64,000 nucleotides of DNA from Aurantimonas coralicida DSM 14790. GTDB lineage: Bacteria; Pseudomonadota; Alphaproteobacteria; Rhizobiales; Rhizobiaceae. Position 1 is the stretch's first letter; each line of letters starts with the position of its first letter. Below are positions 1 through 64,000 of this stretch, piece by piece. Both the position numbers and the translations under genes were made by a program. Location: NCBI RefSeq assembly GCF_000421645.1, contig NZ_ATXK01000001.1:124001-188000 (forward strand). Reading direction: 5' to 3'. The notes below the pieces were generated by a model. The model saw nothing but the letters and a program-made list of their open reading frames with translations, was not told where the DNA came from and searched no databases.

Positions 1-900
1 CGGCGCAAGCGGCGCTTCTCCTTCGGCAAGCTGTTCCTCGCCGCGCTGGGCCTGCTGGTCTCGCTCGGCATCGGCCTCGCCGTCGATGCCCTCGTCCGCG
101 ATCTCTTCGCCCGCTGGGAGTGGCTGGGCTGGGGCGCCGTGGCGCTCGCCGCACTTCTCGTCGTCGGCGCGCTGGGCGTCGCCCTGCGGGAAGTGATCGG
201 CCTGATGCGGCTGGCCGCCGTCGACCGCGAACGCCAGGCCGGCCGCGCCGCCTATGAAGCCAACTCGACCGAGGATGCCCGCAACGTGGTGCGCGGCCTC
301 TCCACCCTTCTCTCCGGCCGCCCCGAGACCGCCAAGGGCCGTGCGAAGATGGCGGAGCTGAAGGACGAGGTGATCGACGGGGCCGATCTGGTGGCCCTGG
401 CCGAGCGCGAGTTGCTCGGGCCGCTCGACATGAAGGCCCGCGCGCTCGTCCTCGCCTCCTCCAAGCGCGTCTCCGTTGTCACCGCCGTCAGCCCCAAGGC
501 GCTGGTCGACGTCGCCTATGTCCTGTTCGAGACGGTCAAGCTGATCCGCCGCATGTCGGAGCTCTATGGCGCCCGGCCCGGCACCCTCGGCCTGATCCGC
601 CTGACCCGCGACGTGGTCGGCCATCTCGCCGTCACCGGCACGATCGGCATCGGCGACGGGCTCGCCCAGCAATTGCTCGGCCATGGCGTCGCCGCCAAAC
701 TCTCCGCCCGGCTCGGCGAGGGCGTTGTCAACGGCCTGCTCACCGCCCGCGTCGGCCTTGCCGCCATGGACCTCTGCCGGCCCTTGCCGTTCCTCCGGCT
801 GCGCCGCCCGTCGATCTCCGATGTGCTTGGCGACCTGACCGTCATCGGTGCGGCCCGAACGCCACAGGCGGGGTCGACCGAGCCGCGCACGCCCGGTTGA
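1..900 (+). CDS. YcjF/TIGR01620-like inner-membrane protein (5' end cut off by window)
   Basis: The frame is open from base 1, so the start lies outside the window; 299 codons are visible. Visible residues begin with a basic stretch (RRKRRFSFGK), then two hydrophobic segments (about residues 10-32 and 43-60), a central helical region, and a C-terminal part with repeated Gly/Ala-rich segments (GTIGIGDGLAQQLLGHG, EGVVNGLLTARVGLAAMDLCRPLPF). This is the layout of the YcjF family (DUF697/UPF0283), whose function is poorly known and which is usually encoded after the GTPase-like YcjX. The GTG at 139 is internal and would remove the first membrane segment, so it is unlikely to be the start. The family call is from motif memory; the partial state is certain. 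Confidence 0.8.
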   Translation, partial: RRKRRFSFGKLFLAALGLLVSLGIGLAVDALVRDLFARWEWLGWGAVALAALLVVGALGVALREVIGLMRLAAVDRERQAGRAAYEANSTEDARNVVRGLSTLLSGRPETAKGRAKMAELKDEVIDGADLVALAERELLGPLDMKARALVLASSKRVSVVTAVSPKALVDVAYVLFETVKLIRRMSELYGARPGTLGLIRLTRDVVGHLAVTGTIGIGDGLAQQLLGHGVAAKLSARLGEGVVNGLLTARVGLAAMDLCRPLPFLRLRRPSISDVLGDLTVIGAARTPQAGSTEPRTPG

Positions 901-986
901 GCGATCCGTCGCAAGGCTGTGTTAACCCTTACGGATCATAAAGGGGGCTAGGAAACAGCCACTTGCGCCGTCAGGAAGGTCCGCTC

Positions 987-1520
987 ATGTCCCGCATGCT
1001 GAACGCCGGTCTCGCTCTCGCCATCGCGGCCGGTTCGGCCATCGCGACGCCTGCTCTCGCCGATCCCGACAAGGCGTTCTTCCGCCAGGTCGTCGGCCAG
1101 TGGTCCGGCCCGGGCGAGATCGTCGCCGGCAAGTACAAGGGCACCAAGTTCGTCTGCGACTTCGCCGGCTCCGAGCATCCCAAGGCCACCGGCGTCGCCC
1201 TCGACGGTTCCTGCCGCGTCGGCCTGTTCTCGCAGCCCATGCACGCCGAAGTCCTGCGCTCCGGCACCAGCTATCGCGGCGCCTTCCAGGACGGCGCCAA
1301 GGGCAAGGGCCTCGACATCGTCTCCGGCAATGTCGATCGCGACCGCATCATCGTCGGCCTCGACCGCAAGCAGCTGAAGGGCGCCATGGTCGCCCGCCTC
1401 GCCGACGCAGAGACGCTGGCAATCACCGTCTCGGTCACCGTCGCCTCCGAACTCGTCCCGGTCATCGGCATGAACCTGAAGCGCACCGGCGCCACCCGCC
1501 AGAGCGCGCTGACAGACTAA
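987..1520 (+). CDS. Conserved exported protein, function unknown
   Basis: 177 residues. I place the start at the ATG at 987 because an AGGAAGG ribosome site sits 6-7 bases upstream; a TTG at 963 in frame would add eight residues with no such site. The N-terminus is a clear Sec signal (SRMLNAGLALAIAAGSAIATPALA, cleavage after ALA), so the product is probably periplasmic. The mature part starts with DPDKAFFRQVVGQWSGPGEIV and looks like a small beta-rich fold with two cysteines (in KFVCDF and GSCRV) that could form a disulfide. I do not recognise a named family. It stands alone, 86 bases after the YcjF-like gene. Confidence 0.75.
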   Translation: MSRMLNAGLALAIAAGSAIATPALADPDKAFFRQVVGQWSGPGEIVAGKYKGTKFVCDFAGSEHPKATGVALDGSCRVGLFSQPMHAEVLRSGTSYRGAFQDGAKGKGLDIVSGNVDRDRIIVGLDRKQLKGAMVARLADAETLAITVSVTVASELVPVIGMNLKRTGATRQSALTD

Positions 1521-1790
1521 AAGCGGCAATGGTCGTCGGACCGAAAGCCGCGGCAACCGGGGCGGCCATCGTCAACTCGGTCCGATACGAGCCCCTGCTC
1601 GATACAGACGCCGACCGACGACCTGTTCGGGGCCGTCCTTTGCGCGATCCGACATAGGCAGCCTCACCGGCGGTCCAGTTGGCGTTGGCCGATCCTAACT
1701 CATCATATTCGAATTTCGTTGAAACGGACTGCTACGAGGTGACACCCGCGAGCGCCCGCTTACGCTTGGAAAGAGGTCTCGCACAGGACC

Positions 1791-2300
1791 ATGGGGCTCT
1801 ATTGGAAGATTCTCCGCCTCCTCTTCAGAAAGTTCAATTCGCGGCGGCGTAGGGCGCCTAAGAGAACCGGTGCTGGCCCCAGCGACAGGTTGAGGAAGCT
1901 CCAACCGGGCACTGTGCTCAAGGGCAGGTGTTGGGTAATCGATGGCGACACCATCATCATCGACAAGATCCACATTCGGCCAGCCGGCATCGACGCGCCT
2001 GAACTCGACCATCCCTGGGGCGAACGTTCCAAATGGGCACTGTTTCGATTGTGTAAGGGCCAGGTCGTAACGGCTCGGCTGACGCCCGAATTCTCCTACG
2101 ACCGAGTCGTGGCGGAATGTTTCCTTCCTGATGGTCGCGATCTTGCAGCCGAACTTGTCCGCTGCGGCCTCGCTCTCGACTGGCCAAAGTACTCCGGCGG
2201 CAAGTACCGGCATCTCGAGCCGGCTGACGCACGACGCAAGCTGTGGCGCGCCGCCGCCCGGCAAAGAGGCGAACCGCACCTGCCGGAGCACGTTGGATAG
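1791..2300 (+). CDS. Thermonuclease (SNase-like) family protein
   Basis: 169 residues related to the staphylococcal nuclease fold (OB fold, Ca-dependent nuclease). VIDGDTI lies at residues 49-55, followed by IHIRPAGIDAPE (60-71) and YDRVVAECFLPDG (103-115). These match the active-site positions Arg35, Asp40, Glu43 and Arg87 of staphylococcal nuclease, here R63, D68, E71 and R105, so the enzyme could be active. The N-terminus (residues 1-37) is hydrophobic then very basic, with no clean signal peptide; it may anchor the protein or bind nucleic acid. The gene and its flanks (about 1520-2480) are visibly less GC-rich than the neighbours, which suggests transfer. ATG start with a weak AGGAC site. 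Confidence 0.8.
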   Translation: MGLYWKILRLLFRKFNSRRRRAPKRTGAGPSDRLRKLQPGTVLKGRCWVIDGDTIIIDKIHIRPAGIDAPELDHPWGERSKWALFRLCKGQVVTARLTPEFSYDRVVAECFLPDGRDLAAELVRCGLALDWPKYSGGKYRHLEPADARRKLWRAAARQRGEPHLPEHVG

Positions 2301-2484
2301 CAGTCAGACCGTGGGAGGCCGATATCCACGCGACGCGGAATGGGGGACCGATCGATCTCTGATGCTCGCGCCTGCAACGCTCAGTTCACGCACCCAATTC
2401 TCCTCCCAGGCCTTCTTTCGGACGCGTGATCGAGACCAGGTTCGGGTCACATCACTTCTCCGCAAAGCCGACAGGTCGAGGTGA

Positions 2485-2733
2485 TCAACGGTTTCGCAGC
2501 CATGCCAGGGCGCCGGGCGCCATTCCCTTGAATTTCGGCGCGTCCTCCAGCGGCGCGACGAGGAGCCAGGCGTCGTCGACGAGCTGCCATTTCAGCCGGT
2601 GGTAGAGCTTGGAGCGCGTCAGCGCGCTGTCGATGAGATAGATGCCGTCGCCCAGCCTGAAGCCGTCTCCGTGGAGATCGATGTCGATGCCCTGCCACCG
2701 CTCGTCGCAGAGAAAGAGGTAGAGCTGGGTCAT
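2485..2733 (-). CDS. Small hypothetical protein (82 aa)
   Basis: 82 residues, ATG at 2733 on the minus strand; the reading frame extends further upstream, but that extension is a low-complexity Arg/Gly-rich shadow with no ribosome site. The sequence (MTQLYLFLCDERWQGIDIDL, then GDGIYLID and YHRLKWQLVDDAWLLVAPL) looks like a compact alpha/beta domain of normal amino-acid composition. A pattern of acidic and aromatic residues is visible, but no catalytic motif I can name. It ends 151 bases downstream of the folK start side and may be co-transcribed with folP-folK. Function unknown. Confidence 0.55.
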   Translation of the reverse strand: MTQLYLFLCDERWQGIDIDLHGDGFRLGDGIYLIDSALTRSKLYHRLKWQLVDDAWLLVAPLEDAPKFKGMAPGALAWLRNR

Positions 2734-2864
2734 GCCGGTCCGTCTCGCCTTCGCCTGACATCCACTCGGACCTGCCCGGTCCGTCCCGTCGATTGACCGC
2801 CTGGGCCCGGAACACCCCGCCGTGCCAGCGCCCAAGTCCGCTACGCGGCCCCGCACCGCCGCTC

Positions 2865-3383
2865 TCATGCGTCGGCGTGTTCCTCTCGCCACCATTCGCC
2901 GTCGGCGCTGGCGGGCTGGATCCCCTCGGGGTCGATCGCCGCGATCCAGTCGGCCACCGTCCGGCCGCCGAAGGCGAGCTTAGACGCGATGTCGGCGAGC
3001 GGCACCAGCACGAAGGCGCGCTCGGTTACCCTGGGATGCGGCAATGTCAGCGCGTCGTCCTCATAGGGTGAGGCCGCATAATCCAGCACGTCGAGGTCCA
3101 GCGTGCGCGGCCCCCAGCGCTCGCGCCGCTCGCGGCCGAAGAGCCGCTCCGTCGTCAGGCACAGTTCCAGGAGATCGCGCGGCGCCAGATCGGTCTCGAC
3201 CGCCGCGCAGGCGTTGACGAAGTCCGGCTGGTCGGTTTTGCCCCAGGGTGGCGTGCGATAGAGCTTTGAGACCGCGACCACCGCCGTGTCGTCGCGCGCG
3301 TCGAGCCGCCGCAGCGCCGCCGCCATCTTCGCTGCCGGATCGCCGATATTGCCGCCGAGCCCCAGATAAGCCCGTGCGCTCAC
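2865..3383 (-). CDS. folK: 2-amino-4-hydroxy-6-hydroxymethyldihydropteridine pyrophosphokinase
   Basis: 172 residues. HPPK transfers pyrophosphate from ATP to 6-hydroxymethyl-dihydropterin, the step before dihydropteroate synthase in folate synthesis. Typical motifs are present: YLGLGGNIGD at the start, LYRTPPWG with DQPDFVNACAAVET after it, and RERWGPRTLDLDVLDY, whose two Asp residues bind Mg-ATP. I start at the GTG at 3383, whose bases overlap the folP stop (GTGA, 4 bp); the longer open frame upstream is a shadow of folP. The tight overlap indicates translational coupling with folP. A folB gene, often found between the two in this order, is absent here. Confidence 0.93.
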   Translation of the reverse strand: MSARAYLGLGGNIGDPAAKMAAALRRLDARDDTAVVAVSKLYRTPPWGKTDQPDFVNACAAVETDLAPRDLLELCLTTERLFGRERRERWGPRTLDLDVLDYAASPYEDDALTLPHPRVTERAFVLVPLADIASKLAFGGRTVADWIAAIDPEGIQPASADGEWWREEHADA

Positions 3384-4240
3384 CAGCGTTCGCCTCGCAT
3401 GGCGCGGAACATGGCGTCGGTCACACGCAGCGCGTCGCGATTGGCCGCCACGTTGTGGACGCGGAAGATGTCGGCGCCGCGTTCGCGCATCAGCGCGCTG
3501 GTCGCCGCCGTGGCAATGTCCGGCTCGGGATCGTCGCGCCCGACCGCGCCGCGCACGAAGCGCTTGCGCGACGTCCCGACCAGCAGCGGATGGCCCAGCG
3601 CCTGCAATTCGTCGAGCCGGGTCAGGAGGATCAGGTTCTGCGGCCCGTCCTTGGCGAAGCCGAAGCCTGGATCGACCACGATCGCCTCGGCCGGAACCCC
3701 GGCCCCGCGCGCAATGTCCAGCGACCGGTTCAGGAACAGATACTGGTCGGCGATCATGTCCTCGAGCGTCTCGCGCTCGCGGCCATTGTGCATCAGGCAG
3801 AGCCCCGCGCCGGTCTCGGCCGCGACCGTGGCGATGCCCGGGTCCTTCTGCGCGCCCCAGATATCGTTGACGATGTGGGCCCCCGCCTCGACCGCCATGC
3901 GGGCCGTCTCGGATCGGTAGGTATCGACCGAGATCACGCAGTCGGAGCACGCCGCCAGCGCCTCGATCACCGGCATGATCCGCCGCTGCTCCTCGGCGGC
4001 GTCCACCGGGGTCGCGCCGGGCCGGGTTGATTCGCCGCCGATATCGACGATCGTCGCGCCTGCCTCGACCATCCGCAGCGATTCCGCCACCGCAGCGTCG
4101 ACGCTGGCATAGCGGCCACCGTCGGAGAAGCTGTCGGGCGTCGCGTTCAGGATGCCCATGATGCAGGCCGGGCCGTTGAGGTCGATACTGCGGCCATGGC
4201 CGACGCGCCAGGTTCCGCCGCGCGGTTCGGTCAGCTTCAT
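3380..4240 (-). CDS. folP: Dihydropteroate synthase
   Basis: 286 residues. Joins para-aminobenzoate to the pterin pyrophosphate made by FolK to form dihydropteroate; the target of sulfonamides. The TIM-barrel signatures are clear: IMGILNATPDSFSDGG (about 27-42), DIGGESTRPGA (66-76), SVDTYR with VNDIWG (105-130), VVDPGFGF (193-200) and GTSRKRF (223-229). ATG start at 4240. First gene of a two-gene operon with folK, and possibly the small gene ending at 2485. Divergent from the PAP2 phosphatase at 4454, so the 213 bases between them should hold both promoters. No unusual residues were noted. Confidence 0.96.
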   Translation of the reverse strand: MKLTEPRGGTWRVGHGRSIDLNGPACIMGILNATPDSFSDGGRYASVDAAVAESLRMVEAGATIVDIGGESTRPGATPVDAAEEQRRIMPVIEALAACSDCVISVDTYRSETARMAVEAGAHIVNDIWGAQKDPGIATVAAETGAGLCLMHNGRERETLEDMIADQYLFLNRSLDIARGAGVPAEAIVVDPGFGFAKDGPQNLILLTRLDELQALGHPLLVGTSRKRFVRGAVGRDDPEPDIATAATSALMRERGADIFRVHNVAANRDALRVTDAMFRAMRGERW

Positions 4241-4453
4241 CGCGTGTCACCTTGCCAGCATTGCATCAGGGTCTGGTAGCGCGCGGCCCGGCCGGGTGCA
4301 ATCGCGTCGCCGGGCAAGCGCGCCGGGTCGACGGGCAGGCGCGCGAAAACGCCGCGACCGGGCCCTTTCTGCCGGTCGCCCACTGGCCCCGGAGGCCTTG
4401 CGCGCTAGCCTGTGACGTTCAGCCCACCCTGCCACTGCCCGCGAAAGCCGCCG

Positions 4454-5197
4454 ATGCAATACCACGCCATCCACCAATGGGTCCGCCAGCGGATCGAGAT
4501 CACGACGCTCGTGGCCGCGCTGACCGCGGCAGCCGCGATCTGGGGGTTCGTCTCGCTCGCCGGCGAGGTGGTGGAAGGCGACACCAAGGGGCTCGACACC
4601 GACATCCTGCTCTGGTTCCGCAGCGCCACCGACCCGCAGGACCCGCTCGGCCCCGGCTGGATGGAAGAGTTCGGCCGCGACATGACCGCCCTCGGCGGCA
4701 CCGGCGTCCTCGTCATGCTGACGCTGTTTGCCGGCGGCTTCCTGTGGATGCAGGGCAAGCGCCGCTCGATGATCATGATCTTCGCCGCGGTCGGCGGTGG
4801 CTTTGCGATGAGCCAGCTTCTCAAGTTCGGCTTCGACCGGCCGCGTCCCGACCTCGTGCCGCACGGCTCGATCGTCTACACGGCCAGCTTCCCGAGCGGC
4901 CACTCGATGATGTCGGCCGTCACCTATCTGACGCTGGCGATCCTCGTCGCCCGCGTCCAGGAGCGCCACCGGGTCCGCATCTACCTCATCACCATTGCCT
5001 GCTTCCTCACGGTGCTGGTCGGGGTCAGCCGCGTCTATCTCGGCGTGCACTGGCCGACCGACGTCCTCGCCGGCTGGACCGCGGGCGCCGCCTGGGCGGT
5101 CGGCTGGTGGATGCTGGCCCGCTGGCTGGAGGAACGCGGCGCGGTCGAGCCGGAAGCCCAGACGATCGACGACCCCGTCGATTCTGCCACGACCTGA
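4454..5197 (+). CDS. PAP2-family membrane phosphatase
   Basis: 247 residues from the ATG at 4454 (a GTG at 4412 would add 14 unlikely residues). A multi-pass inner-membrane lipid phosphatase of the PAP2 superfamily (phosphatidate, undecaprenyl-diphosphate or related substrates). All three catalytic motifs are visible: KFGFDRPRPD (KxxxxxxRP), FPSGHSM (PSGH, catalytic His) and SRVYLGVHWPTDVLAG (SRxxxxxHxxxD). About six hydrophobic helices surround them. The C-terminal tail is acidic (VEPEAQTIDDPVDS). The substrate cannot be told from sequence. It is divergent from folP and monocistronic; the 267 bases that follow hold the liv promoter region. Confidence 0.9.
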   Translation: MQYHAIHQWVRQRIEITTLVAALTAAAAIWGFVSLAGEVVEGDTKGLDTDILLWFRSATDPQDPLGPGWMEEFGRDMTALGGTGVLVMLTLFAGGFLWMQGKRRSMIMIFAAVGGGFAMSQLLKFGFDRPRPDLVPHGSIVYTASFPSGHSMMSAVTYLTLAILVARVQERHRVRIYLITIACFLTVLVGVSRVYLGVHWPTDVLAGWTAGAAWAVGWWMLARWLEERGAVEPEAQTIDDPVDSATT

Positions 5198-5464
5198 CGC
5201 CGAATGCGGCAGCTCACGAGCGCTTCCATGGCCGCCCCGACCGGGCGGCCATAGGCGATCTCTATGCGCCTTTCGTCGCGCTTGCACGCCCGTAAGCCCT
5301 GATTCGCCAAGGCGTTAACACCTTCGCGCCGCGAAATTGACGCAATCGGCTTGCGGAGCCGCCATTGCTATGGAAATGATCATGCCTTCGGACGCGGCGT
5401 TTCTGACACTTTCGCGCGCGCCAAACAGACCGGCATCCCAGAAGCACCGGAAAACGGGCGGGCA

Positions 5465-6382
<918 letters not shown>

Positions 6383-6387
6383 TCGCG

Positions 6388-7848
6388 ATGGCCAGCACGA
6401 CATCAGCCACCGCGGCGAACCGCCCCGAGGGCGCGGAGATCCTGTCCGAAGAGCGGCGCGACGCGGCGCGGGGCGAACCGCCCTTCACCGAAGCGCCGAC
6501 CGGCGACAGCCGCCTCGTCGCCTCCCTGAAGGAGGCCGGAATCACCGCGGCGATCATCGCGGTCATCACCCTGTTCTTCCTGGCCTTCCGGTCCGATATC
6601 GCATCGGGCGGCCTGTCCCTGACCCTGCGGCCGGAGCTCTGGCTGGTCTGGGTGGCGATCGCCTTCGGCGTCCGCTTCCTCCTGTCCTACTTCGTCTTCC
6701 GCTCCGAACAGCCGATCACCGGCTTTCTCAAGAAGACCTTCGCGCCCACCGCCCGCGGCCTGCCGATCGGCAAGGTCCTCGGCATCGCGCTCCTGCTGGT
6801 CGCGCTGACCCTGCCCTATCTCCTGGCGACGCTGGTTCCGAGCCAGAACCGCTATCTCCTCGATCTGGCGATCCTGATCCTCACCTATGTCATGCTGGGC
6901 TGGGGACTGAACATCGTGGTCGGCCTCGCCGGCCTGCTCGATCTCGGCTACGTCGCCTTCTACGCGGTCGGCGCCTATTCCTTCGCGCTGCTGTCGACGA
7001 ATTTCGGTCTCGGCTTCTGGGTCTGCCTGCCCATGGCCGGCCTGTTCGCGGCGATGTGGGGCGTCATGCTGGGCTTCCCGGTGCTGCGCCTGCGCGGTGA
7101 CTATCTGGCCATCGTCACCCTCGCCTTCGGCGAGATCATCCGCATCGTTCTGTTGAACTGGTACGAGTTCACCGGCGGCCCGAACGGCCTCCTGGGCATT
7201 CCCAAGCCGACCCTGTTCGGCCTGGAGTTCAACCGCGGCGACAATTCCTTCGCGGAGTATTTCGGCCTCGAATACGACACCGTGCAGCGCTTCGTGTTCC
7301 TCTACTACATCATCCTGGCCCTCGCCCTGATCACCAACTTCGTCACCCTGCGGCTGCGCAAGCTGCCGGTGGGCCGGGCCTGGGAAGCGCTGCGCGAGGA
7401 CGAGATCGCCTGTCGCTCGCTCGGCATCAACACCACCAACGTCAAGCTCACGGCCTTCGCCACGGGCGCGATGTTCGGCGGTTTCGCCGGCGCCTTCTTC
7501 GCCACCCGGCAGGGCTTCATCTCGCCGGAGAGCTTCACCTTCATCGAATCGGCGATCATCCTCGCCATCGTGGTGCTCGGCGGCCTCGGCTCGCAGCTCG
7601 GCGTGGTCATCGCCTCGGTGGTGATGATCGGCGGCATCGAACTCTTGCGAAACCTCACCATCCTGCAGGCGGTCTTCGGTTCGGACTTCGATCCGACCCA
7701 GTACCGCATGCTGATCTTCGGTCTCGCCATGGTGGCGATCATGGTGTGGAAGCCGCGCGGCCTGATCTCGTCGCGCTCCCCATCCGATGTCTACAAGGAG
7801 AAGAAGAAGATCGGCGCCGATCAGGTCTCCCAGGGCGAGGGTCACTAA
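6388..7848 (+). CDS. livM: Branched-chain amino acid ABC transporter permease LivM
   Basis: 486 residues, longer than the E. coli protein because of an N-terminal region of about 140 residues: a polar stretch (1-45), two membrane helices, then a linker before the conserved core. The core begins near [23 protein letters not shown] and contains the ADP-ribosyl-like family signatures [33 protein letters not shown] and the coupling loop [20 protein letters not shown]. It forms the inner-membrane channel with LivH. The stop codon overlaps the livG start (TAATG). The long N-terminus is common in alphaproteobacterial LivM proteins, so I do not read it as a fusion. Confidence 0.95.
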
Positions 7849-8821
7849 TGTCGAACACCTCTCACCGCTGGTCGCTCGACCCGGTTCTGACCGTCGAGCA
7901 TCTGACGATGCGCTTCGGCGGCCTGACCGCCGTGGACGACCTCTCCTTCAATGTCGGGCGCGGCGACATCACCGCCCTGATCGGTCCGAACGGCGCCGGC
8001 AAGACCACGGTCTTCAACTGCGTCACCGGCTTCTACAAGCCGACCGAGGGCCGCATCGCCATGCGCCGGGGCCGCAATGTCCCGGACGCCAAGATCGCCG
8101 CCCTCACCCGCAGCGGCAACCAGTACGACCGCGACGACGAGCATGCGGTGTTCCTGCTGGAGCGGATGACCGACTTCCGCATCACCGAGGTGGCCGGCGT
8201 CGCCCGCACCTTCCAGAACATCCGCCTGTTCGGCGGCATGACGGTGCTGGAAAACCTGCTGGTCGCGCAGCACAACAAGCTGATGCGCGCCTCCGGCATG
8301 ACCATCGGTGGCCTGTTCGGCCTGCCCGGCTACCGGCGCGCCGCCGCCGAAGCCAAGCGCAAGGCGATCGAATGGCTGGGGCATACCCGCCTTCTCGACC
8401 GCGCCGACGACCCGGCCTCCGACCTGCCCTACGGCGCCCAGCGCCGGCTGGAGATCGCCCGGGCCATGTGCACCGATCCGGCGCTGCTGTGCCTCGACGA
8501 GCCGGCCGCCGGCCTCAACCCGCGGGAATCGGCCGAGCTGAACACGCTCTTGCGCTACATCCGCGATGAGCATGACGTCTCGGTTCTGCTGATCGAGCAC
8601 GACATGGGCGTGGTGATGGAGATCTCCGACCACATCATCGTGCTCGACTACGGCAAGAAGATCTCCGACGGTTCGGCCGCCGAGGTGCGCGACGATCCCA
8701 AGGTCATCGCCGCCTATCTCGGCGTCGACGACGAGGAGGTGGAGCAGGTCGAGCAGGATCTCGGCGTCAAGAAGGCCGGCGCGTCGACGCACGCCGCCGA
8801 CGGCAGTCAGGGAGACATGGC

Positions 8822-8825
<4 letters not shown>
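7848..8825 (+). CDS. livG: Branched-chain amino acid ABC transporter ATPase LivG
   Basis: 325 residues; the ATG at 7848 overlaps the livM stop by one base, which fixes the start. ATP-binding subunit at the cytoplasmic face. Walker A GPNGAGKTT (about residues 46-54), Q-loop in VARTFQNIRLF, Walker B LLCLDEPAAGLNP, and switch His in IEHDMGVVMEI. The signature region reads LPYGAQRRLEIARAM rather than LSGGQ, which is typical for LivG (SYGxQRxLE). An insertion of about 30 residues between the Walker A strand and the Q-loop (RRGRNVPDAKIAALTRSGNQ and following) lengthens it relative to the usual 255 residues. The acidic C-terminal tail is also extra. Confidence 0.94.
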
Positions 8826-9570
<745 letters not shown>

Positions 9571-9571
<1 letters not shown>

Positions 9572-9924
9572 TGGAATCCGAAATGGGCCTGCTCTGGGAA
9601 GTCGCCCTGCCCGAATTCCTGCTCGTCACCGTTGTTCTCGGCGGCGGCGGTGCCTGGATGATCGGTCGCTCCACCGCGCTGACGTGGAACGGCTGGGGTC
9701 TGATGACCTTCTACGTGCTGTTGCTGACGATTGCCGTCCGCTTCATTCACTTCAGTCTGTTCGGCGGCTCGTTCTTTCTGCCGCCGGCGACATTCGGCAC
9801 CGCGATCTACTATGGACTGATCGACTTTATCGTATTGTTGGCCATTGCCGGCATCGGGCGCAGCTATGTCCGCAACCGTCAGATGTCTCGGCAGTACGGT
9901 ATATTGCACGGTAACCATCGCTGA
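9571..9924 (+). CDS. DUF6867-like small membrane protein in liv operon
   Basis: 117 residues with three to four hydrophobic helices (about 9-31, 42-62, 66-80 and 84-97) and a basic C-terminus ending in RQMSRQYGILHGNHR. The ATG overlaps the livF stop by one base (TGATG), so it is translated as part of the liv operon. From memory, a protein of this type (DUF6867) commonly sits next to branched-chain amino acid ABC transporter genes in Hyphomicrobiales; its role is unknown. Possibilities are an accessory membrane subunit or a regulator of transporter assembly. The position and overlap are seen; the function is not known. Confidence 0.75.
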
Positions 9925-10068
9925 CTCTGCCGCATTAATGAGCGCCGGCGAAAAACTGTGCCGGGGCTATTCCAACGGCAGCGAATCCGGTCTTAAATCC
10001 CCCTCGGTAGAGGACGGTCAACACCGCCTCGTGGCCCACCGGCCGCCAGAATCAACAGGAAGGTTCCC

Positions 10069-11181
10069 ATGAAGAAAGCACTCCTAGCCGGCGCAGCGCT
10101 CAACCTGGTATTCGCTGGCGCAGCGTTCGCCGAGATCACGATCGGCGTCGCCGGCCCCATGACCGGCCAGTACGCCAGCTTCGGTGAGCAGTTGCGCACG
10201 GGCGCCGAGCAGGCTGTCGCCGACATCAACGCCGCCGGCGGCGTGAATGGCGAGATGCTGAAGCTTTCGGTCGGCGACGACGCCTGCGATCCGAAGCAGG
10301 CCGTGGCCGTGGCCAACCAGTTCGCCTCGCAGGGCGTGCCGTTCGTGGCCGGCCATTTCTGCTCGGGCTCCTCGATCCCGGCCAGCCAGGTCTATGCCGA
10401 CGAGCAGATCGTCCAGATATCCCCGGCCTCGACCAACCCGGACTTCACCGACAAGCGCCCGGGCGACGGCGTGTTCCGCGTCTGCGGTCGTGACGACCAG
10501 CAGGGCGAAGTTGCCGGCAAGTACATCTCGGACAACTTCCCGGATGCCAACGTCGCGATCATCAACGACAAGACCGCCTACGGTAAGGGCCTCGCCGACG
10601 AGACCCAGAAGTACTACGAGGAAGCGTCCGGCAAGAAGCCGGCCCTCGTCGAGGCCTATACGGCCGGCGAAAAGGACTACACCGCCCTCGTCACCAAGAT
10701 GAAGGAAGCCGGCATCAACCTGCTCTATATCGGCGGCTACCACACCGAAGCCGGCCTGATGGCGCGCCAGATGCGCGAGCAGGGCATGGACACCGTGCTG
10801 ATGTCGGGCGACGCGCTCGTCGCCGAGGAATACTGGGCGATCACCGGCGACGCCGGCCAGGGCACGCTCATGACCTTCTCGCCGGATCCGCGCAAGAACG
10901 AGGCCGCAGCCCCGGTCGTCGCCGAGCTCGAAAAGGCCGGCAAGACCGCCGAGGGCTACGTGCTCTACACCTATGCGGCGATCCAGGCCTGGGCCGACGC
11001 GGTCAAGAAGGCCGGTTCCACCGACTTCGATCCGGTCGTCACCGCCCTCAATGATGGCGACTACGCCACGGTCATCGGCGACCTGACCTTCGACGACAAG
11101 GGCGACGTCACGCTGCCCGGCTACGTCGTCTACGAGTGGAAGGACGGCCAGTACGACTACGTCGACGGCGCCGCCCAGTAA
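10069..11181 (+). CDS. livJ: Branched-chain amino acid ABC transporter substrate-binding protein
   Basis: 370 residues. Signal peptide MKKALLAGAALNLVFAGAAFA with cleavage before EITIGVAGP; periplasmic binding protein type 1 fold (Peripla_BP_6). Family features: MTGQYASFGEQLRTGAEQAV, VNGEMLKLSVGDDACDPKQAV, GHFCSGSSIPASQVY and SPASTNPDFT, followed by NDKTAYGKGLADE. The cysteine pair (DDAC and GHFC) matches the disulfide of LIV-binding proteins. Ribosome site CAGGAAGG lies just upstream. It is separated from the liv operon by 144 bases, so it probably has its own stronger promoter, and is followed by a clear terminator. Whether the ligand is Leu/Ile/Val or another amino acid cannot be told. Confidence 0.93.
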   Translation: MKKALLAGAALNLVFAGAAFAEITIGVAGPMTGQYASFGEQLRTGAEQAVADINAAGGVNGEMLKLSVGDDACDPKQAVAVANQFASQGVPFVAGHFCSGSSIPASQVYADEQIVQISPASTNPDFTDKRPGDGVFRVCGRDDQQGEVAGKYISDNFPDANVAIINDKTAYGKGLADETQKYYEEASGKKPALVEAYTAGEKDYTALVTKMKEAGINLLYIGGYHTEAGLMARQMREQGMDTVLMSGDALVAEEYWAITGDAGQGTLMTFSPDPRKNEAAAPVVAELEKAGKTAEGYVLYTYAAIQAWADAVKKAGSTDFDPVVTALNDGDYATVIGDLTFDDKGDVTLPGYVVYEWKDGQYDYVDGAAQ

Positions 11182-11219
11182 GCATCAGGACGCGGCAGAC
11201 GCCGCATTCCGACATGACG

Positions 11220-11249
11220 AAGGCCCCGGTGCATCGCGCCGGGGCCTTT
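11220..11249 (+). terminator. Rho-independent terminator after livJ
   Basis: Stem of ten pairs: AGGCCCCGG (11221-11229) pairs with CCGGGGCCT (11239-11247), extended by A11220 and T11248. The loop is nine bases, and a short T-run (TTTG) follows. It lies 39 bases after the livJ stop and between convergent genes, so it may also act for the enoyl-CoA hydratase gene on the other strand. Confidence 0.8.
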
Positions 11250-11343
11250 GTCATTCAGGGCAATCAGCTCGACTGTCCGAGCACACTCCCGCTTCCGTGA
11301 CCTCCGCCCGCCATGGGCGGGGACGGCGACCGGTATTCCGCCT

Positions 11344-12126
11344 TCAGTCCTGCCCGTGCTTGAACACGGCGGCGCGCTTCTCGCGGAAGGCGGACATGCC
11401 CTCCTTCTGGTCGGAGCCGGAAAACAGCGCGTGGAAGGTGCGGCGCTCGTGCAGCAGCCCCTCGCGCAGCCCCACCTCGAACGACCGGTTGGTGGCTTCC
11501 TTGGCGGTGATCGTCGCGGGCTTGGAGAACTCCGCAATGGTCCGCGCGGCGGCCATCGCCTCCTCCATCAGCGAGGCGGCGGGCACCAGCCGCGACACCA
11601 GCCCCATCCGCTCGGCTTCCTCGGCCTCGACCATCCGGCCGGTGAGGATCATGTCCATGGCCTTGTACTTGCCGACGGCGCGGGTCAGGCGCTGCGAGCC
11701 ACCCATGCCGGGAATGACGCCGAGCTTGATCTCCGGCTGGCCGAACTTCGCCGTGTCGGACGCGATGATCAGGTCGCACATCATCGCCAGTTCGCAGCCG
11801 CCGCCCAGCGCGAAGCCGGACACCGCCGCGACCATCGGCGTGCGCACCCGCTCCAGCATCTCCCAGTCGGAGAACCAGTCGGCGAGCATCATCTCCATGA
11901 CCGTGCGGTCTTCCATCTCCTTGATGTCGGCACCGGCGGCGAAGGCCTTTTCCGAACCGGTGATCAGGATCGCGCCGACGCCGGGGTCGCGGTCGAGTTC
12001 GGCGGTCAGCCGGACGATCTCGCGCATGACCTCGGAATTCAGCGCATTCAGCGCCTTCGGCCGGTTCAGGGTGAGGATCGCGACGCGGCCCTCCCGGCTG
12101 GTGAGTACGACCTTGTCTTCGCTCAT
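11344..12126 (-). CDS. Enoyl-CoA hydratase/isomerase
   Basis: 260 residues, ATG at 12126 with a GAGGAGG ribosome site just upstream. Crotonase-fold enzyme that hydrates enoyl-CoA in fatty-acid or amino-acid degradation. Visible signatures: [10 protein letters not shown] near the start, [11 protein letters not shown] (oxyanion loop), [15 protein letters not shown] and [16 protein letters not shown]. The last two carry both catalytic Glu residues of classical hydratases, so it is likely a true short-chain hydratase (FadB1x/PaaF type) rather than an isomerase. It is followed on the same strand by nothing; the SDR gene upstream is its likely operon partner (101-base gap). Confidence 0.92.
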
Positions 12127-12227
12127 CTGTCCTCCTCTTGCGGGGCCCTGCCCGCTCTCGGCTCTGCGACATGGGGCGACGGTCCGGGCTGCCGTCCTTG
12201 GCAACCCGGCCGCCGCGATCGCGGTCC

Positions 12228-13007
12228 TTATTTCGGGGCCATGCGGATGGCGCCGTCGAGGCGGATCGTCTCACCGTTGAGCATCGCGTTCTCGGCGATG
12301 TGGACGACCAGCCTGGCGTATTCCTCGGCGGTGCCGAGGCGCGAGGGGAACGGCACCGCGGCGGCCAGCGAGGCCTGCACCTCTTCCGGCATGCCGGCCA
12401 GCATCGGCGTCTCGAAGATGCCCGGGGCGATGGTCATCACCCGGATGCCGGTCTGCGCGAGATCGCGGGCCATCGGCAGCGTCATGCCGGCGATCGCCGC
12501 CTTGGAGGCCGAATAGGCGAGCTGGCCGATCTGGCCGTCGAAGGCAGCGACCGACGAGGTCGAGACGATCAGGCCGCGTTCGCCATCGGCGTTGAGCGGG
12601 TCGCCCTCGGACATCAGCTGCGCCACCTGCGAGGCCATGTTGAAGGAGCCGATCAGATTGACCGCGATCACCTTCTGGAACAGTGCCGGGTCATGGGCCG
12701 CGCCCCGCGAGATGGTCTTGCGGCCCGCCACGATGCCCGCGCAATTGACCAGGATGCGCGGCGTGCCGATCGCCTCGACGGCCAGCGCCAGTGCCTGCCG
12801 GACCGATTCGGAATCGGACACATCGCAGCGCACGAAGACGCCGCCGATCTCGTCCGCGACCGCCTGCCCGGCCTCCTCGTTGAGGTCCAGCACCGCGACC
12901 TTGCCCCCCTTGGCGGCCAGTGCGCGAGCCGTGCCGCGCCCGAGACCCGAGCCTGCGCCGGTCACGATCGCCGGTGTCGTCGTTCCGATATCCAAGCATT
13001 TCTCCAT
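12228..13007 (-). CDS. SDR-family 3-hydroxyacyl-CoA dehydrogenase (HSD10-like)
   Basis: 259 residues from the ATG at 13007. Short-chain dehydrogenase with the NAD-binding motif [10 protein letters not shown] (about residues 14-23), DLNEEAG after strand 2 (NAD preference), NCAGI (about 88-92), active-site Ser in [14 protein letters not shown] and the YSASK catalytic pair. The C-terminal [17 protein letters not shown] matches the type-2 3-hydroxyacyl-CoA dehydrogenase group. Next to an enoyl-CoA hydratase it would supply the following beta-oxidation step (3-hydroxyacyl-CoA to 3-ketoacyl-CoA), probably in branched-chain or fatty-acid breakdown. Divergent from the transaminase gene at 13191. Confidence 0.88.
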
Positions 13008-13190
13008 GCGTTGCGGGTCGGGACCGCGAAGATGCGGCGCCTCGCCCCTTGGGATGTGATCTATTGCCGTAGCCCCGCGCGTTCCCCGGCGAAAGCCGGA
13101 AATGATGCCGGCGCGCGATCTTTCCCCCTCGTCTTCCACCCGGCCGCGCCACGTCGTATGCACGGCAGCGATCTGTCACAGGAGTCCGGC

Positions 13191-14048
13191 ATGTCCCGTA
13201 CCGTTTACGTCAATGGCGCCTACGTTCCCGAGGAAGAGGCGACGATCTCGGTCTTCGACCGCGGCTTCCTGTTCGCCGACGGCGTCTACGAGGTCACCAC
13301 CGTCCTGTCCGGCAAGCTGGTCGATTTCGGTCCGCACATGAAGCGGCTGGCGCGCTCGCTCGGCGAACTCGACATGCCCTCGCCCGCCAGCGAGGAGGAC
13401 TTGCTGACGATCCACCGCGAGCTGGTCGCCCGCAACGGCCTCGACGAGGGGCTGATCTACATGCAGGTGACCCGCGGCGCCGCCGATCGCGACTTCCTAT
13501 TCCCGCCGAAGGACACGGCGCCGTCCCTCGTCCTGTTCACCCAGGCCATGGTTCTGCGCGACAAGCCGGCGGCGCGCACCGGCATCCGCATCGCCTCGGT
13601 GCCCGACCTGCGCTGGGCGCGCCGCGACATCAAGACGGTGCAGCTCCTCTACCCGTCCATGGCCAAGATGGAAGCCAAGTCCAAGGGCGCCGACGATGCC
13701 TGGCTGGTCGAGGACGGCGTCGTCACGGAGGGCTCGTCCAACAACGCCCATATCGTCACAGCCGACGGCACGCTGATTACCCGCGACCTGTCGCATTCGA
13801 TCCTGCACGGCATCACCCGCGCCGCGGTGCTGAAGCTGGCGGCCGACGACGGCGTCAAGGTCGAGGAGCGCAGCTTCACCCTCGAAGAGGCGAAGAACGC
13901 CAGCGAGGCCTTCGTCACCTCCGCCTCCACCTTCGTCATGCCGGTGGTGGAGATCGACGGCCAACCGGTCGGCAGCGGTGCGCCCGGACCGATCGCCAGG
14001 CGCCTGCGCGAGATCTACCTCGCCGAGGCCGACCGCACCGCCATCTGA
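13191..14048 (+). CDS. dat: D-amino-acid transaminase (class IV aminotransferase)
   Basis: 285 residues; ATG at 13191 with CAGGAG seven bases upstream. The frame is open for over 1 kb before this, but that part is a shadow of the SDR gene. PLP enzyme of fold type IV: VYVNGAYVPEEEATISVFDRG at the start, then RWARRDIKTVQLLYPSMAK (Lys of IKT is the PLP lysine) and DGVVTEGSSNNAHIV. The SSNN phosphate loop and IKT motif favour D-alanine transaminase over branched-chain aminotransferase. It makes D-Glu/D-Ala by transamination, so it may feed cell-wall synthesis. Monocistronic between SDR and glpR. Confidence 0.88.
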   Translation: MSRTVYVNGAYVPEEEATISVFDRGFLFADGVYEVTTVLSGKLVDFGPHMKRLARSLGELDMPSPASEEDLLTIHRELVARNGLDEGLIYMQVTRGAADRDFLFPPKDTAPSLVLFTQAMVLRDKPAARTGIRIASVPDLRWARRDIKTVQLLYPSMAKMEAKSKGADDAWLVEDGVVTEGSSNNAHIVTADGTLITRDLSHSILHGITRAAVLKLAADDGVKVEERSFTLEEAKNASEAFVTSASTFVMPVVEIDGQPVGSGAPGPIARRLREIYLAEADRTAI

Positions 14049-14120
14049 CGGCCTCGGGACGCCGGCCGCTCGGCACGTCGCCGGTCGGCGCCGCGACCGC
14101 CAGCGAAGCCGGTGATCGGC

Positions 14121-14154
14121 TTCGCTTTCGTTTCTTGCGCTTCGGTTTCGTTTT
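14121..14154 (+). promoter_or_regulatory. Candidate GlpR operator upstream of glpR
   Basis: A 14-base direct repeat: TTCGCTTTCGTTTC (14121-14134) and TTCGGTTTCGTTTT (14141-14154), 12 of 14 identical and 20 bases apart (about two helical turns). TTTCG repeats in tandem are the usual operator form of DeoR-type GlpR repressors. It lies 35 bases before glpR, consistent with autoregulation. Binding is inferred. Confidence 0.6.
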
Positions 14155-14188
14155 GCCCATGATCGCTCCGTCACGGGAGGAGTGAACC

Positions 14189-14977
14189 ATGCTGTCGGAC
14201 CGACAGACACAGATACTCGAAAGTGCCAAGCGCAGCGGCCGCGTCTCGGTGGAGGAACTGGCGGCCCGCTACGACGTGTCGGTCCAGACCATCCGTAAGG
14301 ACCTGAACGACCTTTGCGATCAGCGGCTTCTGGCCCGCGTCCATGGCGGCGCGGTGCTGTCTTCCGGCGTCGAGAATGTCGGCTACGACGCCCGCCGCAC
14401 CATCGCGGCGGACGAGAAGGGCGCGATCGGCCGGGCGGTTGCCGATCTCGTGCCGGACCGCGCCTCGCTCTTCGTCAATATCGGCACCACGACCGAGGCC
14501 GTCGCCCGCGCGCTGCTGCGCCATGCCGGGCTGATGGTCATCACCAACAACATCAACGTCGCCACCGTCATGCGGCCCTATCCGGAGATCGAGGTGGTGA
14601 TCGCCGGCGGCGTCGTGCGCCGCTCCGATGGCGGCATCGTCGGCGAGGCGGCGGTGGATTTCATCCGCCAGTTCCGGGTGGATTTCGCCGTCATCGGCGT
14701 CTCGGCCATCGATCCCGACGGCTCGCTCCTGGATTTCGACTATCGCGAGGTGCGCGTCGCCCAGGCGATCATCTCCAATGCGCGCCACGTCATCCTGGCG
14801 GCAGATTCGTCCAAGTTCGAGCGCAGCGCGCCGGTGCGGATCGGCCATCTCGACCAGGTCCACACCTTCGTCACCGACGTCGCGCCCGACGGAATCCGGC
14901 AGATCTGCCAGGAGCGCGAGGTCCGTCTGATCGAGGCCGGCCGGCGCGATGCGACCAAAGCCGACGCCGCCGAGTAG
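14189..14977 (+). CDS. glpR: Glycerol-3-phosphate regulon repressor, DeoR family
   Basis: 262 residues, ATG at 14189 with a GGGAGGAG site. N-terminal winged helix (SVEELAARYDVSVQTIRKDLNDL, the DeoR signature, about residues 18-40), then a sugar-phosphate-sensing DeoR C-terminal domain with SLFVNIGTTTEAVARAL, NNINVA, EIEVVIAGGVVRRSDGG and AADSSKFERSAP. In the family, glycerol 3-phosphate releases the repressor from DNA. It sits directly in front of glpD and the GlpSTPQUV transporter, and TTTCG repeats flank it on both sides, so it very likely controls the whole locus and itself. The downstream operator begins right after its stop codon. Confidence 0.93.
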   Translation: MLSDRQTQILESAKRSGRVSVEELAARYDVSVQTIRKDLNDLCDQRLLARVHGGAVLSSGVENVGYDARRTIAADEKGAIGRAVADLVPDRASLFVNIGTTTEAVARALLRHAGLMVITNNINVATVMRPYPEIEVVIAGGVVRRSDGGIVGEAAVDFIRQFRVDFAVIGVSAIDPDGSLLDFDYREVRVAQAIISNARHVILAADSSKFERSAPVRIGHLDQVHTFVTDVAPDGIRQICQEREVRLIEAGRRDATKADAAE

Positions 14978-15008
14978 TTTTCGTTTGACGTTCGGTTTGG
15001 TTTCGTAA
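14978..15008 (+). promoter_or_regulatory. Candidate GlpR operator upstream of glpD
   Basis: Three TTCG-containing units in exact 11-base steps: TTTCGTTTGAC (14979-14989), GTTCGGTTTGG (14990-15000) and TTTCGTAATAG (15001-15011). They begin one base after the glpR stop and end about 60 bases before glpD. They share the TTTCGTTT and TTCGGTTT words with the site before glpR. The spacing of one helical turn fits cooperative binding of a DeoR-type repressor. Confidence 0.65.
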
Positions 15009-15059
15009 TAGCCTCCTCACATTCGCAATCGCAACCTCAAATGTTGCGGTGCGAAGCCT

Positions 15060-15074
15060 GGGGAGGCTCTTCTG
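15060..15074 (+). promoter_or_regulatory. Ribosome site and CTG start codon of glpD
   Basis: GGGGAGG (15060-15066) lies five bases before CTG at 15072, the only start-like codon between the in-frame stops at 15006/15009 and the FAD-binding motif. No ATG, GTG or TTG exists in frame there. An ATT at 15021 is the only other candidate, and it has no ribosome site. Confidence 0.65.
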
Positions 15075-16571
15075 GATTACGACGTTTTCATCATCGGTGG
15101 TGGAATCAACGGCTGCGGCATCGCCCGCGACGCCGTCGGCCGCGGCTACCGTGTCGGGCTCGCCGAGATGAACGATCTCGCCTCCGGCACGTCCTCCTGG
15201 TCGACCAAGCTGGTGCATGGCGGCCTGCGCTATCTCGAACACTACGAATTCAGCCTCGTGCGCCACGCCCTGATGGAGCGCGAGGTGCTGTGGAGCATCG
15301 CGCCGCACATCATCCGGCCGCTGCGCTTCGTCCTGCCCCACCATGACGGCCTGCGCCCGGCCTGGCTCCTGCGCCTCGGCCTGTTCCTCTACGACCATAT
15401 CGGCGGCCGGCGGAAGCTGAAGGCGACGACCACCGTCGATCTCGACGGGCCGCTGGGCGCGCCGTTGAAGGACGATTTCCAGAAGGGCTTCGAATATTCC
15501 GACGCCCGCGTCGACGACGCCCGCCTCGTGGTCCTCAACGCCCGCGATGCGGCGGCGCGCGGCGCCGACATCATGGTCCGCACCAAGGTGACCGAGGCGC
15601 GGCGCGAGAAGGACGGCTGGGTCATCGCCCTCCACGACCAGGAGACCGGCGCGGTCCGCTCCGTCACCGCGCGTTTCCTGGTCAATGTCGGCGGCCCCTG
15701 GGTCGACGCCATCATCCAGAATGCCATGGGCCGCAACGGCGCCAACCACATCCGCCTCGTCCAGGGCTCGCACATCGTCACCCGCAAGCTCTACGACCAC
15801 GACCGCGCCTACATCTTCCAGAATGCCGACGGGCGGATCATCTTCACCATCCCCTACGAGGACGACTTCACCCTCGTCGGCACCACCGACCAGGACTATG
15901 AAGGCGACCCGTCGCAGGTGGCGATCAGCCAGGGCGAGATCGACTATCTCCTGTCGGCCGCCAGCGAGTATTTCGCCAGGCCTGTCGTCGCCGAGGACAT
16001 CGTCTGGACCTATTCCGGCGTGCGCCCGCTCTTCGACGATGGCGCCTCGAAGGCGCAGGAGGCCACCCGCGACTACGTGCTGAAGGTCGAGGGCGAGAAT
16101 GGCGAGGCGCCGGTCCTCAACTGCTTCGGCGGCAAGATCACCACCTACCGCGTCCTGTCGGAAGAAGTGCTCGGCAAGATCGCCCATCATCTCGGCGCCA
16201 AGGGCAGGAGCTGGACCGGCGACGAGCCGCTGCCGGGCGGCGACTTCGCCGTCGACGGCGTCGGCGCGCTGGAAGCCGCACTGCGCCAGGCGGCGCCCGA
16301 ACTCGACGCGGCGACGATCCACCGGCTCGTCCGCTCCTACGGCACCGACGCGGCGAGATTTGCCAGGACCGGTGCACTCGGCCGGGATTTCGGGCACGGT
16401 CTCTACCAGGCCGAGATCGACTGGCTGATCGCGGAGGAATGGGCTCGCACGGCAGAGGATATCCTGTGGCGCCGCACCAAGCTCGGCCTGCGCTTCAGGG
16501 CCGACGAGACGGACGCACTGGCGCAATATGTGACGCAGCGACAGAATGAACGGAGGACGGCCGCCGAATAG
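15072..16571 (+). CDS. glpD: Aerobic glycerol-3-phosphate dehydrogenase
   Basis: 499 residues from a proposed CTG start. FAD enzyme at the inner membrane that oxidises glycerol 3-phosphate to dihydroxyacetone phosphate and passes electrons to quinone. The N-terminus DYDVFIIGGGINGCGIARDA holds the GxGxxG dinucleotide motif, followed by ASGTSSWSTKLVHGGLRYLEHYEF; later VNVGGPWVD, TDQDYEGDP, VWTYSGVRPLFDDG and NCFGGKITTYR are GlpD signatures. The first ATG in frame (15168) would delete the FAD loop, so it cannot be the start. Total length matches the family. First gene of glpDSTPQUV, behind a strong TTTCG repeat operator. Confidence 0.93.
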   Translation: MDYDVFIIGGGINGCGIARDAVGRGYRVGLAEMNDLASGTSSWSTKLVHGGLRYLEHYEFSLVRHALMEREVLWSIAPHIIRPLRFVLPHHDGLRPAWLLRLGLFLYDHIGGRRKLKATTTVDLDGPLGAPLKDDFQKGFEYSDARVDDARLVVLNARDAAARGADIMVRTKVTEARREKDGWVIALHDQETGAVRSVTARFLVNVGGPWVDAIIQNAMGRNGANHIRLVQGSHIVTRKLYDHDRAYIFQNADGRIIFTIPYEDDFTLVGTTDQDYEGDPSQVAISQGEIDYLLSAASEYFARPVVAEDIVWTYSGVRPLFDDGASKAQEATRDYVLKVEGENGEAPVLNCFGGKITTYRVLSEEVLGKIAHHLGAKGRSWTGDEPLPGGDFAVDGVGALEAALRQAAPELDAATIHRLVRSYGTDAARFARTGALGRDFGHGLYQAEIDWLIAEEWARTAEDILWRRTKLGLRFRADETDALAQYVTQRQNERRTAAE

Positions 16572-16595
16572 AACCGGCGCGTCTGGGAGGACACA

Positions 16596-17678
16596 TTGCT
16601 CGAATTGCAGAACGTCAGCCGCAGCGTCGGCGGCGAAAAGCACATCATAGACGTCTCGCTGACCCTCGACCGCGGCTCGCTCAACGTGCTGCTCGGGCCG
16701 ACGCTGGCCGGCAAGACCAGCCTGATGCGGCTGATGGCCGGCCTCGACGCGCCGACGTCGGGCCACGTCGTCATGGACGGCAAGGACGTGACCGGCGTGC
16801 CCGTGCGCAAGCGCAACGTGGCCATGGTCTACCAGCAGTTCATCAACTACCCGACCCTGACGGTCTACGAGAACATCGCCTCGCCGATGCGCATCGCTGG
16901 CAAGTCGGCGGCCGAGATCGAGGCCGCCGTCCAGAAGGCCGCGGCGCTGATGAAGCTGACGCCCTTCCTCGACCGCACGCCGCTCAACCTCTCCGGCGGC
17001 CAGCAGCAGCGCACGGCGCTCGCCCGCGCCCTCGTCAAGAACGCCGAACTGGTGCTGCTCGACGAGCCGCTGGCCAATCTCGACTACAAGCTGCGCGAGG
17101 AACTGCGCGAGGAACTGCCGAAGATCTTCGCCGAGACCGGCGCGATCTTCGTCTATGCAACCACCGAGCCCCACGAGGCGCTGCTTCTGGGCGGGCGCAC
17201 CGCGACCCTGTCCAAGGGCCGTGTCACCCAGTTCGGCGAGACGCCAGACGTCTATCGCCAGCCCCATGACCTCCTGACCGCGCGCACCTTCTCCGATCCG
17301 CCGCTCAACGTCATGGCCTTCACCAAGGCCGGCAGCCGCTTCACCTCGCCCAACGGCGTCGTCTTCGAGGCCGCGCCGAGCCAGGCAGCCCTGCCGGACG
17401 GCCGCTATCTCAGCGGCATCCGGCCCCATCACCTCACCGTCGAGACCGGCGACACCACCGGCACCGTCTTTCCGGCGGTGATCAGCCTGACCGAGGTCAC
17501 CGGGTCGGAGACCTACATCCACGCCGAGGTCGGCGAGGACCGGATCATCGCCCTCGTCCACGGCGTGCGCCGCCACGAGACCGGCGAGACCATCCGCCTG
17601 TCCTTCGATCCCGCCAGCCTTCTCGTCTTCGACGAAGCGGGCAACGCCGTCGCGGCGCCCGCCCGACACGCGGCCTGA
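16596..17678 (+). CDS. glpS: Glycerol ABC transporter ATPase GlpS
   Basis: 360 residues from a TTG start at 16596 preceded by GGGAGGA. One of two non-identical ATPases of the rhizobial glycerol importer GlpSTPQUV. Walker A is GPTLAGKTS (about 31-39), signature LSGGQQQRTALARAL, Walker B VLLLDEPLANLD; the switch position reads YATTEPHEAL, i.e. Thr-Glu where other sugar importers have His-Asp. The C-terminal third (from about residue 235) is the TOBE-type MalK-like regulatory domain. Sits between glpD and glpT, 10 bases before the latter. Confidence 0.9.
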   Translation: MLELQNVSRSVGGEKHIIDVSLTLDRGSLNVLLGPTLAGKTSLMRLMAGLDAPTSGHVVMDGKDVTGVPVRKRNVAMVYQQFINYPTLTVYENIASPMRIAGKSAAEIEAAVQKAAALMKLTPFLDRTPLNLSGGQQQRTALARALVKNAELVLLDEPLANLDYKLREELREELPKIFAETGAIFVYATTEPHEALLLGGRTATLSKGRVTQFGETPDVYRQPHDLLTARTFSDPPLNVMAFTKAGSRFTSPNGVVFEAAPSQAALPDGRYLSGIRPHHLTVETGDTTGTVFPAVISLTEVTGSETYIHAEVGEDRIIALVHGVRRHETGETIRLSFDPASLLVFDEAGNAVAAPARHAA

Positions 17679-17688
17679 GGAGAACGCC

Positions 17689-18771
<1,083 letters not shown>

Positions 18772-18782
18772 GGAGAACGCAC

Positions 18783-19673
18783 ATGGACAAGACCTGGAAC
18801 AACAAAGCCTGGTTCATGGTCATGCCGGTGCTGGTGCTGGTCGCCTTCTCCGCCGTGATCCCGCTGATGACCGTGGTCAATTACGCGGTGCAGGACACCT
18901 TCGGAAACAACCAGTTCTTCTGGTACGGCACCGACTGGTTCGAGGAGGTGCTGACCTCGGCGCGTTTCCACGACGCCCTCGTCCGCAACCTCGCCTTCTC
19001 GGCCATCATCCTGACCATCGAGGTGCCGCTCGGCATCCTCGTGGCGCTGGCCATGCCCCGCAAGGGGATCTGGGTGCCGGTCTGCCTCGTCCTGATGGCG
19101 CTGCCGCTGCTGATCCCCTGGAACGTCGTCGGCACGATCTGGCAGGTCTTCGCGCGCACCGACATCGGCCTGTTCGGCTACACGCTCGCCTCGCTCGGCC
19201 TCGACTACAATTACGTGCAGGACCCCTTCGACGCCTGGGTCACCGTCATCATCATGGATGTCTGGCACTGGACGAGCCTCGTCGTCCTCCTGTGCTACGC
19301 CGGCCTCGTGTCGATCCCGGACGCCTATTATCAGGCCGCCAAGATCGACGGCGCCTCGCGCTGGGCGGTGTTCCGCTTCATCCAGCTGCCCAAGATGGGC
19401 CGCGTGCTGCTGATCGCCGTGCTGCTGCGCTTCATGGACTCGTTCATGATCTACACCGAGCCCTTCGTCGTCACCGGCGGCGGACCGGGCAACGCCACGA
19501 CCTTCCTGTCCATCGACCTGGTGAAACTGGCACTGGGCCAGTTCAACCTCGGCGAGGCGGCGGCGATGAGCCTGATCTACTTCCTGATCATCCTCGCGCT
19601 GTCCTGGGTCTTCTACACCATCATGACCAATGTCGGCACCGAGCGCCCGATGAAGGGAGGCGACAATGACTGA
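18783..19673 (+). CDS. glpP: Glycerol ABC transporter permease GlpP
   Basis: 296 residues, ATG at 18783. Six-helix MalF-type permease (BPD_transp_1). The cytoplasmic EAA-type loop is YYQAAKIDGASRWAVFRFIQLP (positions about 184-205, given here as its key residues A188, D191-G192 and L204-P205), followed by VVTGGGPGNATTFLSIDL, typical of sugar importers. Together with GlpQ it forms the channel for glycerol. The stop lies 8 bases inside the start of glpQ, so the two are coupled. Confidence 0.9.
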   Translation: MDKTWNNKAWFMVMPVLVLVAFSAVIPLMTVVNYAVQDTFGNNQFFWYGTDWFEEVLTSARFHDALVRNLAFSAIILTIEVPLGILVALAMPRKGIWVPVCLVLMALPLLIPWNVVGTIWQVFARTDIGLFGYTLASLGLDYNYVQDPFDAWVTVIIMDVWHWTSLVVLLCYAGLVSIPDAYYQAAKIDGASRWAVFRFIQLPKMGRVLLIAVLLRFMDSFMIYTEPFVVTGGGPGNATTFLSIDLVKLALGQFNLGEAAAMSLIYFLIILALSWVFYTIMTNVGTERPMKGGDND

Positions 19674-20580
19674 CACCACGGCAAACCGCGACGTCGTCGA
19701 GGCCCCGGGCGCCGGCGCCGTGCCGCCGACCGGCCGCTCCGGCGAGGCGATCGCCCGGCGCAGCCGCAAGGCATCCGGCGGCTTCCGCTGGAAGGCGCTG
19801 ATCCCGATCCTCTACATCGTCTTCCTGCTGCTGCCGATCTACTGGCTCGTCAATATGAGCTTCAAGACCAATCAGGAGATCCTGAGCGGGCTGACGCTGC
19901 TGCCGGAAAACCCGACCCTGCGCAATTACACGGTCATCCTGACCGACCCGTCTTGGTACAACGGCTACATCAACTCGATCATCTATGTCGTTCTGAACAT
20001 GGTGATCTCGGTCTCGGTGGCGCTGCCGGCGGCCTACGCCTTTTCGCGCTTCCGCTTCCTGGGCGACAAGCACCTGTTCTTCTGGCTTCTGACCAACCGC
20101 ATGGCGCCGCCGGCGGTGTTCGCCCTGCCCTTCTTCCAGCTCTATTCGGCCTTCGGCCTGATCGACACGCATATCGCCGTGGCGCTCGCCCACTGCCTGT
20201 TCAACGTGCCGCTGGCGGTGTGGATCCTGGAAGGCTTCATGTCGGGCGTGCCGAAGGAGATCGACGAGACCGCCTATATCGACGGCTATTCCTTCCCGCG
20301 CTTCTTCTTCAAGATCTTCACCCCGCTGATCGCCAGCGGCATCGGAGTCGCGGCCTTCTTCTGCTTCATGTTCTCCTGGGTCGAGCTGCTCATCGCCCGC
20401 ACCCTGACGGTAACCGACGCCAAGCCGATCTCGGCGATCATGACGCGCACGGTCTCCGCCTCCGGCCTCGACTGGGGCGTCCTCGCCGCGGCCGGCGCCC
20501 TGACCATCATTCCCGGCGCGATCGTGATCTGGTTCGTGCGCAACTACATCGCCAAGGGCTTCGCCCTGGGGAGGGTGTGA
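19666..20580 (+). CDS. glpQ: Glycerol ABC transporter permease GlpQ
   Basis: 304 residues; overlaps glpP by 8 bases. MalG-type second permease. A polar N-terminus of about 40 residues precedes the first helix (ALIPILYIVFLLLPIYWLVNMSFKTN). The coupling loop reads EIDETAYIDGYSFPRFFFKI, with the conserved D-G and Pro. Five further helices and the family end RNYIAKGFALGRV are present. Partner of GlpP in the glycerol importer; 40 bases later comes glpU. Confidence 0.9.
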   Translation: MTDTTANRDVVEAPGAGAVPPTGRSGEAIARRSRKASGGFRWKALIPILYIVFLLLPIYWLVNMSFKTNQEILSGLTLLPENPTLRNYTVILTDPSWYNGYINSIIYVVLNMVISVSVALPAAYAFSRFRFLGDKHLFFWLLTNRMAPPAVFALPFFQLYSAFGLIDTHIAVALAHCLFNVPLAVWILEGFMSGVPKEIDETAYIDGYSFPRFFFKIFTPLIASGIGVAAFFCFMFSWVELLIARTLTVTDAKPISAIMTRTVSASGLDWGVLAAAGALTIIPGAIVIWFVRNYIAKGFALGRV

Positions 20581-20620
20581 TGCGCATCACCGCACCGACA
20601 GCCAAGACGGAGGCCTGCCG

Positions 20621-20905
20621 ATGATCGACCTCAGCTGGATGGCCTGGACCTGGCCGACCGCCACCTTCTTCATCGCGATCTTCGCCCTCATCGCCCTGAT
20701 GGGCGTCTGGGAGAAGGTGTCGCCCGGCGGCAATCCCCGCGTCGGCATCCTGCGCTTCGAGACCACCCGCGGCGACCGGCTGTTCGTGTCGCTGCTCGGC
20801 TCGGCCTTCATCTGCCTCGGCTGGCTGTGGGGCGTCGACCTGCCGCTCTGGTATGCCCTCGGCCTCTGCGCCGTCTTCTTCGTTCTGGTTTTCCGGCTCG
20901 TCTGA
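20621..20905 (+). CDS. glpU: GlpU-like small membrane protein (DUF2160)
   Basis: 94 residues, with hydrophobic helices at about 12-28, 53-68 and 74-93 and the family-like stretches WTWPTATFF and VGILRFETTRGDRLFVSLLG. It matches by position and size the DUF2160 protein named glpU in the Rhizobium glpDSTPQUV locus. Its exact role in glycerol uptake is not known; it may stabilise the transporter. ATG at 20621 with GGAGG-like GACGGAGG eight bases upstream. It is followed 89 bases later by the binding-protein gene. Confidence 0.85.
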   Translation: MIDLSWMAWTWPTATFFIAIFALIALMGVWEKVSPGGNPRVGILRFETTRGDRLFVSLLGSAFICLGWLWGVDLPLWYALGLCAVFFVLVFRLV

Positions 20906-20994
20906 CGGGCCGGAACCGGGCCACACCGCGTCGTCGCCGGTCGACGCGGACATGCCCATCGCTCGCACCGGCTCACACTGGGAGGACATTCGAC

Positions 20995-22737
<1,743 letters not shown>

Positions 22738-22757
22738 CCGTCTGACATCTGAGAAAC

Positions 22758-22783
22758 GAAGGCCGGGGTCAGCCCCGGCCTTC
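22758..22783 (+). terminator. Hairpin after glpV
   Basis: Perfect 11-pair stem: GAAGGCCGGGG (22758-22768) with CCCCGGCCTTC (22773-22783), loop TCAG. There is no run of T after it, so it may be a weak terminator or a 3'-end stabiliser that lowers glpK relative to the highly expressed glpV. Confidence 0.6.
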
Positions 22784-22819
22784 TGCCATCGCGAACACCA
22801 GCATCCAGAAGGGGACGGC

Positions 22820-24304
22820 ATGTCCGGATACGTTCTCGCCATCGACCAGGGCACGACGTCGACCCGTGCGATCGTCTTCGACGACGGCTTCCATATCCGC
22901 GGCCTCGGCCAGCAGGAATTCCCGCAGCATTTTCCCCATTCGGGCTGGGTCGAGCACGATCCCGAGGACATCTGGACCTCGACGCTCGCCACCATCCGCA
23001 CGGCGCTCGCCGACGCCTCGCTGTCGGCCTCCGACATCGCCACCATCGGCATCACCAACCAGCGCGAGACCACGCTGATCTGGGATCGCGACACCGGCAA
23101 GCCGATCCACAACGCCATTGTCTGGCAGGACCGCCGCACCGCCGAATTCTGCCGCAAGCTGGTCGCCGACGGCCACGAGCCGGAGATCACGCGCAAGACC
23201 GGGCTCCTGATCGACCCCTATTTCGCCGGCACCAAGATCGCCTGGCTGCTCGACAATGTGGAGGGTGCCCGGGCCCGGGCCGAGGCCGGCAAGCTCGCCT
23301 TCGGCACCGTCGACAGCTTCCTCCTGTGGCGGCTGACCGGCGGCCGGGTCCATGCCAGCGACGCCACCAATGCCTGCCGCACCATGCTCTTCGACATCGA
23401 GGCGCATGACTGGGACGACGATCTCCTGCGGCTCCTCAGAGTGCCGCGCGCGCTGCTGCCCGAGGTCAAGGATTGCGACGCCGCCTTCGGCACCAGCGAC
23501 CCCGGCCTCTTCGGCGCCGCCATCCCGATCTGCGGCATGGCCGGCGACCAGCATGCCGCGACCCTCGGCCAGGCCTGCTTCCAGCCGGGCATGCTGAAAT
23601 CGACCTACGGCACCGGCTGCTTCGCCGTCCTCAACACCGGCGACACCAGGGTGCCCTCCTCCAACCGGCTCCTGACGACGATCGCCTATCGGCTGGCCGG
23701 CCGCACCACCTTCGGCCTCGAGGGCTCGATCTTCGTGGCCGGCGCCGCGGTGCAGTGGCTGCGCGACGGGCTCGGCCTCGTCGACCGCGCCGACCGCACC
23801 GGCCCGATGGCGGGGGCCGCCGACGACGCCCAGGAGGTCTATATGGTGCCGGCATTCACCGGCCTCGGCGCGCCCTGGTGGGACGCGGAGGCGCGCGGCG
23901 CGATCTACGGCCTGACCCGCAAGACCGGCCCCAACGAGCTCGCCCGCGCCGCCCTCGAATCCGTGTGCTTCCAGACCGCCGACCTGTTGTCCGCCATGAA
24001 GAAGGACTGGACCGGCGCCTCCGACACCATCCTGCGCGTCGACGGCGGCATGGTCGCCTCCGACTGGACCATGCAGCGCCTTGCCGACATTCTCGATGCC
24101 CCCGTCGACCGTCCGGTCGTCCTGGAAACCACGGCGCTGGGCGCCGCCTGGGTTGCCGGACAGAAGGCCGGCGTGTGGCCCGACATGGCCGGCTTTGCCG
24201 AACGCTGGAACCTCGAACGCCGCTTCGAGCCGCGCATGGATGCCGTCACCCGCGGCCGCAAGCTCGCCGGCTGGGCCGATGCGGTGAAGCGGACGCTGAG
24301 CTGA
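22820..24304 (+). CDS. glpK: Glycerol kinase
   Basis: 494 residues. Phosphorylates glycerol brought in by GlpSTPQUV, giving the substrate of GlpD and the inducer of GlpR. FGGY-family features: [15 protein letters not shown] at the start (phosphate loop), [70 protein letters not shown] and [12 protein letters not shown]. All catalytic acidic residues expected in DQGTT and GDQ are present. ATG at 22820 after GGGGACGGC. It lies 82 bases beyond glpV, after a hairpin, and closes the locus. Confidence 0.97.
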
Positions 24305-24330
24305 GCCGTTCGGCGCGTCGCTGGACACGC

Positions 24331-24360
24331 GGATATCCCGACACTAAGTTAGGGATATCC
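24331..24360. promoter_or_regulatory. Inverted repeat upstream of vapBC (probable operator)
   Basis: GGATATCCC (24331-24339) and GGGATATCC (24352-24360) form a perfect 9-base inverted repeat with a 12-base spacer, and each arm contains the palindrome GGATATCC. It ends 20 bases before vapB, where VapB-VapC complexes usually bind to repress their own operon. The spacer contains a TAAGTTA word that could be part of the -10 region. Confidence 0.65.
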
Positions 24361-24380
24361 TTGCGGATCGGAGCACGATC

Positions 24381-24650
24381 ATGCCGCTCTATGTGAAAGA
24401 CCCGGAAGTCGGCGAACTCGCCGAGAAGCTCGCCGCGCTGACGCAGACGACCAAGACCGAAGCCGTCCGGCGCGCCCTTCGCGATGCTCTCACCCATGCC
24501 CGCACCACAAGCGCGCCGGAAACAGGCGAGGCGTCCTATGTGGAGCGGGGGCTGCGTTTCTCCCGCGACATTCTGAACGATTATCCCCCCGGTGCGCATC
24601 CGCAGCCGGTCACAAAGGAATGGATCGACAGCCTCTATGAGGACGGCTGA
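24381..24650 (+). CDS. vapB: VapB-type antitoxin
   Basis: 89 residues. The N-terminal part (MPLYVKDPEVGELAEKLAAL, then TQTTKTEAVRRALRDAL) matches the Rv0623-type VapB transcription-factor fold that binds DNA as a dimer. The C-terminal half (from about residue 50) contains RFSRDILNDYPPG and ends EWIDSLYEDG; in the family this tail covers the toxin active site. The stop overlaps the vapC start by one base. It is expected to repress the operon through the inverted repeat just upstream. Confidence 0.85.
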   Translation: MPLYVKDPEVGELAEKLAALTQTTKTEAVRRALRDALTHARTTSAPETGEASYVERGLRFSRDILNDYPPGAHPQPVTKEWIDSLYEDG

Positions 24651-25045
24651 TGTATGTCGATGCATCGGCCCTCGTCGCACTCATCCTGGCGGAACCGGAT
24701 GCGCCGGACATCCTTGCGCGGATGGAATCGGCGGACCGGCTGTTCACCAGTCCGACCGGCCTGTGGGAAGCGGTGGTTTCCTGCACCCGCCGCATGGACT
24801 GGGACCCTGAAACCGCGCGGTCTGCTGTCGCGAGATATCTCGACGGAATGCAGATCGCCGTCGTGGACATGCCCGCAGCAACCGCGGACCGCGCCATCGA
24901 CGCCTATGCGCGCTACGGCAAGGGTCGGCATCCGGCAGCGCTGAATTTCGGCGATTGCTTCGCCTATGCCTGCGCCAAGCATTTCGACGTGCCGCTGCTC
25001 TACAAGGGCAACGACTTCGCCCGGACCGACATCGACGCCGCCTGA
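24650..25045 (+). CDS. vapC: VapC-type PIN-domain ribonuclease toxin
   Basis: 131 residues. PIN domain with the first acidic residue in YVDASALVALIL (D4), a Glu in GLWEAVVSCTRR (E41), and the later acidic pair in LNFGDCFAYACAK (D103) and KGNDFARTDID (D121), the four positions that hold Mg in VapC toxins. It should cleave RNA (often tRNA) and be silenced by VapB. Start overlaps vapB (TGATG). Complete and with all acids, so probably active. Confidence 0.88.
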   Translation: MYVDASALVALILAEPDAPDILARMESADRLFTSPTGLWEAVVSCTRRMDWDPETARSAVARYLDGMQIAVVDMPAATADRAIDAYARYGKGRHPAALNFGDCFAYACAKHFDVPLLYKGNDFARTDIDAA

Positions 25046-25178
25046 CCGCCGGTCCGCCGCGCAGCTAAGCAATGCGATGCGCCTCACCCGTTGACCTTTG
25101 CCCCGCGATCCGGTCTGTCGTCAGCCGACACGGCGCCGCATCCGGCTGACGCTCACAACATCCCGCAAGAGATTTGCC

Positions 25179-25745
25179 ATGGCCACCAAGGACATCGTCT
25201 ATATCGCCCTGTTCGCCGCCCTGATGGCGGTGCTGGGCGTGTTTCCGCCCCTGATGATCCCGGCGCTCGGCATTCCGATCACCGCCCAGTCCATGGGCCC
25301 GATGCTGATGGGCGGCATTCTCGGCGCCCGGCGCGGCACCCTGTCGATGCTGCTGTTCCTCGCCCTCGTCGCGGTCGGGCTGCCGCTCCTGTCCGGCGGC
25401 CGCGGCGGCCTCGCGCCCTTCGTCGGTCCGTGGTCTGGCTTCATCTATGGCTGGCTCGCCGCAACCTTCGTCATCGGCTGGCTGACCGAACGGTTCTGGA
25501 ACCGCCTGTCCTTCCCGCTCGCCTTCGTCATTGCGGTCATCGGCGGCATCGGAATCATCTATCTGGTCGGCATTCCCTGGTATGCGGCGATGTCGGGCAT
25601 GGGCCTCGTCGAAGCCTTCATCGGCTCGGCCGTCGCCTTCATCCCGGGCGACCTGATCAAGGCCGGCGTCGCCGCGGCGGTCATCATCGCCGTGCGCCGC
25701 GCCTATCCGCTGATCGCGCCCCGGACCTCCGCCCGCTCGGCCTGA
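25179..25745 (+). CDS. bioY: Biotin transporter S component BioY
   Basis: 188 residues from the ATG at 25179. Membrane protein of the energy-coupling-factor family that captures biotin. BioY signatures include PALGIPITAQSMGPMLMGGILGARRG, GLPLLSGGRGGLAPFVGPWSGFIYG and FIPGDLIKAGVAAAV. About six helices. It is the first gene of bioY-bioM-bioN. I saw no BioR box (TTATMKATAA type) or riboswitch in the 130 bases upstream. Confidence 0.94.
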   Translation: MATKDIVYIALFAALMAVLGVFPPLMIPALGIPITAQSMGPMLMGGILGARRGTLSMLLFLALVAVGLPLLSGGRGGLAPFVGPWSGFIYGWLAATFVIGWLTERFWNRLSFPLAFVIAVIGGIGIIYLVGIPWYAAMSGMGLVEAFIGSAVAFIPGDLIKAGVAAAVIIAVRRAYPLIAPRTSARSA

Positions 25746-25770
25746 CCGGCAACATGCGGATGGCCGCCTC

Positions 25771-26445
25771 GTGATCGCCCTGACCGGCGTCGCCGCCGAA
25801 CGCGGCGGCCGCCGCGTCCTGTCCGATCTGGACCTGACCCTCACCGAACGCCGGATCGCCATCGTCGGCGCCAACGGCTCCGGCAAGAGCACCTTCGCGC
25901 GCCTGCTCAACGGCCTTGTCCTGCCCAGCGAAGGTAGCGTCACCGTTGACGGCCTCGACACGAGGTCGAGCGGCAAGGAGGTGCGCCGGCTCGTCGGCTT
26001 CGTCTTCCAGAACCCGGACAACCAGATCGTCTATCCGACCGTCGCCGAAGATATCGCCTTCGGGCTGAAGGGGCGCGGGCTGGACAAGCCGGCGATCGCC
26101 GCCCGGGTCGCCGCAACGCTTGACCGCTTCGGCCTGACCGGCATGGACGACCGCCTCGCCCATGAACTGTCCGGCGGCGAACGCCAGATGCTGGCGCTGG
26201 CCGGCGTCATGGCGACGGCGCCGCGCTGGCTGGTCATGGACGAGCCGACGACGCTGCTCGACCTGCGCAACACCCGCCGCGTCATGGACGCGGTCGCGGC
26301 GCTGGATCAGCATGTCGTCTTCGTCACCCACGATCTCGACCTGATCGCCGGCTTCGACCGGGTGCTCGTCTACGAGGCCGGCCGTCTCGTTGCCGATGCG
26401 GCACCGGCCGAGGCTGTGGCCGCCTACCGGGCCATCGCAGGATGA
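25771..26445 (+). CDS. bioM: Biotin ECF transporter ATPase BioM
   Basis: 224 residues, GTG start at 25771. ATPase (A) component. Walker A GANGSGKST, Q-loop FVFQNPDNQIVYPTVAEDIAFG (key residues VFQNPDNQI), signature LSGGERQMLALAGVM, Walker B WLVMDEPTTLLD, switch His in FVTHDLDL. The F-Q-N-P-D-N-Q motif is typical of ECF ATPases. 25 bases after bioY and overlapping bioN by 4 (ATGA). Confidence 0.93.
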   Translation: MIALTGVAAERGGRRVLSDLDLTLTERRIAIVGANGSGKSTFARLLNGLVLPSEGSVTVDGLDTRSSGKEVRRLVGFVFQNPDNQIVYPTVAEDIAFGLKGRGLDKPAIAARVAATLDRFGLTGMDDRLAHELSGGERQMLALAGVMATAPRWLVMDEPTTLLDLRNTRRVMDAVAALDQHVVFVTHDLDLIAGFDRVLVYEAGRLVADAAPAEAVAAYRAIAG

Positions 26446-27032
26446 TCGCCGGGCTTTACCGGCCCGGCACCAGTCCGGTCCACCGCGCCCGCGCCGGCGG
26501 CAAGCTCGCGGCTCTGCTCGGCCTCGGCACGCTGCTCTTCGCCATCGCCGATCCCTGGCTCGCGGCCGCGGCCCTCGTCGTCACCTTGGCCGCCCACGGC
26601 CTGGCGCGCATTCCGGCCCGCGTCGCCTTTGCCCAGATCCGCCCCGCCCTGTGGATTCTCGGCATTCTCTTCGCGGTCCAGCTCTGGCTGGTCGGGCTCG
26701 ACGCCGCCCTCTTGCTGGTCCTGCGCTTCGCCACGCTGATCCTCGCCGCCTCGCTCGTCACCCTGACCACCCGCACCGCCGAGCTCGTGGCGGTCATCGA
26801 ATGGGCGCTGTCGCCATTGGCGAGGCTGGGCGTCGATGTGGCGAAGGTCGGCCTCGCCATCTCGCTCGCCATCCGCTTCATCCCCGCCGTCGCCGCGATC
26901 GTCGAGGAGGTCCGCGAGGCCCAGCGGGCGCGCGGCCAGGACCGCAGCATGATCGCGCTGGCCGTGCCGGTGATCATCCGCCTCCTGAAGATGGCCGACG
27001 AGATCGCCGAGGCGATCGACGCCCGCTCCTGA
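26442..27032 (+). CDS. bioN: Biotin ECF transporter T component BioN
   Basis: 196 residues. Transmembrane coupling protein that links BioY to BioM. Contains the CbiQ/BioN-like regions SPVHRARAGGKLAALLGLG at the N-terminus, four hydrophobic helices and the two Ala-Arg-Gly type coupling motifs: EEVREAQRARGQD near residues 156-168. Start overlaps bioM (ATGA). Last gene of the bioYMN operon. Confidence 0.92.
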   Translation: MIAGLYRPGTSPVHRARAGGKLAALLGLGTLLFAIADPWLAAAALVVTLAAHGLARIPARVAFAQIRPALWILGILFAVQLWLVGLDAALLLVLRFATLILAASLVTLTTRTAELVAVIEWALSPLARLGVDVAKVGLAISLAIRFIPAVAAIVEEVREAQRARGQDRSMIALAVPVIIRLLKMADEIAEAIDARS

Positions 27033-27127
27033 CGGGAGAAATTCCCGTTGTGCGATAGGGCGTGACGGGCCGCACCGGGACGCGCTAGATGAAGCCGGGC
27101 ACGCGAAGGATCATGGGAGGATCGTTC

Positions 27128-28126
27128 ATGCGATGGATTCGGGCGACGCTCTGCGCCGCACTGGCTCTGGCGCTGTGGACCGGTTTCGCGGCCGCCGAGA
27201 ACGACGCGGCGCATGCGCCGGTTCGGATCGGCGTTCTGAAATACGGCACCGTCAACTGGGAACTCGACGCCATGAAGCGCGCCGGGCTCGACGCCGCCAA
27301 CGGCGTCGATGTCGAGATCGTGCCCTTCGCCGGCGAGGACGCCTCGACCGTGGCGCTGCAGGCCGGTTCGGTCGACATGATCGTCTCCGACTGGCTGTGG
27401 GTCTCGCGCCAGCGGGCGACCGGCGCCGACTTCACCTTCGTCCCCTACTCCACCTCGGTCGGTTCGATGATGGTGCCGGGCGACAGCCCCGTCGCCGACC
27501 TGGGCGACCTGACCGGCAGGACCATCGGCGTCGCCGGCGGCCCTCTGGACAAGAACTGGCTGCTGATCCAGGCGCTCGCGAAAAAGGACCACGGCACCGA
27601 CCTGGCGGCCGAAAACGACATCGCCTATGGCGCACCGCCGCTCCTGGCCGAAAAGGCCCGGACCGGCGAGCTCGATGCCGTCCTCAATTACTGGCACTAC
27701 GCCGCCCGGCTGGAGGCGCAGGGCTTCCGCACGCTGATCTCCGGCACCGACGCGGCGATCGCCATGGGCACCGACGGACCGGTCGCGGCGATCGGCTGGG
27801 TGTTCAGCGAGGCCTTCGCAAAGGACCATCCGAAGGCGGTCGAGGGCTTCGTTGCCGCCGACAAGGCAACCAAGCAATTGCTTGCGACCTCCGACGACGC
27901 CTGGGACGCGCTCAAACCGCTGATGAAGGCCGAGGACGACGCGACCTTCCGGATTCTCCGCGATCGCTACCGCGAGGGCATCCCTGGTCGCAGCGGAGCC
28001 GACGAGGCCGTCGACACCGCCAGGCTCTACGAGGTTCTGGCCGAGATCGCCGGATCGAAGCTGGTCGGGCCGTCGGACACGCTCGTCGATGGCACCTACT
28101 GGACCGGCGACGGGAATGGCTCCTGA
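27128..28126 (+). CDS. NitT/TauT-type ABC transporter substrate-binding protein
   Basis: 332 residues, ATG at 27128 with ATGGGAGG seven bases upstream. Signal peptide MRWIRATLCAALALALWTGF with cleavage after FAAA. The fold is that of SsuA/THI5-type binding proteins: VRIGVLKYGTVNWELDAMK, GEDASTVALQAGSVDMIVSDWL, STSVGSMMVPGDSP, GRTIGVAGGPLDKNW and ELDAVLNYWHYAARLEAQG. It could bind taurine, sulfonates, a nitrogen compound or a thiamine precursor; sequence does not decide. The permease gene starts inside its last codons. Confidence 0.85.
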   Translation: MRWIRATLCAALALALWTGFAAAENDAAHAPVRIGVLKYGTVNWELDAMKRAGLDAANGVDVEIVPFAGEDASTVALQAGSVDMIVSDWLWVSRQRATGADFTFVPYSTSVGSMMVPGDSPVADLGDLTGRTIGVAGGPLDKNWLLIQALAKKDHGTDLAAENDIAYGAPPLLAEKARTGELDAVLNYWHYAARLEAQGFRTLISGTDAAIAMGTDGPVAAIGWVFSEAFAKDHPKAVEGFVAADKATKQLLATSDDAWDALKPLMKAEDDATFRILRDRYREGIPGRSGADEAVDTARLYEVLAEIAGSKLVGPSDTLVDGTYWTGDGNGS

Positions 28127-28913
28127 GGCAACCGCCGGCGGTCGCGGCAGGTCCTCGGCCGGCATCGCGCCGGCGCTGGTGACGACGCTGTCGCTGCTCG
28201 GGCTCCTGGCCGCCTGGTGGATCGCCGCGGTCATCGCCGACAGCCGCGTCCTGCCGACGCCGCCTGCCGTGTTCGACGCCTTCTGGCGCGATGCCGTCAC
28301 CGGCGAGCTCTTCTACCATCTCGCGATGACGCTGATGCGCGTTGCCGCGGCCTTTGCCATCGCCATGATCATCGGCTCGGCCATCGGCGTCGGCCTCGGG
28401 ATCGACGCCCGCGCCGACCGCTTCTTCGACCCGTGGCTGATCCTGTTCCTCAACATCCCGGCGCTGGTGGTGATCGTCCTCGCCTATATCTGGTTCGGGC
28501 TGAACGAGGCGGCGGCCGTCGGGGCGATCGCGATCAACAAGATCCCCAATGTCGTCGTCACCATGCGGGAGGGCGCCCGCTCGCTGGATCGCGGCCTTTC
28601 GGAGATGGCGTCGGTCTACCGCTTCGGACGCTGGCGGACCCTGCGCGACGTCGTGCTGCCGCAGCTCCAGCCCTATTTCGCGGCGGCCTCCCGCTCCGGG
28701 ATCGCGTTGATCTGGAAGATCGCCCTGGTCGTTGAGCTCCTCGGCCGTTCCAATGGGGTCGGCTTCCAGATCCACCTCTATTTCCAGCTTTTCGATGTCG
28801 CGGCGATCCTCGCCTACACCCTGGCCTTCGTCGCCATCATGCTCCTGATCGAGTTCCTGCTTGTCCAACCCCTCGAAGCCCATGCCACCCGCTGGCGCGC
28901 CCGGCCCGCTTGA
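28116..28913 (+). CDS. NitT/TauT-type ABC transporter permease
   Basis: 265 residues from the ATG at 28116, overlapping the binding-protein stop by 11 bases. Six-helix SsuC/TauC-type permease: PTPPAVFDAFWRDAV, FYHLAMTLMRVAAAFAIAM, INKIPNVVVTMREGARSLDR and SEMASVYRFGRWRTLRDVVLPQLQPY, the last being the coupling loop (D-V-V-L-P). Forms one transporter with the neighbouring binding protein and ATPase. A start at 28089 is possible but overlaps more. Confidence 0.88.
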   Translation: MAPEATAGGRGRSSAGIAPALVTTLSLLGLLAAWWIAAVIADSRVLPTPPAVFDAFWRDAVTGELFYHLAMTLMRVAAAFAIAMIIGSAIGVGLGIDARADRFFDPWLILFLNIPALVVIVLAYIWFGLNEAAAVGAIAINKIPNVVVTMREGARSLDRGLSEMASVYRFGRWRTLRDVVLPQLQPYFAAASRSGIALIWKIALVVELLGRSNGVGFQIHLYFQLFDVAAILAYTLAFVAIMLLIEFLLVQPLEAHATRWRARPA

Positions 28914-29619
28914 CGTCGCCATCCGCGACAAGGTGTTCGCGACGATCGACGGCGTCCGGCTGGCCGCGATCGACGCGGTCGCCTTCACCGCACCGCCGGG
29001 CAGCTTCACGACGCTGATCGGCCCCTCCGGCTGCGGCAAGACGACGACGCTGCGGATCATCCTCGGGCTCGACCGGAACTATACGGGCCATGTGCGCCTG
29101 CCCGCCGCCGACGGCCGCATCGCCGCCGTGTTCCAGGAACCGCGCCTCCTGCCCTGGCGCACGGTCGAACAGAATGTCCGCCTTGCGCTGCCCGAAGCGC
29201 TTGAGGGCGCCGATCTCGACGCTTTGTTCGAGACTTTGGGCCTTGCCGCCATGCGCGGCCGCTATCCCGGCGAGCTCTCGCTGGGTCTTGCCCGCCGGGC
29301 GGCGCTGGCCCGCGCCTTCGCCATCGAACCGGCGCTGCTGCTGCTCGACGAGCCCTTCGTCTCGCTCGACGAGGCGACCGCCAACCGGCTGCGCGCCCTG
29401 CTCATGGAGGTGTGGTCCGCCCGCCCGACGACGGCGCTGATGGTCACCCACAATCTGCGCGAGGCGGTGGAACTCTCCGACCGGATCATCTTCCTCACCG
29501 AGCGGCCGGCACGGGTCCGGGGCATCCACGACATCGACACGCCGCGATCCGAGCGCGATACCGCTTGGCGCGACGCCGCGGTCCGGGCGATCGACGCCCG
29601 CTTCCCGGGCGTTCTCTAG
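28882..29619 (+). CDS. NitT/TauT-type ABC transporter ATPase
   Basis: 245 residues from the ATG at 28882, which overlaps the permease by 32 bases; a TTG at 28861 would add seven residues. Walker A GPSGCGKTTT, Q-loop in VFQEPRLLPWRTVEQNV, Walker B LLLLDEPFVSLDE and switch His in MVTHNLREAVELSDR are normal. The signature reads ELSLGLARRAALARAF where most relatives have LSGGMRQR, a change seen in some transporters of this family. The PRLLPW motif marks it as SsuB/TauB type. It closes the three-gene operon. Confidence 0.88.
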   Translation: MPPAGAPGPLDVAIRDKVFATIDGVRLAAIDAVAFTAPPGSFTTLIGPSGCGKTTTLRIILGLDRNYTGHVRLPAADGRIAAVFQEPRLLPWRTVEQNVRLALPEALEGADLDALFETLGLAAMRGRYPGELSLGLARRAALARAFAIEPALLLLDEPFVSLDEATANRLRALLMEVWSARPTTALMVTHNLREAVELSDRIIFLTERPARVRGIHDIDTPRSERDTAWRDAAVRAIDARFPGVL

Positions 29620-29643
29620 GCTTCAGGGGGCCGTGGCTCGCGT

Positions 29644-30927
29644 CTAGCTGCCGGGGTCCGTCGCTCCGGCCGGCACGGCGACCAGCTCGAAGCGGATCGT
29701 CACGGCCCTGTCCAGATACTGCCCGGTCGGATCGTTGGCGACGCCGAGATCGAAGGCGGTCCGGTCGACCGTCGCGCTCCCGACCACATGCGCCGTGCCG
29801 TCGCCGTCCTGTTCGAAGCGGAAGGGGACCGTCACCGGCAGGCTCTTTTCCTTGATCGTCAGCGTGCCGCCGGCTTCATAGCCGGTCTCCAATGCGCGGA
29901 AATCGCTGAGTTGCAGCGTCACGGTCGGGTGCGTCTCGCTGGCAAAACCGTCCGTGCTCTGCACCTGCGGCGCGACGAAGCTGTTGTCGACATCGATCGA
30001 CGCCGCATCGATGGTGATGCTGGCCTCGGCCAGATCCAGCGCCTCCGGGGAAAAGCGTACATCCGCCTGCCACGCGCCGATGGTGCCGGTCAGCGTCTTG
30101 CCCGAAAACTGCGTCTCGAAGCCGAGCCGGCTCTGCGCCGGATCGACGATCCAGTCGCCGCCGGCAGGGCCCGCGTCGGGTGCCGCCGTCGCGCGGTCGG
30201 CGCGCGTCGCCCCTGCCTCGAGGAGAGCGTCGGACTGGCCGGCCACAAGCCCGCCGCCCAGCGCGGACAGCACCACCGCCAGCGCGATCGGGATTGCGAT
30301 CAGCCGGGTCTGCGGTCGCGCCATGCCGTGATGCGGCAGCATGCGCGAGAAGGACGGAACCGCATCGACCAGCGAATGCTTCAGCGCGCCGGCCACATGC
30401 AGGACGAGAAGCCCGAGAAACGACAGCGCCAGCCATTTATGGGCAAAGCCGAAAACATCCTCGAGCGCAGCGGCGTCCATGCCGGGGACCAGCGCGGCCA
30501 CCGGCAGATGCGGCCATTCGAGACTGTCGATGAGGAAGAGATAGGTCGGGATGCCGGCGGCTGCGGCCGAGACCAGCAGCCAGCCCGACAGCGGCACGAT
30601 GAGCATCAGGGCGTAGAAGGCCAGATGGACCAGGCCGGAGGCTGCCCGCTCGGCGCGCGTGGTGGTCGGCGCCAGCGCCGGCGGCGGATTCACCAGCCGC
30701 CAGGCGATCCGCGCCAGCGTCAGGCAGAGCACCAGGATGCCGATGGTCTTGTGCCACTGGAACAGCGCGAACCGCAGCGCGTCCGGCATGGCGTCGAGAT
30801 GCACCATGGCGAGGCCGACGGCGAGCTGGAACAGGATCGCCAGGGCGATCGTCCAGTGCAGCAGGATCGCGCCGCTGGTGTAGCGCGTATAGGCCGCGGA
30901 CCAGCCGGCTGTCGGGGACACGCTCAT
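29644..30927 (-). CDS. Cytochrome b561 - YceI domain fusion protein
   Basis: 427 residues, ATG at 30927. Residues 1 to about 225 form a cytochrome b561 membrane domain: four helices with candidate haem His in LLHWTIA (H24), FQWHKTIG (H59), FAHKWLAL and VLHVAGALKHS. A fifth helix (IAIPIALAVVLSALGGGLVAG) leads into a C-terminal YceI domain from about residue 258 (WIVDPAQSRLGFETQFSG ... TADVRFSPEAL-like region, FELVAVP), a periplasmic isoprenoid/quinone-binding barrel. The fusion puts a lipid-binding barrel beside a membrane haem, suggesting quinone or electron handling. A separate YceI gene lies directly upstream on the same strand, 141 bases away. Confidence 0.9.
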   Translation of the reverse strand: MSVSPTAGWSAAYTRYTSGAILLHWTIALAILFQLAVGLAMVHLDAMPDALRFALFQWHKTIGILVLCLTLARIAWRLVNPPPALAPTTTRAERAASGLVHLAFYALMLIVPLSGWLLVSAAAAGIPTYLFLIDSLEWPHLPVAALVPGMDAAALEDVFGFAHKWLALSFLGLLVLHVAGALKHSLVDAVPSFSRMLPHHGMARPQTRLIAIPIALAVVLSALGGGLVAGQSDALLEAGATRADRATAAPDAGPAGGDWIVDPAQSRLGFETQFSGKTLTGTIGAWQADVRFSPEALDLAEASITIDAASIDVDNSFVAPQVQSTDGFASETHPTVTLQLSDFRALETGYEAGGTLTIKEKSLPVTVPFRFEQDGDGTAHVVGSATVDRTAFDLGVANDPTGQYLDRAVTIRFELVAVPAGATDPGS

Positions 30928-31068
30928 CAGACGCTCCGTGGCGGGAATGGGGAAGGATCAAAACGACCGCGAACGGCCGCACGCCGGACCTGCTTGCCGA
31001 CGGCGTTGGACGTTGGGGATGGTGCAGTCGCGGGCGGCGGGACGCGAGAGCGCCCCGCCTTCAGGCGA

Positions 31069-31671
31069 TCAGGACTGGGGAACGAATTCCGCCTCGATCT
31101 CCAGCAGCACCTCGGCGGCGACCGGCCCGGCCAGCGCCTCGATGCCGTATTCGGTGCGGTCGACGGTCATCGCACCGGAAAAGCCGACGGCCGGCTTCTG
31201 CGACATCGGATGCGGGTTGAGGGCGGTGTTGAAGGTGACGTCCAGCGTCTCTTCATGGGTCTGGCCGTTCAGCGTCAGGTCGCCGGTCACCGTGCCGGTG
31301 TTGTCGCCGGTCAGCTCGATCGACTTGGACACGAAGGTGATCTCGGGGAACTTCGCCGCGTTCAGGAACATGTCGCTGGCGATCTCGGCGTCGAAATCCT
31401 TGTCGTCGGCCGGATAGTTCGTATCCACCGAAGCCGGATCGATCGTCGCGGTCAGGCTCGACTGCGCCGGATCCTCGGAATTCAGCTCCAGCGTGGCCGA
31501 AATCGTCGAGAACCGGCCGATATAGGTCGACAGGCCGAAATGCTTCACCTTCCAAAGAACATTGGTGTGCAGCGGATCGGCGACATAGGTTCCGGCGGGC
31601 ACGTCGATGCTCTGCGCATGAACGGAGCCGGCAAGGCACAGTGCGGCGACGGTGGTCAGCAAGAAACGCAT
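31069..31671 (-). CDS. YceI-family periplasmic protein
   Basis: 200 residues from the ATG at 31671, with GAGGAG just upstream. Signal peptide MRFLLTTVAALCLAGSVHAQ, then the YceI barrel: GTYVADPLHTNVLWKVKHFG, LSTYIGRFSTISATLEL, DMFLNAAKFPEITFVSKSI and a C-terminal FSGAMTVDRTEYGIEAL. YceI proteins bind polyisoprenoid chains (quinone-like) in the periplasm; acid or oxidative stress links are reported for relatives. Probably in an operon with the b561-YceI fusion downstream, so the two YceI barrels may act on the same lipid. Confidence 0.92.
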   Translation of the reverse strand: MRFLLTTVAALCLAGSVHAQSIDVPAGTYVADPLHTNVLWKVKHFGLSTYIGRFSTISATLELNSEDPAQSSLTATIDPASVDTNYPADDKDFDAEIASDMFLNAAKFPEITFVSKSIELTGDNTGTVTGDLTLNGQTHEETLDVTFNTALNPHPMSQKPAVGFSGAMTVDRTEYGIEALAGPVAAEVLLEIEAEFVPQS

Positions 31672-31880
31672 GAAAACTCCTCTGGGACAGAAAGCCTCTG
31701 GGGCTGCCGGTACACTACGGATTTTCTGCACTGCAAAAAGACGCCACCGCCGAGACAGACTGTTCAGGGGCATTCCCCGGCGCAGCCGCGATCCGGGATC
31801 GTAGCGACGGGTCGCCCGGCGTCGCCCATGACCCCGCTTGGCGCTTGACCTCTTCGCGCCTGCGTCGGACTTTCAATCCC

Positions 31881-32492
31881 ATGAACACGATTCGATCCGT
31901 CTGCGTCTATTGCGGCTCCTCCGCCGGCCGCGATCCCCGATATCTCGAGAGCGGCCGACGCCTTGGCGAGGCGATCGGCGCCGCCGGCATGCGCCTCGTC
32001 TATGGCGGCGGCACGCGCGGCATCATGGGCGCGGTCGCCGAGGGCGTGATCGCCAAAGGCGGCGCCGTGACCGGCATCATCCCGCGCTTCCTCATCGACA
32101 TGGAGGCGACCGAGAGCGAGCTGACCAGGCTGGACGAGTTGATCGTCACCGAGGACATGCACGCCCGCAAGCACCAGATGTTCGAACGCTCCGACGCCTT
32201 CGTGGCCCTGCCCGGCGGCATCGGCACGCTGGAGGAACTGATCGAGATCCTCACCTGGAGCCAGCTCGGCCGCCATGCCAAGCCGGTCATCGTCGCCAAT
32301 GTCGGCGGCTTCTGGGACCCGCTGTCCCGGCTGATGGACCATATGAGCGCCGAAGGCTTTCTCCACACGGCCCATCAGGTGCGCCCGATGGTGATCGACG
32401 ACGTCGATTCCATCGTGCCGGAACTGGTCACGGCCCTCGCCGGCGACGACGCGCATCGCCGCGGCCGGGCGGAGATCGTCGAGAAGCTCTGA
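31881..32492 (+). CDS. LOG-family protein (TIGR00730)
   Basis: 203 residues from the ATG at 31881. Rossmann-type LOG family with the motifs VCVYCGSSAG (residues about 5-14), MRLVYGGGTRGIMGAVAEG, and PGGIGTLEELIEILTW, the last being the nucleotide/phosphate site. In some bacteria such proteins release cytokinin bases from their ribotides (phosphoribohydrolase); in others they act on AMP or pyrimidine ribotides. Which applies here cannot be told. It is divergent from the YceI operon and precedes the GNAT-nitrilase gene by 188 bases. Confidence 0.9.
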   Translation: MNTIRSVCVYCGSSAGRDPRYLESGRRLGEAIGAAGMRLVYGGGTRGIMGAVAEGVIAKGGAVTGIIPRFLIDMEATESELTRLDELIVTEDMHARKHQMFERSDAFVALPGGIGTLEELIEILTWSQLGRHAKPVIVANVGGFWDPLSRLMDHMSAEGFLHTAHQVRPMVIDDVDSIVPELVTALAGDDAHRRGRAEIVEKL

Positions 32493-32680
32493 CGCCGCCG
32501 CACCCGCGGCCTCGCAGCCTTCCAGCCCCGTCGCACGACCATGCGCCCGCCCCCGGACTGCCGGCGGCGGGCGCCTTTGCTTGCGTCGCGGCGCCCGCGT
32601 CCTACATCGAAGGCATGGCGGCGCCCGGCCGCACCCCATTCCTCCCCGTCAAACGACCCGAGAAGACAAGGACACGCCGC

Positions 32681-34231
32681 ATGGCCGAGAAGCGCTCGAC
32701 CCCGAAGATCGAGGTCCGTACCGCCGAGAAGAGCGACGTCACCGACATCATCGCCCTCTCCTCCAAGGTCTTCAAGGACGACGCGCCCTATACGCGCGGC
32801 ATGATCCTCGGCCAGCTCTCGGCCTTTCCCGAGGGCCAGTTCGTCGTGGTCTACGAGGGCGAGATCGTCGGCTATGCCGCGACCATGATCCTCGCCGAGG
32901 AAAAGGCGCTCGGCCAGCACAGCTGGGGCGAGGTCACCGGCGGCGGATATGCCGCCATGCACGACCGCAAGGGTGAGTGGCTCTACGGCACCGAGGTCTG
33001 CGTCGACCCGGACCGCCGGCGCCTGCGCATCGGCAAGCGGCTCTACGACGCCCGCCGGCGCCTGTGCCAGGATCTCGACCTCAAGGGCATCGCCTTCGGC
33101 GGCCGCATGCCGGGCTACCAGCGCCATGCCAAGAAGTTCGTCACCCCGGAAGCCTATCTGGAGGCGGTGAAGGCCAATGACGTCAAGGACCCCATCGTCT
33201 CGTTCCACCTGAATGCCGGCTTCGAGCCGCAGGGCCTCCTGAAGAACTACTATCCCGGTGACAAGGCGTCCGGCGGCTACGGCGTCCTGATGCTGTGGCG
33301 CAATCCCTATTACGATCCGGCCCGCGAGGAGCAGCCGGTCAACCGCGGCAATCCCGACATGGTGCGCATCGTCACCGTGCAGATGAAGGCGCGCAAGATC
33401 GCCCAGCCGCAGGATTTCTACGACGCGGTCGAATATTTCGTCGAGGTGGCGTCGGAATATGGCGGCGACTTCGTCGTCTTCCCCGAACTCTTCACCCTGA
33501 TGCTGCTCTCCTGCGAGCCGGAGGAGCTGAAGCCCGACGCGGCGATCCAGCGGCTGACCGAGCACACGCCGGACTTCGTCGAGCGGTTGAGCGAGATGTC
33601 GATCCGCCGCAACATCAACATCATCGGCGGCAGCCACGCCACCAAGACCGACGACGGCGACATCCAGAATGTCGGCTATGTGTTCCTGCGCGACGGCTCG
33701 GTGCACGAGCGCGAGAAGACCCATCCGACGCCCAACGAGCGCCAGTACTGGCAGATCAAGGGTGGCGACCCCACCGACACGATCGAGACCGACTGCGGCC
33801 CGATCGGCATCATGATCTGCTACGATTCCGAGTTCCCGGAAGTGGCGCGCCGCCTCACCGACCAGGGCGCCCGGATCCTGTTCGTGCCGTTCAACACCGA
33901 CACCCGCCACGGCTATCTGCGGGTGCGCTATTGCTGCCAGGCCCGGGCGATCGAGAACCAGTGCTATGTCGTGACGTCCGGCATGACCGGCAATCTGTCC
34001 AACGTCGACAATCTCGACATCGAATACGCCCAGTCGGCGATCTTCACCCCTTGCGACTTCCCCTTCGCCCGCGACGGCATCGCCGCCGAGGCGTCGGAGA
34101 ATGTCGAGATGGTCACCGTCGCCGATCTCAATCTGGCGACGCTCAACTGGGCCCGCTACGAGGGCTCGGTGCGCAATCTGCGCGACCGCCGGCTCGACCT
34201 CTACAAGGTGCGCTGGTCGGACGGCGGCTGA
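32681..34231 (+). CDS. GNAT acetyltransferase - carbon-nitrogen hydrolase fusion
   Basis: 516 residues, ATG at 32681 after ACAAGGA. Residues 8 to about 215 form a GNAT domain: FVVVYEGEIVGYAATM, YGTEVCVDPDRRRLRIGKRL with the acetyl-CoA loop RRLRIGKRLYDARR, and FGGRMPGYQRHAKKF. From about residue 228 comes a nitrilase-superfamily domain with all three catalytic residues: Glu in VVFPELFTLML, Lys in EREKTHPTP, Cys in GIMICYDSEFPE. The pairing is a known bifunctional family, but its substrate is not settled; an amide or N-acyl compound handled by both domains is likely. The frame is open upstream from 31838, but that part lies over the LOG gene. Confidence 0.92.
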   Translation: MAEKRSTPKIEVRTAEKSDVTDIIALSSKVFKDDAPYTRGMILGQLSAFPEGQFVVVYEGEIVGYAATMILAEEKALGQHSWGEVTGGGYAAMHDRKGEWLYGTEVCVDPDRRRLRIGKRLYDARRRLCQDLDLKGIAFGGRMPGYQRHAKKFVTPEAYLEAVKANDVKDPIVSFHLNAGFEPQGLLKNYYPGDKASGGYGVLMLWRNPYYDPAREEQPVNRGNPDMVRIVTVQMKARKIAQPQDFYDAVEYFVEVASEYGGDFVVFPELFTLMLLSCEPEELKPDAAIQRLTEHTPDFVERLSEMSIRRNINIIGGSHATKTDDGDIQNVGYVFLRDGSVHEREKTHPTPNERQYWQIKGGDPTDTIETDCGPIGIMICYDSEFPEVARRLTDQGARILFVPFNTDTRHGYLRVRYCCQARAIENQCYVVTSGMTGNLSNVDNLDIEYAQSAIFTPCDFPFARDGIAAEASENVEMVTVADLNLATLNWARYEGSVRNLRDRRLDLYKVRWSDGG

Positions 34232-34241
34232 GCCGTCCGGC

Positions 34242-35156
34242 TCAGGCCGTCTGCGGGGTGAGTGCGGCGGCCCGCCGCCGCGCCCGCCCGTTGCGGAACA
34301 GCGCCACGGTGTAGAGCACCACCGCGCTCCAGATCAGGCAGAAGGCGACCAGCTGCCAGTTCGAGAAGGGCTCGCCGAAGACGAAGACGGCAGTCAGGAA
34401 CAGGAGCGTCGGCACCATGTATTGCAGGATGCCGATGGTCGAGTAATGCAGGAGCCGCGCGCCGGCGGCGAACAGCATCAGCGGGATCGCCGTCAGCGGC
34501 CCGGCGAAGATTAGCATGCCGGCCACGTAGCCGCCGGTCATCACGTGGTTGTCGCCCGGCAGGAAGGCCAGGAGCAGCACGCTCGGCACGGCCAAAAGCG
34601 CCACCTCCAGGAAGAAGCCCTCGGTCGAGCCGACCGGCACCATCTTGCGCAGCAGCCCGTAGGTGCCGAAGGAGAAGGCCAGGACGAGCGAGATCCACGG
34701 CAAGCCGCCCGCCTTGATCGTCAGGATCACCACCGCGATGCCGGCCAAAGCAATGGCCGTCGCCTGCAGGCGGTTCGGCCGCTCGCCCAGGATCACCGCG
34801 CCCAGAAGCACATTGACCAGCGGGTTGATGTAATAGCCGAGCGCCGCGTCCAGCGCCTGGCCGGAGGCGATGGCGTAGACATAGGTGCCCCAGTTGAACG
34901 AGATCAGCGAGGCCGTCAGCGCCGCCAGCGCCAGGGTCCGCCACTGGGTGAAATACCGCCAGACGCCGCCCAGCAATTCCTGCCACCACAGGACGAGCAC
35001 CGCGAAGGGGATCGCCCAGATCACCCGATGCGCCACGATCTCCAGCGGCGAGACGTGGCTCAGGAGCTTCATGTAGATCGGGAGAACCAGACCCCAGATC
35101 GCGTAAGCGCCAAAGGCATAGAAGAAGCCCTTGTTCGCGCTGCCGGCGGCTTGCAT
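34242..35156 (-). CDS. rarD: RarD-type EamA transporter
   Basis: 304 residues with about ten hydrophobic helices in two EamA repeats. RarD features: GFFYAFGAYAIWGLVLPIYM, VAHRVIWAIPFAVLVLWW, FNWGTYVYAIASGQALDAALGYYINPL (key residues NWGTYVYAI and GYYINPL), and ERPNRLQATAIALAGIAVV. Drug/metabolite transporter family; substrate unknown (chloramphenicol sensitivity gave the name). Ends 10 bases from the convergent GNAT-nitrilase gene. Confidence 0.9.
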   Translation of the reverse strand: MQAAGSANKGFFYAFGAYAIWGLVLPIYMKLLSHVSPLEIVAHRVIWAIPFAVLVLWWQELLGGVWRYFTQWRTLALAALTASLISFNWGTYVYAIASGQALDAALGYYINPLVNVLLGAVILGERPNRLQATAIALAGIAVVILTIKAGGLPWISLVLAFSFGTYGLLRKMVPVGSTEGFFLEVALLAVPSVLLLAFLPGDNHVMTGGYVAGMLIFAGPLTAIPLMLFAAGARLLHYSTIGILQYMVPTLLFLTAVFVFGEPFSNWQLVAFCLIWSAVVLYTVALFRNGRARRRAAALTPQTA

Positions 35157-35276
35157 GGATGTGCTCGATAATAAGGGTGAGTGACGGCTTCCTGTAACAG
35201 AGCCGCCCCCGTCCCGACACCCGCTTTCTGGTGATCGGACCGATCGCGAATGATGATCGACATGGGCCCGGCGGGA

Positions 35277-36706
<1,430 letters not shown>

Positions 36707-36850
36707 CCGCCCGATCCTCATCGCCCGTCCGGCGCCCGAACGCGCCGCCACGAGGATAGACCCGCGCCCGCACGTCTCCAACAGGCAGACCCCAAGTGTG
36801 ACCCGCCTCGAATTGCAACCCATGGGAGAAAACAGGGTTGCCCTCTTAGG

Positions 36851-36885
36851 TTGCATATGCAATATTACGTAACGTAATAATTGCA
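36851..36885. promoter_or_regulatory. AT-rich palindromic control region before the protease gene
   Basis: A perfect palindrome TTGCATATGCAA (36851-36862) is followed by TATTACGT-A-ACGTAATA (36863-36879, 8-base arms). With the flanking words the whole of 36858-36885 is nearly self-complementary: TGCAA-TATTACGT against ACGTAATAATTGCA, differing by one base. It lies between the divergent GFA-pip operon and the protease gene, 22 bases before the latter, and is strikingly AT-rich in a GC-rich genome. A dimeric regulator site overlapping the promoter is likely; the regulator is unknown. A near-ideal ribosome site AGGGAGGTGG follows at 36891-36900. Confidence 0.6.
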
Positions 36886-36906
36886 GCGCAAGGGAGGTGG
36901 AACGGC

Positions 36907-38994
36907 ATGTCCGACATATCGACCCTCCTCGACACGCTCGGCCCCTGCGACCCGACCCTGCGCATCGGCGTGGTGGACGGCACGCCCGACCTCGCCATCC
37001 CCGCCCTCGCCGATGCGCGGCTCGACCTGGAGCCCACGATGCGCATTGCCGAGGCGCACGGGCCGGACGCCCATGGCACCGAGATCTGCAGCGTGCTGTT
37101 CGACCGCGAGGGCGGCCTGGCCCGCGGCTGCAGCGGTCTCATCCTGCCGGTGTTCTTCCCCGATCCGCGCCCCGCCTACATGGCGCCCCGCGCCACCCAG
37201 ACCGACATCGCGCGCGGGATCTACATGGCGGTCGAGCGCGGTGTGGCGATCGTCAACATCAGCGCCGGCCAGCTGTCCTCGACGCCCGAGGCGTCCCGCC
37301 ATCTGGAGGATGCGCTGGATCTGTGCGAGCGCAAGGGCATCCTCGTCGTGGCCGCCACCGGCAATGACGGCTGCGCCTGCCTACATGTCCCGGCCGCCGT
37401 CGCCAGCGTTCTGGCGGTCGGCGCGATGGATGCGGCGGGCCGGCCGCTGCAAAGCTCCAATTTCGGCGCGAGCTACGGCGCCAACGGCATCCTGGCGCCC
37501 GGCGCGGGCCTGACCGTCTCCAGCCTGCGCGGCGAACGCGTCCAGCGCAGCGGCTCGAGCTTCGCCACCGCGGTGGTCACCGGGGTCGCCGCACGGCTGC
37601 TGTCGGCCGCCCGACGCGCCGAGAGGTCCCTCGGCCCGCTTGACATCCGCCGGATCCTCATCGAGACCGCCCGCCCCTGCGACCCGCAGGCCGATGGCGA
37701 GTGTGCGCGGGTTCTCGCCGGACGGCTCGACGTTCGGGGAGCGATCGAACGCCTTCGTCAGACACTGGAGCCGGAGCTGGAGGGGGCGGTTTTCCTCCCG
37801 CGATCCGGGAACGACCAAGCTGGGAGAGAGCCAATGATCAGGGAAACCCTATCCGTCAGCCCGTCCGCGGCGACCATGTCCCCGCCCGGACGATCCGGCA
37901 TCGCCGGCGCCGTCCTTCAGTCCGATTGCGGCTGTGGCCGCGGCGGCAAGAAGCAGGCGGCGCAGCAGGAACTGGCCGCCGGCGCGATGGACGACGCGGA
38001 CGAGTTCGACGAGGACATGCTCGCCGCCGGCGACGATGGCGGGGATGACGACGACGGCGACGATGATGTGGAGGTCGCGGGCGCCATGCAGTCGGCCCGG
38101 CCGGTGCGGCGGCGGCGCGGCGCGCTGGTAGAGGCCCGCGAGGTCCGGCAGTCGAGCGTGACCCAGCAGGGCTGCGGTTGCGGCGGCGCGGCCAAGGAGC
38201 CGCAGAAGGTCTATGCCATCGGCTCGGTCTGGTTCGATTTCGGCAACGAGCCGCGATACGACGCCATCGTCCAGCGCATGGGCGATCCCGTCGCCGCCAA
38301 CACGCCGGCGGCGCTGATCGACATGCTGAAGAGCGATCTGTCCTTCGCCACCGGCATCACCTTCATCCTGATGCAGGAACAGATCCCGATCTACGCCATC
38401 ACACCGGCCGGCCCCTTCGCCCAGGAGGTCTATGCCGACCTGCTCGACGCCATGCAGACCAGCCTCGACAACACCGGCGATTTGCAGCGCGTCGCGATCC
38501 CGGGCTTCGTCCACGGTTCGACGCGGCTGATGAACGGCCAGATCCTGCCGGTGATCTATCCCGACCCGCGCGGCATGAGCAAATGGAAGCCGATGGAGCT
38601 GGTCAACGCCGCCAAGGCCGCGATCGGCGAGGAGAGCGTCAGCGACGACGCGATCTTCAACTTCCTCGTGCGCACCTATGACGAATTGCGCAATCTGGGC
38701 ATCAGCCCCGAGGACCGGGCGATCAACTTCGCCGCCACCAATGCCTATCAGGGCGCCAGCGTCTTTGCCGACGGCATGAATCGCGGGCTCGAGCTCTACA
38801 GCATCACCGTCGCGCGCAGCCCGATCTGCCGGCCGGATTCCGATTGCTGGGATGTGCAGGTGACGATGTTCGACGCCGAGAACGAGCGGCGCGCCGCCCG
38901 CGTCTACCGCTTCACGGTGGATGTCAGCGAGGTCCTGCCCGTCACCGTCGGCGCCGGCCGCAACTGGAGCGTCCCGCTCAGCGCGTTGACGTGA
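36907..38994 (+). CDS. PatG-like cyanobactin-type maturation protease
   Basis: 695 residues. Residues 15 to about 285 are a subtilisin (S8) domain of PatA/PatG type with Asp24 (GVVDGTPDL), His56 (DAHGTEICSVLFD), Asn153 (ATGNDGC) and Ser218 (SGSSFATAVV), so all catalytic residues are present. A linker (290-433) holds two CGCG motifs (341-344, 423-426), a strongly acidic stretch (361-390) and a stretch similar to the leaders of the downstream peptides (394-408). Residues 435-690 match the PatG C-terminal domains: VYAIGSVWFDFGNEPRYD, PIYAITPAGPFAQEVY, IPGFVHGSTRLMNGQ and VIYPDPRGMSKW. Unlike PatG it has no oxidase domain. No signal peptide; likely cytoplasmic. First gene of a locus with three small peptides. 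Confidence 0.88.
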   Translation: MSDISTLLDTLGPCDPTLRIGVVDGTPDLAIPALADARLDLEPTMRIAEAHGPDAHGTEICSVLFDREGGLARGCSGLILPVFFPDPRPAYMAPRATQTDIARGIYMAVERGVAIVNISAGQLSSTPEASRHLEDALDLCERKGILVVAATGNDGCACLHVPAAVASVLAVGAMDAAGRPLQSSNFGASYGANGILAPGAGLTVSSLRGERVQRSGSSFATAVVTGVAARLLSAARRAERSLGPLDIRRILIETARPCDPQADGECARVLAGRLDVRGAIERLRQTLEPELEGAVFLPRSGNDQAGREPMIRETLSVSPSAATMSPPGRSGIAGAVLQSDCGCGRGGKKQAAQQELAAGAMDDADEFDEDMLAAGDDGGDDDDGDDDVEVAGAMQSARPVRRRRGALVEAREVRQSSVTQQGCGCGGAAKEPQKVYAIGSVWFDFGNEPRYDAIVQRMGDPVAANTPAALIDMLKSDLSFATGITFILMQEQIPIYAITPAGPFAQEVYADLLDAMQTSLDNTGDLQRVAIPGFVHGSTRLMNGQILPVIYPDPRGMSKWKPMELVNAAKAAIGEESVSDDAIFNFLVRTYDELRNLGISPEDRAINFAATNAYQGASVFADGMNRGLELYSITVARSPICRPDSDCWDVQVTMFDAENERRAARVYRFTVDVSEVLPVTVGAGRNWSVPLSALT
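37822..37836 (+). promoter_or_regulatory. Internal ribosome site and ATG within the protease gene
   Basis: GGGAGAGAG (37822-37830) precedes an in-frame ATG at 37834 by a few bases. Initiation here would give a 386-residue product holding the CGCG linker and the PatG-type C-terminal domain but no protease. Seen in sequence; use is unproven. Confidence 0.35.
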
Positions 38995-39095
38995 CCCGAG
39001 CCCATCCGCCGGGCCTGCCTGCGCGCGCCCGGCGGTTCCCGGCGTCGGCGCATGATGTGCCGGCGCCAGACCTGCGAACCTGAAGGAGAACCAAC

Positions 39096-39230
39096 ATGAG
39101 ACGACCGATCCAGGCTCCGCCCGTCCAGCGCCATGGCAGCGGCCTGGCACAACTCTCGGGCACGGTCAGCCAGTCCGGCTGCTGCGTGCGGGTGGCCGGA
39201 ATCTGCCTCGCCAGCTCTCCGATCTGCTGA
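39096..39230 (+). CDS. Candidate precursor peptide 1 (44 aa, Cys-rich C-terminus)
   Basis: 44 residues, ATG at 39096 with a strong AAGGAGAA site. N-terminus MRRPIQAPPVQR shares P4, Q6, A7, P9 and R12 with the two following peptides. A middle part (SGLAQLSGTVSQSG) leads to a C-terminal stretch with four cysteines (C29, C30, C37, C44) ending in Cys. Charge is low in the last 20 residues. No signal peptide and no GG cleavage site. Its position 101 bases after the protease stop, the shared leader and the protease family point to a ribosomal peptide precursor. It could also be a small metal-binding or structural peptide. No homologue is known to me. Confidence 0.7.
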   Translation: MRRPIQAPPVQRHGSGLAQLSGTVSQSGCCVRVAGICLASSPIC

Positions 39231-39382
39231 ACGGGCCGGATCATCCGAGCCCGCATCGGAAGACCGTTCGGCCTTAAAGACCCGCCGGTCGGTCCCAACG
39301 GGATGGGCGTCGCGCGACAGGCGCGCCGGCCATCCGGACATGCCAACGACCCACAGCCAGTCACCAACAGGGAGAAGTCATC

Positions 39383-39595
39383 ATGAGATCCCCCATGCAA
39401 TCGGCTCCGGTCATGCGCGGAGCGACTTTCGTCACGGATTCGGGCGGCGTCGGCCAGTCCTTCAGCTGGCGATGCCTGCTGAAGTGTGGCGTCAAGCTCG
39501 CCCGCTGCGCCCCCCAGTGCATTCCGAACCCGCTGAGTTCCGGCTGCATCAGCTGTCTCGGCTCGTCCTACAACACCTGCAAGAATTGCTTCTGA
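39383..39595 (+). CDS. Candidate precursor peptide 2 (70 aa, eight Cys)
   Basis: 70 residues, ATG at 39383 with AGGGAGAAG seven bases upstream. N-terminus MRSPMQSAPVMR shares the P4/Q6/[A,S]7/P9/V10/R12 pattern with peptide 1, and both have an SGxVxQS word before the first Cys (residues 20-26 here). The last 40 residues carry eight cysteines at 31, 35, 42, 46, 55, 58, 66 and 69: CX3C-X6-CX3C-X8-CX2C-X7-CX2C. That pattern would suit four disulfides, thioethers or two metal sites. The tail ends CKNCF. Same strand and probably same transcript as the protease. Confidence 0.75.
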   Translation: MRSPMQSAPVMRGATFVTDSGGVGQSFSWRCLLKCGVKLARCAPQCIPNPLSSGCISCLGSSYNTCKNCF

Positions 39596-39605
39596 CGACA
39601 CCGGC

Positions 39606-39637
39606 GATCGCCGGCCCATCCGACCGGGCCGGCGGTC
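39606..39637 (+). terminator. Hairpin between peptides 2 and 3
   Basis: GATCGCCGGCCC (39606-39617) pairs with GGGCCGGCGGTC (39626-39637), 12 pairs with one G-T, loop of eight bases. No T-run follows. It begins 10 bases after the peptide 2 stop and may stabilise the 3' end or partly stop transcription before peptide 3. Confidence 0.45.
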
Positions 39638-39755
39638 GCCCCGCAACGCACGATCCGCGTTGCACAAATGGACCCCACGGTCCGAGACTCGCCGCGTGCT
39701 ACGCCTCTTGCGAGCGCGCCCCCGCATGATCCCCTTCGACAGGGAGGCTCAGACG

Positions 39756-39953
39756 ATGGACATGCCCCGTCAGGCGAAGCCCCAGCCTCGCAATTTCATG
39801 CAGGAACTCGTCGGCCGGCAATGGGCGCCGACGGCCGAGGACCGCAGCGTGCCCGAAGCGCTGCGCCTGGAGGAGACCACCAGGCCGAAGCGCCGTCGCA
39901 AGAAGGCGGACGGCGCGTGCCTGCGCCAGCTCATGACCTTTTCGGTCGGCTGA
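39756..39953 (+). CDS. Small protein with the same leader-like N-terminus (peptide 3, 65 aa)
   Basis: 65 residues from the ATG at 39756, chosen because AGGGAGG (39741-39747) lies eight bases upstream. N-terminus MDMPRQAKPQPR keeps P4, Q6, A7, P9 and R12 of peptides 1 and 2, although the rest differs: FMQELVGRQWAPTAEDR, a basic KRRRKK patch at about 47-52, and one cysteine (C56) near the end. It may be a third substrate of the protease or an accessory peptide. It stops 24 bases before the convergent proline iminopeptidase 2. Confidence 0.6.
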   Translation: MDMPRQAKPQPRNFMQELVGRQWAPTAEDRSVPEALRLEETTRPKRRRKKADGACLRQLMTFSVG

Positions 39954-39977
39954 GGCCCACCGCCCCCGCCGGCAGGG

Positions 39978-40943
39978 TCACAATTCCCTTGCGAAGCGCT
40001 CCGTCGCTTTCAGGAGTTCGTTCAGGATGCCCGGCTCGGCGAAAGCGTGGCCGGCGCCCTCGACCATGCGATAATCCGCCCGCACCCAGGCCTGGGCCAG
40101 CTGCCAGGAGGTGATCGCCGGCGTCACGACGTCGTAGCGCCCCTGCACGATGACCCCCGGAATGTCGGCGAGCCGGCCGGCGTCGCGGATCAGCTGCCCC
40201 TCCTCCAGCCACAGATCATGGTAGAAATAGTGGTTCTCCAGCCGGGCGAAGGCGATCGTCGCGTCCGAGACGGGACCGCCGGACGCCGGCTCGCCGCCCG
40301 GGGCGGTCCGCAGCATGACCGTCGCCGATTCCCAGCCGGTCCAGGCCCGCGCCGCCTCGGCCCGCACCGCCCGGTCCGGGTCGGTCAGGCGCATGCGATA
40401 CGCCGCGATGATGTCGTCCTGCTCATTCGCCGGGATCGGCCCCAGGAGGTTTTCCCAGCGGTCGGGAAACAGCCGGTTGGCACCGCCGTCATAGAACCAG
40501 TCGAGCTCGGCCCGCCGGCCCGAGAAGATGCCGCGCAGGATCAGCCCCGAAACGCGCTCCGGATAGGTCTCGGCATAGGTGAGCGCCAGCGTCGCCCCCC
40601 AGGAGCCGCCGAACATCAGCCAGCGCTCGACGCCGATCAACTCGCGCAGCCGCTCCAGATCGGCGACCAGATGCCATGTTGTGTTGCCCTCCAGCTCGCC
40701 GAGCGGGGTCGAGCGCCCGCAACCGCGCTGGTCGAACAGCAGGATCCGGTAGCGCTCCGGATCGAACAGCCGCCGGTGCTGGGGCGACGCACCGCTCCCG
40801 GGCCCGCCATGCAGGAACACCACCGGGATGCCGCGCGGATTGCCGCACAATTCGTAATACAGCTCGTGCCCGTCGCCGACGGCAAGGCGTCCGGTCTCAT
40901 AGGGCTCGATGGCGGGATAGGGCTTGCGCGTTGGTTCACTCAT
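39978..40943 (-). CDS. pip: Proline iminopeptidase 2 (S33 alpha/beta hydrolase)
   Basis: 321 residues from the ATG at 40943; a longer frame adds 34 residues without support. Same layout as the paralogue at 35277-36242: [32 protein letters not shown] (key residues [10 protein letters not shown]), nucleophile in FGGSWGATLAL, WFYDGG in the cap, EEGQLIRDAGRLADIPG and EGAGHAFAEPG with the catalytic His. Complete and probably active on N-terminal Pro peptides. Its position beside the peptide genes, and the Pro-rich leaders of those peptides, make a processing role possible but unproven. Confidence 0.92.
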   Translation of the reverse strand: MSEPTRKPYPAIEPYETGRLAVGDGHELYYELCGNPRGIPVVFLHGGPGSGASPQHRRLFDPERYRILLFDQRGCGRSTPLGELEGNTTWHLVADLERLRELIGVERWLMFGGSWGATLALTYAETYPERVSGLILRGIFSGRRAELDWFYDGGANRLFPDRWENLLGPIPANEQDDIIAAYRMRLTDPDRAVRAEAARAWTGWESATVMLRTAPGGEPASGGPVSDATIAFARLENHYFYHDLWLEEGQLIRDAGRLADIPGVIVQGRYDVVTPAITSWQLAQAWVRADYRMVEGAGHAFAEPGILNELLKATERFAREL

Positions 40944-41114
40944 TCCCTGCCTTGTAGGGCAGACAACGCCGCTTGGCATCGGGGCACACCGATGAATTCT
41001 CGACGAGCGACGGGGAAGTGCCGAGTGCCGAGCCGACTGCGACATCCCGCTGCCGCAACGTCACGCCTAGCGGCTCCGCGACGCCCAACCGCCACCGCCA
41101 GATCGCCAACCTCC

Positions 41115-42250
41115 CAGCTGCGTCATCCTCGGGCTCCGACCCGAGGCCCCATGCCAAACCGTTCCCACCGCCGCCACGGCAACGGGCTCCCCTCCCCGAT
41201 CGCCGCGACGGGGCGATGCCGAGGAATGGGTCCTCGGGTCAAGCCCGAGGATGACGCCGTGGGTGGGGTGTGTGTTGTGGATGGATGGCAAGCGTTGATG
41301 GGGTATGCGCAGTGGGTGACTGGCAGCGTGATGGCGGCCCTTGAATGGTTGATCGACACAGACGCCCGCACTGAACTCCCACCAGCTCAGCCCCCGCCCT
41401 CGCCACAAAGGGCGCCGCCCTCCCAGCCGCGTCATCCTCGGGCTCCGACCCGAGGCCCCATGCCAAGCCGTTCCCACCGCCGCCACGGCAACGGGCGCCC
41501 CTCCCCGTCCGCCGCATCGTGCGCGATGCCGAGGCATGGGTCCTCGGGTCAAGCCCGAGGATGACGCCGTGGGCGGTAGGAGCGCCGTGGATGAATGCAG
41601 GCGTTGGTTGGGTATGCGCAGAGGGTAACTGGCAGGCGTGATGGTAGCGCTTGAATGGGTGACCGGCGCAGTCGCCAGCACGGCACTCCCACCAGCTCAG
41701 CGGCCGCGCCCTCACCACAAAGCGCGCCAACCTCCAAGCTGCGTCATCCTCGGGCTCCGACCCGAGGACCCATGCCAAACCGTTCCCACCGCCGCCACGG
41801 CAACGGGCGCCTCTCCCCGACCGCCGCGACGTGGCGTTGCCGAGGAATGGGTCCTCGGGTCAAGCCCGAGGATGACGGCGTGGGCGGAAGGAGCGTTGCG
41901 GACGGCTGGAAGGCGTTGATGGGGTATGCGCAGAGGGAAACTGGCGGGCGTTGAGGTGGCCCTTGGATGGTTGACCAGGGCAGACGCCCGCACAGCACAC
42001 CCCCGCGGTTCAGCACCCCCCGCCCTCGCCACAAAGGGCGCCGACCTCCCAGCCGCGTCATCCTCGGGCTCTGACCCGAGGACCCATGCCAAACCGCTCC
42101 CACCGCCGCCACGGCAGCGGGCGCCCCTCCCCGATCGCCGCGACGTGGGGATGCCGAGGCATGGGTCCTCGGGTCAAGCCCGAAGATGACGCCGTGGGTG
42201 GGATGAACGGCGTGGAGGGATGGCAGGTGTGATGGTGACCAGTGAATGGA
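41115..42250. repeat. Array of four tandem ~310-bp units, each with a long inverted repeat
   Basis: Units begin (at the word CGTCATCCTCGGGCT) at 41121, 41430, 41742 and 42056, steps of 309, 312 and 314 bases. In each, a left arm of about 26 bases (CGTCATCCTCGGGCT..GACCCGAGG) and a right arm (CCTCGGGTC..GCCCGAGGATGACG) are near-perfect inverted copies separated by roughly 85 bases; unit 1 arms are 41120-41146 and 41231-41256. The remaining part of each unit (GTTGATGGGGTATGCGCAG.., CGCCCGCAC..) is also repeated with small changes. No protein is encoded; the many short open frames are shadows. The arms resemble mobile palindromic repeats common in intergenic DNA of this order. The 170 bases before the first unit (40944-41114) hold nothing recognised besides the pip2 upstream region. 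Confidence 0.9.
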
Positions 42251-42318
42251 TAGCCGGTGCAGTTGCCAGCACGTGGGTCCCAGCACCGCAGGCGCCCACC
42301 GCCGCCCCACTGCCGCCG

Positions 42319-43803
42319 CTAGCGCTTCATCTCCCAGGTGGTGATGCGTTCGCCGGTGTCGGGGTCCTTGCCGTCCTTGAGCTGGATGCCCTCGGCGAGC
42401 AGGTCGTCGCGGATGCGGTCGGCCTCGGCGAAGTTCTTCGCCCGCAGGAGATCGAGGCGCTCGGCGATCCGGGCGGCGATGGCGTCCGTCGGCACCGGCG
42501 CGGCCAGGTCCGACGTCGCGGCGAGATAGCCGGATACGTCGATCCCGATCAGGTCGAGGCAGGCGCGCAGCGCGGCCGGGTCGGCCTTGCGCAGCGCGTG
42601 CAGTTCGGCGATGGCGGCGGCACTCGCCAGATCATCGGACAGGGCGGCGAGGAAGCGCTCGCTCGGCGCGGAGGGCGCGACCTCGGCCACGGCCCGCGCC
42701 CAGCCGGCCAGCGCCTCCTCGGCCTCCTCCAGACGCTTCACCGAGAAGTCGATCGGCTCGCGATACTGGGTCATCAGCATGGCCAGCCGCAGCACGGCGC
42801 CCGGCCAGGACCGCCGGCCGAACCGCTTCGTGTGCAGGAGGTCGTGGATGGTGACGAAATTGCCGTCCGACTTCGACATCTTGCGGCCCTCCAGCTGGAG
42901 GTAGCCATTGTGCATCCAGAGCTGCGCCATCGCCGCGGTGCCGTGGGCGCAGCGGGACTGGGCGATCTCGTTCTCGTGATGCGGAAAGATCAGGTCGAGC
43001 CCGCCGCCATGGATGTCGAAGGTCTGGCCGAGATAGGCCTCGCTCATTGCCGAGCATTCGATATGCCAGCCGGGACGGCCCTTCGGCATGCCGGTGCGGC
43101 CTGCGGCCTCCCAGGCCTCGCGGCCCCAGGGCGCCTCCCAGCCCGGCTCGCCCCGCGACGACAGTTTCCACAGGACGAAGTCCCCCGGATTGCGCTTGTG
43201 GCCTTCGACCGCGATGCGCGCGCCGGCCCGCTGCTCGTCCAGCCTGCGGTTCGACAGCTGGCCGTAATCGGCCATCGAGGTGACGTCGAACAGCACTTCG
43301 CCGCCCGCCTCGTAGGCATGGCCCTTCTCGATCAGCGTGGCGATCATCGACACCATGTCGTGGCCGTCGCTGCGCCCGGTGACGAAATCGGTCGCCCGCG
43401 GCTCGTGATCGGGCGGAAGGCAGCCGAGCGCCGCGACGTCGGCGTGGAACTGGTCGGCCGTCGCCTGCGTGACCTTCGCGATCGCCGCATTCAGCGGCAG
43501 GTCCGGATAGTCCCGGGCCGCCCGTCGGTTGATCTTGTCGTCGACGTCCGTGATGTTGCGCACATAGGTGACGTGATCGGCGCCGTAGAGATGGCGCAGC
43601 AGCCGGTAGAGCACGTCGAAGACAATCACCGGCCGGGCATTGCCGATATGGGCGTAGTCGTAGACGGTCGGCCCGCACACATACATGCGCACATGCCGGT
43701 CGGCCTCGGCCTTCCCCGGATCCTGCCAGTCGAGCGGCCGGAACTCCTCCTTGGCGCGCTTCATGGTGTTCCAGAGCGTCAGCCCCCGAAAGCCGTCGTC
43801 CAT
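42319..43803 (-). CDS. cysS: Cysteinyl-tRNA synthetase
   Basis: 494 residues from the ATG at 43803; the frame continues upstream for 33 codons without family similarity. Class I synthetase charging tRNA-Cys. Signatures: [18 protein letters not shown] with the HIGH-type [22 protein letters not shown] (zinc Cys), [14 protein letters not shown] (zinc His) and the KMSKS loop [11 protein letters not shown]. Length normal. Essential. The repeat array lies directly behind its stop. It has its own upstream region shared with the divergent small gene at 44137. Confidence 0.97.
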
Positions 43804-44136
43804 CACTCGTCCCCGGTCGTCTGCATGGTTGCGGAGGCTCTCGCTAACGCCATTCGGCCCGGCTGACAAATCGCGGCGGAGACCCGCGCCGACGGACCCC
43901 ACGATTCATGACATTCGGACATGCGGCTTGATCGAAAACGGACGGCGCAATTTCCATTCGCAAAGCGTACCAAACTGGAAATATTCCAATCGCCTGGAAC
44001 CCTTTCACTGTATCGCGATTGCCACTGCATGCCCCAAACGAAGGTGGCGCACCGAGGTTGTGATTTCGGTTTAGAATTTGCCGCTAATCTGGCGCAATCG
44101 GGGTCATTGGTTGCGGTCCCATCCAGCCGACGAGAC
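43804..44136. other. Intergenic region between cysS and a small gene
   Basis: 333 bases between divergent genes, noticeably richer in A/T than the surroundings from about 43910 to 44100. A short inverted repeat TGGAA-ATA-TTCCA lies at 43976-43988, with another TGGAA at about 43996. No RNA gene, leader or convincing -35/-10 pair could be identified. It should contain both promoters. Confidence 0.5.
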
Positions 44137-44331
44137 ATGGCAATGAGCAGCAGCAACAGTATCGAATTTCGTTCCAAGAGCGAGCGTGAGCGCGACATCC
44201 ATCTGGAGCGCAATTACCGCGAGATCGGCAACCGCGCGATTGCCGCGGCGAGCCAGTCCTGCTGCAAGCAGAAGCGCGTCGAGACGCGCCGGGACAGCCA
44301 CGCCGGCGCCGACCTGACCGCCGCCCACTAA
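44137..44331 (+). CDS. Small charged hypothetical protein (64 aa)
   Basis: 64 residues from ATG at 44137 (or 62 from 44143); no clear ribosome site. Sequence is charged and helical: RSKSERERDIHLERNYREIGN, then AIAAASQSCCKQKRVETRRD with a CC pair, and a His C-terminus. No family recognised. The amino-acid make-up is normal for a real small protein, and it resembles short conserved alphaproteobacterial proteins I cannot name. It has no leader similarity to the peptides at 39-40 kb. Confidence 0.45.
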   Translation: MAMSSSNSIEFRSKSERERDIHLERNYREIGNRAIAAASQSCCKQKRVETRRDSHAGADLTAAH

Positions 44332-44348
44332 GGCGACGGTCGCGGATC

Positions 44349-44969
44349 TCAGAAATCCGCGCTCATCAGCAGCGTGATGGACAGAAGCGCCATCACGGCG
44401 GCGATCGAAACGTCCAGGATCCGCCATGCGGCGGGTCTGACGAAGACGGGCGCAAGCAGCCGCGCACCGTAGCCCAGCGCCACGAACCACACCGCCGAGG
44501 CGATCATCGCCCCGCCGGCATAGGCCGTGCGCTCGCTCGCCTCGCCATAGCGGGCCGACAGGCTGCCCAGCAGCACCACCGTGTCCAGATAGACATGCGG
44601 GTTGAGGAAGGTCAGCCCGAGCACCACGCCGATCGCGGCCCGCCGGCTCATCAGCCGTGCGCCACGGACCGCCATCGCGTCCGGATGGAACGCCCGCCGC
44701 AGCGCCAGCACCGCATAGACGGCGAGGAAGGCCGCGCCGCCCAGCGTCACCAGCCGGACGATCTCCGGTGCACCGGTGATCAGCGTGCCGAGCCCGGCGA
44801 CGCCGGCGGCGATCAGCGCCGCATCCGCCAGCGTACAGACCAGCACCACCGCCAGCACGTGGTTGCGGGCCAGCCCGCGCTCGAGCACGAAGGCGTTCTG
44901 CGCCCCGATCGCCACGATCAGGCCGAGACCCAGCGCAAAGCCCCGCGCCCCGGCCGCAAGCAGTTCCAT
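44349..44969 (-). CDS. LysE/ArgO-type amino acid exporter
   Basis: 206 residues with six hydrophobic helices. The N-terminus FALGLGLIVAIGAQNAFVLERGL with the G-A-Q-N-A-F motif is that of LysE/ArgO proteins, followed by VCTLADAALIAAGVAGLG and TFLNPHVYLDTVVLLGS (N-P-H-V-Y-L-D motif). Exports basic amino acids (Lys/Arg) in known members. The YLDT pattern favours the ArgO subgroup. It ends 17 bases from the small gene and follows the M42 peptidase on the same strand (38-base gap), so the two may be co-expressed: peptide breakdown and export of excess amino acids. Confidence 0.9.
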   Translation of the reverse strand: MELLAAGARGFALGLGLIVAIGAQNAFVLERGLARNHVLAVVLVCTLADAALIAAGVAGLGTLITGAPEIVRLVTLGGAAFLAVYAVLALRRAFHPDAMAVRGARLMSRRAAIGVVLGLTFLNPHVYLDTVVLLGSLSARYGEASERTAYAGGAMIASAVWFVALGYGARLLAPVFVRPAAWRILDVSIAAVMALLSITLLMSADF

Positions 44970-45007
44970 TCAGCTATCCGTCACCGATCGAGAGCAGGAG
45001 AGCCGCC

Positions 45008-46045
45008 TCAATGGGCGGCGATGAACGCGGTCAGGATCTCGCGCGCGGCGAGCAGATCGCGCTTGTCGATCATCTCGGCCACCGTGTGGATGTAGCGCGT
45101 GCCGACGGCGATGCCGACCGCCCGCGCTCCCGAGGCCGCCTGCTGGACGGCGGCGCCGTCCTGTCCGCCGCGGGCGAGGATGGTCCGCTGGAAGGCGATG
45201 TCCTTGGAGCGGGCCAGCGCCTCGATCTCGCGCACGAGGTCGATGTCGGCAATGAAGGACCCATCCTTCAGATGCAGGCCGAAGCCCTTGCCCTGCACCG
45301 TGGTGCGGTCCTTTTCCGGCACGCCCGGCGTGTCGCAGGCGAGCGTCGTGTCGACGCCGATGCCGATGTCCGGCTGCACGCCGAAGGCCGCCGTCTTGGC
45401 GCCGCGCAGGCCGACTTCCTCCTGGGCGGTGAAGGCGACCGTCAGTTCGCAATCATGGGTCTCGCCCGCCTCGACCAGCTTGCGCACGGCCTCCAGGCCG
45501 AGCCAGCAGGCGATGCGGTTGTCCAGCGCCTTGGAGACGATCTTCTCGCCCATCTCCTCGAAAGGCTCGTTCATCACCACAAAGTCGCCGACCTGCACCA
45601 TGTCCTTCGTCGCCGCGCCATGGCCGATATCGACGAAGAACTCGTTCGGCTCCGGCATCTTCTTGCGCTCTTCGGCCGACTGGATGTGGATCGGCTTGCC
45701 CTCGGCGTTCATCACGCCCTTGAAGTCGCCGTCGTCGGTGCAGACGAGGACGCGGCGCGAGAACAGATTGCGCGGATCGAAGCCGCCGACCGGATCGATG
45801 TGGATGAAGCCCTTGTCGGTGATGTGGCTGACGAGGAAGCCGATCTCGTCCATGTGGCAGAGCAGCATGACCTTCTTCGGCTTGTCGCCCTTGCCCTTGC
45901 GGGTGCAGATCAGCGAGCCGAGCGTATCGACGCGGATCTCGTCGAACAGGCCCTCCGCCTCTTTGGTGATCAGGTCGCGCACGCGGTGTTCGCGGCCGGG
46001 CACGCCGGGGGTTTCGCACAGACGCTTCAGAAGATCGGTGTTCAC
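45008..46045 (-). CDS. M42-family metallo-aminopeptidase
   Basis: 345 residues. Di-metal aminopeptidase of the M42 family, which forms large shells in known members and releases amino acids from short peptides. Metal ligands: H64 (MLLCHMDEIGFLVS), D175 (KALDNRIACWLGLE), catalytic/ligand E209-E210 (FTAQEEVGLRGAK), Asp in GVDTTLACD, His in RYIHTVAEM. Length and all ligands are normal. ATG at 46045, 24 bases downstream of the SRAP stop, which suggests an SRAP-M42-lysE run on the minus strand. Confidence 0.9.
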   Translation of the reverse strand: MNTDLLKRLCETPGVPGREHRVRDLITKEAEGLFDEIRVDTLGSLICTRKGKGDKPKKVMLLCHMDEIGFLVSHITDKGFIHIDPVGGFDPRNLFSRRVLVCTDDGDFKGVMNAEGKPIHIQSAEERKKMPEPNEFFVDIGHGAATKDMVQVGDFVVMNEPFEEMGEKIVSKALDNRIACWLGLEAVRKLVEAGETHDCELTVAFTAQEEVGLRGAKTAAFGVQPDIGIGVDTTLACDTPGVPEKDRTTVQGKGFGLHLKDGSFIADIDLVREIEALARSKDIAFQRTILARGGQDGAAVQQAASGARAVGIAVGTRYIHTVAEMIDKRDLLAAREILTAFIAAH

Positions 46046-46069
46046 GGGGCTATCGTCCTGTTGGAAATG

Positions 46070-46819
46070 TCAGAAGAGCGAGGGCTGGATCGGGCCATCG
46101 GCCGCGCCGTCGTCCGGCTCGGACGCGGTCTCCACCGGCAACTGGATATCGGGGCCGGTATTGGCAACCTTGTTGACCTTGTCCGACACCCGCACCGGCT
46201 CGAAGAAATCGTCGTTCGCCGCGGTGAGTATGTCGCCGACCGACGCGGGATCGTGGGTGCGGCAGTCCAGCCAGCGGTCGTGATCCTGTGGCAGGACAAC
46301 CACCGGCATCCGGTCGTGGATCGGCGCGATGCCGGGATTGGCGGCCGTCGTCAGGATGGCGGCGGTGTCGATCTCGCTGCCGTCCGGCGCCAGATAGGTC
46401 TCCATCAGCCCGGCAAAGGCGAAGGGCCGGCCGTCCGCCGGACGCAGGAAATACGGCTCGGACTTCGCCTTGCCCTGCCGGCGCCATTCGTAGAAGCCGG
46501 TCGCCGGCACGAGGCAGCGCCGGTAGCGCATGGCGCCGCGAAAGGCGTTCTTCTCGCTCGCGGTCTCGGCCCGGGCGTTGATCAGCAGCGGAAACGCCTT
46601 CAGATCCTTGACCCAGGACGGGATCAGGCCCCATCGCACGATCAGCGCCGTGCGGTTCGGCAGATTCGCACCGGGCCGCTCGGGCTGGCCGCCGATGGCG
46701 ATCAGGATCGGCTGGGTCGGCGCGATGTTGTAGCGTGGCGGAAACGGATCGAGCTCCGCCAGCGCCAGCAGCGCGGCGACGTCGTCCGGGGGTGCCGTGA
46801 GAGTGAAACGTCCGCACAT
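46070..46819 (-). CDS. SOS response-associated peptidase (SRAP, YedK-like)
   Basis: 249 residues, ATG at 46819. SRAP domain: MCGRFTL with Cys2, exposed after Met removal and used to crosslink to abasic sites in single-stranded DNA; RYNIAPTQ, RWGLIPSWVKD, NARAETASEKNAFR, GFYEWRRQGK and PIHDRMPVVL (key residues E111 and H168) complete the active site. It protects abasic sites during replication. The gene overlaps nothing but its upstream region is shared with the divergent Nudix gene (82 bases), so a common damage-related promoter region is possible. No LexA box was identified. Confidence 0.93.
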   Translation of the reverse strand: MCGRFTLTAPPDDVAALLALAELDPFPPRYNIAPTQPILIAIGGQPERPGANLPNRTALIVRWGLIPSWVKDLKAFPLLINARAETASEKNAFRGAMRYRRCLVPATGFYEWRRQGKAKSEPYFLRPADGRPFAFAGLMETYLAPDGSEIDTAAILTTAANPGIAPIHDRMPVVVLPQDHDRWLDCRTHDPASVGDILTAANDDFFEPVRVSDKVNKVANTGPDIQLPVETASEPDDGAADGPIQPSLF

Positions 46820-46901
46820 GCCGGCTGTTGAGCCGCAGCGCCCGCGTCCTGTCAAGCGGGTCGCGGCCGATCCGGCAAGCGGAGTGAAGAGGACCTTGCC
46901 C

Positions 46902-47330
46902 ATGCCAGAGACCAGCCCCCGTCCGCTTCTCGGCGTCTCCTGCGGCCTCGTCGCCGAGGACCGCCTGCTTCTCGTCGAACGCGGCCGACCGCCCTTTGCC
47001 GGCAAGCTGAGCCTGCCCGGCGGCAAGCTGCGCTTCGGCGAAGCGGTCGCGGCCGCCGCGCGGCGCGAACTGGCCGAGGAGACCGGTGCGGTGGCGGACA
47101 ATCTCGCCTTCGTCACGCTGCACGAGGCGATCGATCCGGATTTCCACGCGGTGATCGCGGTCTTCGGCGGACGGCTGATGGCCGGCAGCGAACTGGCGGC
47201 GGCCGACGATGCGGCGGCGCTGCACTGGCTGGCCCTCGCCGACATCGAGGCCGCCGAGGCTGCGGGCCGCACGACGCCCGGTCTTTACGATGTCGCACGG
47301 AAGGTCCTCGCCACCTGCGCGGAAAACTGA
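46902..47330 (+). CDS. Nudix hydrolase
   Basis: 142 residues from the ATG at 46902, with GAAGAGGA upstream. The Nudix box GKLRFGEAVAAAARRELAEETGA matches GX5EX7REUXEEXGU (its key residues are G, E, R-E and E-E-T-G). LSLPGGK before the box is typical of ADP-ribose or nucleotide pyrophosphatases. Substrate unknown; could be a house-cleaning enzyme for oxidised or unusual nucleotides. Divergent from the SRAP gene. Confidence 0.9.
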   Translation: MPETSPRPLLGVSCGLVAEDRLLLVERGRPPFAGKLSLPGGKLRFGEAVAAAARRELAEETGAVADNLAFVTLHEAIDPDFHAVIAVFGGRLMAGSELAAADDAAALHWLALADIEAAEAAGRTTPGLYDVARKVLATCAEN

Positions 47331-47452
47331 CACACCGGGGGCAACGAACGGCGTGCGATTCCTGTTGCCCGAAAGGCGCAGGCGCGGGAGATAAGCGGCC
47401 GGGCATCGGACCGATCGTTGCAATTGTCTTAACGAAGGACGAAACATCGGCC

Positions 47453-47890
47453 ATGCGTCGAATGATGATAGCCGCGACGGCCGCACTGGTGGTCTCTTTC
47501 GCCGGTTCCGTGGCGGGCGATCACCGGGCGCTGGCCCAGGAGAGCGCCCCGGCGGAGACCGTGCCGGAAGCTGCAGCGCCGCGGGGCGAGGCAGCATTCC
47601 TGAAGCCGCTCGGACGGCTGGCGTCGATCCTCGGCTCCATCCACTTCCTGCGGACCCTGTGCGGCGACACCGACGCGGCGATCTGGCGCCAGAAGATGGA
47701 AGAGCTGCTGGCCGAGCAGGCGCCGGGAGAGGCCGACCGCCGCTATCTGATCGGCAGCTTCAACAGCGGCTACCGGGCGTTCGAATCGACCTATCGCGAA
47801 TGCACCCCCGCCGCACGGGTCGCGGTGAACCGCTATCAGGGCGAAGGGGTCACTCTGGCACGCGAAATCAGTGCCAGATACGGGAATTAA
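47453..47890 (+). CDS. TIGR02301-like exported protein
   Basis: 145 residues. Signal peptide MRRMMIAATAALVVSFAGSV with cleavage after ALA, then a low-complexity linker (ESAPAETVPEAAAP) and a helical domain with the family core LGSIHFLRTLCGDTDAAIWRQ (key residues SIHFLRTLC and W), IGSFNSGYRAFESTYRECTP and RYQGEGVTLAREIS. Two Cys (C69, C116 region) may pair. This family is largely limited to Hyphomicrobiales and has no known function. Periplasmic by prediction. Confidence 0.85.
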   Translation: MRRMMIAATAALVVSFAGSVAGDHRALAQESAPAETVPEAAAPRGEAAFLKPLGRLASILGSIHFLRTLCGDTDAAIWRQKMEELLAEQAPGEADRRYLIGSFNSGYRAFESTYRECTPAARVAVNRYQGEGVTLAREISARYGN

Positions 47891-47994
47891 CCGATGATTA
47901 ACGGTTCGGAAAAACGGCGAGACTGTTCGCGCCCGGATCGTGCTAGGACCTTAACGGGACGTGAAGCCGCATGGCTGGAATTGAGGGAATCGGA

Positions 47995-48255
47995 ATGATC
48001 GATTTGCAGAGCGCCGAACTGGACGAAATGATCCAGGCCGAAAAGAAGCAAGTCGCATTCGAGTATCACAACGAAGCCTGGGCCGACGGCATTTCCGACG
48101 GCATCGAGGCCGAGATCCTCGCCGAGACTGCCATTGCCACCGCCCTCACCGAGCTGGTGCGCCGCCATGGCGAGGACGACGTCCTCGAAATGGTCGAGAC
48201 CCTGCGCCAGCGCATCGAATATGGTGAATTCCGTCCCGACCGGATCATCCAGTAG
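47995..48255 (+). CDS. Conserved small acidic protein (86 aa), function unknown
   Basis: 86 residues from the ATG at 47995; GAGGGAATCGGA precedes it, while an ATG at 47971 adding eight residues has no ribosome site. Sequence is acidic and helical: AELDEMIQAEKKQVAFEYHN, ADGISDGIEAEILAETAI, ATALTELVRRHGEDDVLEM and ERIEYGEF-like EYGEFRPDRIIQ. No cysteines. It stands between two exported-protein genes and could be a cytoplasmic regulator or adaptor; no motif supports more. Confidence 0.6.
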   Translation: MIDLQSAELDEMIQAEKKQVAFEYHNEAWADGISDGIEAEILAETAIATALTELVRRHGEDDVLEMVETLRQRIEYGEFRPDRIIQ

Positions 48256-48321
48256 CCTCTGCCCTCCCCGCGGTCCGGATATTTTACCGCACCCCATCGT
48301 CCAACGCAGCGGAGGTCCGTC

Positions 48322-49233
48322 GTGCCGACGCGCCTGACCCTTGCCCTCAGCACTGCTCTCTTCGCGCTGGCGACCCTCGTCGCCGGCGACGCGCTGGCGT
48401 TGTCGCAGATCGACCCCGTCGAGGGCCGCTCCGGCTCACGTGAAGGCATCATCGCGGTGCCGCTACCGCCGCTGACGGATGCGCCGGCCAGCGAGACGGA
48501 GTCCGGCCGGCCGCAGGGACCGGGCGAAGGCACCGATGCCGGCGAAGTGCCGCTGTCGCCGGAAGACGAGGTCGAGCCGGGCGACACACGTCCGGCGCCC
48601 GCCGAAGGGCCCGAACGCCGGCGTGAACCGAGGCCCGCCGGCGAGGCGCCGGCCGATGCCACCGATCGTCCCGGCCCCGGCACCCCGCGTCAGGACGGGG
48701 CGCGGGCAAGGCCGGACGGCGCAACCACCAATTACCAGACCGAACGGGCGCCGAGCGCGGCTCTCGCCTCGGAAGTCGCCTATGGCGATGCCGGGCTGCC
48801 GCGCCCGGTCCGCGACCTGCGGGCCCGGCTGATGGCCGTGGCCAGAAGCGGCGAGATCGAGAAGCTGGCGCCCTATATCGAACGCGGCGACCACGGCACG
48901 GTCCTGTCCTTCGGCCAGGGCGGCGAGGACCCGATCGCCTTCCTGAAATCGGCCTCCGGCGACGGCGAAGGGATCGAGATCCTCGCCATCCTCCTGGAAG
49001 TGTTGCAGTCGGGCTATGCCCGGATGGAGCCGGACACCGACAACGAGATCTATGTCTGGCCCTATTTCACCCAGCAGCCGATGGATTCGCTGACCAAGCC
49101 GCAACTGGTCGAGCTGTTCGAACTGGTGACCGCCGGCGACTACCGGAACATGCGCGAATTCGGCGCCTATAATTTCTACCGGGTCGGCATCTCGCCCGAG
49201 GGCCGGCTGGAATTCTTCGTCGCCGGCGACTGA
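48322..49233 (+). CDS. Exported protein with Pro/Glu-rich linker, function unknown
   Basis: 303 residues from a GTG at 48322 with GGAGG eight bases upstream. Signal peptide MPTRLTLALSTALFALATLV, cleavage after ALA. Residues about 45-145 are a disordered Pro/Glu/Arg/Gly-rich region. The C-terminal domain (about 150-303) looks folded: RDLRARLMAVARSGEIEKLAPYI, GHGTVLSFGQGGEDPIAFLKS-like block (GTVLSFGQGGEDPIAFLK), NEIYVWPYFTQQPMDSL and YNFYRVGISPEGRLEFF. I recall similar conserved hypothetical proteins in this order but no function. Confidence 0.75.
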   Translation: MPTRLTLALSTALFALATLVAGDALALSQIDPVEGRSGSREGIIAVPLPPLTDAPASETESGRPQGPGEGTDAGEVPLSPEDEVEPGDTRPAPAEGPERRREPRPAGEAPADATDRPGPGTPRQDGARARPDGATTNYQTERAPSAALASEVAYGDAGLPRPVRDLRARLMAVARSGEIEKLAPYIERGDHGTVLSFGQGGEDPIAFLKSASGDGEGIEILAILLEVLQSGYARMEPDTDNEIYVWPYFTQQPMDSLTKPQLVELFELVTAGDYRNMREFGAYNFYRVGISPEGRLEFFVAGD

Positions 49234-49254
49234 GCCTTTAGCGTCTCCGGCCGG

Positions 49255-49794
49255 TCAGCCGGCTTTCGCCGCCATCAGCCGTTCAAGCTGCGCTGCCGTC
49301 TCCTGCGCCCCCATCGCCTTGGCCGCGCCCAGCGCGTCGACGCCGTCCGCGGCGCGAGCCTCGAGATCGGCGCCGCGCTCCAGGAAATAATCGACCATCT
49401 CGGTGCGGTTGAACATCGCCGCCATCATCAGCGGCGTGCGCCCGTCCGGCCCGCTGCCGTTGATGGCGGCGCCATGGTCGAGAAGCAGCCGCGCAATCTC
49501 CGCCTCGCCCTTGAAGGCGGCGCCGGCCAGCGGTGTCTGGCCGCGATCGTTGACCAGCGACGGATCGGCGCCGCGTTTCAGCAGCAGTTCCGTCAGTTCG
49601 ACATGGCCGTGATAGCTCGCCAGCATCAGCAGGCTGTCGCCCTTCTCGTTGCGCAGATTGGGCGGCAGGCCCTTGTCGAGGAAGTCGGCCATGGCGACGG
49701 CGTCGCCGCCGCGCGCCGCCTGGAAGACCATGGCGGCCAGCGCCAGCGTCTCCTCGTCGAATTGTGGGGCGGGGCCGTTCGCCTCGTCCTGCAT
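49255..49794 (-). CDS. Ankyrin-repeat protein
   Basis: 179 residues from the ATG at 49794 (GGAG upstream; a GTG at 49824 adds ten). Four to five ankyrin repeats from about residue 20: LPPNLRNEKGDSLLMLASYHG, TELLLKRGADPSLVNDRGQTP, IARLLLDHGAAINGSGPDGRTP and MVDYFLERGADLEARAADG. Such proteins bind partner proteins; relatives in this order sit in the cytoplasm with unknown partners. Ends 21 bases from the convergent exported-protein gene. Confidence 0.93.
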   Translation of the reverse strand: MQDEANGPAPQFDEETLALAAMVFQAARGGDAVAMADFLDKGLPPNLRNEKGDSLLMLASYHGHVELTELLLKRGADPSLVNDRGQTPLAGAAFKGEAEIARLLLDHGAAINGSGPDGRTPLMMAAMFNRTEMVDYFLERGADLEARAADGVDALGAAKAMGAQETAAQLERLMAAKAG

Positions 49795-49904
49795 GGCCGT
49801 CTCCTTGATCCGTGGCGTCTGCACCGTGCGGACTTAGGAAGTCGCTGACGGATGCCAAGCCATGGGACGACAGACGGCCCCCGGCCGCCTCAGCCCTGGC
49901 CGCC

Positions 49905-51269
49905 TCAGCCCCGGCCGCCGAGCGGCGCCAGGGTCTCGACGAACTCCACCGGCTCGCCGGTCGACGGCGCGACAAGCTCGCCCTCCCACATGGCCCGACG
50001 GCCGCGCACCAGCGTGCCCACCGGCCAGCCGGTGACCGCCTTGCCGTCATAGGGCGTCCATTGCGAGCGCGAGCCGATCCAGTCGTCGGTGATGGTGGCG
50101 TCGCGCTTCAGGTCGACGACGGTGAAGTCGGCATCGTAGCCGAGCGCGATGCGCCCCTTGCGCGACAGGCCGAAGATCCGCTGCGGGCCGGCCGAAGTCA
50201 GGTCGACGAAGCGGGCAAGCGACAGGCGGCCATTGGCGACATGGTCGAGCATGATCGGCACAAGGGTCTGCACGCCGGTCATGCCGGAGGGCGATTTCGG
50301 ATAGATTGCGAGCTTCTCTTCCAGCGTGTGCGGCGCATGGTCGGAGCCGAGAACGTCGACGACGCCGGCCGCGATGCCGTGCCAGATGCCGTCGCGGTGG
50401 CGTGCGTCGCGCACCGGCGGGTTCATTTGCAGCTTGGTGCCGAGCCGGCTGTAATCCTCGGCACTCATGGTCAGATGATGCGGCGTCGCCTCGCAGGTAA
50501 CGTTGCGCTTGTGCCCGGCGAGATAGACGATCTCCTCGGCCGTAGAGATGTGCAGCACGTGGATGCGCGCGCCCACCTGCTCGGCAATGCCGACCAGCCG
50601 CTCGGTGCATTGCAGCGCCGCCACCTCGTCGCGCCAGACCGGATGCGACGCCGGATCGCCCTCGACCCGCAGGTCGGCGCGGTCGCGCAGCCGGAACTCG
50701 TCCTCGGAATGGAAGGCGGCGCGGCGGCGGGTGCGGCGCAGGATCTCGCGCACGCCGTCATCGTCCTCGACCAGCAGCGAGCCGGTCGACGAGCCCATGA
50801 ACACCTTGATGCCGGCCGCGCCCGGCAGCCGTTCCAGCTCGGCGACGTCGGCGGCGTTCTCGCGGGTACCCCCGACCCAGAAGGCGAAGTCGCAATGCAT
50901 CCGGTGGCGGCCGCGCGCCACCTTGTCGGCGAGCGCTTCCTCGCTGGTGGTCAGCGGATTGGTGTTCGGCATCTCGAAGACGCAGGTGACGCCGCCCAGC
51001 ACCGCGGCGCGCGATCCGGTCTCCAGGTCTTCCTTGTGGGTGGCGCCCGGCTCGCGGAAATGCACCTGGCTGTCGATGACGCCGGGCAGGATGTGCAGCC
51101 CGGTGCAGTCGATCACCTCGCCGGCCAATGCCGCGTCCAGCGTGCCGATCGCGGCGATGCGCCCGTCGACGATACCGACGTCGCGCTCACCGGCGCCGTC
51201 CTGGTTGACGACGATGCCGCCCTTGAGAACCGTGTCGAAGGTCGCGGCGTTGCTGGCACTCGTTCCCAT
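49905..51269 (-). CDS. pyrC: Dihydroorotase, class I
   Basis: 454 residues from the ATG at 51269. Closes carbamoyl-aspartate to dihydroorotate in pyrimidine synthesis. Amidohydrolase features: LPGVIDSQVHFREPG (62-75), EMPNTNPLTT, GIKVFMGSSTG with the carbamylated Lys155, FHSEDE, HVLHISTAEE and the catalytic Asp in LGSDHAPHTLEEK. The first metal motif reads Q68-V-H70 instead of H-x-H; I recall this in related alphaproteobacterial enzymes. pyrE, the next step but one, is in the same window. Divergent from ygfZ with a 74-base shared promoter region. Confidence 0.9.
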   Translation of the reverse strand: MGTSASNAATFDTVLKGGIVVNQDGAGERDVGIVDGRIAAIGTLDAALAGEVIDCTGLHILPGVIDSQVHFREPGATHKEDLETGSRAAVLGGVTCVFEMPNTNPLTTSEEALADKVARGRHRMHCDFAFWVGGTRENAADVAELERLPGAAGIKVFMGSSTGSLLVEDDDGVREILRRTRRRAAFHSEDEFRLRDRADLRVEGDPASHPVWRDEVAALQCTERLVGIAEQVGARIHVLHISTAEEIVYLAGHKRNVTCEATPHHLTMSAEDYSRLGTKLQMNPPVRDARHRDGIWHGIAAGVVDVLGSDHAPHTLEEKLAIYPKSPSGMTGVQTLVPIMLDHVANGRLSLARFVDLTSAGPQRIFGLSRKGRIALGYDADFTVVDLKRDATITDDWIGSRSQWTPYDGKAVTGWPVGTLVRGRRAMWEGELVAPSTGEPVEFVETLAPLGGRG

Positions 51270-51343
51270 GGCGTCGTTCCGTGCTTGTCCCTCTGGAGTG
51301 CCCGGCTTACGTAAACAGGCAGGATCACACAAGCGAGCCGTCC

Positions 51344-52210
51344 ATGCCCTATGCCCGCCTGCCGGAGCGCAGCCTCCTTGCCGTCACCGGGGAGGCCGCC
51401 CATCATTTTCTGCAGAACCTCGTCACCGCCGACCTCGACAGTCTGGCCGAAGGCGAGATGCGCCCCTGCGCGCTGCTGACGCCGCAGGGCAAGATCCTGT
51501 TCGAATTCCTCATCGGCAAACAGGCCGACGGGCTGCGCATCGATGTGGCGACAAGCGCCGCCGCCGATCTGAAGAAGCGCCTGACCCTCTACCGCCTGCG
51601 CACCAAGATCGGCATCGAATCGCCCGACCTGCCGGTCCATGCGGTGTGGGAAGAGCCCGACCTCACCGCCGCCGAACTTCATGCCGATCGCCGTTTCCCC
51701 GAGGGCGAGATGGCGCGGCTCTACGGCACTCCGCCGGAAGGGCTCGCCGAGGCCTCCGCCGACGATTACCGCCTGCGCCGCATCCGCGCCGGCATCGCCG
51801 AGGCGGAGACCGACTATCCCGGCTCCGACGTCTTCCCGCATGACGTGCTGTTCGACCAGAATGGCGGCGTGTCCTTCCGCAAGGGCTGCTTCGTCGGCCA
51901 GGAGGTCGTCTCGCGCATGCAGCACCGCGGCACCGCGCGGCGGCGGCTGATGCTGCTGGCCGGCGAACGGCATTTGACGCCCGGCTCCAACATCGAGGCC
52001 GGCGGAAAGACCATCGGCACCGTCCTGTCGGCCGACGGCACCGAGGGCTTCGGCTTCCTGCGGATCGACCGGCTGGCCGGCGCCCTGTCGCGCGGCGACG
52101 AATTGTCGGCCGACGGCGTGCCGGTGACGGCGACGATCCCGCCCTGGGCCGGTTTCGCCCTGCCCGAACCCGCCGGCGCCGATGGCGAGACCGCCGGAAG
52201 CGAGGCATGA
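51344..52210 (+). CDS. ygfZ: Folate-dependent Fe-S cluster repair protein YgfZ
   Basis: 288 residues from the ATG at 51344. GcvT-like fold protein that needs tetrahydrofolate and supports certain Fe-S enzymes. The hallmark KGCFVGQE (residues 180-187; reactive Cys182) is present, as are FLQNLVTADLDSL and ALLTPQGKILFEFLIG. Overlaps the following HD-domain gene by 4 bases (ATGA), so the two are coupled. Confidence 0.93.
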   Translation: MPYARLPERSLLAVTGEAAHHFLQNLVTADLDSLAEGEMRPCALLTPQGKILFEFLIGKQADGLRIDVATSAAADLKKRLTLYRLRTKIGIESPDLPVHAVWEEPDLTAAELHADRRFPEGEMARLYGTPPEGLAEASADDYRLRRIRAGIAEAETDYPGSDVFPHDVLFDQNGGVSFRKGCFVGQEVVSRMQHRGTARRRLMLLAGERHLTPGSNIEAGGKTIGTVLSADGTEGFGFLRIDRLAGALSRGDELSADGVPVTATIPPWAGFALPEPAGADGETAGSEA

Positions 52211-52860
52211 GCCGCACCGACGCGAAACCGCAGCGCGTCTGGCAGCGCATGCTGTCGGGCCGCCGGCTCGACCTGCTCGATCCCTCCCCGCTCGACATCG
52301 AGATCGAGGACGTCGCCCATGGCCTGGCGCGTGTCGCCCGCTGGAACGGCCAGACCCGCGGCGATCACGCCTTTTCCGTCGCCCAGCATTCGCTGATCGT
52401 CGAGGCGATCGTCGCGCGCCGCGAGCCCGATCCGCGCTGGCGCCTTGCCGCGCTGCTGCATGACGGCCCGGAATATGTGATCGGCGACATGATCTCGCCC
52501 TTCAAGAGCGTCATGGGCGGCGACTACAAGCTGGTGGAAAAACGCCTGCAGGCGGCGCTGCATCTGCGCTTCTCCCTGCCGGCGACGCTGCCCGCCGCCG
52601 TCGAGAAGGCGATCAAGGCCGCCGACCGGCTGTCGGCCTATCACGAGGCGACGCTGCTTGCCGGCTTCGACGAGCGCGAGGCGGCGCAGTTCTTCGGCAA
52701 GCCCGGCGCGGCGCTGCTCGATGCCGCGGATTTTGCCCCCGTCCCGACCGCGGCGACGGAAGCCGCCTTCCTCAGGCGCTTCGCCGAACTCGACGCCGCG
52801 CTGGCCGGCGCGGCCGGCTCCAGCGACCGGGCCCCGGCCAAAGCGTCGCGGCAGGGGTGA
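52207..52860 (+). CDS. HD-domain nucleotidase-like protein (YfbR-type)
   Basis: 217 residues. Motifs: RVARWNGQTRGDHAFSVAQHS, LAALLHDGPEYVIGDMISPFK (the HD pair), and AIKAADRLSAYHEATLL with the C-terminal Asp of the HD site. The arrangement H...HD...D matches the YfbR/5'-deoxynucleotidase group, so it may dephosphorylate dNMPs. C-terminal 25 residues are Ala-rich and probably flexible. Coupled to ygfZ and 32 bases before the phosphatase-like gene. Confidence 0.85.
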   Translation: MSRTDAKPQRVWQRMLSGRRLDLLDPSPLDIEIEDVAHGLARVARWNGQTRGDHAFSVAQHSLIVEAIVARREPDPRWRLAALLHDGPEYVIGDMISPFKSVMGGDYKLVEKRLQAALHLRFSLPATLPAAVEKAIKAADRLSAYHEATLLAGFDEREAAQFFGKPGAALLDAADFAPVPTAATEAAFLRRFAELDAALAGAAGSSDRAPAKASRQG

Positions 52861-52892
52861 CATCGGCGCATCCCGGCGCGATATGTGGACCC

Positions 52893-53408
52893 ATGTCCTA
52901 TCTCGTCGTCTCGTCCCTCGCCGAACTACCCGCCACGGTCGCCAGCCATGGCGCCCAGGATCTGGTCACGCTGATCAACGCCGACACGCGGGTCGACCGG
53001 CCGTCCGGCATCGCGCCGGACCGGCATCTGTTCCTCGGCTTCAACGACATCGCCGAGCCGATCGAGGGGCTGACGGCCCCGACCGTCGACCATCTCGACC
53101 AGTTGCTGGACTTCGGCACGCGCTGGCGCCGCGACACGCCGCTGGCGGTGCATTGCTGGGCCGGCATCAGCCGCTCCACCGCCGCCGCCTATATCCTGGC
53201 GCTGTCGATCAATCCGGATCTTCAGGAAGAGGCGCTGGCGAACGAGCTGCGCAGGCGGGCGCCGTCCGCCACCCCCAATCCGCGCCTCGTCGCCCTCGCC
53301 GACGACAAGCTGCAGCGCGGCGGCCGCATGGTTTCCGCCATCCGCGCCATCGGCCGCGGCGAAGACGCCTTTTCGGGCACGCCCTTCATCTTGCCGCTGA
53401 CGCTCTGA
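52893..53408 (+). CDS. Tyrosine-phosphatase-fold protein
   Basis: 171 residues from the ATG at 52893 (a GTG at 52857 overlapping the HD gene is the alternative). The active-site loop LAVHCWAGISRSTAAAYI is a CX5R motif (HCxxGxxRS), and FNDIAEP about 45 residues earlier is the probable WPD-like acid loop region. Members of this small-PTP group (DSP-like) act on unknown substrates. In an apparent ygfZ-HD-PTP operon. Complete and with the catalytic Cys and Arg. Confidence 0.82.
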   Translation: MSYLVVSSLAELPATVASHGAQDLVTLINADTRVDRPSGIAPDRHLFLGFNDIAEPIEGLTAPTVDHLDQLLDFGTRWRRDTPLAVHCWAGISRSTAAAYILALSINPDLQEEALANELRRRAPSATPNPRLVALADDKLQRGGRMVSAIRAIGRGEDAFSGTPFILPLTL

Positions 53409-53424
53409 TCGACGAGCGGCGGCG

Positions 53425-54243
53425 TCAGCCCCGCGGCTTGTAGACGTGGTCGGGGCCCGGGAAGCTGCGGCTGCGCACCTCATCGGCATAGTCCGCGATG
53501 GCCTGGCTGGCGGCCTCGCCGAGCGCGCCGTAGCGCTTGACGAAGCGCGGCACGCGCGGCGTCAGGCCGAGCATGTCCTCCAGCACCAGGATCTGGCCGT
53601 CGCAGGCTGCCGAGGCGCCGATGCCGATGCTGGGCGCCGCGATCTCGGCCGTGATCGTCTCGGCCAGCGGCTCGACGATGCCTTCCAGCACCACGGCGAA
53701 GGCGCCGGCGTCACTGACCGCCTTCGCGTCGGCAAGGATGCGGTCGCGCGCGGAGTCGTCATGGCCCTGGCTGCGAAACCCGCCCATGGCGTTCACCGCC
53801 TGGGGCGTCAGGCCGACATGGGCCATCACCGGAATGCCGCGCTCGACGAGGAAGGCGATGGTCGGCGCCATGTGCTGGCCGCCTTCCAGCTTGATCGCGC
53901 CGCAGCCGGTCTCCGCCATCACCGTCGCCGCCGCGCGAAACGCCTCCTGCGGGCTCGCCTCGTAGCTGCCGAAGGGCATGTCGACGACGATCAGTGCCTT
54001 CTCCGTCGCTGAGACCACGGCCCGGCCATGGGCGATCATCAGTTCCAGCTAGGCGCCGAGGGTGGACGCCATGCCGTGCTCGACCATGGCGAGGCTGTCG
54101 CCCACCAGGATGAAATCCACATGCGGATCGACCAGAGCCGCCATGGTCGCGTTATAGGCCGTCAGGGCCACGATGGGGGTGGCGCCCTTGCGGCCGGCAA
54201 TGGCGGGCGCCGTTAGGCGGGTCGTGCGAACCGGCGTGCTCAT
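53425..54243 (-). pseudogene. panB: 3-methyl-2-oxobutanoate hydroxymethyltransferase interrupted by an in-frame amber codon
   Basis: The full frame spans 273 codons, the usual PanB length, but codon 65 is TAG (54049-54051) with no frameshift. Before it: [24 protein letters not shown] and [13 protein letters not shown] (Mg-binding Asp) up to STLGA; after it [48 protein letters not shown] and [14 protein letters not shown]. Both halves carry active-site residues, so neither alone should work. An ATG at 54039, three codons past the stop, could restart a 204-residue C-terminal piece. panB starts the pantothenate pathway and is coupled to panC by a 4-base overlap. A true nonsense mutation, suppressed stop or sequencing error are the options. 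Confidence 0.85.
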
Positions 54244-55121
54244 GCGGCCTGCCCTCCCGTTTCACGCCCTTGCGCTTTCTCTGCGACGCGCTGGTCGATC
54301 AGCAGCACGTCGCCGAAGCGGGCGGTCACCAGGATCACCACCGGCCGGTCGTCGATCGCCGTCACCGCATCGAGGTTTGCCGCGTCGCGAATGTCCAGCG
54401 AGGCGAGATCGGCGCGCGGCTCGGCGGCGATGATCTCCCGCATGGCCGCCAGCACCGGCTCCGGCTCGGCGGCACCGGCCCGCAGCAGCGCCTCGCCCCG
54501 GTCCAGCGCCCGCGCCAGCACCACGGCCGCGTCGCGGTCCTGAGGCGTCAGCCGTACATTGCGCGACGACATGGCGAGACCGTCGGCCTCCCGCACCGTC
54601 GGCACGCCGACGATGGCGACCGGCGACGACAGGTCGGCGACCATGCGGCGGATCACGGTGAGCTGCTGGTAGTCCTTCTCGCCGAAATAGGCCCGGTCCG
54701 GCTGGACGATGTTGAACAGCTTGGTGACCACCGTCGCGACGCCGCGAAAGTGCCCCGGCCGCGCCGCGCCGATCAGGATCTGGCCGAGCGGCGCGAGATC
54801 GACGGATGTCTGCAAGGGTTGCGGATACATTTCCGCCACCGTCGGCGCGAACACCTGGACGCCGGCGAACGCCGCCAGCTGCGCGAGGTCGCGTTCCAGA
54901 TCGCGCGGATAGGCGTCGAGATCCTCGTTCGGCCCGAACTGGGTCGGGTTCACGAAGATCGTCACCACCACGACGTCGTTCTCGGCGCAGGCCCGCTCTA
55001 CGAGCTTCAGATGGCCGGCATGGAGATAGCCCATGGTCGGCACCACGCCGACGCTCTCGCCCCGGGCCCGGCATTCCGCCAGCGCCGCCCGCATCGATCC
55101 GATCTCGCTATGTACCTGCAC
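54240..55121 (-). CDS. panC: Pantothenate synthetase
   Basis: 293 residues. Joins pantoate and beta-alanine. Nucleotidyltransferase motifs [15 protein letters not shown] (HIGH-type, residues about 27-41), [56 protein letters not shown] and MSSRNVRL are all present. It is intact, upstream of panB on the minus strand, with its stop overlapping the panB start (ATGA). If panB is truly dead, panC alone could use pantoate only from another source. Confidence 0.96.
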
Positions 55122-55313
55122 GCAGTCCTCCCCACCGTCTGGCCGCGGCTTTTATCGTCTGCGGGGCGCGAGCGAAAGCCGTCGCAACCGGTTGCGGGAC
55201 CGGACTTGTGGGCGACCGATCAGCGCCGGTGATCGCTGCGATCACGGAAACGCGGTTTCACGGGCGATGCGCCGGGTCTAGTAATGGCAGCGAACCGATG
55301 CGGGGATGACGAG

Positions 55314-56552
55314 ATGAGCGCGACGACGACGACCGCGAGCGCCGACCGGACGCCATGGCTGGCGATTGCCGCCGGCTGCCTGATCGCGCTTCTCACCTTC
55401 GGGCCGCGCTCGGCGATCGGCTTCTTCCAGATCCCGATGCTCACCGACAATGGCTGGAGCCGCGAGGATTTCGCCATCGCCATCGCCATCCAGAACCTCT
55501 TCTGGGGCGCCGGCCAGCCGCTGTTCGGCGCCATCGCCGATCGCTTCGGCACCGCCAAGGTGCTGGTCCTGTCCGGCTTCCTCTATGCCGCGGGCCTGGC
55601 CATCACCGCCGTCGCGTCAACGCCGCTCTGGCTGACCATCGGTTCGGGCGTCCTCGTCGGGCTGGGCGTCGCCGCCGGCTCCTTCGGCATCGTGCTCGCG
55701 GCCTTCGCGCGGCGGGTCTCGGCCGAGCAGCGCTCCTTCGTCTTCGGCCTCGGCACCGCCGCCGGCTCGGCCGGCATGTTCGTCTTCGCGCCGCTCAGCC
55801 AGGGACTGATCGACCGTTTCGGCTGGTCGGATTCGCTTCTGGTCCTGTCGGCGATGATGCTGCTGGTGCCGCTCTTCGCCTTCGCCCTGCGCGGCAACAG
55901 CCGCACCACGCGCGGCCATTCCAGCCTGGTGGCGGAGATCGAGCAGACCATGGGTGCGGCGCTGCGCGAGGCTTTCGCGACGAAGAGCTACGTGCTTTTG
56001 ACCACCGGCTTCTTCGTCTGCGGCTTCCAGGTCGCCTTCATCACCGCCCACTTCCCGGCCTATCTCGCCGACAAGGCCATCGCCCCGGTCTGGGCGGTCA
56101 CGGCGCTGGCGCTGATCGGCTTCTTCAACATCATCGGCTCGATCGCCTCGGGCCTCATCGGCCAGCGCTATTCCAAGCCGCATTTCCTGGCGCTGATCTA
56201 TGTCGGCCGGTCGATCGCGGTGACGATCTTCCTGCTGACGCCGATCACGCCGCTGACGGTGGTGGTCTTCGCCGTGGTCATGGGCCTGTTGTGGCTGTCC
56301 ACCGTGCCGCCGACCAACGCCCTCGTCGCGATCATGTTCGGCACACGCTATCTCGGGCTCCTGGGCGGCCTCGTCTTCCTGTCCCACCAGATCGGCTCGT
56401 TCCTCGGCGTCTGGCTGGGCGGCTATCTCTATGCCGTCGCCGGCTCCTACGATCCGGTGTGGTGGCTCGGCGTCGGGCTGGGTCTCGTCGCGGCGCTGGT
56501 CCACTGGCCGATCCAAGAGGCGCCGGTGGTGCGGGCGCCGGTTCCGGCCTGA
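55314..56552 (+). CDS. MFS transporter
   Basis: 412 residues from the ATG at 55314 (GGGGATGACGAG in front; ATG at 55284 adds ten). Twelve hydrophobic helices in two halves. LFGAIADRFGTAKVLVLSG is the MFS loop 2-3 motif, and GLGTAAGSAGMFVFAPLSQGLIDRFGW with RFGTRYLGLLGG in the second half are typical of the oxalate/formate antiporter-like group. Substrate unknown. Divergent from panC; convergent with recO (20-base gap). Confidence 0.9.
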   Translation: MSATTTTASADRTPWLAIAAGCLIALLTFGPRSAIGFFQIPMLTDNGWSREDFAIAIAIQNLFWGAGQPLFGAIADRFGTAKVLVLSGFLYAAGLAITAVASTPLWLTIGSGVLVGLGVAAGSFGIVLAAFARRVSAEQRSFVFGLGTAAGSAGMFVFAPLSQGLIDRFGWSDSLLVLSAMMLLVPLFAFALRGNSRTTRGHSSLVAEIEQTMGAALREAFATKSYVLLTTGFFVCGFQVAFITAHFPAYLADKAIAPVWAVTALALIGFFNIIGSIASGLIGQRYSKPHFLALIYVGRSIAVTIFLLTPITPLTVVVFAVVMGLLWLSTVPPTNALVAIMFGTRYLGLLGGLVFLSHQIGSFLGVWLGGYLYAVAGSYDPVWWLGVGLGLVAALVHWPIQEAPVVRAPVPA

Positions 56553-56571
56553 GCCAGCCTTCCAACTGCGA

Positions 56572-57303
56572 CTAGGCAGCGATTCCGATCTTGCGCAGCG
56601 CCGACAGGAAGCCGGCGCGCGCATCCGGCACGTCGATCCCGCGCGGCTCGTAGACATGGCGGCCAAGGAAATAGCCGGTCAGGCGGTACCCCGCCGCCAG
56701 CGATTCCGCATCGCTGGCCGTGGCGGCATCGGCGAGGAAGGCGGGCAATGTCAGCAGCTTGTCGTGCCACGGCGCGCCGGCGTCGCGGCTGACCGCCCGG
56801 CCGGTGCGCGGCGAAACATAGGCGAGATCGTCACGCTGGCCGGTGGCGGCGCAGCGCTCCAGGTCGAGGCCGAAGCCCAGCTCCTCCAGGAGCGCGATCT
56901 CGAAGCGCAGCATCAGTTCGGCGACGAGTTCGGGCCGGTCGAGATGATCGACGATGATCTGCAGCCCGTCATAGAGCCGCGCATGGGGATCGCGCTCGGC
57001 CAGAAGCCGCAGATGCGCCGCGACGAGTTGCACGCCGTTCAACCCGACGCCGGATTCCATCAGCCGGGCGGCGCGCAGTTCCAGCGGTTCCAGAACGAAG
57101 GCGCCCATATGCTCGTCGAGCCGGGCGCGCCAGTGGACGGCGACGGAATTGCCCGGCTGCAGCACCGGCTGCTGCTTGCGCGAGCGCCCGCCCCGCACGA
57201 GGCCGAGATGCCGGCCCCGCGCACGCGTCATCACCTCGGCGACGACACTGGTCTCGCCGAGGCGCCGCACGCCGAGCACGATCGCTTCCTCACGCCATTC
57301 CAT
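56572..57303 (-). CDS. recO: DNA repair protein RecO
   Basis: 243 residues. RecFOR mediator that loads RecA onto gapped DNA. N-terminal OB domain: [42 protein letters not shown]-terminal helical domain with [14 protein letters not shown] and [22 protein letters not shown], then [20 protein letters not shown]. The Cys-rich zinc ribbon of some RecO proteins is absent, as in other alphaproteobacteria. Follows era on the same strand (65-base gap). Confidence 0.93.
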
Positions 57304-57368
57304 GTCACATCAGCGCCGCAGCGCACTTCGGACCGGTCCGCCGCGACGGCAGGAGCGGCCGCAGGCGG

Positions 57369-58331
57369 TCAGCTGGAATAGTCCAGCCCCATCTCGCGAT
57401 AGCGCTCGGGATCGTCGCCCCAATTGCCGCGCACCTTCACGAACAGGAACAGATGCACCTTCTGGTCGGCCGCTTCGGTGATCTCCTTGCGGGCCGCCGA
57501 ACCGATCGCCTTGATGGTCTCGCCATTGTGGCCGATCACAATGCGTTTCTGGCTGTCCCGCTCGACATAGATGGTCTGCTCGATCCGCACCGAACCGTCC
57601 TGGCGCGTCTCCCACAGCTCGGTCTCGACATGCGAGCTGTAGGGCAGCTCCTGGTGCAGGCGCAGATACAGCTTCTCGCGGGTGATCTCGGCGGCGAGCT
57701 GGCGCAGCGGCAGGTCGGTGATCTGGTCTTCGGGGTAGTACCAGGGCCCTTCCGGCAACGCCTTGGCCAGATAGTCCATCAGGTCGCCGCAGCCCGAGCC
57801 GTTCAGCGCCGAGATCATGAAAATCTCGTCGAAGGCGACGCCGCGCTCGGTGATCTGCTGGGTCAGGCCGAGCAGCCGGTCGCGGCGCATCTGGTCGACC
57901 TTGTTGAGCAGCAGGACCTTGGGCTGCTTCACATCCTTGAGGCGTTCGAGAATGGTCTCGACCTCCTCGTTGATGCCGCGGTCGGCGTCGATGATCGCCA
58001 GCACGATGTCGGCGTCGCGGGCGCCGCTCCATGCGGTGCGCACCATCGCCCGGTCGAGCCGGCGCTTCGGCGCGAAGACGCCCGGCGTGTCGACGAAAAC
58101 GATCTGCGTGCGATCGCGCATGGCGATGCCGCGCACGAGGGCCCGGGTGGTCTGCACCTTGTGGGTGACGATCGACACCTTGGTGCCGACGAGCTGGTTG
58201 ACCAGCGTCGACTTGCCGGCGTTGGGGGCGCCCAGCAGCGCCACGAAGCCCGAGCGCGTCGGTCCTTCTGCGGCAGGCGCGGCGCTCGCCTCGGTCGTCT
58301 CGTTGCCGGTCGTGTTGTCGTCTTCGGTCAA
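57369..58331 (-). CDS. era: GTPase Era
   Basis: 320 residues. Essential GTPase for 16S rRNA/30S maturation. G1 GAPNAGKS, G2 TTRALVRGI region, G3 DTPGVF, G4 NKVD, then the KH domain from about residue 215 with VIGHNGETIKAIGSAARKEI (key residues GxxGxxIK). N-terminal 25 residues are a low-complexity extension. Start overlaps the rnc stop by 4 bases, so Era and RNase III are coupled, as usual in this order. Confidence 0.96.
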   Translation of the reverse strand: MTEDDNTTGNETTEASAAPAAEGPTRSGFVALLGAPNAGKSTLVNQLVGTKVSIVTHKVQTTRALVRGIAMRDRTQIVFVDTPGVFAPKRRLDRAMVRTAWSGARDADIVLAIIDADRGINEEVETILERLKDVKQPKVLLLNKVDQMRRDRLLGLTQQITERGVAFDEIFMISALNGSGCGDLMDYLAKALPEGPWYYPEDQITDLPLRQLAAEITREKLYLRLHQELPYSSHVETELWETRQDGSVRIEQTIYVERDSQKRIVIGHNGETIKAIGSAARKEITEAADQKVHLFLFVKVRGNWGDDPERYREMGLDYSS

Positions 58332-59050
58332 TTGTCGTCCTTCCAGACGGATTCGCGAATGAGCACCGCCGTGGCGGCCTCCTGTTCGGCAATGCGGCGG
58401 GACCGGCCCTGCCCGTCCGCGGGAGCAACGTCCGGGATCGAGACCCGCACGGTGAACAGTGGATCATGGTCGGGGCCGGAGCGCTCGACGATCTCGTATT
58501 GCGGCGTCACGGGCCCGCGCGTATGCGCCCATTCCTGCAGCGCCGTCTTGGCATCGCGGCGTGCGGCGACACTCTTGCCAAGCCGCCCGCCCCAGTAACG
58601 CACGATGAAGTCGCGCGCCGTATCGAGCCCCTCACCCAGATAGATAGCCGCGATCAGCGATTCCACCAGATCGGCGCGAATGCTCTTGGTGCGATCGCTC
58701 TTCAGCTTCTTCAGGTCGCCGCCATGGCGGACGAACTCGTAGAGGCCCAGCTCGTCGGCGATCTCGGCGCAGGTATCGGCGCTGACCAGCGAATTCAGCC
58801 GCAGCGACAGCTCGCCCTCGTCGGCACCGGGAAACATGTCGAACAGCTTTTCGGCGACGACCAGGCCGAGCACCCGGTCGCCGAGAAACTCCAGCCGCTC
58901 GTAGCTGCGTTCGCCCTCGCCCTTGCCGCCCTTGCTGGAGCGCAGGCTCGAATGCGTCAGCGCCCGCTCGAACCGCGCCTTTTCATGGAACGTGATGCCG
59001 ATCCGGCGTTCGAGCTCCTCGAGCGGCTTGTCCGCCTTCAGCCGAGCCAT
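58328..59050 (-). CDS. rnc: Ribonuclease III
   Basis: 240 residues from the ATG at 59050; an ATG at 59086 would add 12 residues and lie deeper in lepB. Neither start has a strong ribosome site. Cleaves double-stranded RNA, including rRNA precursors. The signature ERLEFLGDRVLGLVVAEKLF (acidic active site, ExxEFLGD), then ADLVESLIAAIYLG and a C-terminal dsRNA-binding domain (ALQEWAHTRG, SRRIAEQEAATAVL). It overlaps lepB by 13 bases and era by 4. Confidence 0.96.
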   Translation of the reverse strand: MARLKADKPLEELERRIGITFHEKARFERALTHSSLRSSKGGKGEGERSYERLEFLGDRVLGLVVAEKLFDMFPGADEGELSLRLNSLVSADTCAEIADELGLYEFVRHGGDLKKLKSDRTKSIRADLVESLIAAIYLGEGLDTARDFIVRYWGGRLGKSVAARRDAKTALQEWAHTRGPVTPQYEIVERSGPDHDPLFTVRVSIPDVAPADGQGRSRRIAEQEAATAVLIRESVWKDDN

Positions 59051-59772
59051 GTCAGGATGCGGCCCGGCCGCAGGTCGGTCGGCCATTTCCAGATTTCCAG
59101 CGGGGACACGTCGCCCTCCACCGAGAAGAAGATCACCTGGGCCTTGCCGACGAGGTTCTCGAACGGCACGTAGCCGACGTCGAAGCGGCTATCGAGCGAG
59201 TTGTCGCGATTGTCGCCCATCATGAAGTAATGCCCCTCGGGCACCACGAATTCGCGGGTGTTGTCGCCAGCCGAATTCGGGCTGAGATCGAGCGTCATGT
59301 AGCTGACGCCGTTCGGCAGCGTCTCGCGGAAGCGCGGCACCGGCGTGCCGTCCTCGGCGACGAAGTCCTCGACCTTCTCGCGTTCGACCGGTTTGCCGTT
59401 GATCGACAGGACGCCGTCGACCACCTGGATGCGGTCGCCCGGCAGGCCGACCAGCCGCTTGATGTAGTCGACGTCTTCCTCGCGCGGCTTGCGGAACACC
59501 ACCACGTCGCCGCGATCGGGCTGCGAGGCCATGACCCGGCCGTCGAACAGCGGCGGCGACAGCGGCATCGAATATTGCGAGAAGCCGTAGCTCCATTTCG
59601 ACACGAAGAGATAGTCGCCCACGAGCAGCGTCGGCATCATCGAACCCGACGGAATCGAGAACGGCTGGAACAGGAACGTGCGGATGACGAGGGCGAGCAG
59701 GAGCGCCTGCACGATCACCTTGAGGGTCTCGCCGATCCCCCCGGATTCCCTACGTTCGGCCTTCTCGACCAT
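59038..59772 (-). CDS. lepB: Signal peptidase I
   Basis: 244 residues. One N-terminal membrane helix (about 16-35), then the catalytic Ser in QPFSIPSGSMMPTLLVGDYLFV (key residues PSGSMMPTL, Ser43 region), catalytic Lys in DVDYIKRLVGLPGD, and the later boxes VPEGHYFMMGDNRDNSLDSR. Cleaves signal peptides at the periplasmic face of the inner membrane. The usual alphaproteobacterial neighbours rnc, era and recO follow; acpS, often just upstream, is not here. Confidence 0.96.
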   Translation of the reverse strand: MVEKAERRESGGIGETLKVIVQALLLALVIRTFLFQPFSIPSGSMMPTLLVGDYLFVSKWSYGFSQYSMPLSPPLFDGRVMASQPDRGDVVVFRKPREEDVDYIKRLVGLPGDRIQVVDGVLSINGKPVEREKVEDFVAEDGTPVPRFRETLPNGVSYMTLDLSPNSAGDNTREFVVPEGHYFMMGDNRDNSLDSRFDVGYVPFENLVGKAQVIFFSVEGDVSPLEIWKWPTDLRPGRILTWLG

Positions 59773-59913
59773 GCTTCGCCTTTCGTCGCCCCATCGCAGC
59801 GCGGCAAAGCCGCCCGCGCCTTCTACCGGCTCGCTCCGACAGGAGCAATCCGCTCTGCGTCAAACTTCGCGCCGCCCAAACGCGCGCCCCGTCGCCCTCG
59901 TCGCGGCGGCCTG

Positions 59914-60516
59914 TCAGGCCGCCCGTCCGGCGTCGCCACCCGCGGCATCCGGGTCGCGCAGACCGCGCGGCGGCCGTCCGGCGATGATCTGTCGGGCGCG
60001 GCGCCGCTGGAAGCTGCGCGCCGTGAAGAACACCAGCGCGTAGCTGGCCAGCCCGGCGATCAGGCCCAGCGGCAGGCAGCCGACCAGCATCGGCTTCACC
60101 ACCGGATCCCAGATGGCGATGAAATCCATGTGGCCGAGGGCCGTACCCAGCCCTTCGGGCGATTTCTCGTGCACCGGCGGCGCATGCAGCATGAACTGGC
60201 CGGTTTCGTAGGTGATGCCCCAGATCAGCGGGAAGGTCAGCGGATTGCCGGCCGCCGTGCCCAGCGCCGCGGCTGCCATGTTGCCGGCGATGACATAGGC
60301 GATGGCGAAGGCCAGCAGGAAGTGGAAGCCGATGAAGGGCGTGAACGAGGAGGCGACACCTGCCGCCACCCCGGCCGCGATGGCATGCGGCGTCGCGTTC
60401 AGCCGCAGCACCCGCTTGCGCAGATAGCGGAAGGAGCGGCGGAACGAGCGGCGCGGCCACAGGATCGTGCGGATCCGCGCTGCTAGATTCTCCGGCTGGC
60501 GCCGCCTGAACAACAT
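59914..60516 (-). CDS. DUF2062 membrane protein
   Basis: 200 residues from the ATG at 60516 (GGGAATGCGACCGGA upstream; ATG at 60534 adds six). Basic N-terminus (RRSFRRSFRYLRKRVLRL), then ATPHAIAAGVAAGVASSFTPFIGFHF, a DUF2062 motif, and GNPLTFPLIWGITYETGQF. Three to four helices; the family is of unknown function and may bind lipid. Ala/Arg-rich C-terminal tail. Sits between pyrE and lepB, the position often shared with acpS in relatives. Confidence 0.88.
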   Translation of the reverse strand: MLFRRRQPENLAARIRTILWPRRSFRRSFRYLRKRVLRLNATPHAIAAGVAAGVASSFTPFIGFHFLLAFAIAYVIAGNMAAAALGTAAGNPLTFPLIWGITYETGQFMLHAPPVHEKSPEGLGTALGHMDFIAIWDPVVKPMLVGCLPLGLIAGLASYALVFFTARSFQRRRARQIIAGRPPRGLRDPDAAGGDAGRAA

Positions 60517-60619
60517 TCCGGTCGCATTCCCCAATCCGCGTCAGATCGCGGCGATCAGTCTTGCCTGCGCCCGGTGCGGAAAGGCCGCACTGTCGCTGGC
60601 GATGGTCCCGCCCGGTCGG

Positions 60620-61198
60620 CTACAGGTTGCGGCTACCCGGCTTGACCGGCGGAATTGCGGCCAGTTCCGGCGGCAGGGCGTCGGCCGGATAGGCCGGCAC
60701 CTCGTATTCGGCCAGCGCGATCAGCGGCACGCCGACATCGACCTTGCCGGCCGAGCGGTCGATGATGCAGGCCGCCGCCAGCACCTCGGCGCCCAGCCCG
60801 CGCAGGCATTTCACGGTCTCGCGGATCGACAGGCCCGTGGTGACGATGTCCTCGACGATGACCACGCGGTCGCCGGGAGAGATCTCGAATCTCCGCAGCC
60901 GGAACACGCCGTTCTCGCGCTCTACCCAGATCGCCGGCGCGCCGAGATGGCGGGAGGTCTCATAGGCCGGGATGAGCCCGCCGATGGCCGGGCCGACGAC
61001 ATAGTCCGGCGCCGGCGACACCTCTTCCCGAATACGCTCGGCCAGCGCCTTGCACAGCCGCTCGGTCAGATGCGGATGCATGAACACCCGGGCCTTCTGC
61101 AGGAAGACCGGACTGCGCAGCCCCGAGGTCAGGATGAAGTGGCCTTCCAGATAGGCGCCGGCCTCGCGGAATATCGCGAGCACTTCCTCACTGGTCAT
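60620..61198 (-). CDS. pyrE: Orotate phosphoribosyltransferase
   Basis: 192 residues. Transfers phosphoribose from PRPP to orotate (UMP synthesis). [21 protein letters not shown] at the start, [20 protein letters not shown], and the PRPP loop [19 protein letters not shown] (V-E-D-I-V-T-T-G) are present. Length is a little under the E. coli form but usual here. ATG at 61198; follows rsh by 57 bases. Confidence 0.94.
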
Positions 61199-61255
61199 GA
61201 ACGGGTCTCCTCGGCTGCTGTTGCAGCGGTTCGATACGCTGGCTGGCCGTCAGGC

Positions 61256-63472
61256 TCAACCGTTGACCCGCACGACTTCCGAGACGCAGGGCTTGGCGCG
61301 GAGCTGACGCAGGGTCTGGGTCAGGTGCTGGACGTCCCAGACTTCCAGCTCCAACACCATCTTGGTGAAGTCCGGCGCCGTGTTGACCATCGTCAGATTG
61401 TGGATGTTGGCGTCGTTGGCGGCGACCGTCTCGGCGATCTCGGCCAGCGAGCCCGGCTCGTTGATCGCCGAGATCATGATGCGGGCCGGAAAGCGCTCGT
61501 TCATCGCCTCGTCGATGTCCCAGCGCACGTCGATCCAGCGGTCCGGCTCGTCGTCGAAGGCGATCAGCGCCGGCGACTGGATCGGATAGATGGTGATCCC
61601 CTTGCCCGGCTCGATGATGCCGACGATGCGGTCGCCCGGCACCGCGCCGTCCGGGCCGAAGCTCACCGGCATGTCGTCGCCGGCGCCGCGGATGGGGATC
61701 GCCTTGCCGCCCTTCTTCGACTTCTTGGAGCGGCCGGGCACCCGGAAGATCATGCCGGCGGCGGTGCGTAGGTTGACCCAGCCGTCCTCTTCCCGGTGCG
61801 GTGACTTGCGGGTGACGCGGCTGTCCTGGAAATCCGGATAGGCCGCCCGCACGACGTCCGCCGAGTTCAGCTCGCCGCGGCCCACCGCCGCCAGCGCGTC
61901 CTCGACCTCGCGCTGGCCGAGCTTGGCCAGAAGCGGCTTCAGCGCGTCGCGCGAGAAGGTCTTGCCCGAGCGGGCGAAGGTGCGTTCGAGGATCTGCTGG
62001 CCAAGGCCGGAATATTGCCGGCGGATGGCGGCGCGGTTGGCCCGGCGGATCGCCGAGCGCGCCTTGCCGGTGACCGCCAGGTTCTCCCAGGCCTGGGGCG
62101 GCGTCGCGCCCTTGGCCCGGATGATCTCGACCTCGTCGCCATTCGACAATTCGGTGACCACCGGCATGATCCGGCCGTCGATCTTGGCGCCGACGCAGCT
62201 GTCGCCGACATCGGTATGCACCGCATAGGCGAAATCGATGGGCGTCGCGCCGCGCGGCAGCGCGATCAGCCGGCCCTTCGGCGTGAAGCAGAAGACCTGG
62301 TCCTGGAAGAGCTCGAGCTTGGTGTGCTCCAGGAACTCCTCGGGATTGTCGCCCTCGGCCAGAAGCTCGATGGTGCGCCGCAGCCAGCCATAGGCGTTGG
62401 AATCCTTGGAGAGGTGGACGCGCTGGTCGCCGTCGCCCTCCATGTCCTTGTAGAGCGTGTGGGCGGCGACGCCGTATTCGGCGACCTCGTGCATCCGGCG
62501 GGTGCGGATCTGCAGTTCGACGCGCTGGCGCGACGGACCGACGATGGTGGTGTGGATCGAGCGGTAGTCGTTCTGCTTCGGGGTCGAGATGTAGTCCTTG
62601 AACCGGCCCGGCACCATCGCCCAGCTGCGGTGGACGATGCCCAGCGTGCGGTAGCACTCCTCCTCGGTCTCCACGATCACCCGGAAGCCGAAGATGTCGG
62701 AGAGCTGCTCCAGCGACAGCGCCTTGCGCTGCATCTTGGAGAACACCGAATAGGGTTTCTTCTGCCGGCCGCTGACCGTGGCGACGATGCCGTTCTCGCG
62801 CAGGCGGTCGGTCAGGTCCGTCTCGATGCTGGCGATCCGCGACGCATGGCGCTGGTTCAGCTCTTCGAGGCGCGCCGAGATCGTCTCGTAGGCTTCCAGA
62901 TTGACATGCCGGAACGCCAGGTCCTCGAGCTCCTCGCGCATGTCGTGCATGCCCATGCGCCCGGCCAGCGGCGCATAGATGTCCATGGTCTCCTGCGAGA
63001 TGCGGGCCCGCTTTTCCGGCGCCATGTGGCCGAGGGTGCGCATGTTGTGCAGGCGGTCGGCCAGCTTGACCAGGAGGACCCGGATGTCGTCGGCGATGGC
63101 CAGGAGCAGCTTGCGCAGGTTCTCCGCCTGCGCCGCCTTCTTGGAGACGAGGTCGAGGCGCTTGAGCTTGGTCAGGCCCTCGACGAGCTGGCCGATCTTG
63201 GGGCCGAAATGCTGGTCGATCTCCTTGCGGGTGGCGTCGGTGTCCTCGATCGTGTCGTGCAGCAGCGCGACGGCGACGGTCGCCTCGTCGAGATGCATGT
63301 CGGTGAGGATCGCCGCGACCTCCAGCGGATGCGAGAAATACGGATCGCCGCTCGCACGCTTCTGCGCGCCATGCTTCTGCATGGCGTAGACATAGGCTCG
63401 GTTGAGGAGCGCTTCATCGAGATCGGGCTTGTAGGCCGCCACCTTCTCGACGAGTTCATATTGCCGCATCAT
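61256..63472 (-). CDS. rsh: Bifunctional (p)ppGpp synthetase/hydrolase, RelA/SpoT homologue
   Basis: 738 residues from the ATG at 63472 (or one residue less at 63469). HD hydrolase domain with SHPLEVAAIL and LLHDTIEDTDAT, intact; synthetase domain with RFKDYISTPKQNDYRSIHT (key residues KDYIS and NDYRSIHT) and LQIRTRRMHEVAEYG; TGS domain (VFCFTPKGRLIALPRGATPIDFAYAVHT, its core PKGRLIALPRGATP), conserved Cys region and C-terminal ACT domain (ARIMISAINEPGSLAEIAE). Both activities are expected, so this is the single stringent-response enzyme usual in the order. rpoZ is encoded directly upstream. Confidence 0.96.
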   Translation of the reverse strand: MMRQYELVEKVAAYKPDLDEALLNRAYVYAMQKHGAQKRASGDPYFSHPLEVAAILTDMHLDEATVAVALLHDTIEDTDATRKEIDQHFGPKIGQLVEGLTKLKRLDLVSKKAAQAENLRKLLLAIADDIRVLLVKLADRLHNMRTLGHMAPEKRARISQETMDIYAPLAGRMGMHDMREELEDLAFRHVNLEAYETISARLEELNQRHASRIASIETDLTDRLRENGIVATVSGRQKKPYSVFSKMQRKALSLEQLSDIFGFRVIVETEEECYRTLGIVHRSWAMVPGRFKDYISTPKQNDYRSIHTTIVGPSRQRVELQIRTRRMHEVAEYGVAAHTLYKDMEGDGDQRVHLSKDSNAYGWLRRTIELLAEGDNPEEFLEHTKLELFQDQVFCFTPKGRLIALPRGATPIDFAYAVHTDVGDSCVGAKIDGRIMPVVTELSNGDEVEIIRAKGATPPQAWENLAVTGKARSAIRRANRAAIRRQYSGLGQQILERTFARSGKTFSRDALKPLLAKLGQREVEDALAAVGRGELNSADVVRAAYPDFQDSRVTRKSPHREEDGWVNLRTAAGMIFRVPGRSKKSKKGGKAIPIRGAGDDMPVSFGPDGAVPGDRIVGIIEPGKGITIYPIQSPALIAFDDEPDRWIDVRWDIDEAMNERFPARIMISAINEPGSLAEIAETVAANDANIHNLTMVNTAPDFTKMVLELEVWDVQHLTQTLRQLRAKPCVSEVVRVNG

Positions 63473-63502
63473 GGGATTGGGGATCGGGTCCGCAAAGAGA
63501 AA

Positions 63503-63531
63503 GGGGCGCGCCGTCAACGACGGCACGCCCC
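63503..63531 (-). terminator. Terminator between rpoZ and rsh
   Basis: On the plus strand GGGGCGCGCCGTC (63503-63515) and GACGGCACGCCCC (63519-63531) form a 13-pair stem with one mismatch and a three-base loop. Read on the minus strand it is followed by TTTCTCTTTG, a run of T, so it probably stops or attenuates rpoZ transcripts 53 bases beyond its stop and separates them from rsh. Confidence 0.75.
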
Positions 63532-63583
63532 TCAATATAAGACTGTGAGGCCGCCGACCGAAAGTGCCGGCATTCCCAAAAGC

Positions 63584-63988
63584 TTAATAATCGTCGGTCT
63601 TTTCCGGCGGGACCAGGCCCTCGATGCCGGAGAGGAGCTCTTCCTCGGACATCCGGTCGAAGGAAACCGGCTCGTCGTCGCCGGCCTCGGCGGTGGCCGC
63701 GATGCTGCGGGTCTCGGCCGGGGCCGAGGCGGGCTGCGGTGCCGGCTCCGGCTCGTCGACCTCGACATGCTTCTGCAGCGAGTGGATCAGGTCTTCCTTG
63801 AGATCGCCGGGCGACAGGGTCTCGTCGGCGATCTCGCGCAGCGCGACCACCGGGTTCTTGTCGTTGTCGCGATCGATGGTGATCGGCTGACCCTGGGAGA
63901 TCTGCCGGGCGCGATGGCTGGCGAGCAGGACCAGCTCGAACCGATTGTCGACCTTATCGACGCAATCTTCTACGGTGACGCGGGCCAT
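63584..63988 (-). CDS. rpoZ: RNA polymerase omega subunit
   Basis: 134 residues, longer than the E. coli form by a C-terminal acidic/Pro/Ala-rich tail ([17 protein letters not shown] and following). The conserved part [33 protein letters not shown] contains the family pattern (D-C-V-D-K-V-x-N-R-F-E-L-V). It helps assemble and keep beta' folded; in E. coli omega and ppGpp meet at the polymerase. GGAG lies at the upstream edge of the window. Confidence 0.96.
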
Positions 63989-64000
63989 GCCTGTCTCCTG

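What the first reader, a model, noticed from the sequence alone, without database searches (positions are those of the whole stretch)
36907..39953. Candidate new RiPP-like system: PatG-type protease followed by three leader-sharing small peptides
A protease with a full S8 catalytic set and a PatG-type C-terminal domain is followed on the same strand by genes for 44, 70 and 65 residues, each with its own strong ribosome site. Their first 12 residues share P4, Q6, [A/S]7, P9 and R12 (MRRPIQAPPVQR, MRSPMQSAPVMR, MDMPRQAKPQPR), while the C-termini differ, as expected for a leader recognised by a common enzyme. There is no YcaO heterocyclase or PatE-like peptide, so this is not a normal cyanobactin cluster, and I know of no described class with these leaders. 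PatG relatives cut and macrocyclise peptides; that role here is inference.
Basis: partly seen in the sequence, partly recalled or inferred. Interest (0 to 1): 0.92.

Follow-up and report, generated by a model that had tools for sequence, protein, structure and literature searches.

The report
Minimal cyanobactin-like protease–peptide gene cluster
An Aurantimonas-like bacterium carries one PatA-type protease gene followed by small peptides that share the address tag of cyanobactin precursors but lack the usual modifying and ring-closing enzymes nearby, which gives a stripped-down system for finding out what that tag, and the protease's unexplained tail domain, do.

Summary
The protease (36907-38994) scores 788 bits against the PatA/PatG model, and the three small genes (44, 70, 65 aa) are genuine. 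The leader is not unknown: P-x4-P-[VI]-x-R also opens cyanobactin PatE and PatB. The protease is PatA-type (leader-cutting), not PatG-type (ring-closing): it lacks the macrocyclisation insert, and the peptides have no follower. Peptides A and B carry a conserved Ser (QS; PS or AS in other clades) between a variable spacer and a Cys-rich core, as in the PatA rule of cutting after G(L/V)E(A/P)S. The disordered linker between catalytic and PatG_D/PatG_C domains carries look-alike sites (QS-DCGCG here, PS-DCGCG elsewhere). Best reading: a PatA-only, cyanobactin-related system that releases linear Cys-rich peptides. Loci with a single PatA-like protease, leader peptides and no YcaO nearby also occur in other Alphaproteobacteria, Cyanobacteria, Gemmatimonadota and Actinomycetota. 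Product, activity and export are untested. New variant of a known kind.

The parts
36907..38994 (+). PatA/PatG-family protease, 695 aa
   Evidence: TIGR03895 787.9 bits, cut-off 421; the only match of this protein in its genome at E 0.001
36946..37761 (+). S8 subtilase domain, residues 14-285, PatA-type, catalytic D24, H56, S218
   Evidence: 4h6v and 3zxx about 210 bits; 4h6x 87.6 bits (that the first two are PatA and the last PatG is recalled, the entries say subtilisin-like protein and thiazoline oxidase/subtilisin-like protease); residues invariant in 26 sequences
37774..38196 (+). disordered linker, residues 290-430
   Evidence: pLDDT 26-37 per block over residues 291-430
37918..37938 (+). 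linker site QS-DCGCG, residues 338-344, resembling the peptide cleavage site
38164..38187 (+). second linker CGCG site, QQ-GCGCGG, residues 420-427
38206..38976 (+). PatG_D + PatG_C domain ('cyanobactin DUF'), residues 434-690
   Evidence: Pfam 103.6 and 145.7 bits; 4uvq 189.5 bits (that this is the PatG DUF structure is recalled)
39083..39088 (+). ribosome-binding site AAGGAG of peptide A
   Evidence: sequence
39096..39230 (+). peptide A, 44 aa; leader residues 1-12; predicted cut after S27; core of 17 residues with 4 Cys
   Evidence: alignment A2, 6 sequences
39370..39374 (+). ribosome-binding site GGGAG of peptide B
   Evidence: sequence
39383..39595 (+). peptide B, 70 aa; leader 1-12; predicted cut after S26; core of 44 residues with 8 Cys
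   Evidence: alignment A1, 9 sequences; model with pLDDT below 50 at residues 5-25, helices 29-35, 37-46, 53-69
39742..39747 (+). ribosome-binding site GGGAGG of peptide C
   Evidence: sequence
39756..39953 (+). peptide C, 65 aa; leader type without the QS-Cys site, conserved VGR-W and CL-QL-TF end; possible accessory or PatB counterpart
   Evidence: alignment A4, 9 sequences; only the leader resembles PatB, hhalign E 0.0024, probability 12%

Best explanation
This is a minimal, cyanobactin-related peptide system. Two of the three small genes (A and B) are precursors built as leader (P-x4-P-V-x-R), variable spacer, cleavage site ending in QS, and a Cys-rich core. The single PatA-type protease binds the leader motif, probably through its PatG_D/PatG_C domain (inferred), and cuts after the Ser, freeing a 17-residue core with 4 Cys (A) and a 44-residue core with 8 Cys (B). 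These stay linear in the backbone and probably become disulfide-bonded or metal-binding (inferred). Peptide C has the leader but no such site and may be an accessory protein, as PatB is thought to be in cyanobactin clusters (inferred). Shown by sequence: protease family and subtype, leader family, co-occurrence, conserved Ser boundary, no YcaO or second protease of this kind nearby. Inferred: cleavage, its site, leader docking, and the fate and activity of the products.
For: Protease. Leader peptides beside proteases: 53 of 589 ORFs near against 1 of 5,240 far. Type B profile strong in 5 of 397 genomes, all within the 8 protease-positive ones. The leader profile matches PatB (A2 E 1.8e-6, probability 90%; A1 E 4.8e-6, 86%) and more weakly PatE (A2 E 1.1e-3, 20%), over leader columns only. 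Ser before the core is invariant in 24 of 24 precursors of alignments A1-A3. PatA cuts after G(L/V)E(A/P)S (PMC10885120, passages); Streptomyces relatives keep GIEPS and AVEPS at this place. The residue before Ser switches from P/A to Q in peptides and protease linker alike: QS 24 against 8.9 expected in 10 Q-clade linkers (27 against 25.0 in 28 others), PS 84 against 38.2 in the others (18 against 11.7 in the Q clade). Model B has low confidence up to residue 25 and is helical from 29. Of 43 loci, YcaO is in 9, all of the cyanobactin type; the other 34, window included, show one S8 place of this kind each.
Against: No expression, cleavage or mass data. The Q/P covariation is one evolutionary switch (the Q group is one clade), so it is weak as an independent test. 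The linkers were cut out by pattern, two are too long (L011, L026), and L032, L035 and L057 were left out of the totals. Of 42 proteases, 10 have no strict-motif peptide, and 7 of the 53 strict hits are PatB; 4 of 41 loci have none even with a relaxed motif and 2 more only chance-like ones. Leader peptides outside alignments A1-A3 deviate at the site: one in L030 has NAAG, L031 has KPQF, several in Streptomyces have GVEAD or GVEAA without Ser. In L011 and L017 the linker sites read QQ-C, not QS-C. The PatG DUF showed no NMR binding to PatE' (PMC4259220, passages). The unlinked YcaO of the genome could act in trans. Model B is moderate (mean pLDDT 64) and has no fold match. In the own genus only 1 of 7 other genomes has the protease.
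Confidence: 0.74

Rival explanations
1. One reading: the protease cuts and macrocyclises the peptides as PatG does.
For: TIGR03895 covers both PatA and PatG; the DUF is shared by both. PatA and PatG share over 40% similarity (PMC10885120, passage).
Against: PatA-like S8 domain and no macrocyclisation insert; no follower after the core, since the alignments end at the last Cys region; a single match of this protein in the genome.
Confidence: 0.07
2. The peptides are regulators or inhibitors of the protease rather than precursors: they dock by the leader and block or tune it, and the Cys cores serve elsewhere or not at all.
For: The protease linker carries similar QS-C sites, so the peptides could compete with it; peptide C and PatB have the leader without the QS-Cys site; PatB is reported as non-essential and of unknown role (PMC4663559, passages).
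Against: Several precursors per locus with divergent cores and a conserved Ser boundary look like substrates; multi-copy sets such as those of Streptomyces plasmids fit products better than one inhibitor.
Confidence: 0.12
3. The cleaved cores are intracellular metal-binding peptides (metallothionein- or chaperone-like), not antibacterial products. This is a variant of the best explanation as to what the product does, so its odds overlap with it.
For: 8 Cys in B, dense Cys in A and A-prime; CxC motifs in 37 of 38 protease linkers; a weak match of an A-prime relative (L030) to the CopL metal-binding family, E 0.08; no transporter seen to be conserved with the cluster; a patellamide has a proposed copper-related role (PMC13266932, search listing with start of abstract only).
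Against: No significant sequence or fold match to known metal-binding peptides. Several Streptomyces cores have no Cys, so this cannot hold for every relative.
Confidence: 0.25
4. The three small ORFs are chance reading frames or unrelated genes.
For: Short ORFs are common in this G+C-rich DNA; no hits in NCBIfam or Pfam at E 1 except one unrelated weak match of peptide A (E 0.12).
Against: Conserved in sequence and place across genera.
Confidence: 0.01

Closest known systems
Cyanobactin pathways (PatA, PatG, PatE, PatB)
   Same: PatA-type protease with the C-terminal DUF; leader motif P-x4-P-V-x-R at the start of PatE and PatB; Ser just before the core
   Different: No PatG macrocyclase, no YcaO (PatD) nearby, no LAELSEE recognition element, no AYDG-type follower; Cys-rich cores of 17-44 residues that run to the C-terminus
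Heterocycle-free cyanobactins (anacyclamide/piricyclamide type)
   Same: Work without YcaO (type names recalled; PMC4603692 passage, says cyanobactins without D protein exist)
   Different: They still carry PatG and make macrocycles (recalled)
Linear cyanobactins (aeruginosamide, viridisamide)
   Same: Not macrocyclic (PMC4663559 passages)
   Different: 3-5 residues, prenylated, methylated, thiazole-bearing (same passages)
S. scabies SCAB_66631 locus flagged as cyanobactin-like by RiPPMiner
   Same: PatG-DUF homologue beside four short peptides (PMC7369419, passage)
   Different: Reported homology is to the DUF only, and other putative biosynthetic proteins are present; I did not examine that locus
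S8 leader peptidases of lanthipeptides (NisP, ElxP, AmyP)
   Same: Subtilisin-type leader removal (PMC10885120, passages)
   Different: No PatG DUF and different leaders (recalled); act on lanthipeptide precursors

Membership tests
TIGR03895 PatA/PatG-family protease | Score over curated cut-off | tested here: met
   787.9 bits, cut-off 421.05
TIGR03895 PatA/PatG-family protease | S8 domain followed by PatG_D and PatG_C | tested here: met
Cyanobactin biosynthetic cluster | PatA-type N-terminal protease | tested here: met
   best PDB matches are PatA-type chains over residues 14-285
Cyanobactin biosynthetic cluster | PatG-type C-terminal protease/macrocyclase | tested here: not met
   single match in the genome and one S8 place of this kind in the window; D-H spacing 32, against 71 in a PatG
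Cyanobactin biosynthetic cluster | PatE precursor with LAELSEE element and follower (DUF5837 / TIGR03678) | tested here: not met
   no hit to these families for the 3 window peptides; a Roseobacter PatE does match them (DUF5837 over, TIGR03678 under its cut-off)
Cyanobactin biosynthetic cluster | Leader motif P-x4-P-[VI]-x-R (as read here in PatE and PatB) | tested here: met
   peptide C has P-Q-P-R instead of P-V-x-R
Cyanobactin biosynthetic cluster | PatA site G(L/V)E(A/P)S | tested here: inconclusive
   Ser kept, preceding residues are xQ instead of E(A/P)
TOMM / azole RiPP | YcaO cyclodehydratase in the cluster | tested here: not met
   none in the window (where YcaO was found in 9 cyanobactin-type loci); only YcaO match of the genome is on contig C3
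RiPP (general) | Ribosomal precursor with leader and core plus processing enzyme | tested here: met
   by sequence only
RiPP (general) | Post-translationally modified product | not testable with these tools
   needs mass spectrometry

The most novel reading that the evidence does not exclude
The motif P-x4-P-[VI]-x-R is a general docking tag for the PatG_D/PatG_C domain: every small protein that carries it (PatE, PatB, these Cys-rich peptides) is a client of the protease through that domain, which would give the 'cyanobactin DUF' its missing function. The disordered linker, with its own [QPA]S-xCGCG sites, is a tethered substrate that the protease must clip or displace, so full-length enzyme with DUF and linker, not the isolated S8 domain, is the real leader peptidase. 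PatA-only systems would then be a widespread class of their own, from which ring-making cyanobactins may derive.
Probability: 0.36. Interest if true: 0.85.

Novelty: new variant of a known kind. Interest (0 to 1): 0.7.

Why it matters
In cyanobactin work three things are open in the passages read: the DUF of PatA and PatG has no known role and showed no NMR binding to PatE' (PMC4259220); PatA is extremely slow in vitro (PMC4282754); and the first 25 residues of PatE are nearly dispensable for the heterocyclase (PMC3995012), which leaves the conserved start of the leader without a job. Here no heterocyclase or macrocyclase lies nearby, yet that start and the protease with its DUF are kept. A two-component test becomes possible. 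If it works, it adds a peptide class that YcaO-based mining would miss, and a leader peptidase that can be studied alone.

Tried and rejected
Macrocyclisation: rejected on the S8 subtype, D-H spacing and missing follower. Type C as a PatB homologue: only the leader aligns (E 0.0024, probability 12%), so left as a possible counterpart. Other conserved genes: all-against-all BLAST of ORFs of 100 codons or more in 20 loci at E 1e-12 (one search stopped after the window's table, one search printed the 15 loci outside Aurantimonadaceae). It found local synteny: two iminopeptidase-like genes and a GFA gene in Aurantimonadaceae; lepA beside L019, L027, L036 and L048; further flanking genes shared by L019, L027 and L030; and scattered weak pairs (for example 31-33% between L012 and L016). 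Smaller or faster genes could have been missed. PDB sequence searches: profile A3 gave tailspike chains at E 0.82-1, profile A1 gave U1-agatoxin-Ta1a at E 0.068, 16.7 bits, over residues 26-53, a Cys-pattern resemblance that I do not rely on; the fold search with model B found nothing. Promoter and terminator scans found none. Weak type B matches in G507 and G624 (E 0.003 and 0.006, stops inside, no protease) were taken as chance. Literature: searches for cyanobactin with alphaproteobacteria, PatG, protease and precursor peptide, for non-cyanobacterial PatA, and for Aurantimonas with cyanobactin gave 0 papers; broader listings showed no description of this system in the rows listed (titles and starts of abstracts), but only open-licence papers are held. 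PMC10434180 (passages) had nothing on cyanobactins.
Full report
WHAT IS THERE. On the + strand, a 695-aa protease (36907-38994) is followed by genes of 44, 70 and 65 codons (39096-39230, 39383-39595, 39756-39953), each with a Shine-Dalgarno-like purine run. The window belongs to a 4.6-Mb genome; the nearest protease relative found is in Aurantimonas manganoxydans, 97% identical. The gene is patchy: 1 of 7 other genomes of the genus has it.

THE PROTEASE. It scores 787.9 bits against TIGR03895 (cut-off 421) and carries S8, PatG_D and PatG_C. D24, H56 and S218 are invariant in the 26 aligned sequences. Residues 14-285 match PatA structures (4h6v, 3zxx) at about 210 bits; the PatG macrocyclase (4h6x) reaches 87.6 bits and only over residues 99-282 (which entry is PatA and which PatG is recalled). 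The D-to-H distance is 32 residues; four PatA-like relatives have 33-35, while the PatG of a cyanobactin cluster in a Roseobacter MAG (L028) has 71. The review PMC4663559 (passages) calls the extra helices of PatG the macrocyclisation insert. This protein is therefore of PatA type, a leader-cutting enzyme. Its tail (434-690) matches 4uvq, the PatG DUF, at 189.5 bits. It is the only match in its genome at E 0.001.

THE PEPTIDES ARE REAL AND BELONG TO THE PROTEASE. Relatives were first seen downstream of the protease in Aurantimonas, Jiella, Fulvimarina, Bauldia, strain IMCC20636, Eilatimonas and three further alphaproteobacterial MAGs. Seven of the 53 are PatB in YcaO-bearing loci, so 46 hits in 25 of 33 loci remain for the loci without YcaO. 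Of the 10 without, L034 ends at the protease and L009 has the motif without its Gln. With a relaxed motif (P-x4-P-[VIA]-x-R, 6 kb) the counts are 86 of 891 against 26 of 4,883, and 37 of 41 loci; some near hits are chance (for instance the only ones in L046 and L049), and two of the far hits are further PatE copies. The loci were fetched by the protease and some are close kin, so these counts are not independent events.

CO-OCCURRENCE SEARCHED SEPARATELY. In 397 genomes of the same order, the protease is in 8, own genome included. The type B peptide profile A1 finds 8 genomes at E 0.01, of which 5 are strong (E below 1e-10); all 5 are protease-positive and each strong match lies within about 0.5 kb behind the protease. 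Three of these 5 gave rows to A1 (own genome, Bauldia, G773), so G526 and G558 are the independent ones; in G558 the peptide frame holds a stop. Of the three weak matches, G529 lies about 560 bases behind its protease; G507 and G624 have no protease and stops inside, and I take them as chance. Two protease-positive genomes (G098, G799) have no type B match. No strong match lies away from a protease. The protease is rare: 2 of 385 genomes of the class and 2 of 398 of the phylum, own genome included.

ARCHITECTURE. Three core types share one plan: leader with P4, P9 and R12 invariant; a variable spacer; an invariant Ser at about position 26 (24 of 24 sequences); and a Cys-rich core. Type A: QS-GCCV-V-G-C-P-C (17 residues in the window). 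Type B: 44 residues with 8 Cys. Type A-prime (not in the window): DCCG-G-CC-GAC-C-G-CVPNIGQC. In the AlphaFold model of peptide B, residues 1-3 and 5-25 have pLDDT below 50 and helices begin at residue 29, so the predicted fold starts just behind the QS; the model is moderate (mean 64) and no solved fold matches it. Peptide C shares the leader but has no QS-Cys site, and ends in a CL-QL-TF stretch kept in most of its 9 aligned sequences. Not every leader peptide fits: one in L030 has NAAG, L031 has KPQF, and several in Streptomyces have GVEAD or GVEAA in place of the Ser site.

THE LEADER IS THE CYANOBACTIN LEADER. PatB (TIGR04220, 123.5 bits) in L021 begins MKLPKQSPPVKR. PatE precursors in the same cyanobacterial loci begin for example MDKQNLMPQAAQPVNR, before their LAELSEE element and SYDG follower. 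Profile comparisons align only the leader: A2 with PatB E 1.8e-6 (probability 90%), A1 with PatB 4.8e-6 (86%), A2 with PatE 1.1e-3 (20%), A4 with PatB 2.4e-3 (12%), A1 with A4 3e-3 (10%), A3 with PatE 6.4e-3 (6%), PatB with PatE 0.031 (2%) (E-values are for single comparisons; A1 was not compared with PatE). So the link to PatB is firm and the link to PatE rests mainly on the same residues at the same spacing and on the shared protease. The window peptides hit no PatE model.

CLEAVAGE SITE. PatA enzymes cut after G(L/V)E(A/P)S (PMC10885120, passages). Streptomyces plasmid loci L055 and L056 have a PatA-like protease with a row of leader peptides, some of which keep GIEPS or AVEPS at this place. 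In the Q clade the residue before Ser is Q in 18 of 18 precursors of A1-A3, and in the one of L032, whose protease was not in the tree; in the other alphaproteobacterial clade it is Q in 0 of 5 (P or A). The protease linker (residues 290-430, pLDDT about 30) shows the same: LQS-DCGCG in the window, TPS-DCGCG in L019, L030 and L036. QS occurs 24 times against 8.9 expected in 10 Q-clade linkers and 27 against 25.0 in 28 others; PS 18 against 11.7 and 84 against 38.2; a Cys-x-Cys motif is in 37 of 38 linkers (L032, L035 and L057 left out). The Q clade is one branch (100/100), so this is a single switch in parallel: suggestive, not proof. Counts come from related sequences and pattern-cut linkers, two of them too long. 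L011 and L017 have QQ instead of QS at their sites.

SURROUNDINGS. YcaO was found in 9 of 43 loci, 8 of them in the cyanobactin PatA branch of the tree and the ninth (L024) close kin of one; the other 34 loci (one of which, L050, is the same contig as L032), window included, have no YcaO and a single S8 place of this kind in the stretch held, some stretches being short. No other gene was seen to run with protease and peptides across the distant genera (ORFs of 100 codons or more only); four loci of the other alphaproteobacterial clade lie next to lepA. In Aurantimonadaceae the cluster lies between two alpha/beta-hydrolase genes that I take for proline iminopeptidases (59% identical to each other) and next to a GFA gene. 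The one YcaO of the genome is on another contig, beside a gene that I take by eye for TfuA-like.

MECHANISM AND LIMITS. The most economical reading is PatA-type removal of a cyanobactin-type leader to free linear Cys-rich peptides. That the leader docks on the DUF is inference: the protease with DUF is what PatE, PatB and these peptides have in common. It fits three facts from papers (passages only): the first 25 residues of PatE are nearly dispensable for heterocyclisation (PMC3995012), PatA is extremely slow in vitro (PMC4282754), and the DUF has no known role (PMC4259220; the PatG DUF did not bind PatE' by NMR, which speaks against simple docking, at least for that protein). What the cores do, whether they leave the cell, and whether Cys residues form disulfides, bind metal or are modified in trans is open.

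NOVELTY. Searches in the held library showed no description of this system in the rows listed. The nearest hint is a passage in PMC7369419 on a Streptomyces scabies protein that matches only the PatG DUF and lies beside four short peptides. Subscription papers are mostly not held, so a prior description cannot be excluded. Verdict: new variant of a known kind.

Noticed in passing
L028:9893-17907: A Roseobacter MAG holds a complete-looking cyanobactin cluster (PatA, PatB-like ORF, YcaO protein of 851 aa, PatE with DUF5837 hit, PatG) outside Cyanobacteria.
   Followed up: partly
L055:7947-12490 and L056:7965-11981: Streptomyces plasmids carry a PatA-like protease with several leader peptides, some annotated as hypothetical proteins and some not annotated; several of their cores lack Cys (for instance after GIEPS and AVEPS).
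   Followed up: partly
L007:12573-14226: In A. manganoxydans a transposase-like frame (443 codons, minus strand, IS256-like by eye) lies between two type B peptide genes; the window lacks it and the extra type B gene.
   Followed up: partly
L032:9866-11901 (same contig as L050): In a Pseudoxanthobacter MAG both the protease frame and the type B peptide frame are interrupted, while types A-prime and C look intact: the pair may be decaying together.
   Followed up: no
window 41104-42316: Four direct copies of a roughly 310-bp unit (61-90% identity to the first over the parts compared) lie between the second iminopeptidase-like gene and a Cys-tRNA synthetase gene; function unknown.
   Followed up: no
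window 35277-36242 and 39978-40940: Two paralogous iminopeptidase-like genes (59% identical) bracket the GFA gene and the cluster; all three have relatives in the four other Aurantimonadaceae loci, where I did not check the order except by DNA alignment in L007.
   Followed up: partly
L069 (G000:C3) 3513-6834: Unlinked YcaO gene with a TfuA-like neighbour and a third gene, perhaps a separate peptide-modifying system of this genome (TfuA by eye only).
   Followed up: no
L019, L027, L036, L048: The protease-peptide cluster lies next to lepA in four loci of the other alphaproteobacterial clade (Pfam for L019, 80-97% identity for the rest), a possible insertion hot spot.
   Followed up: no
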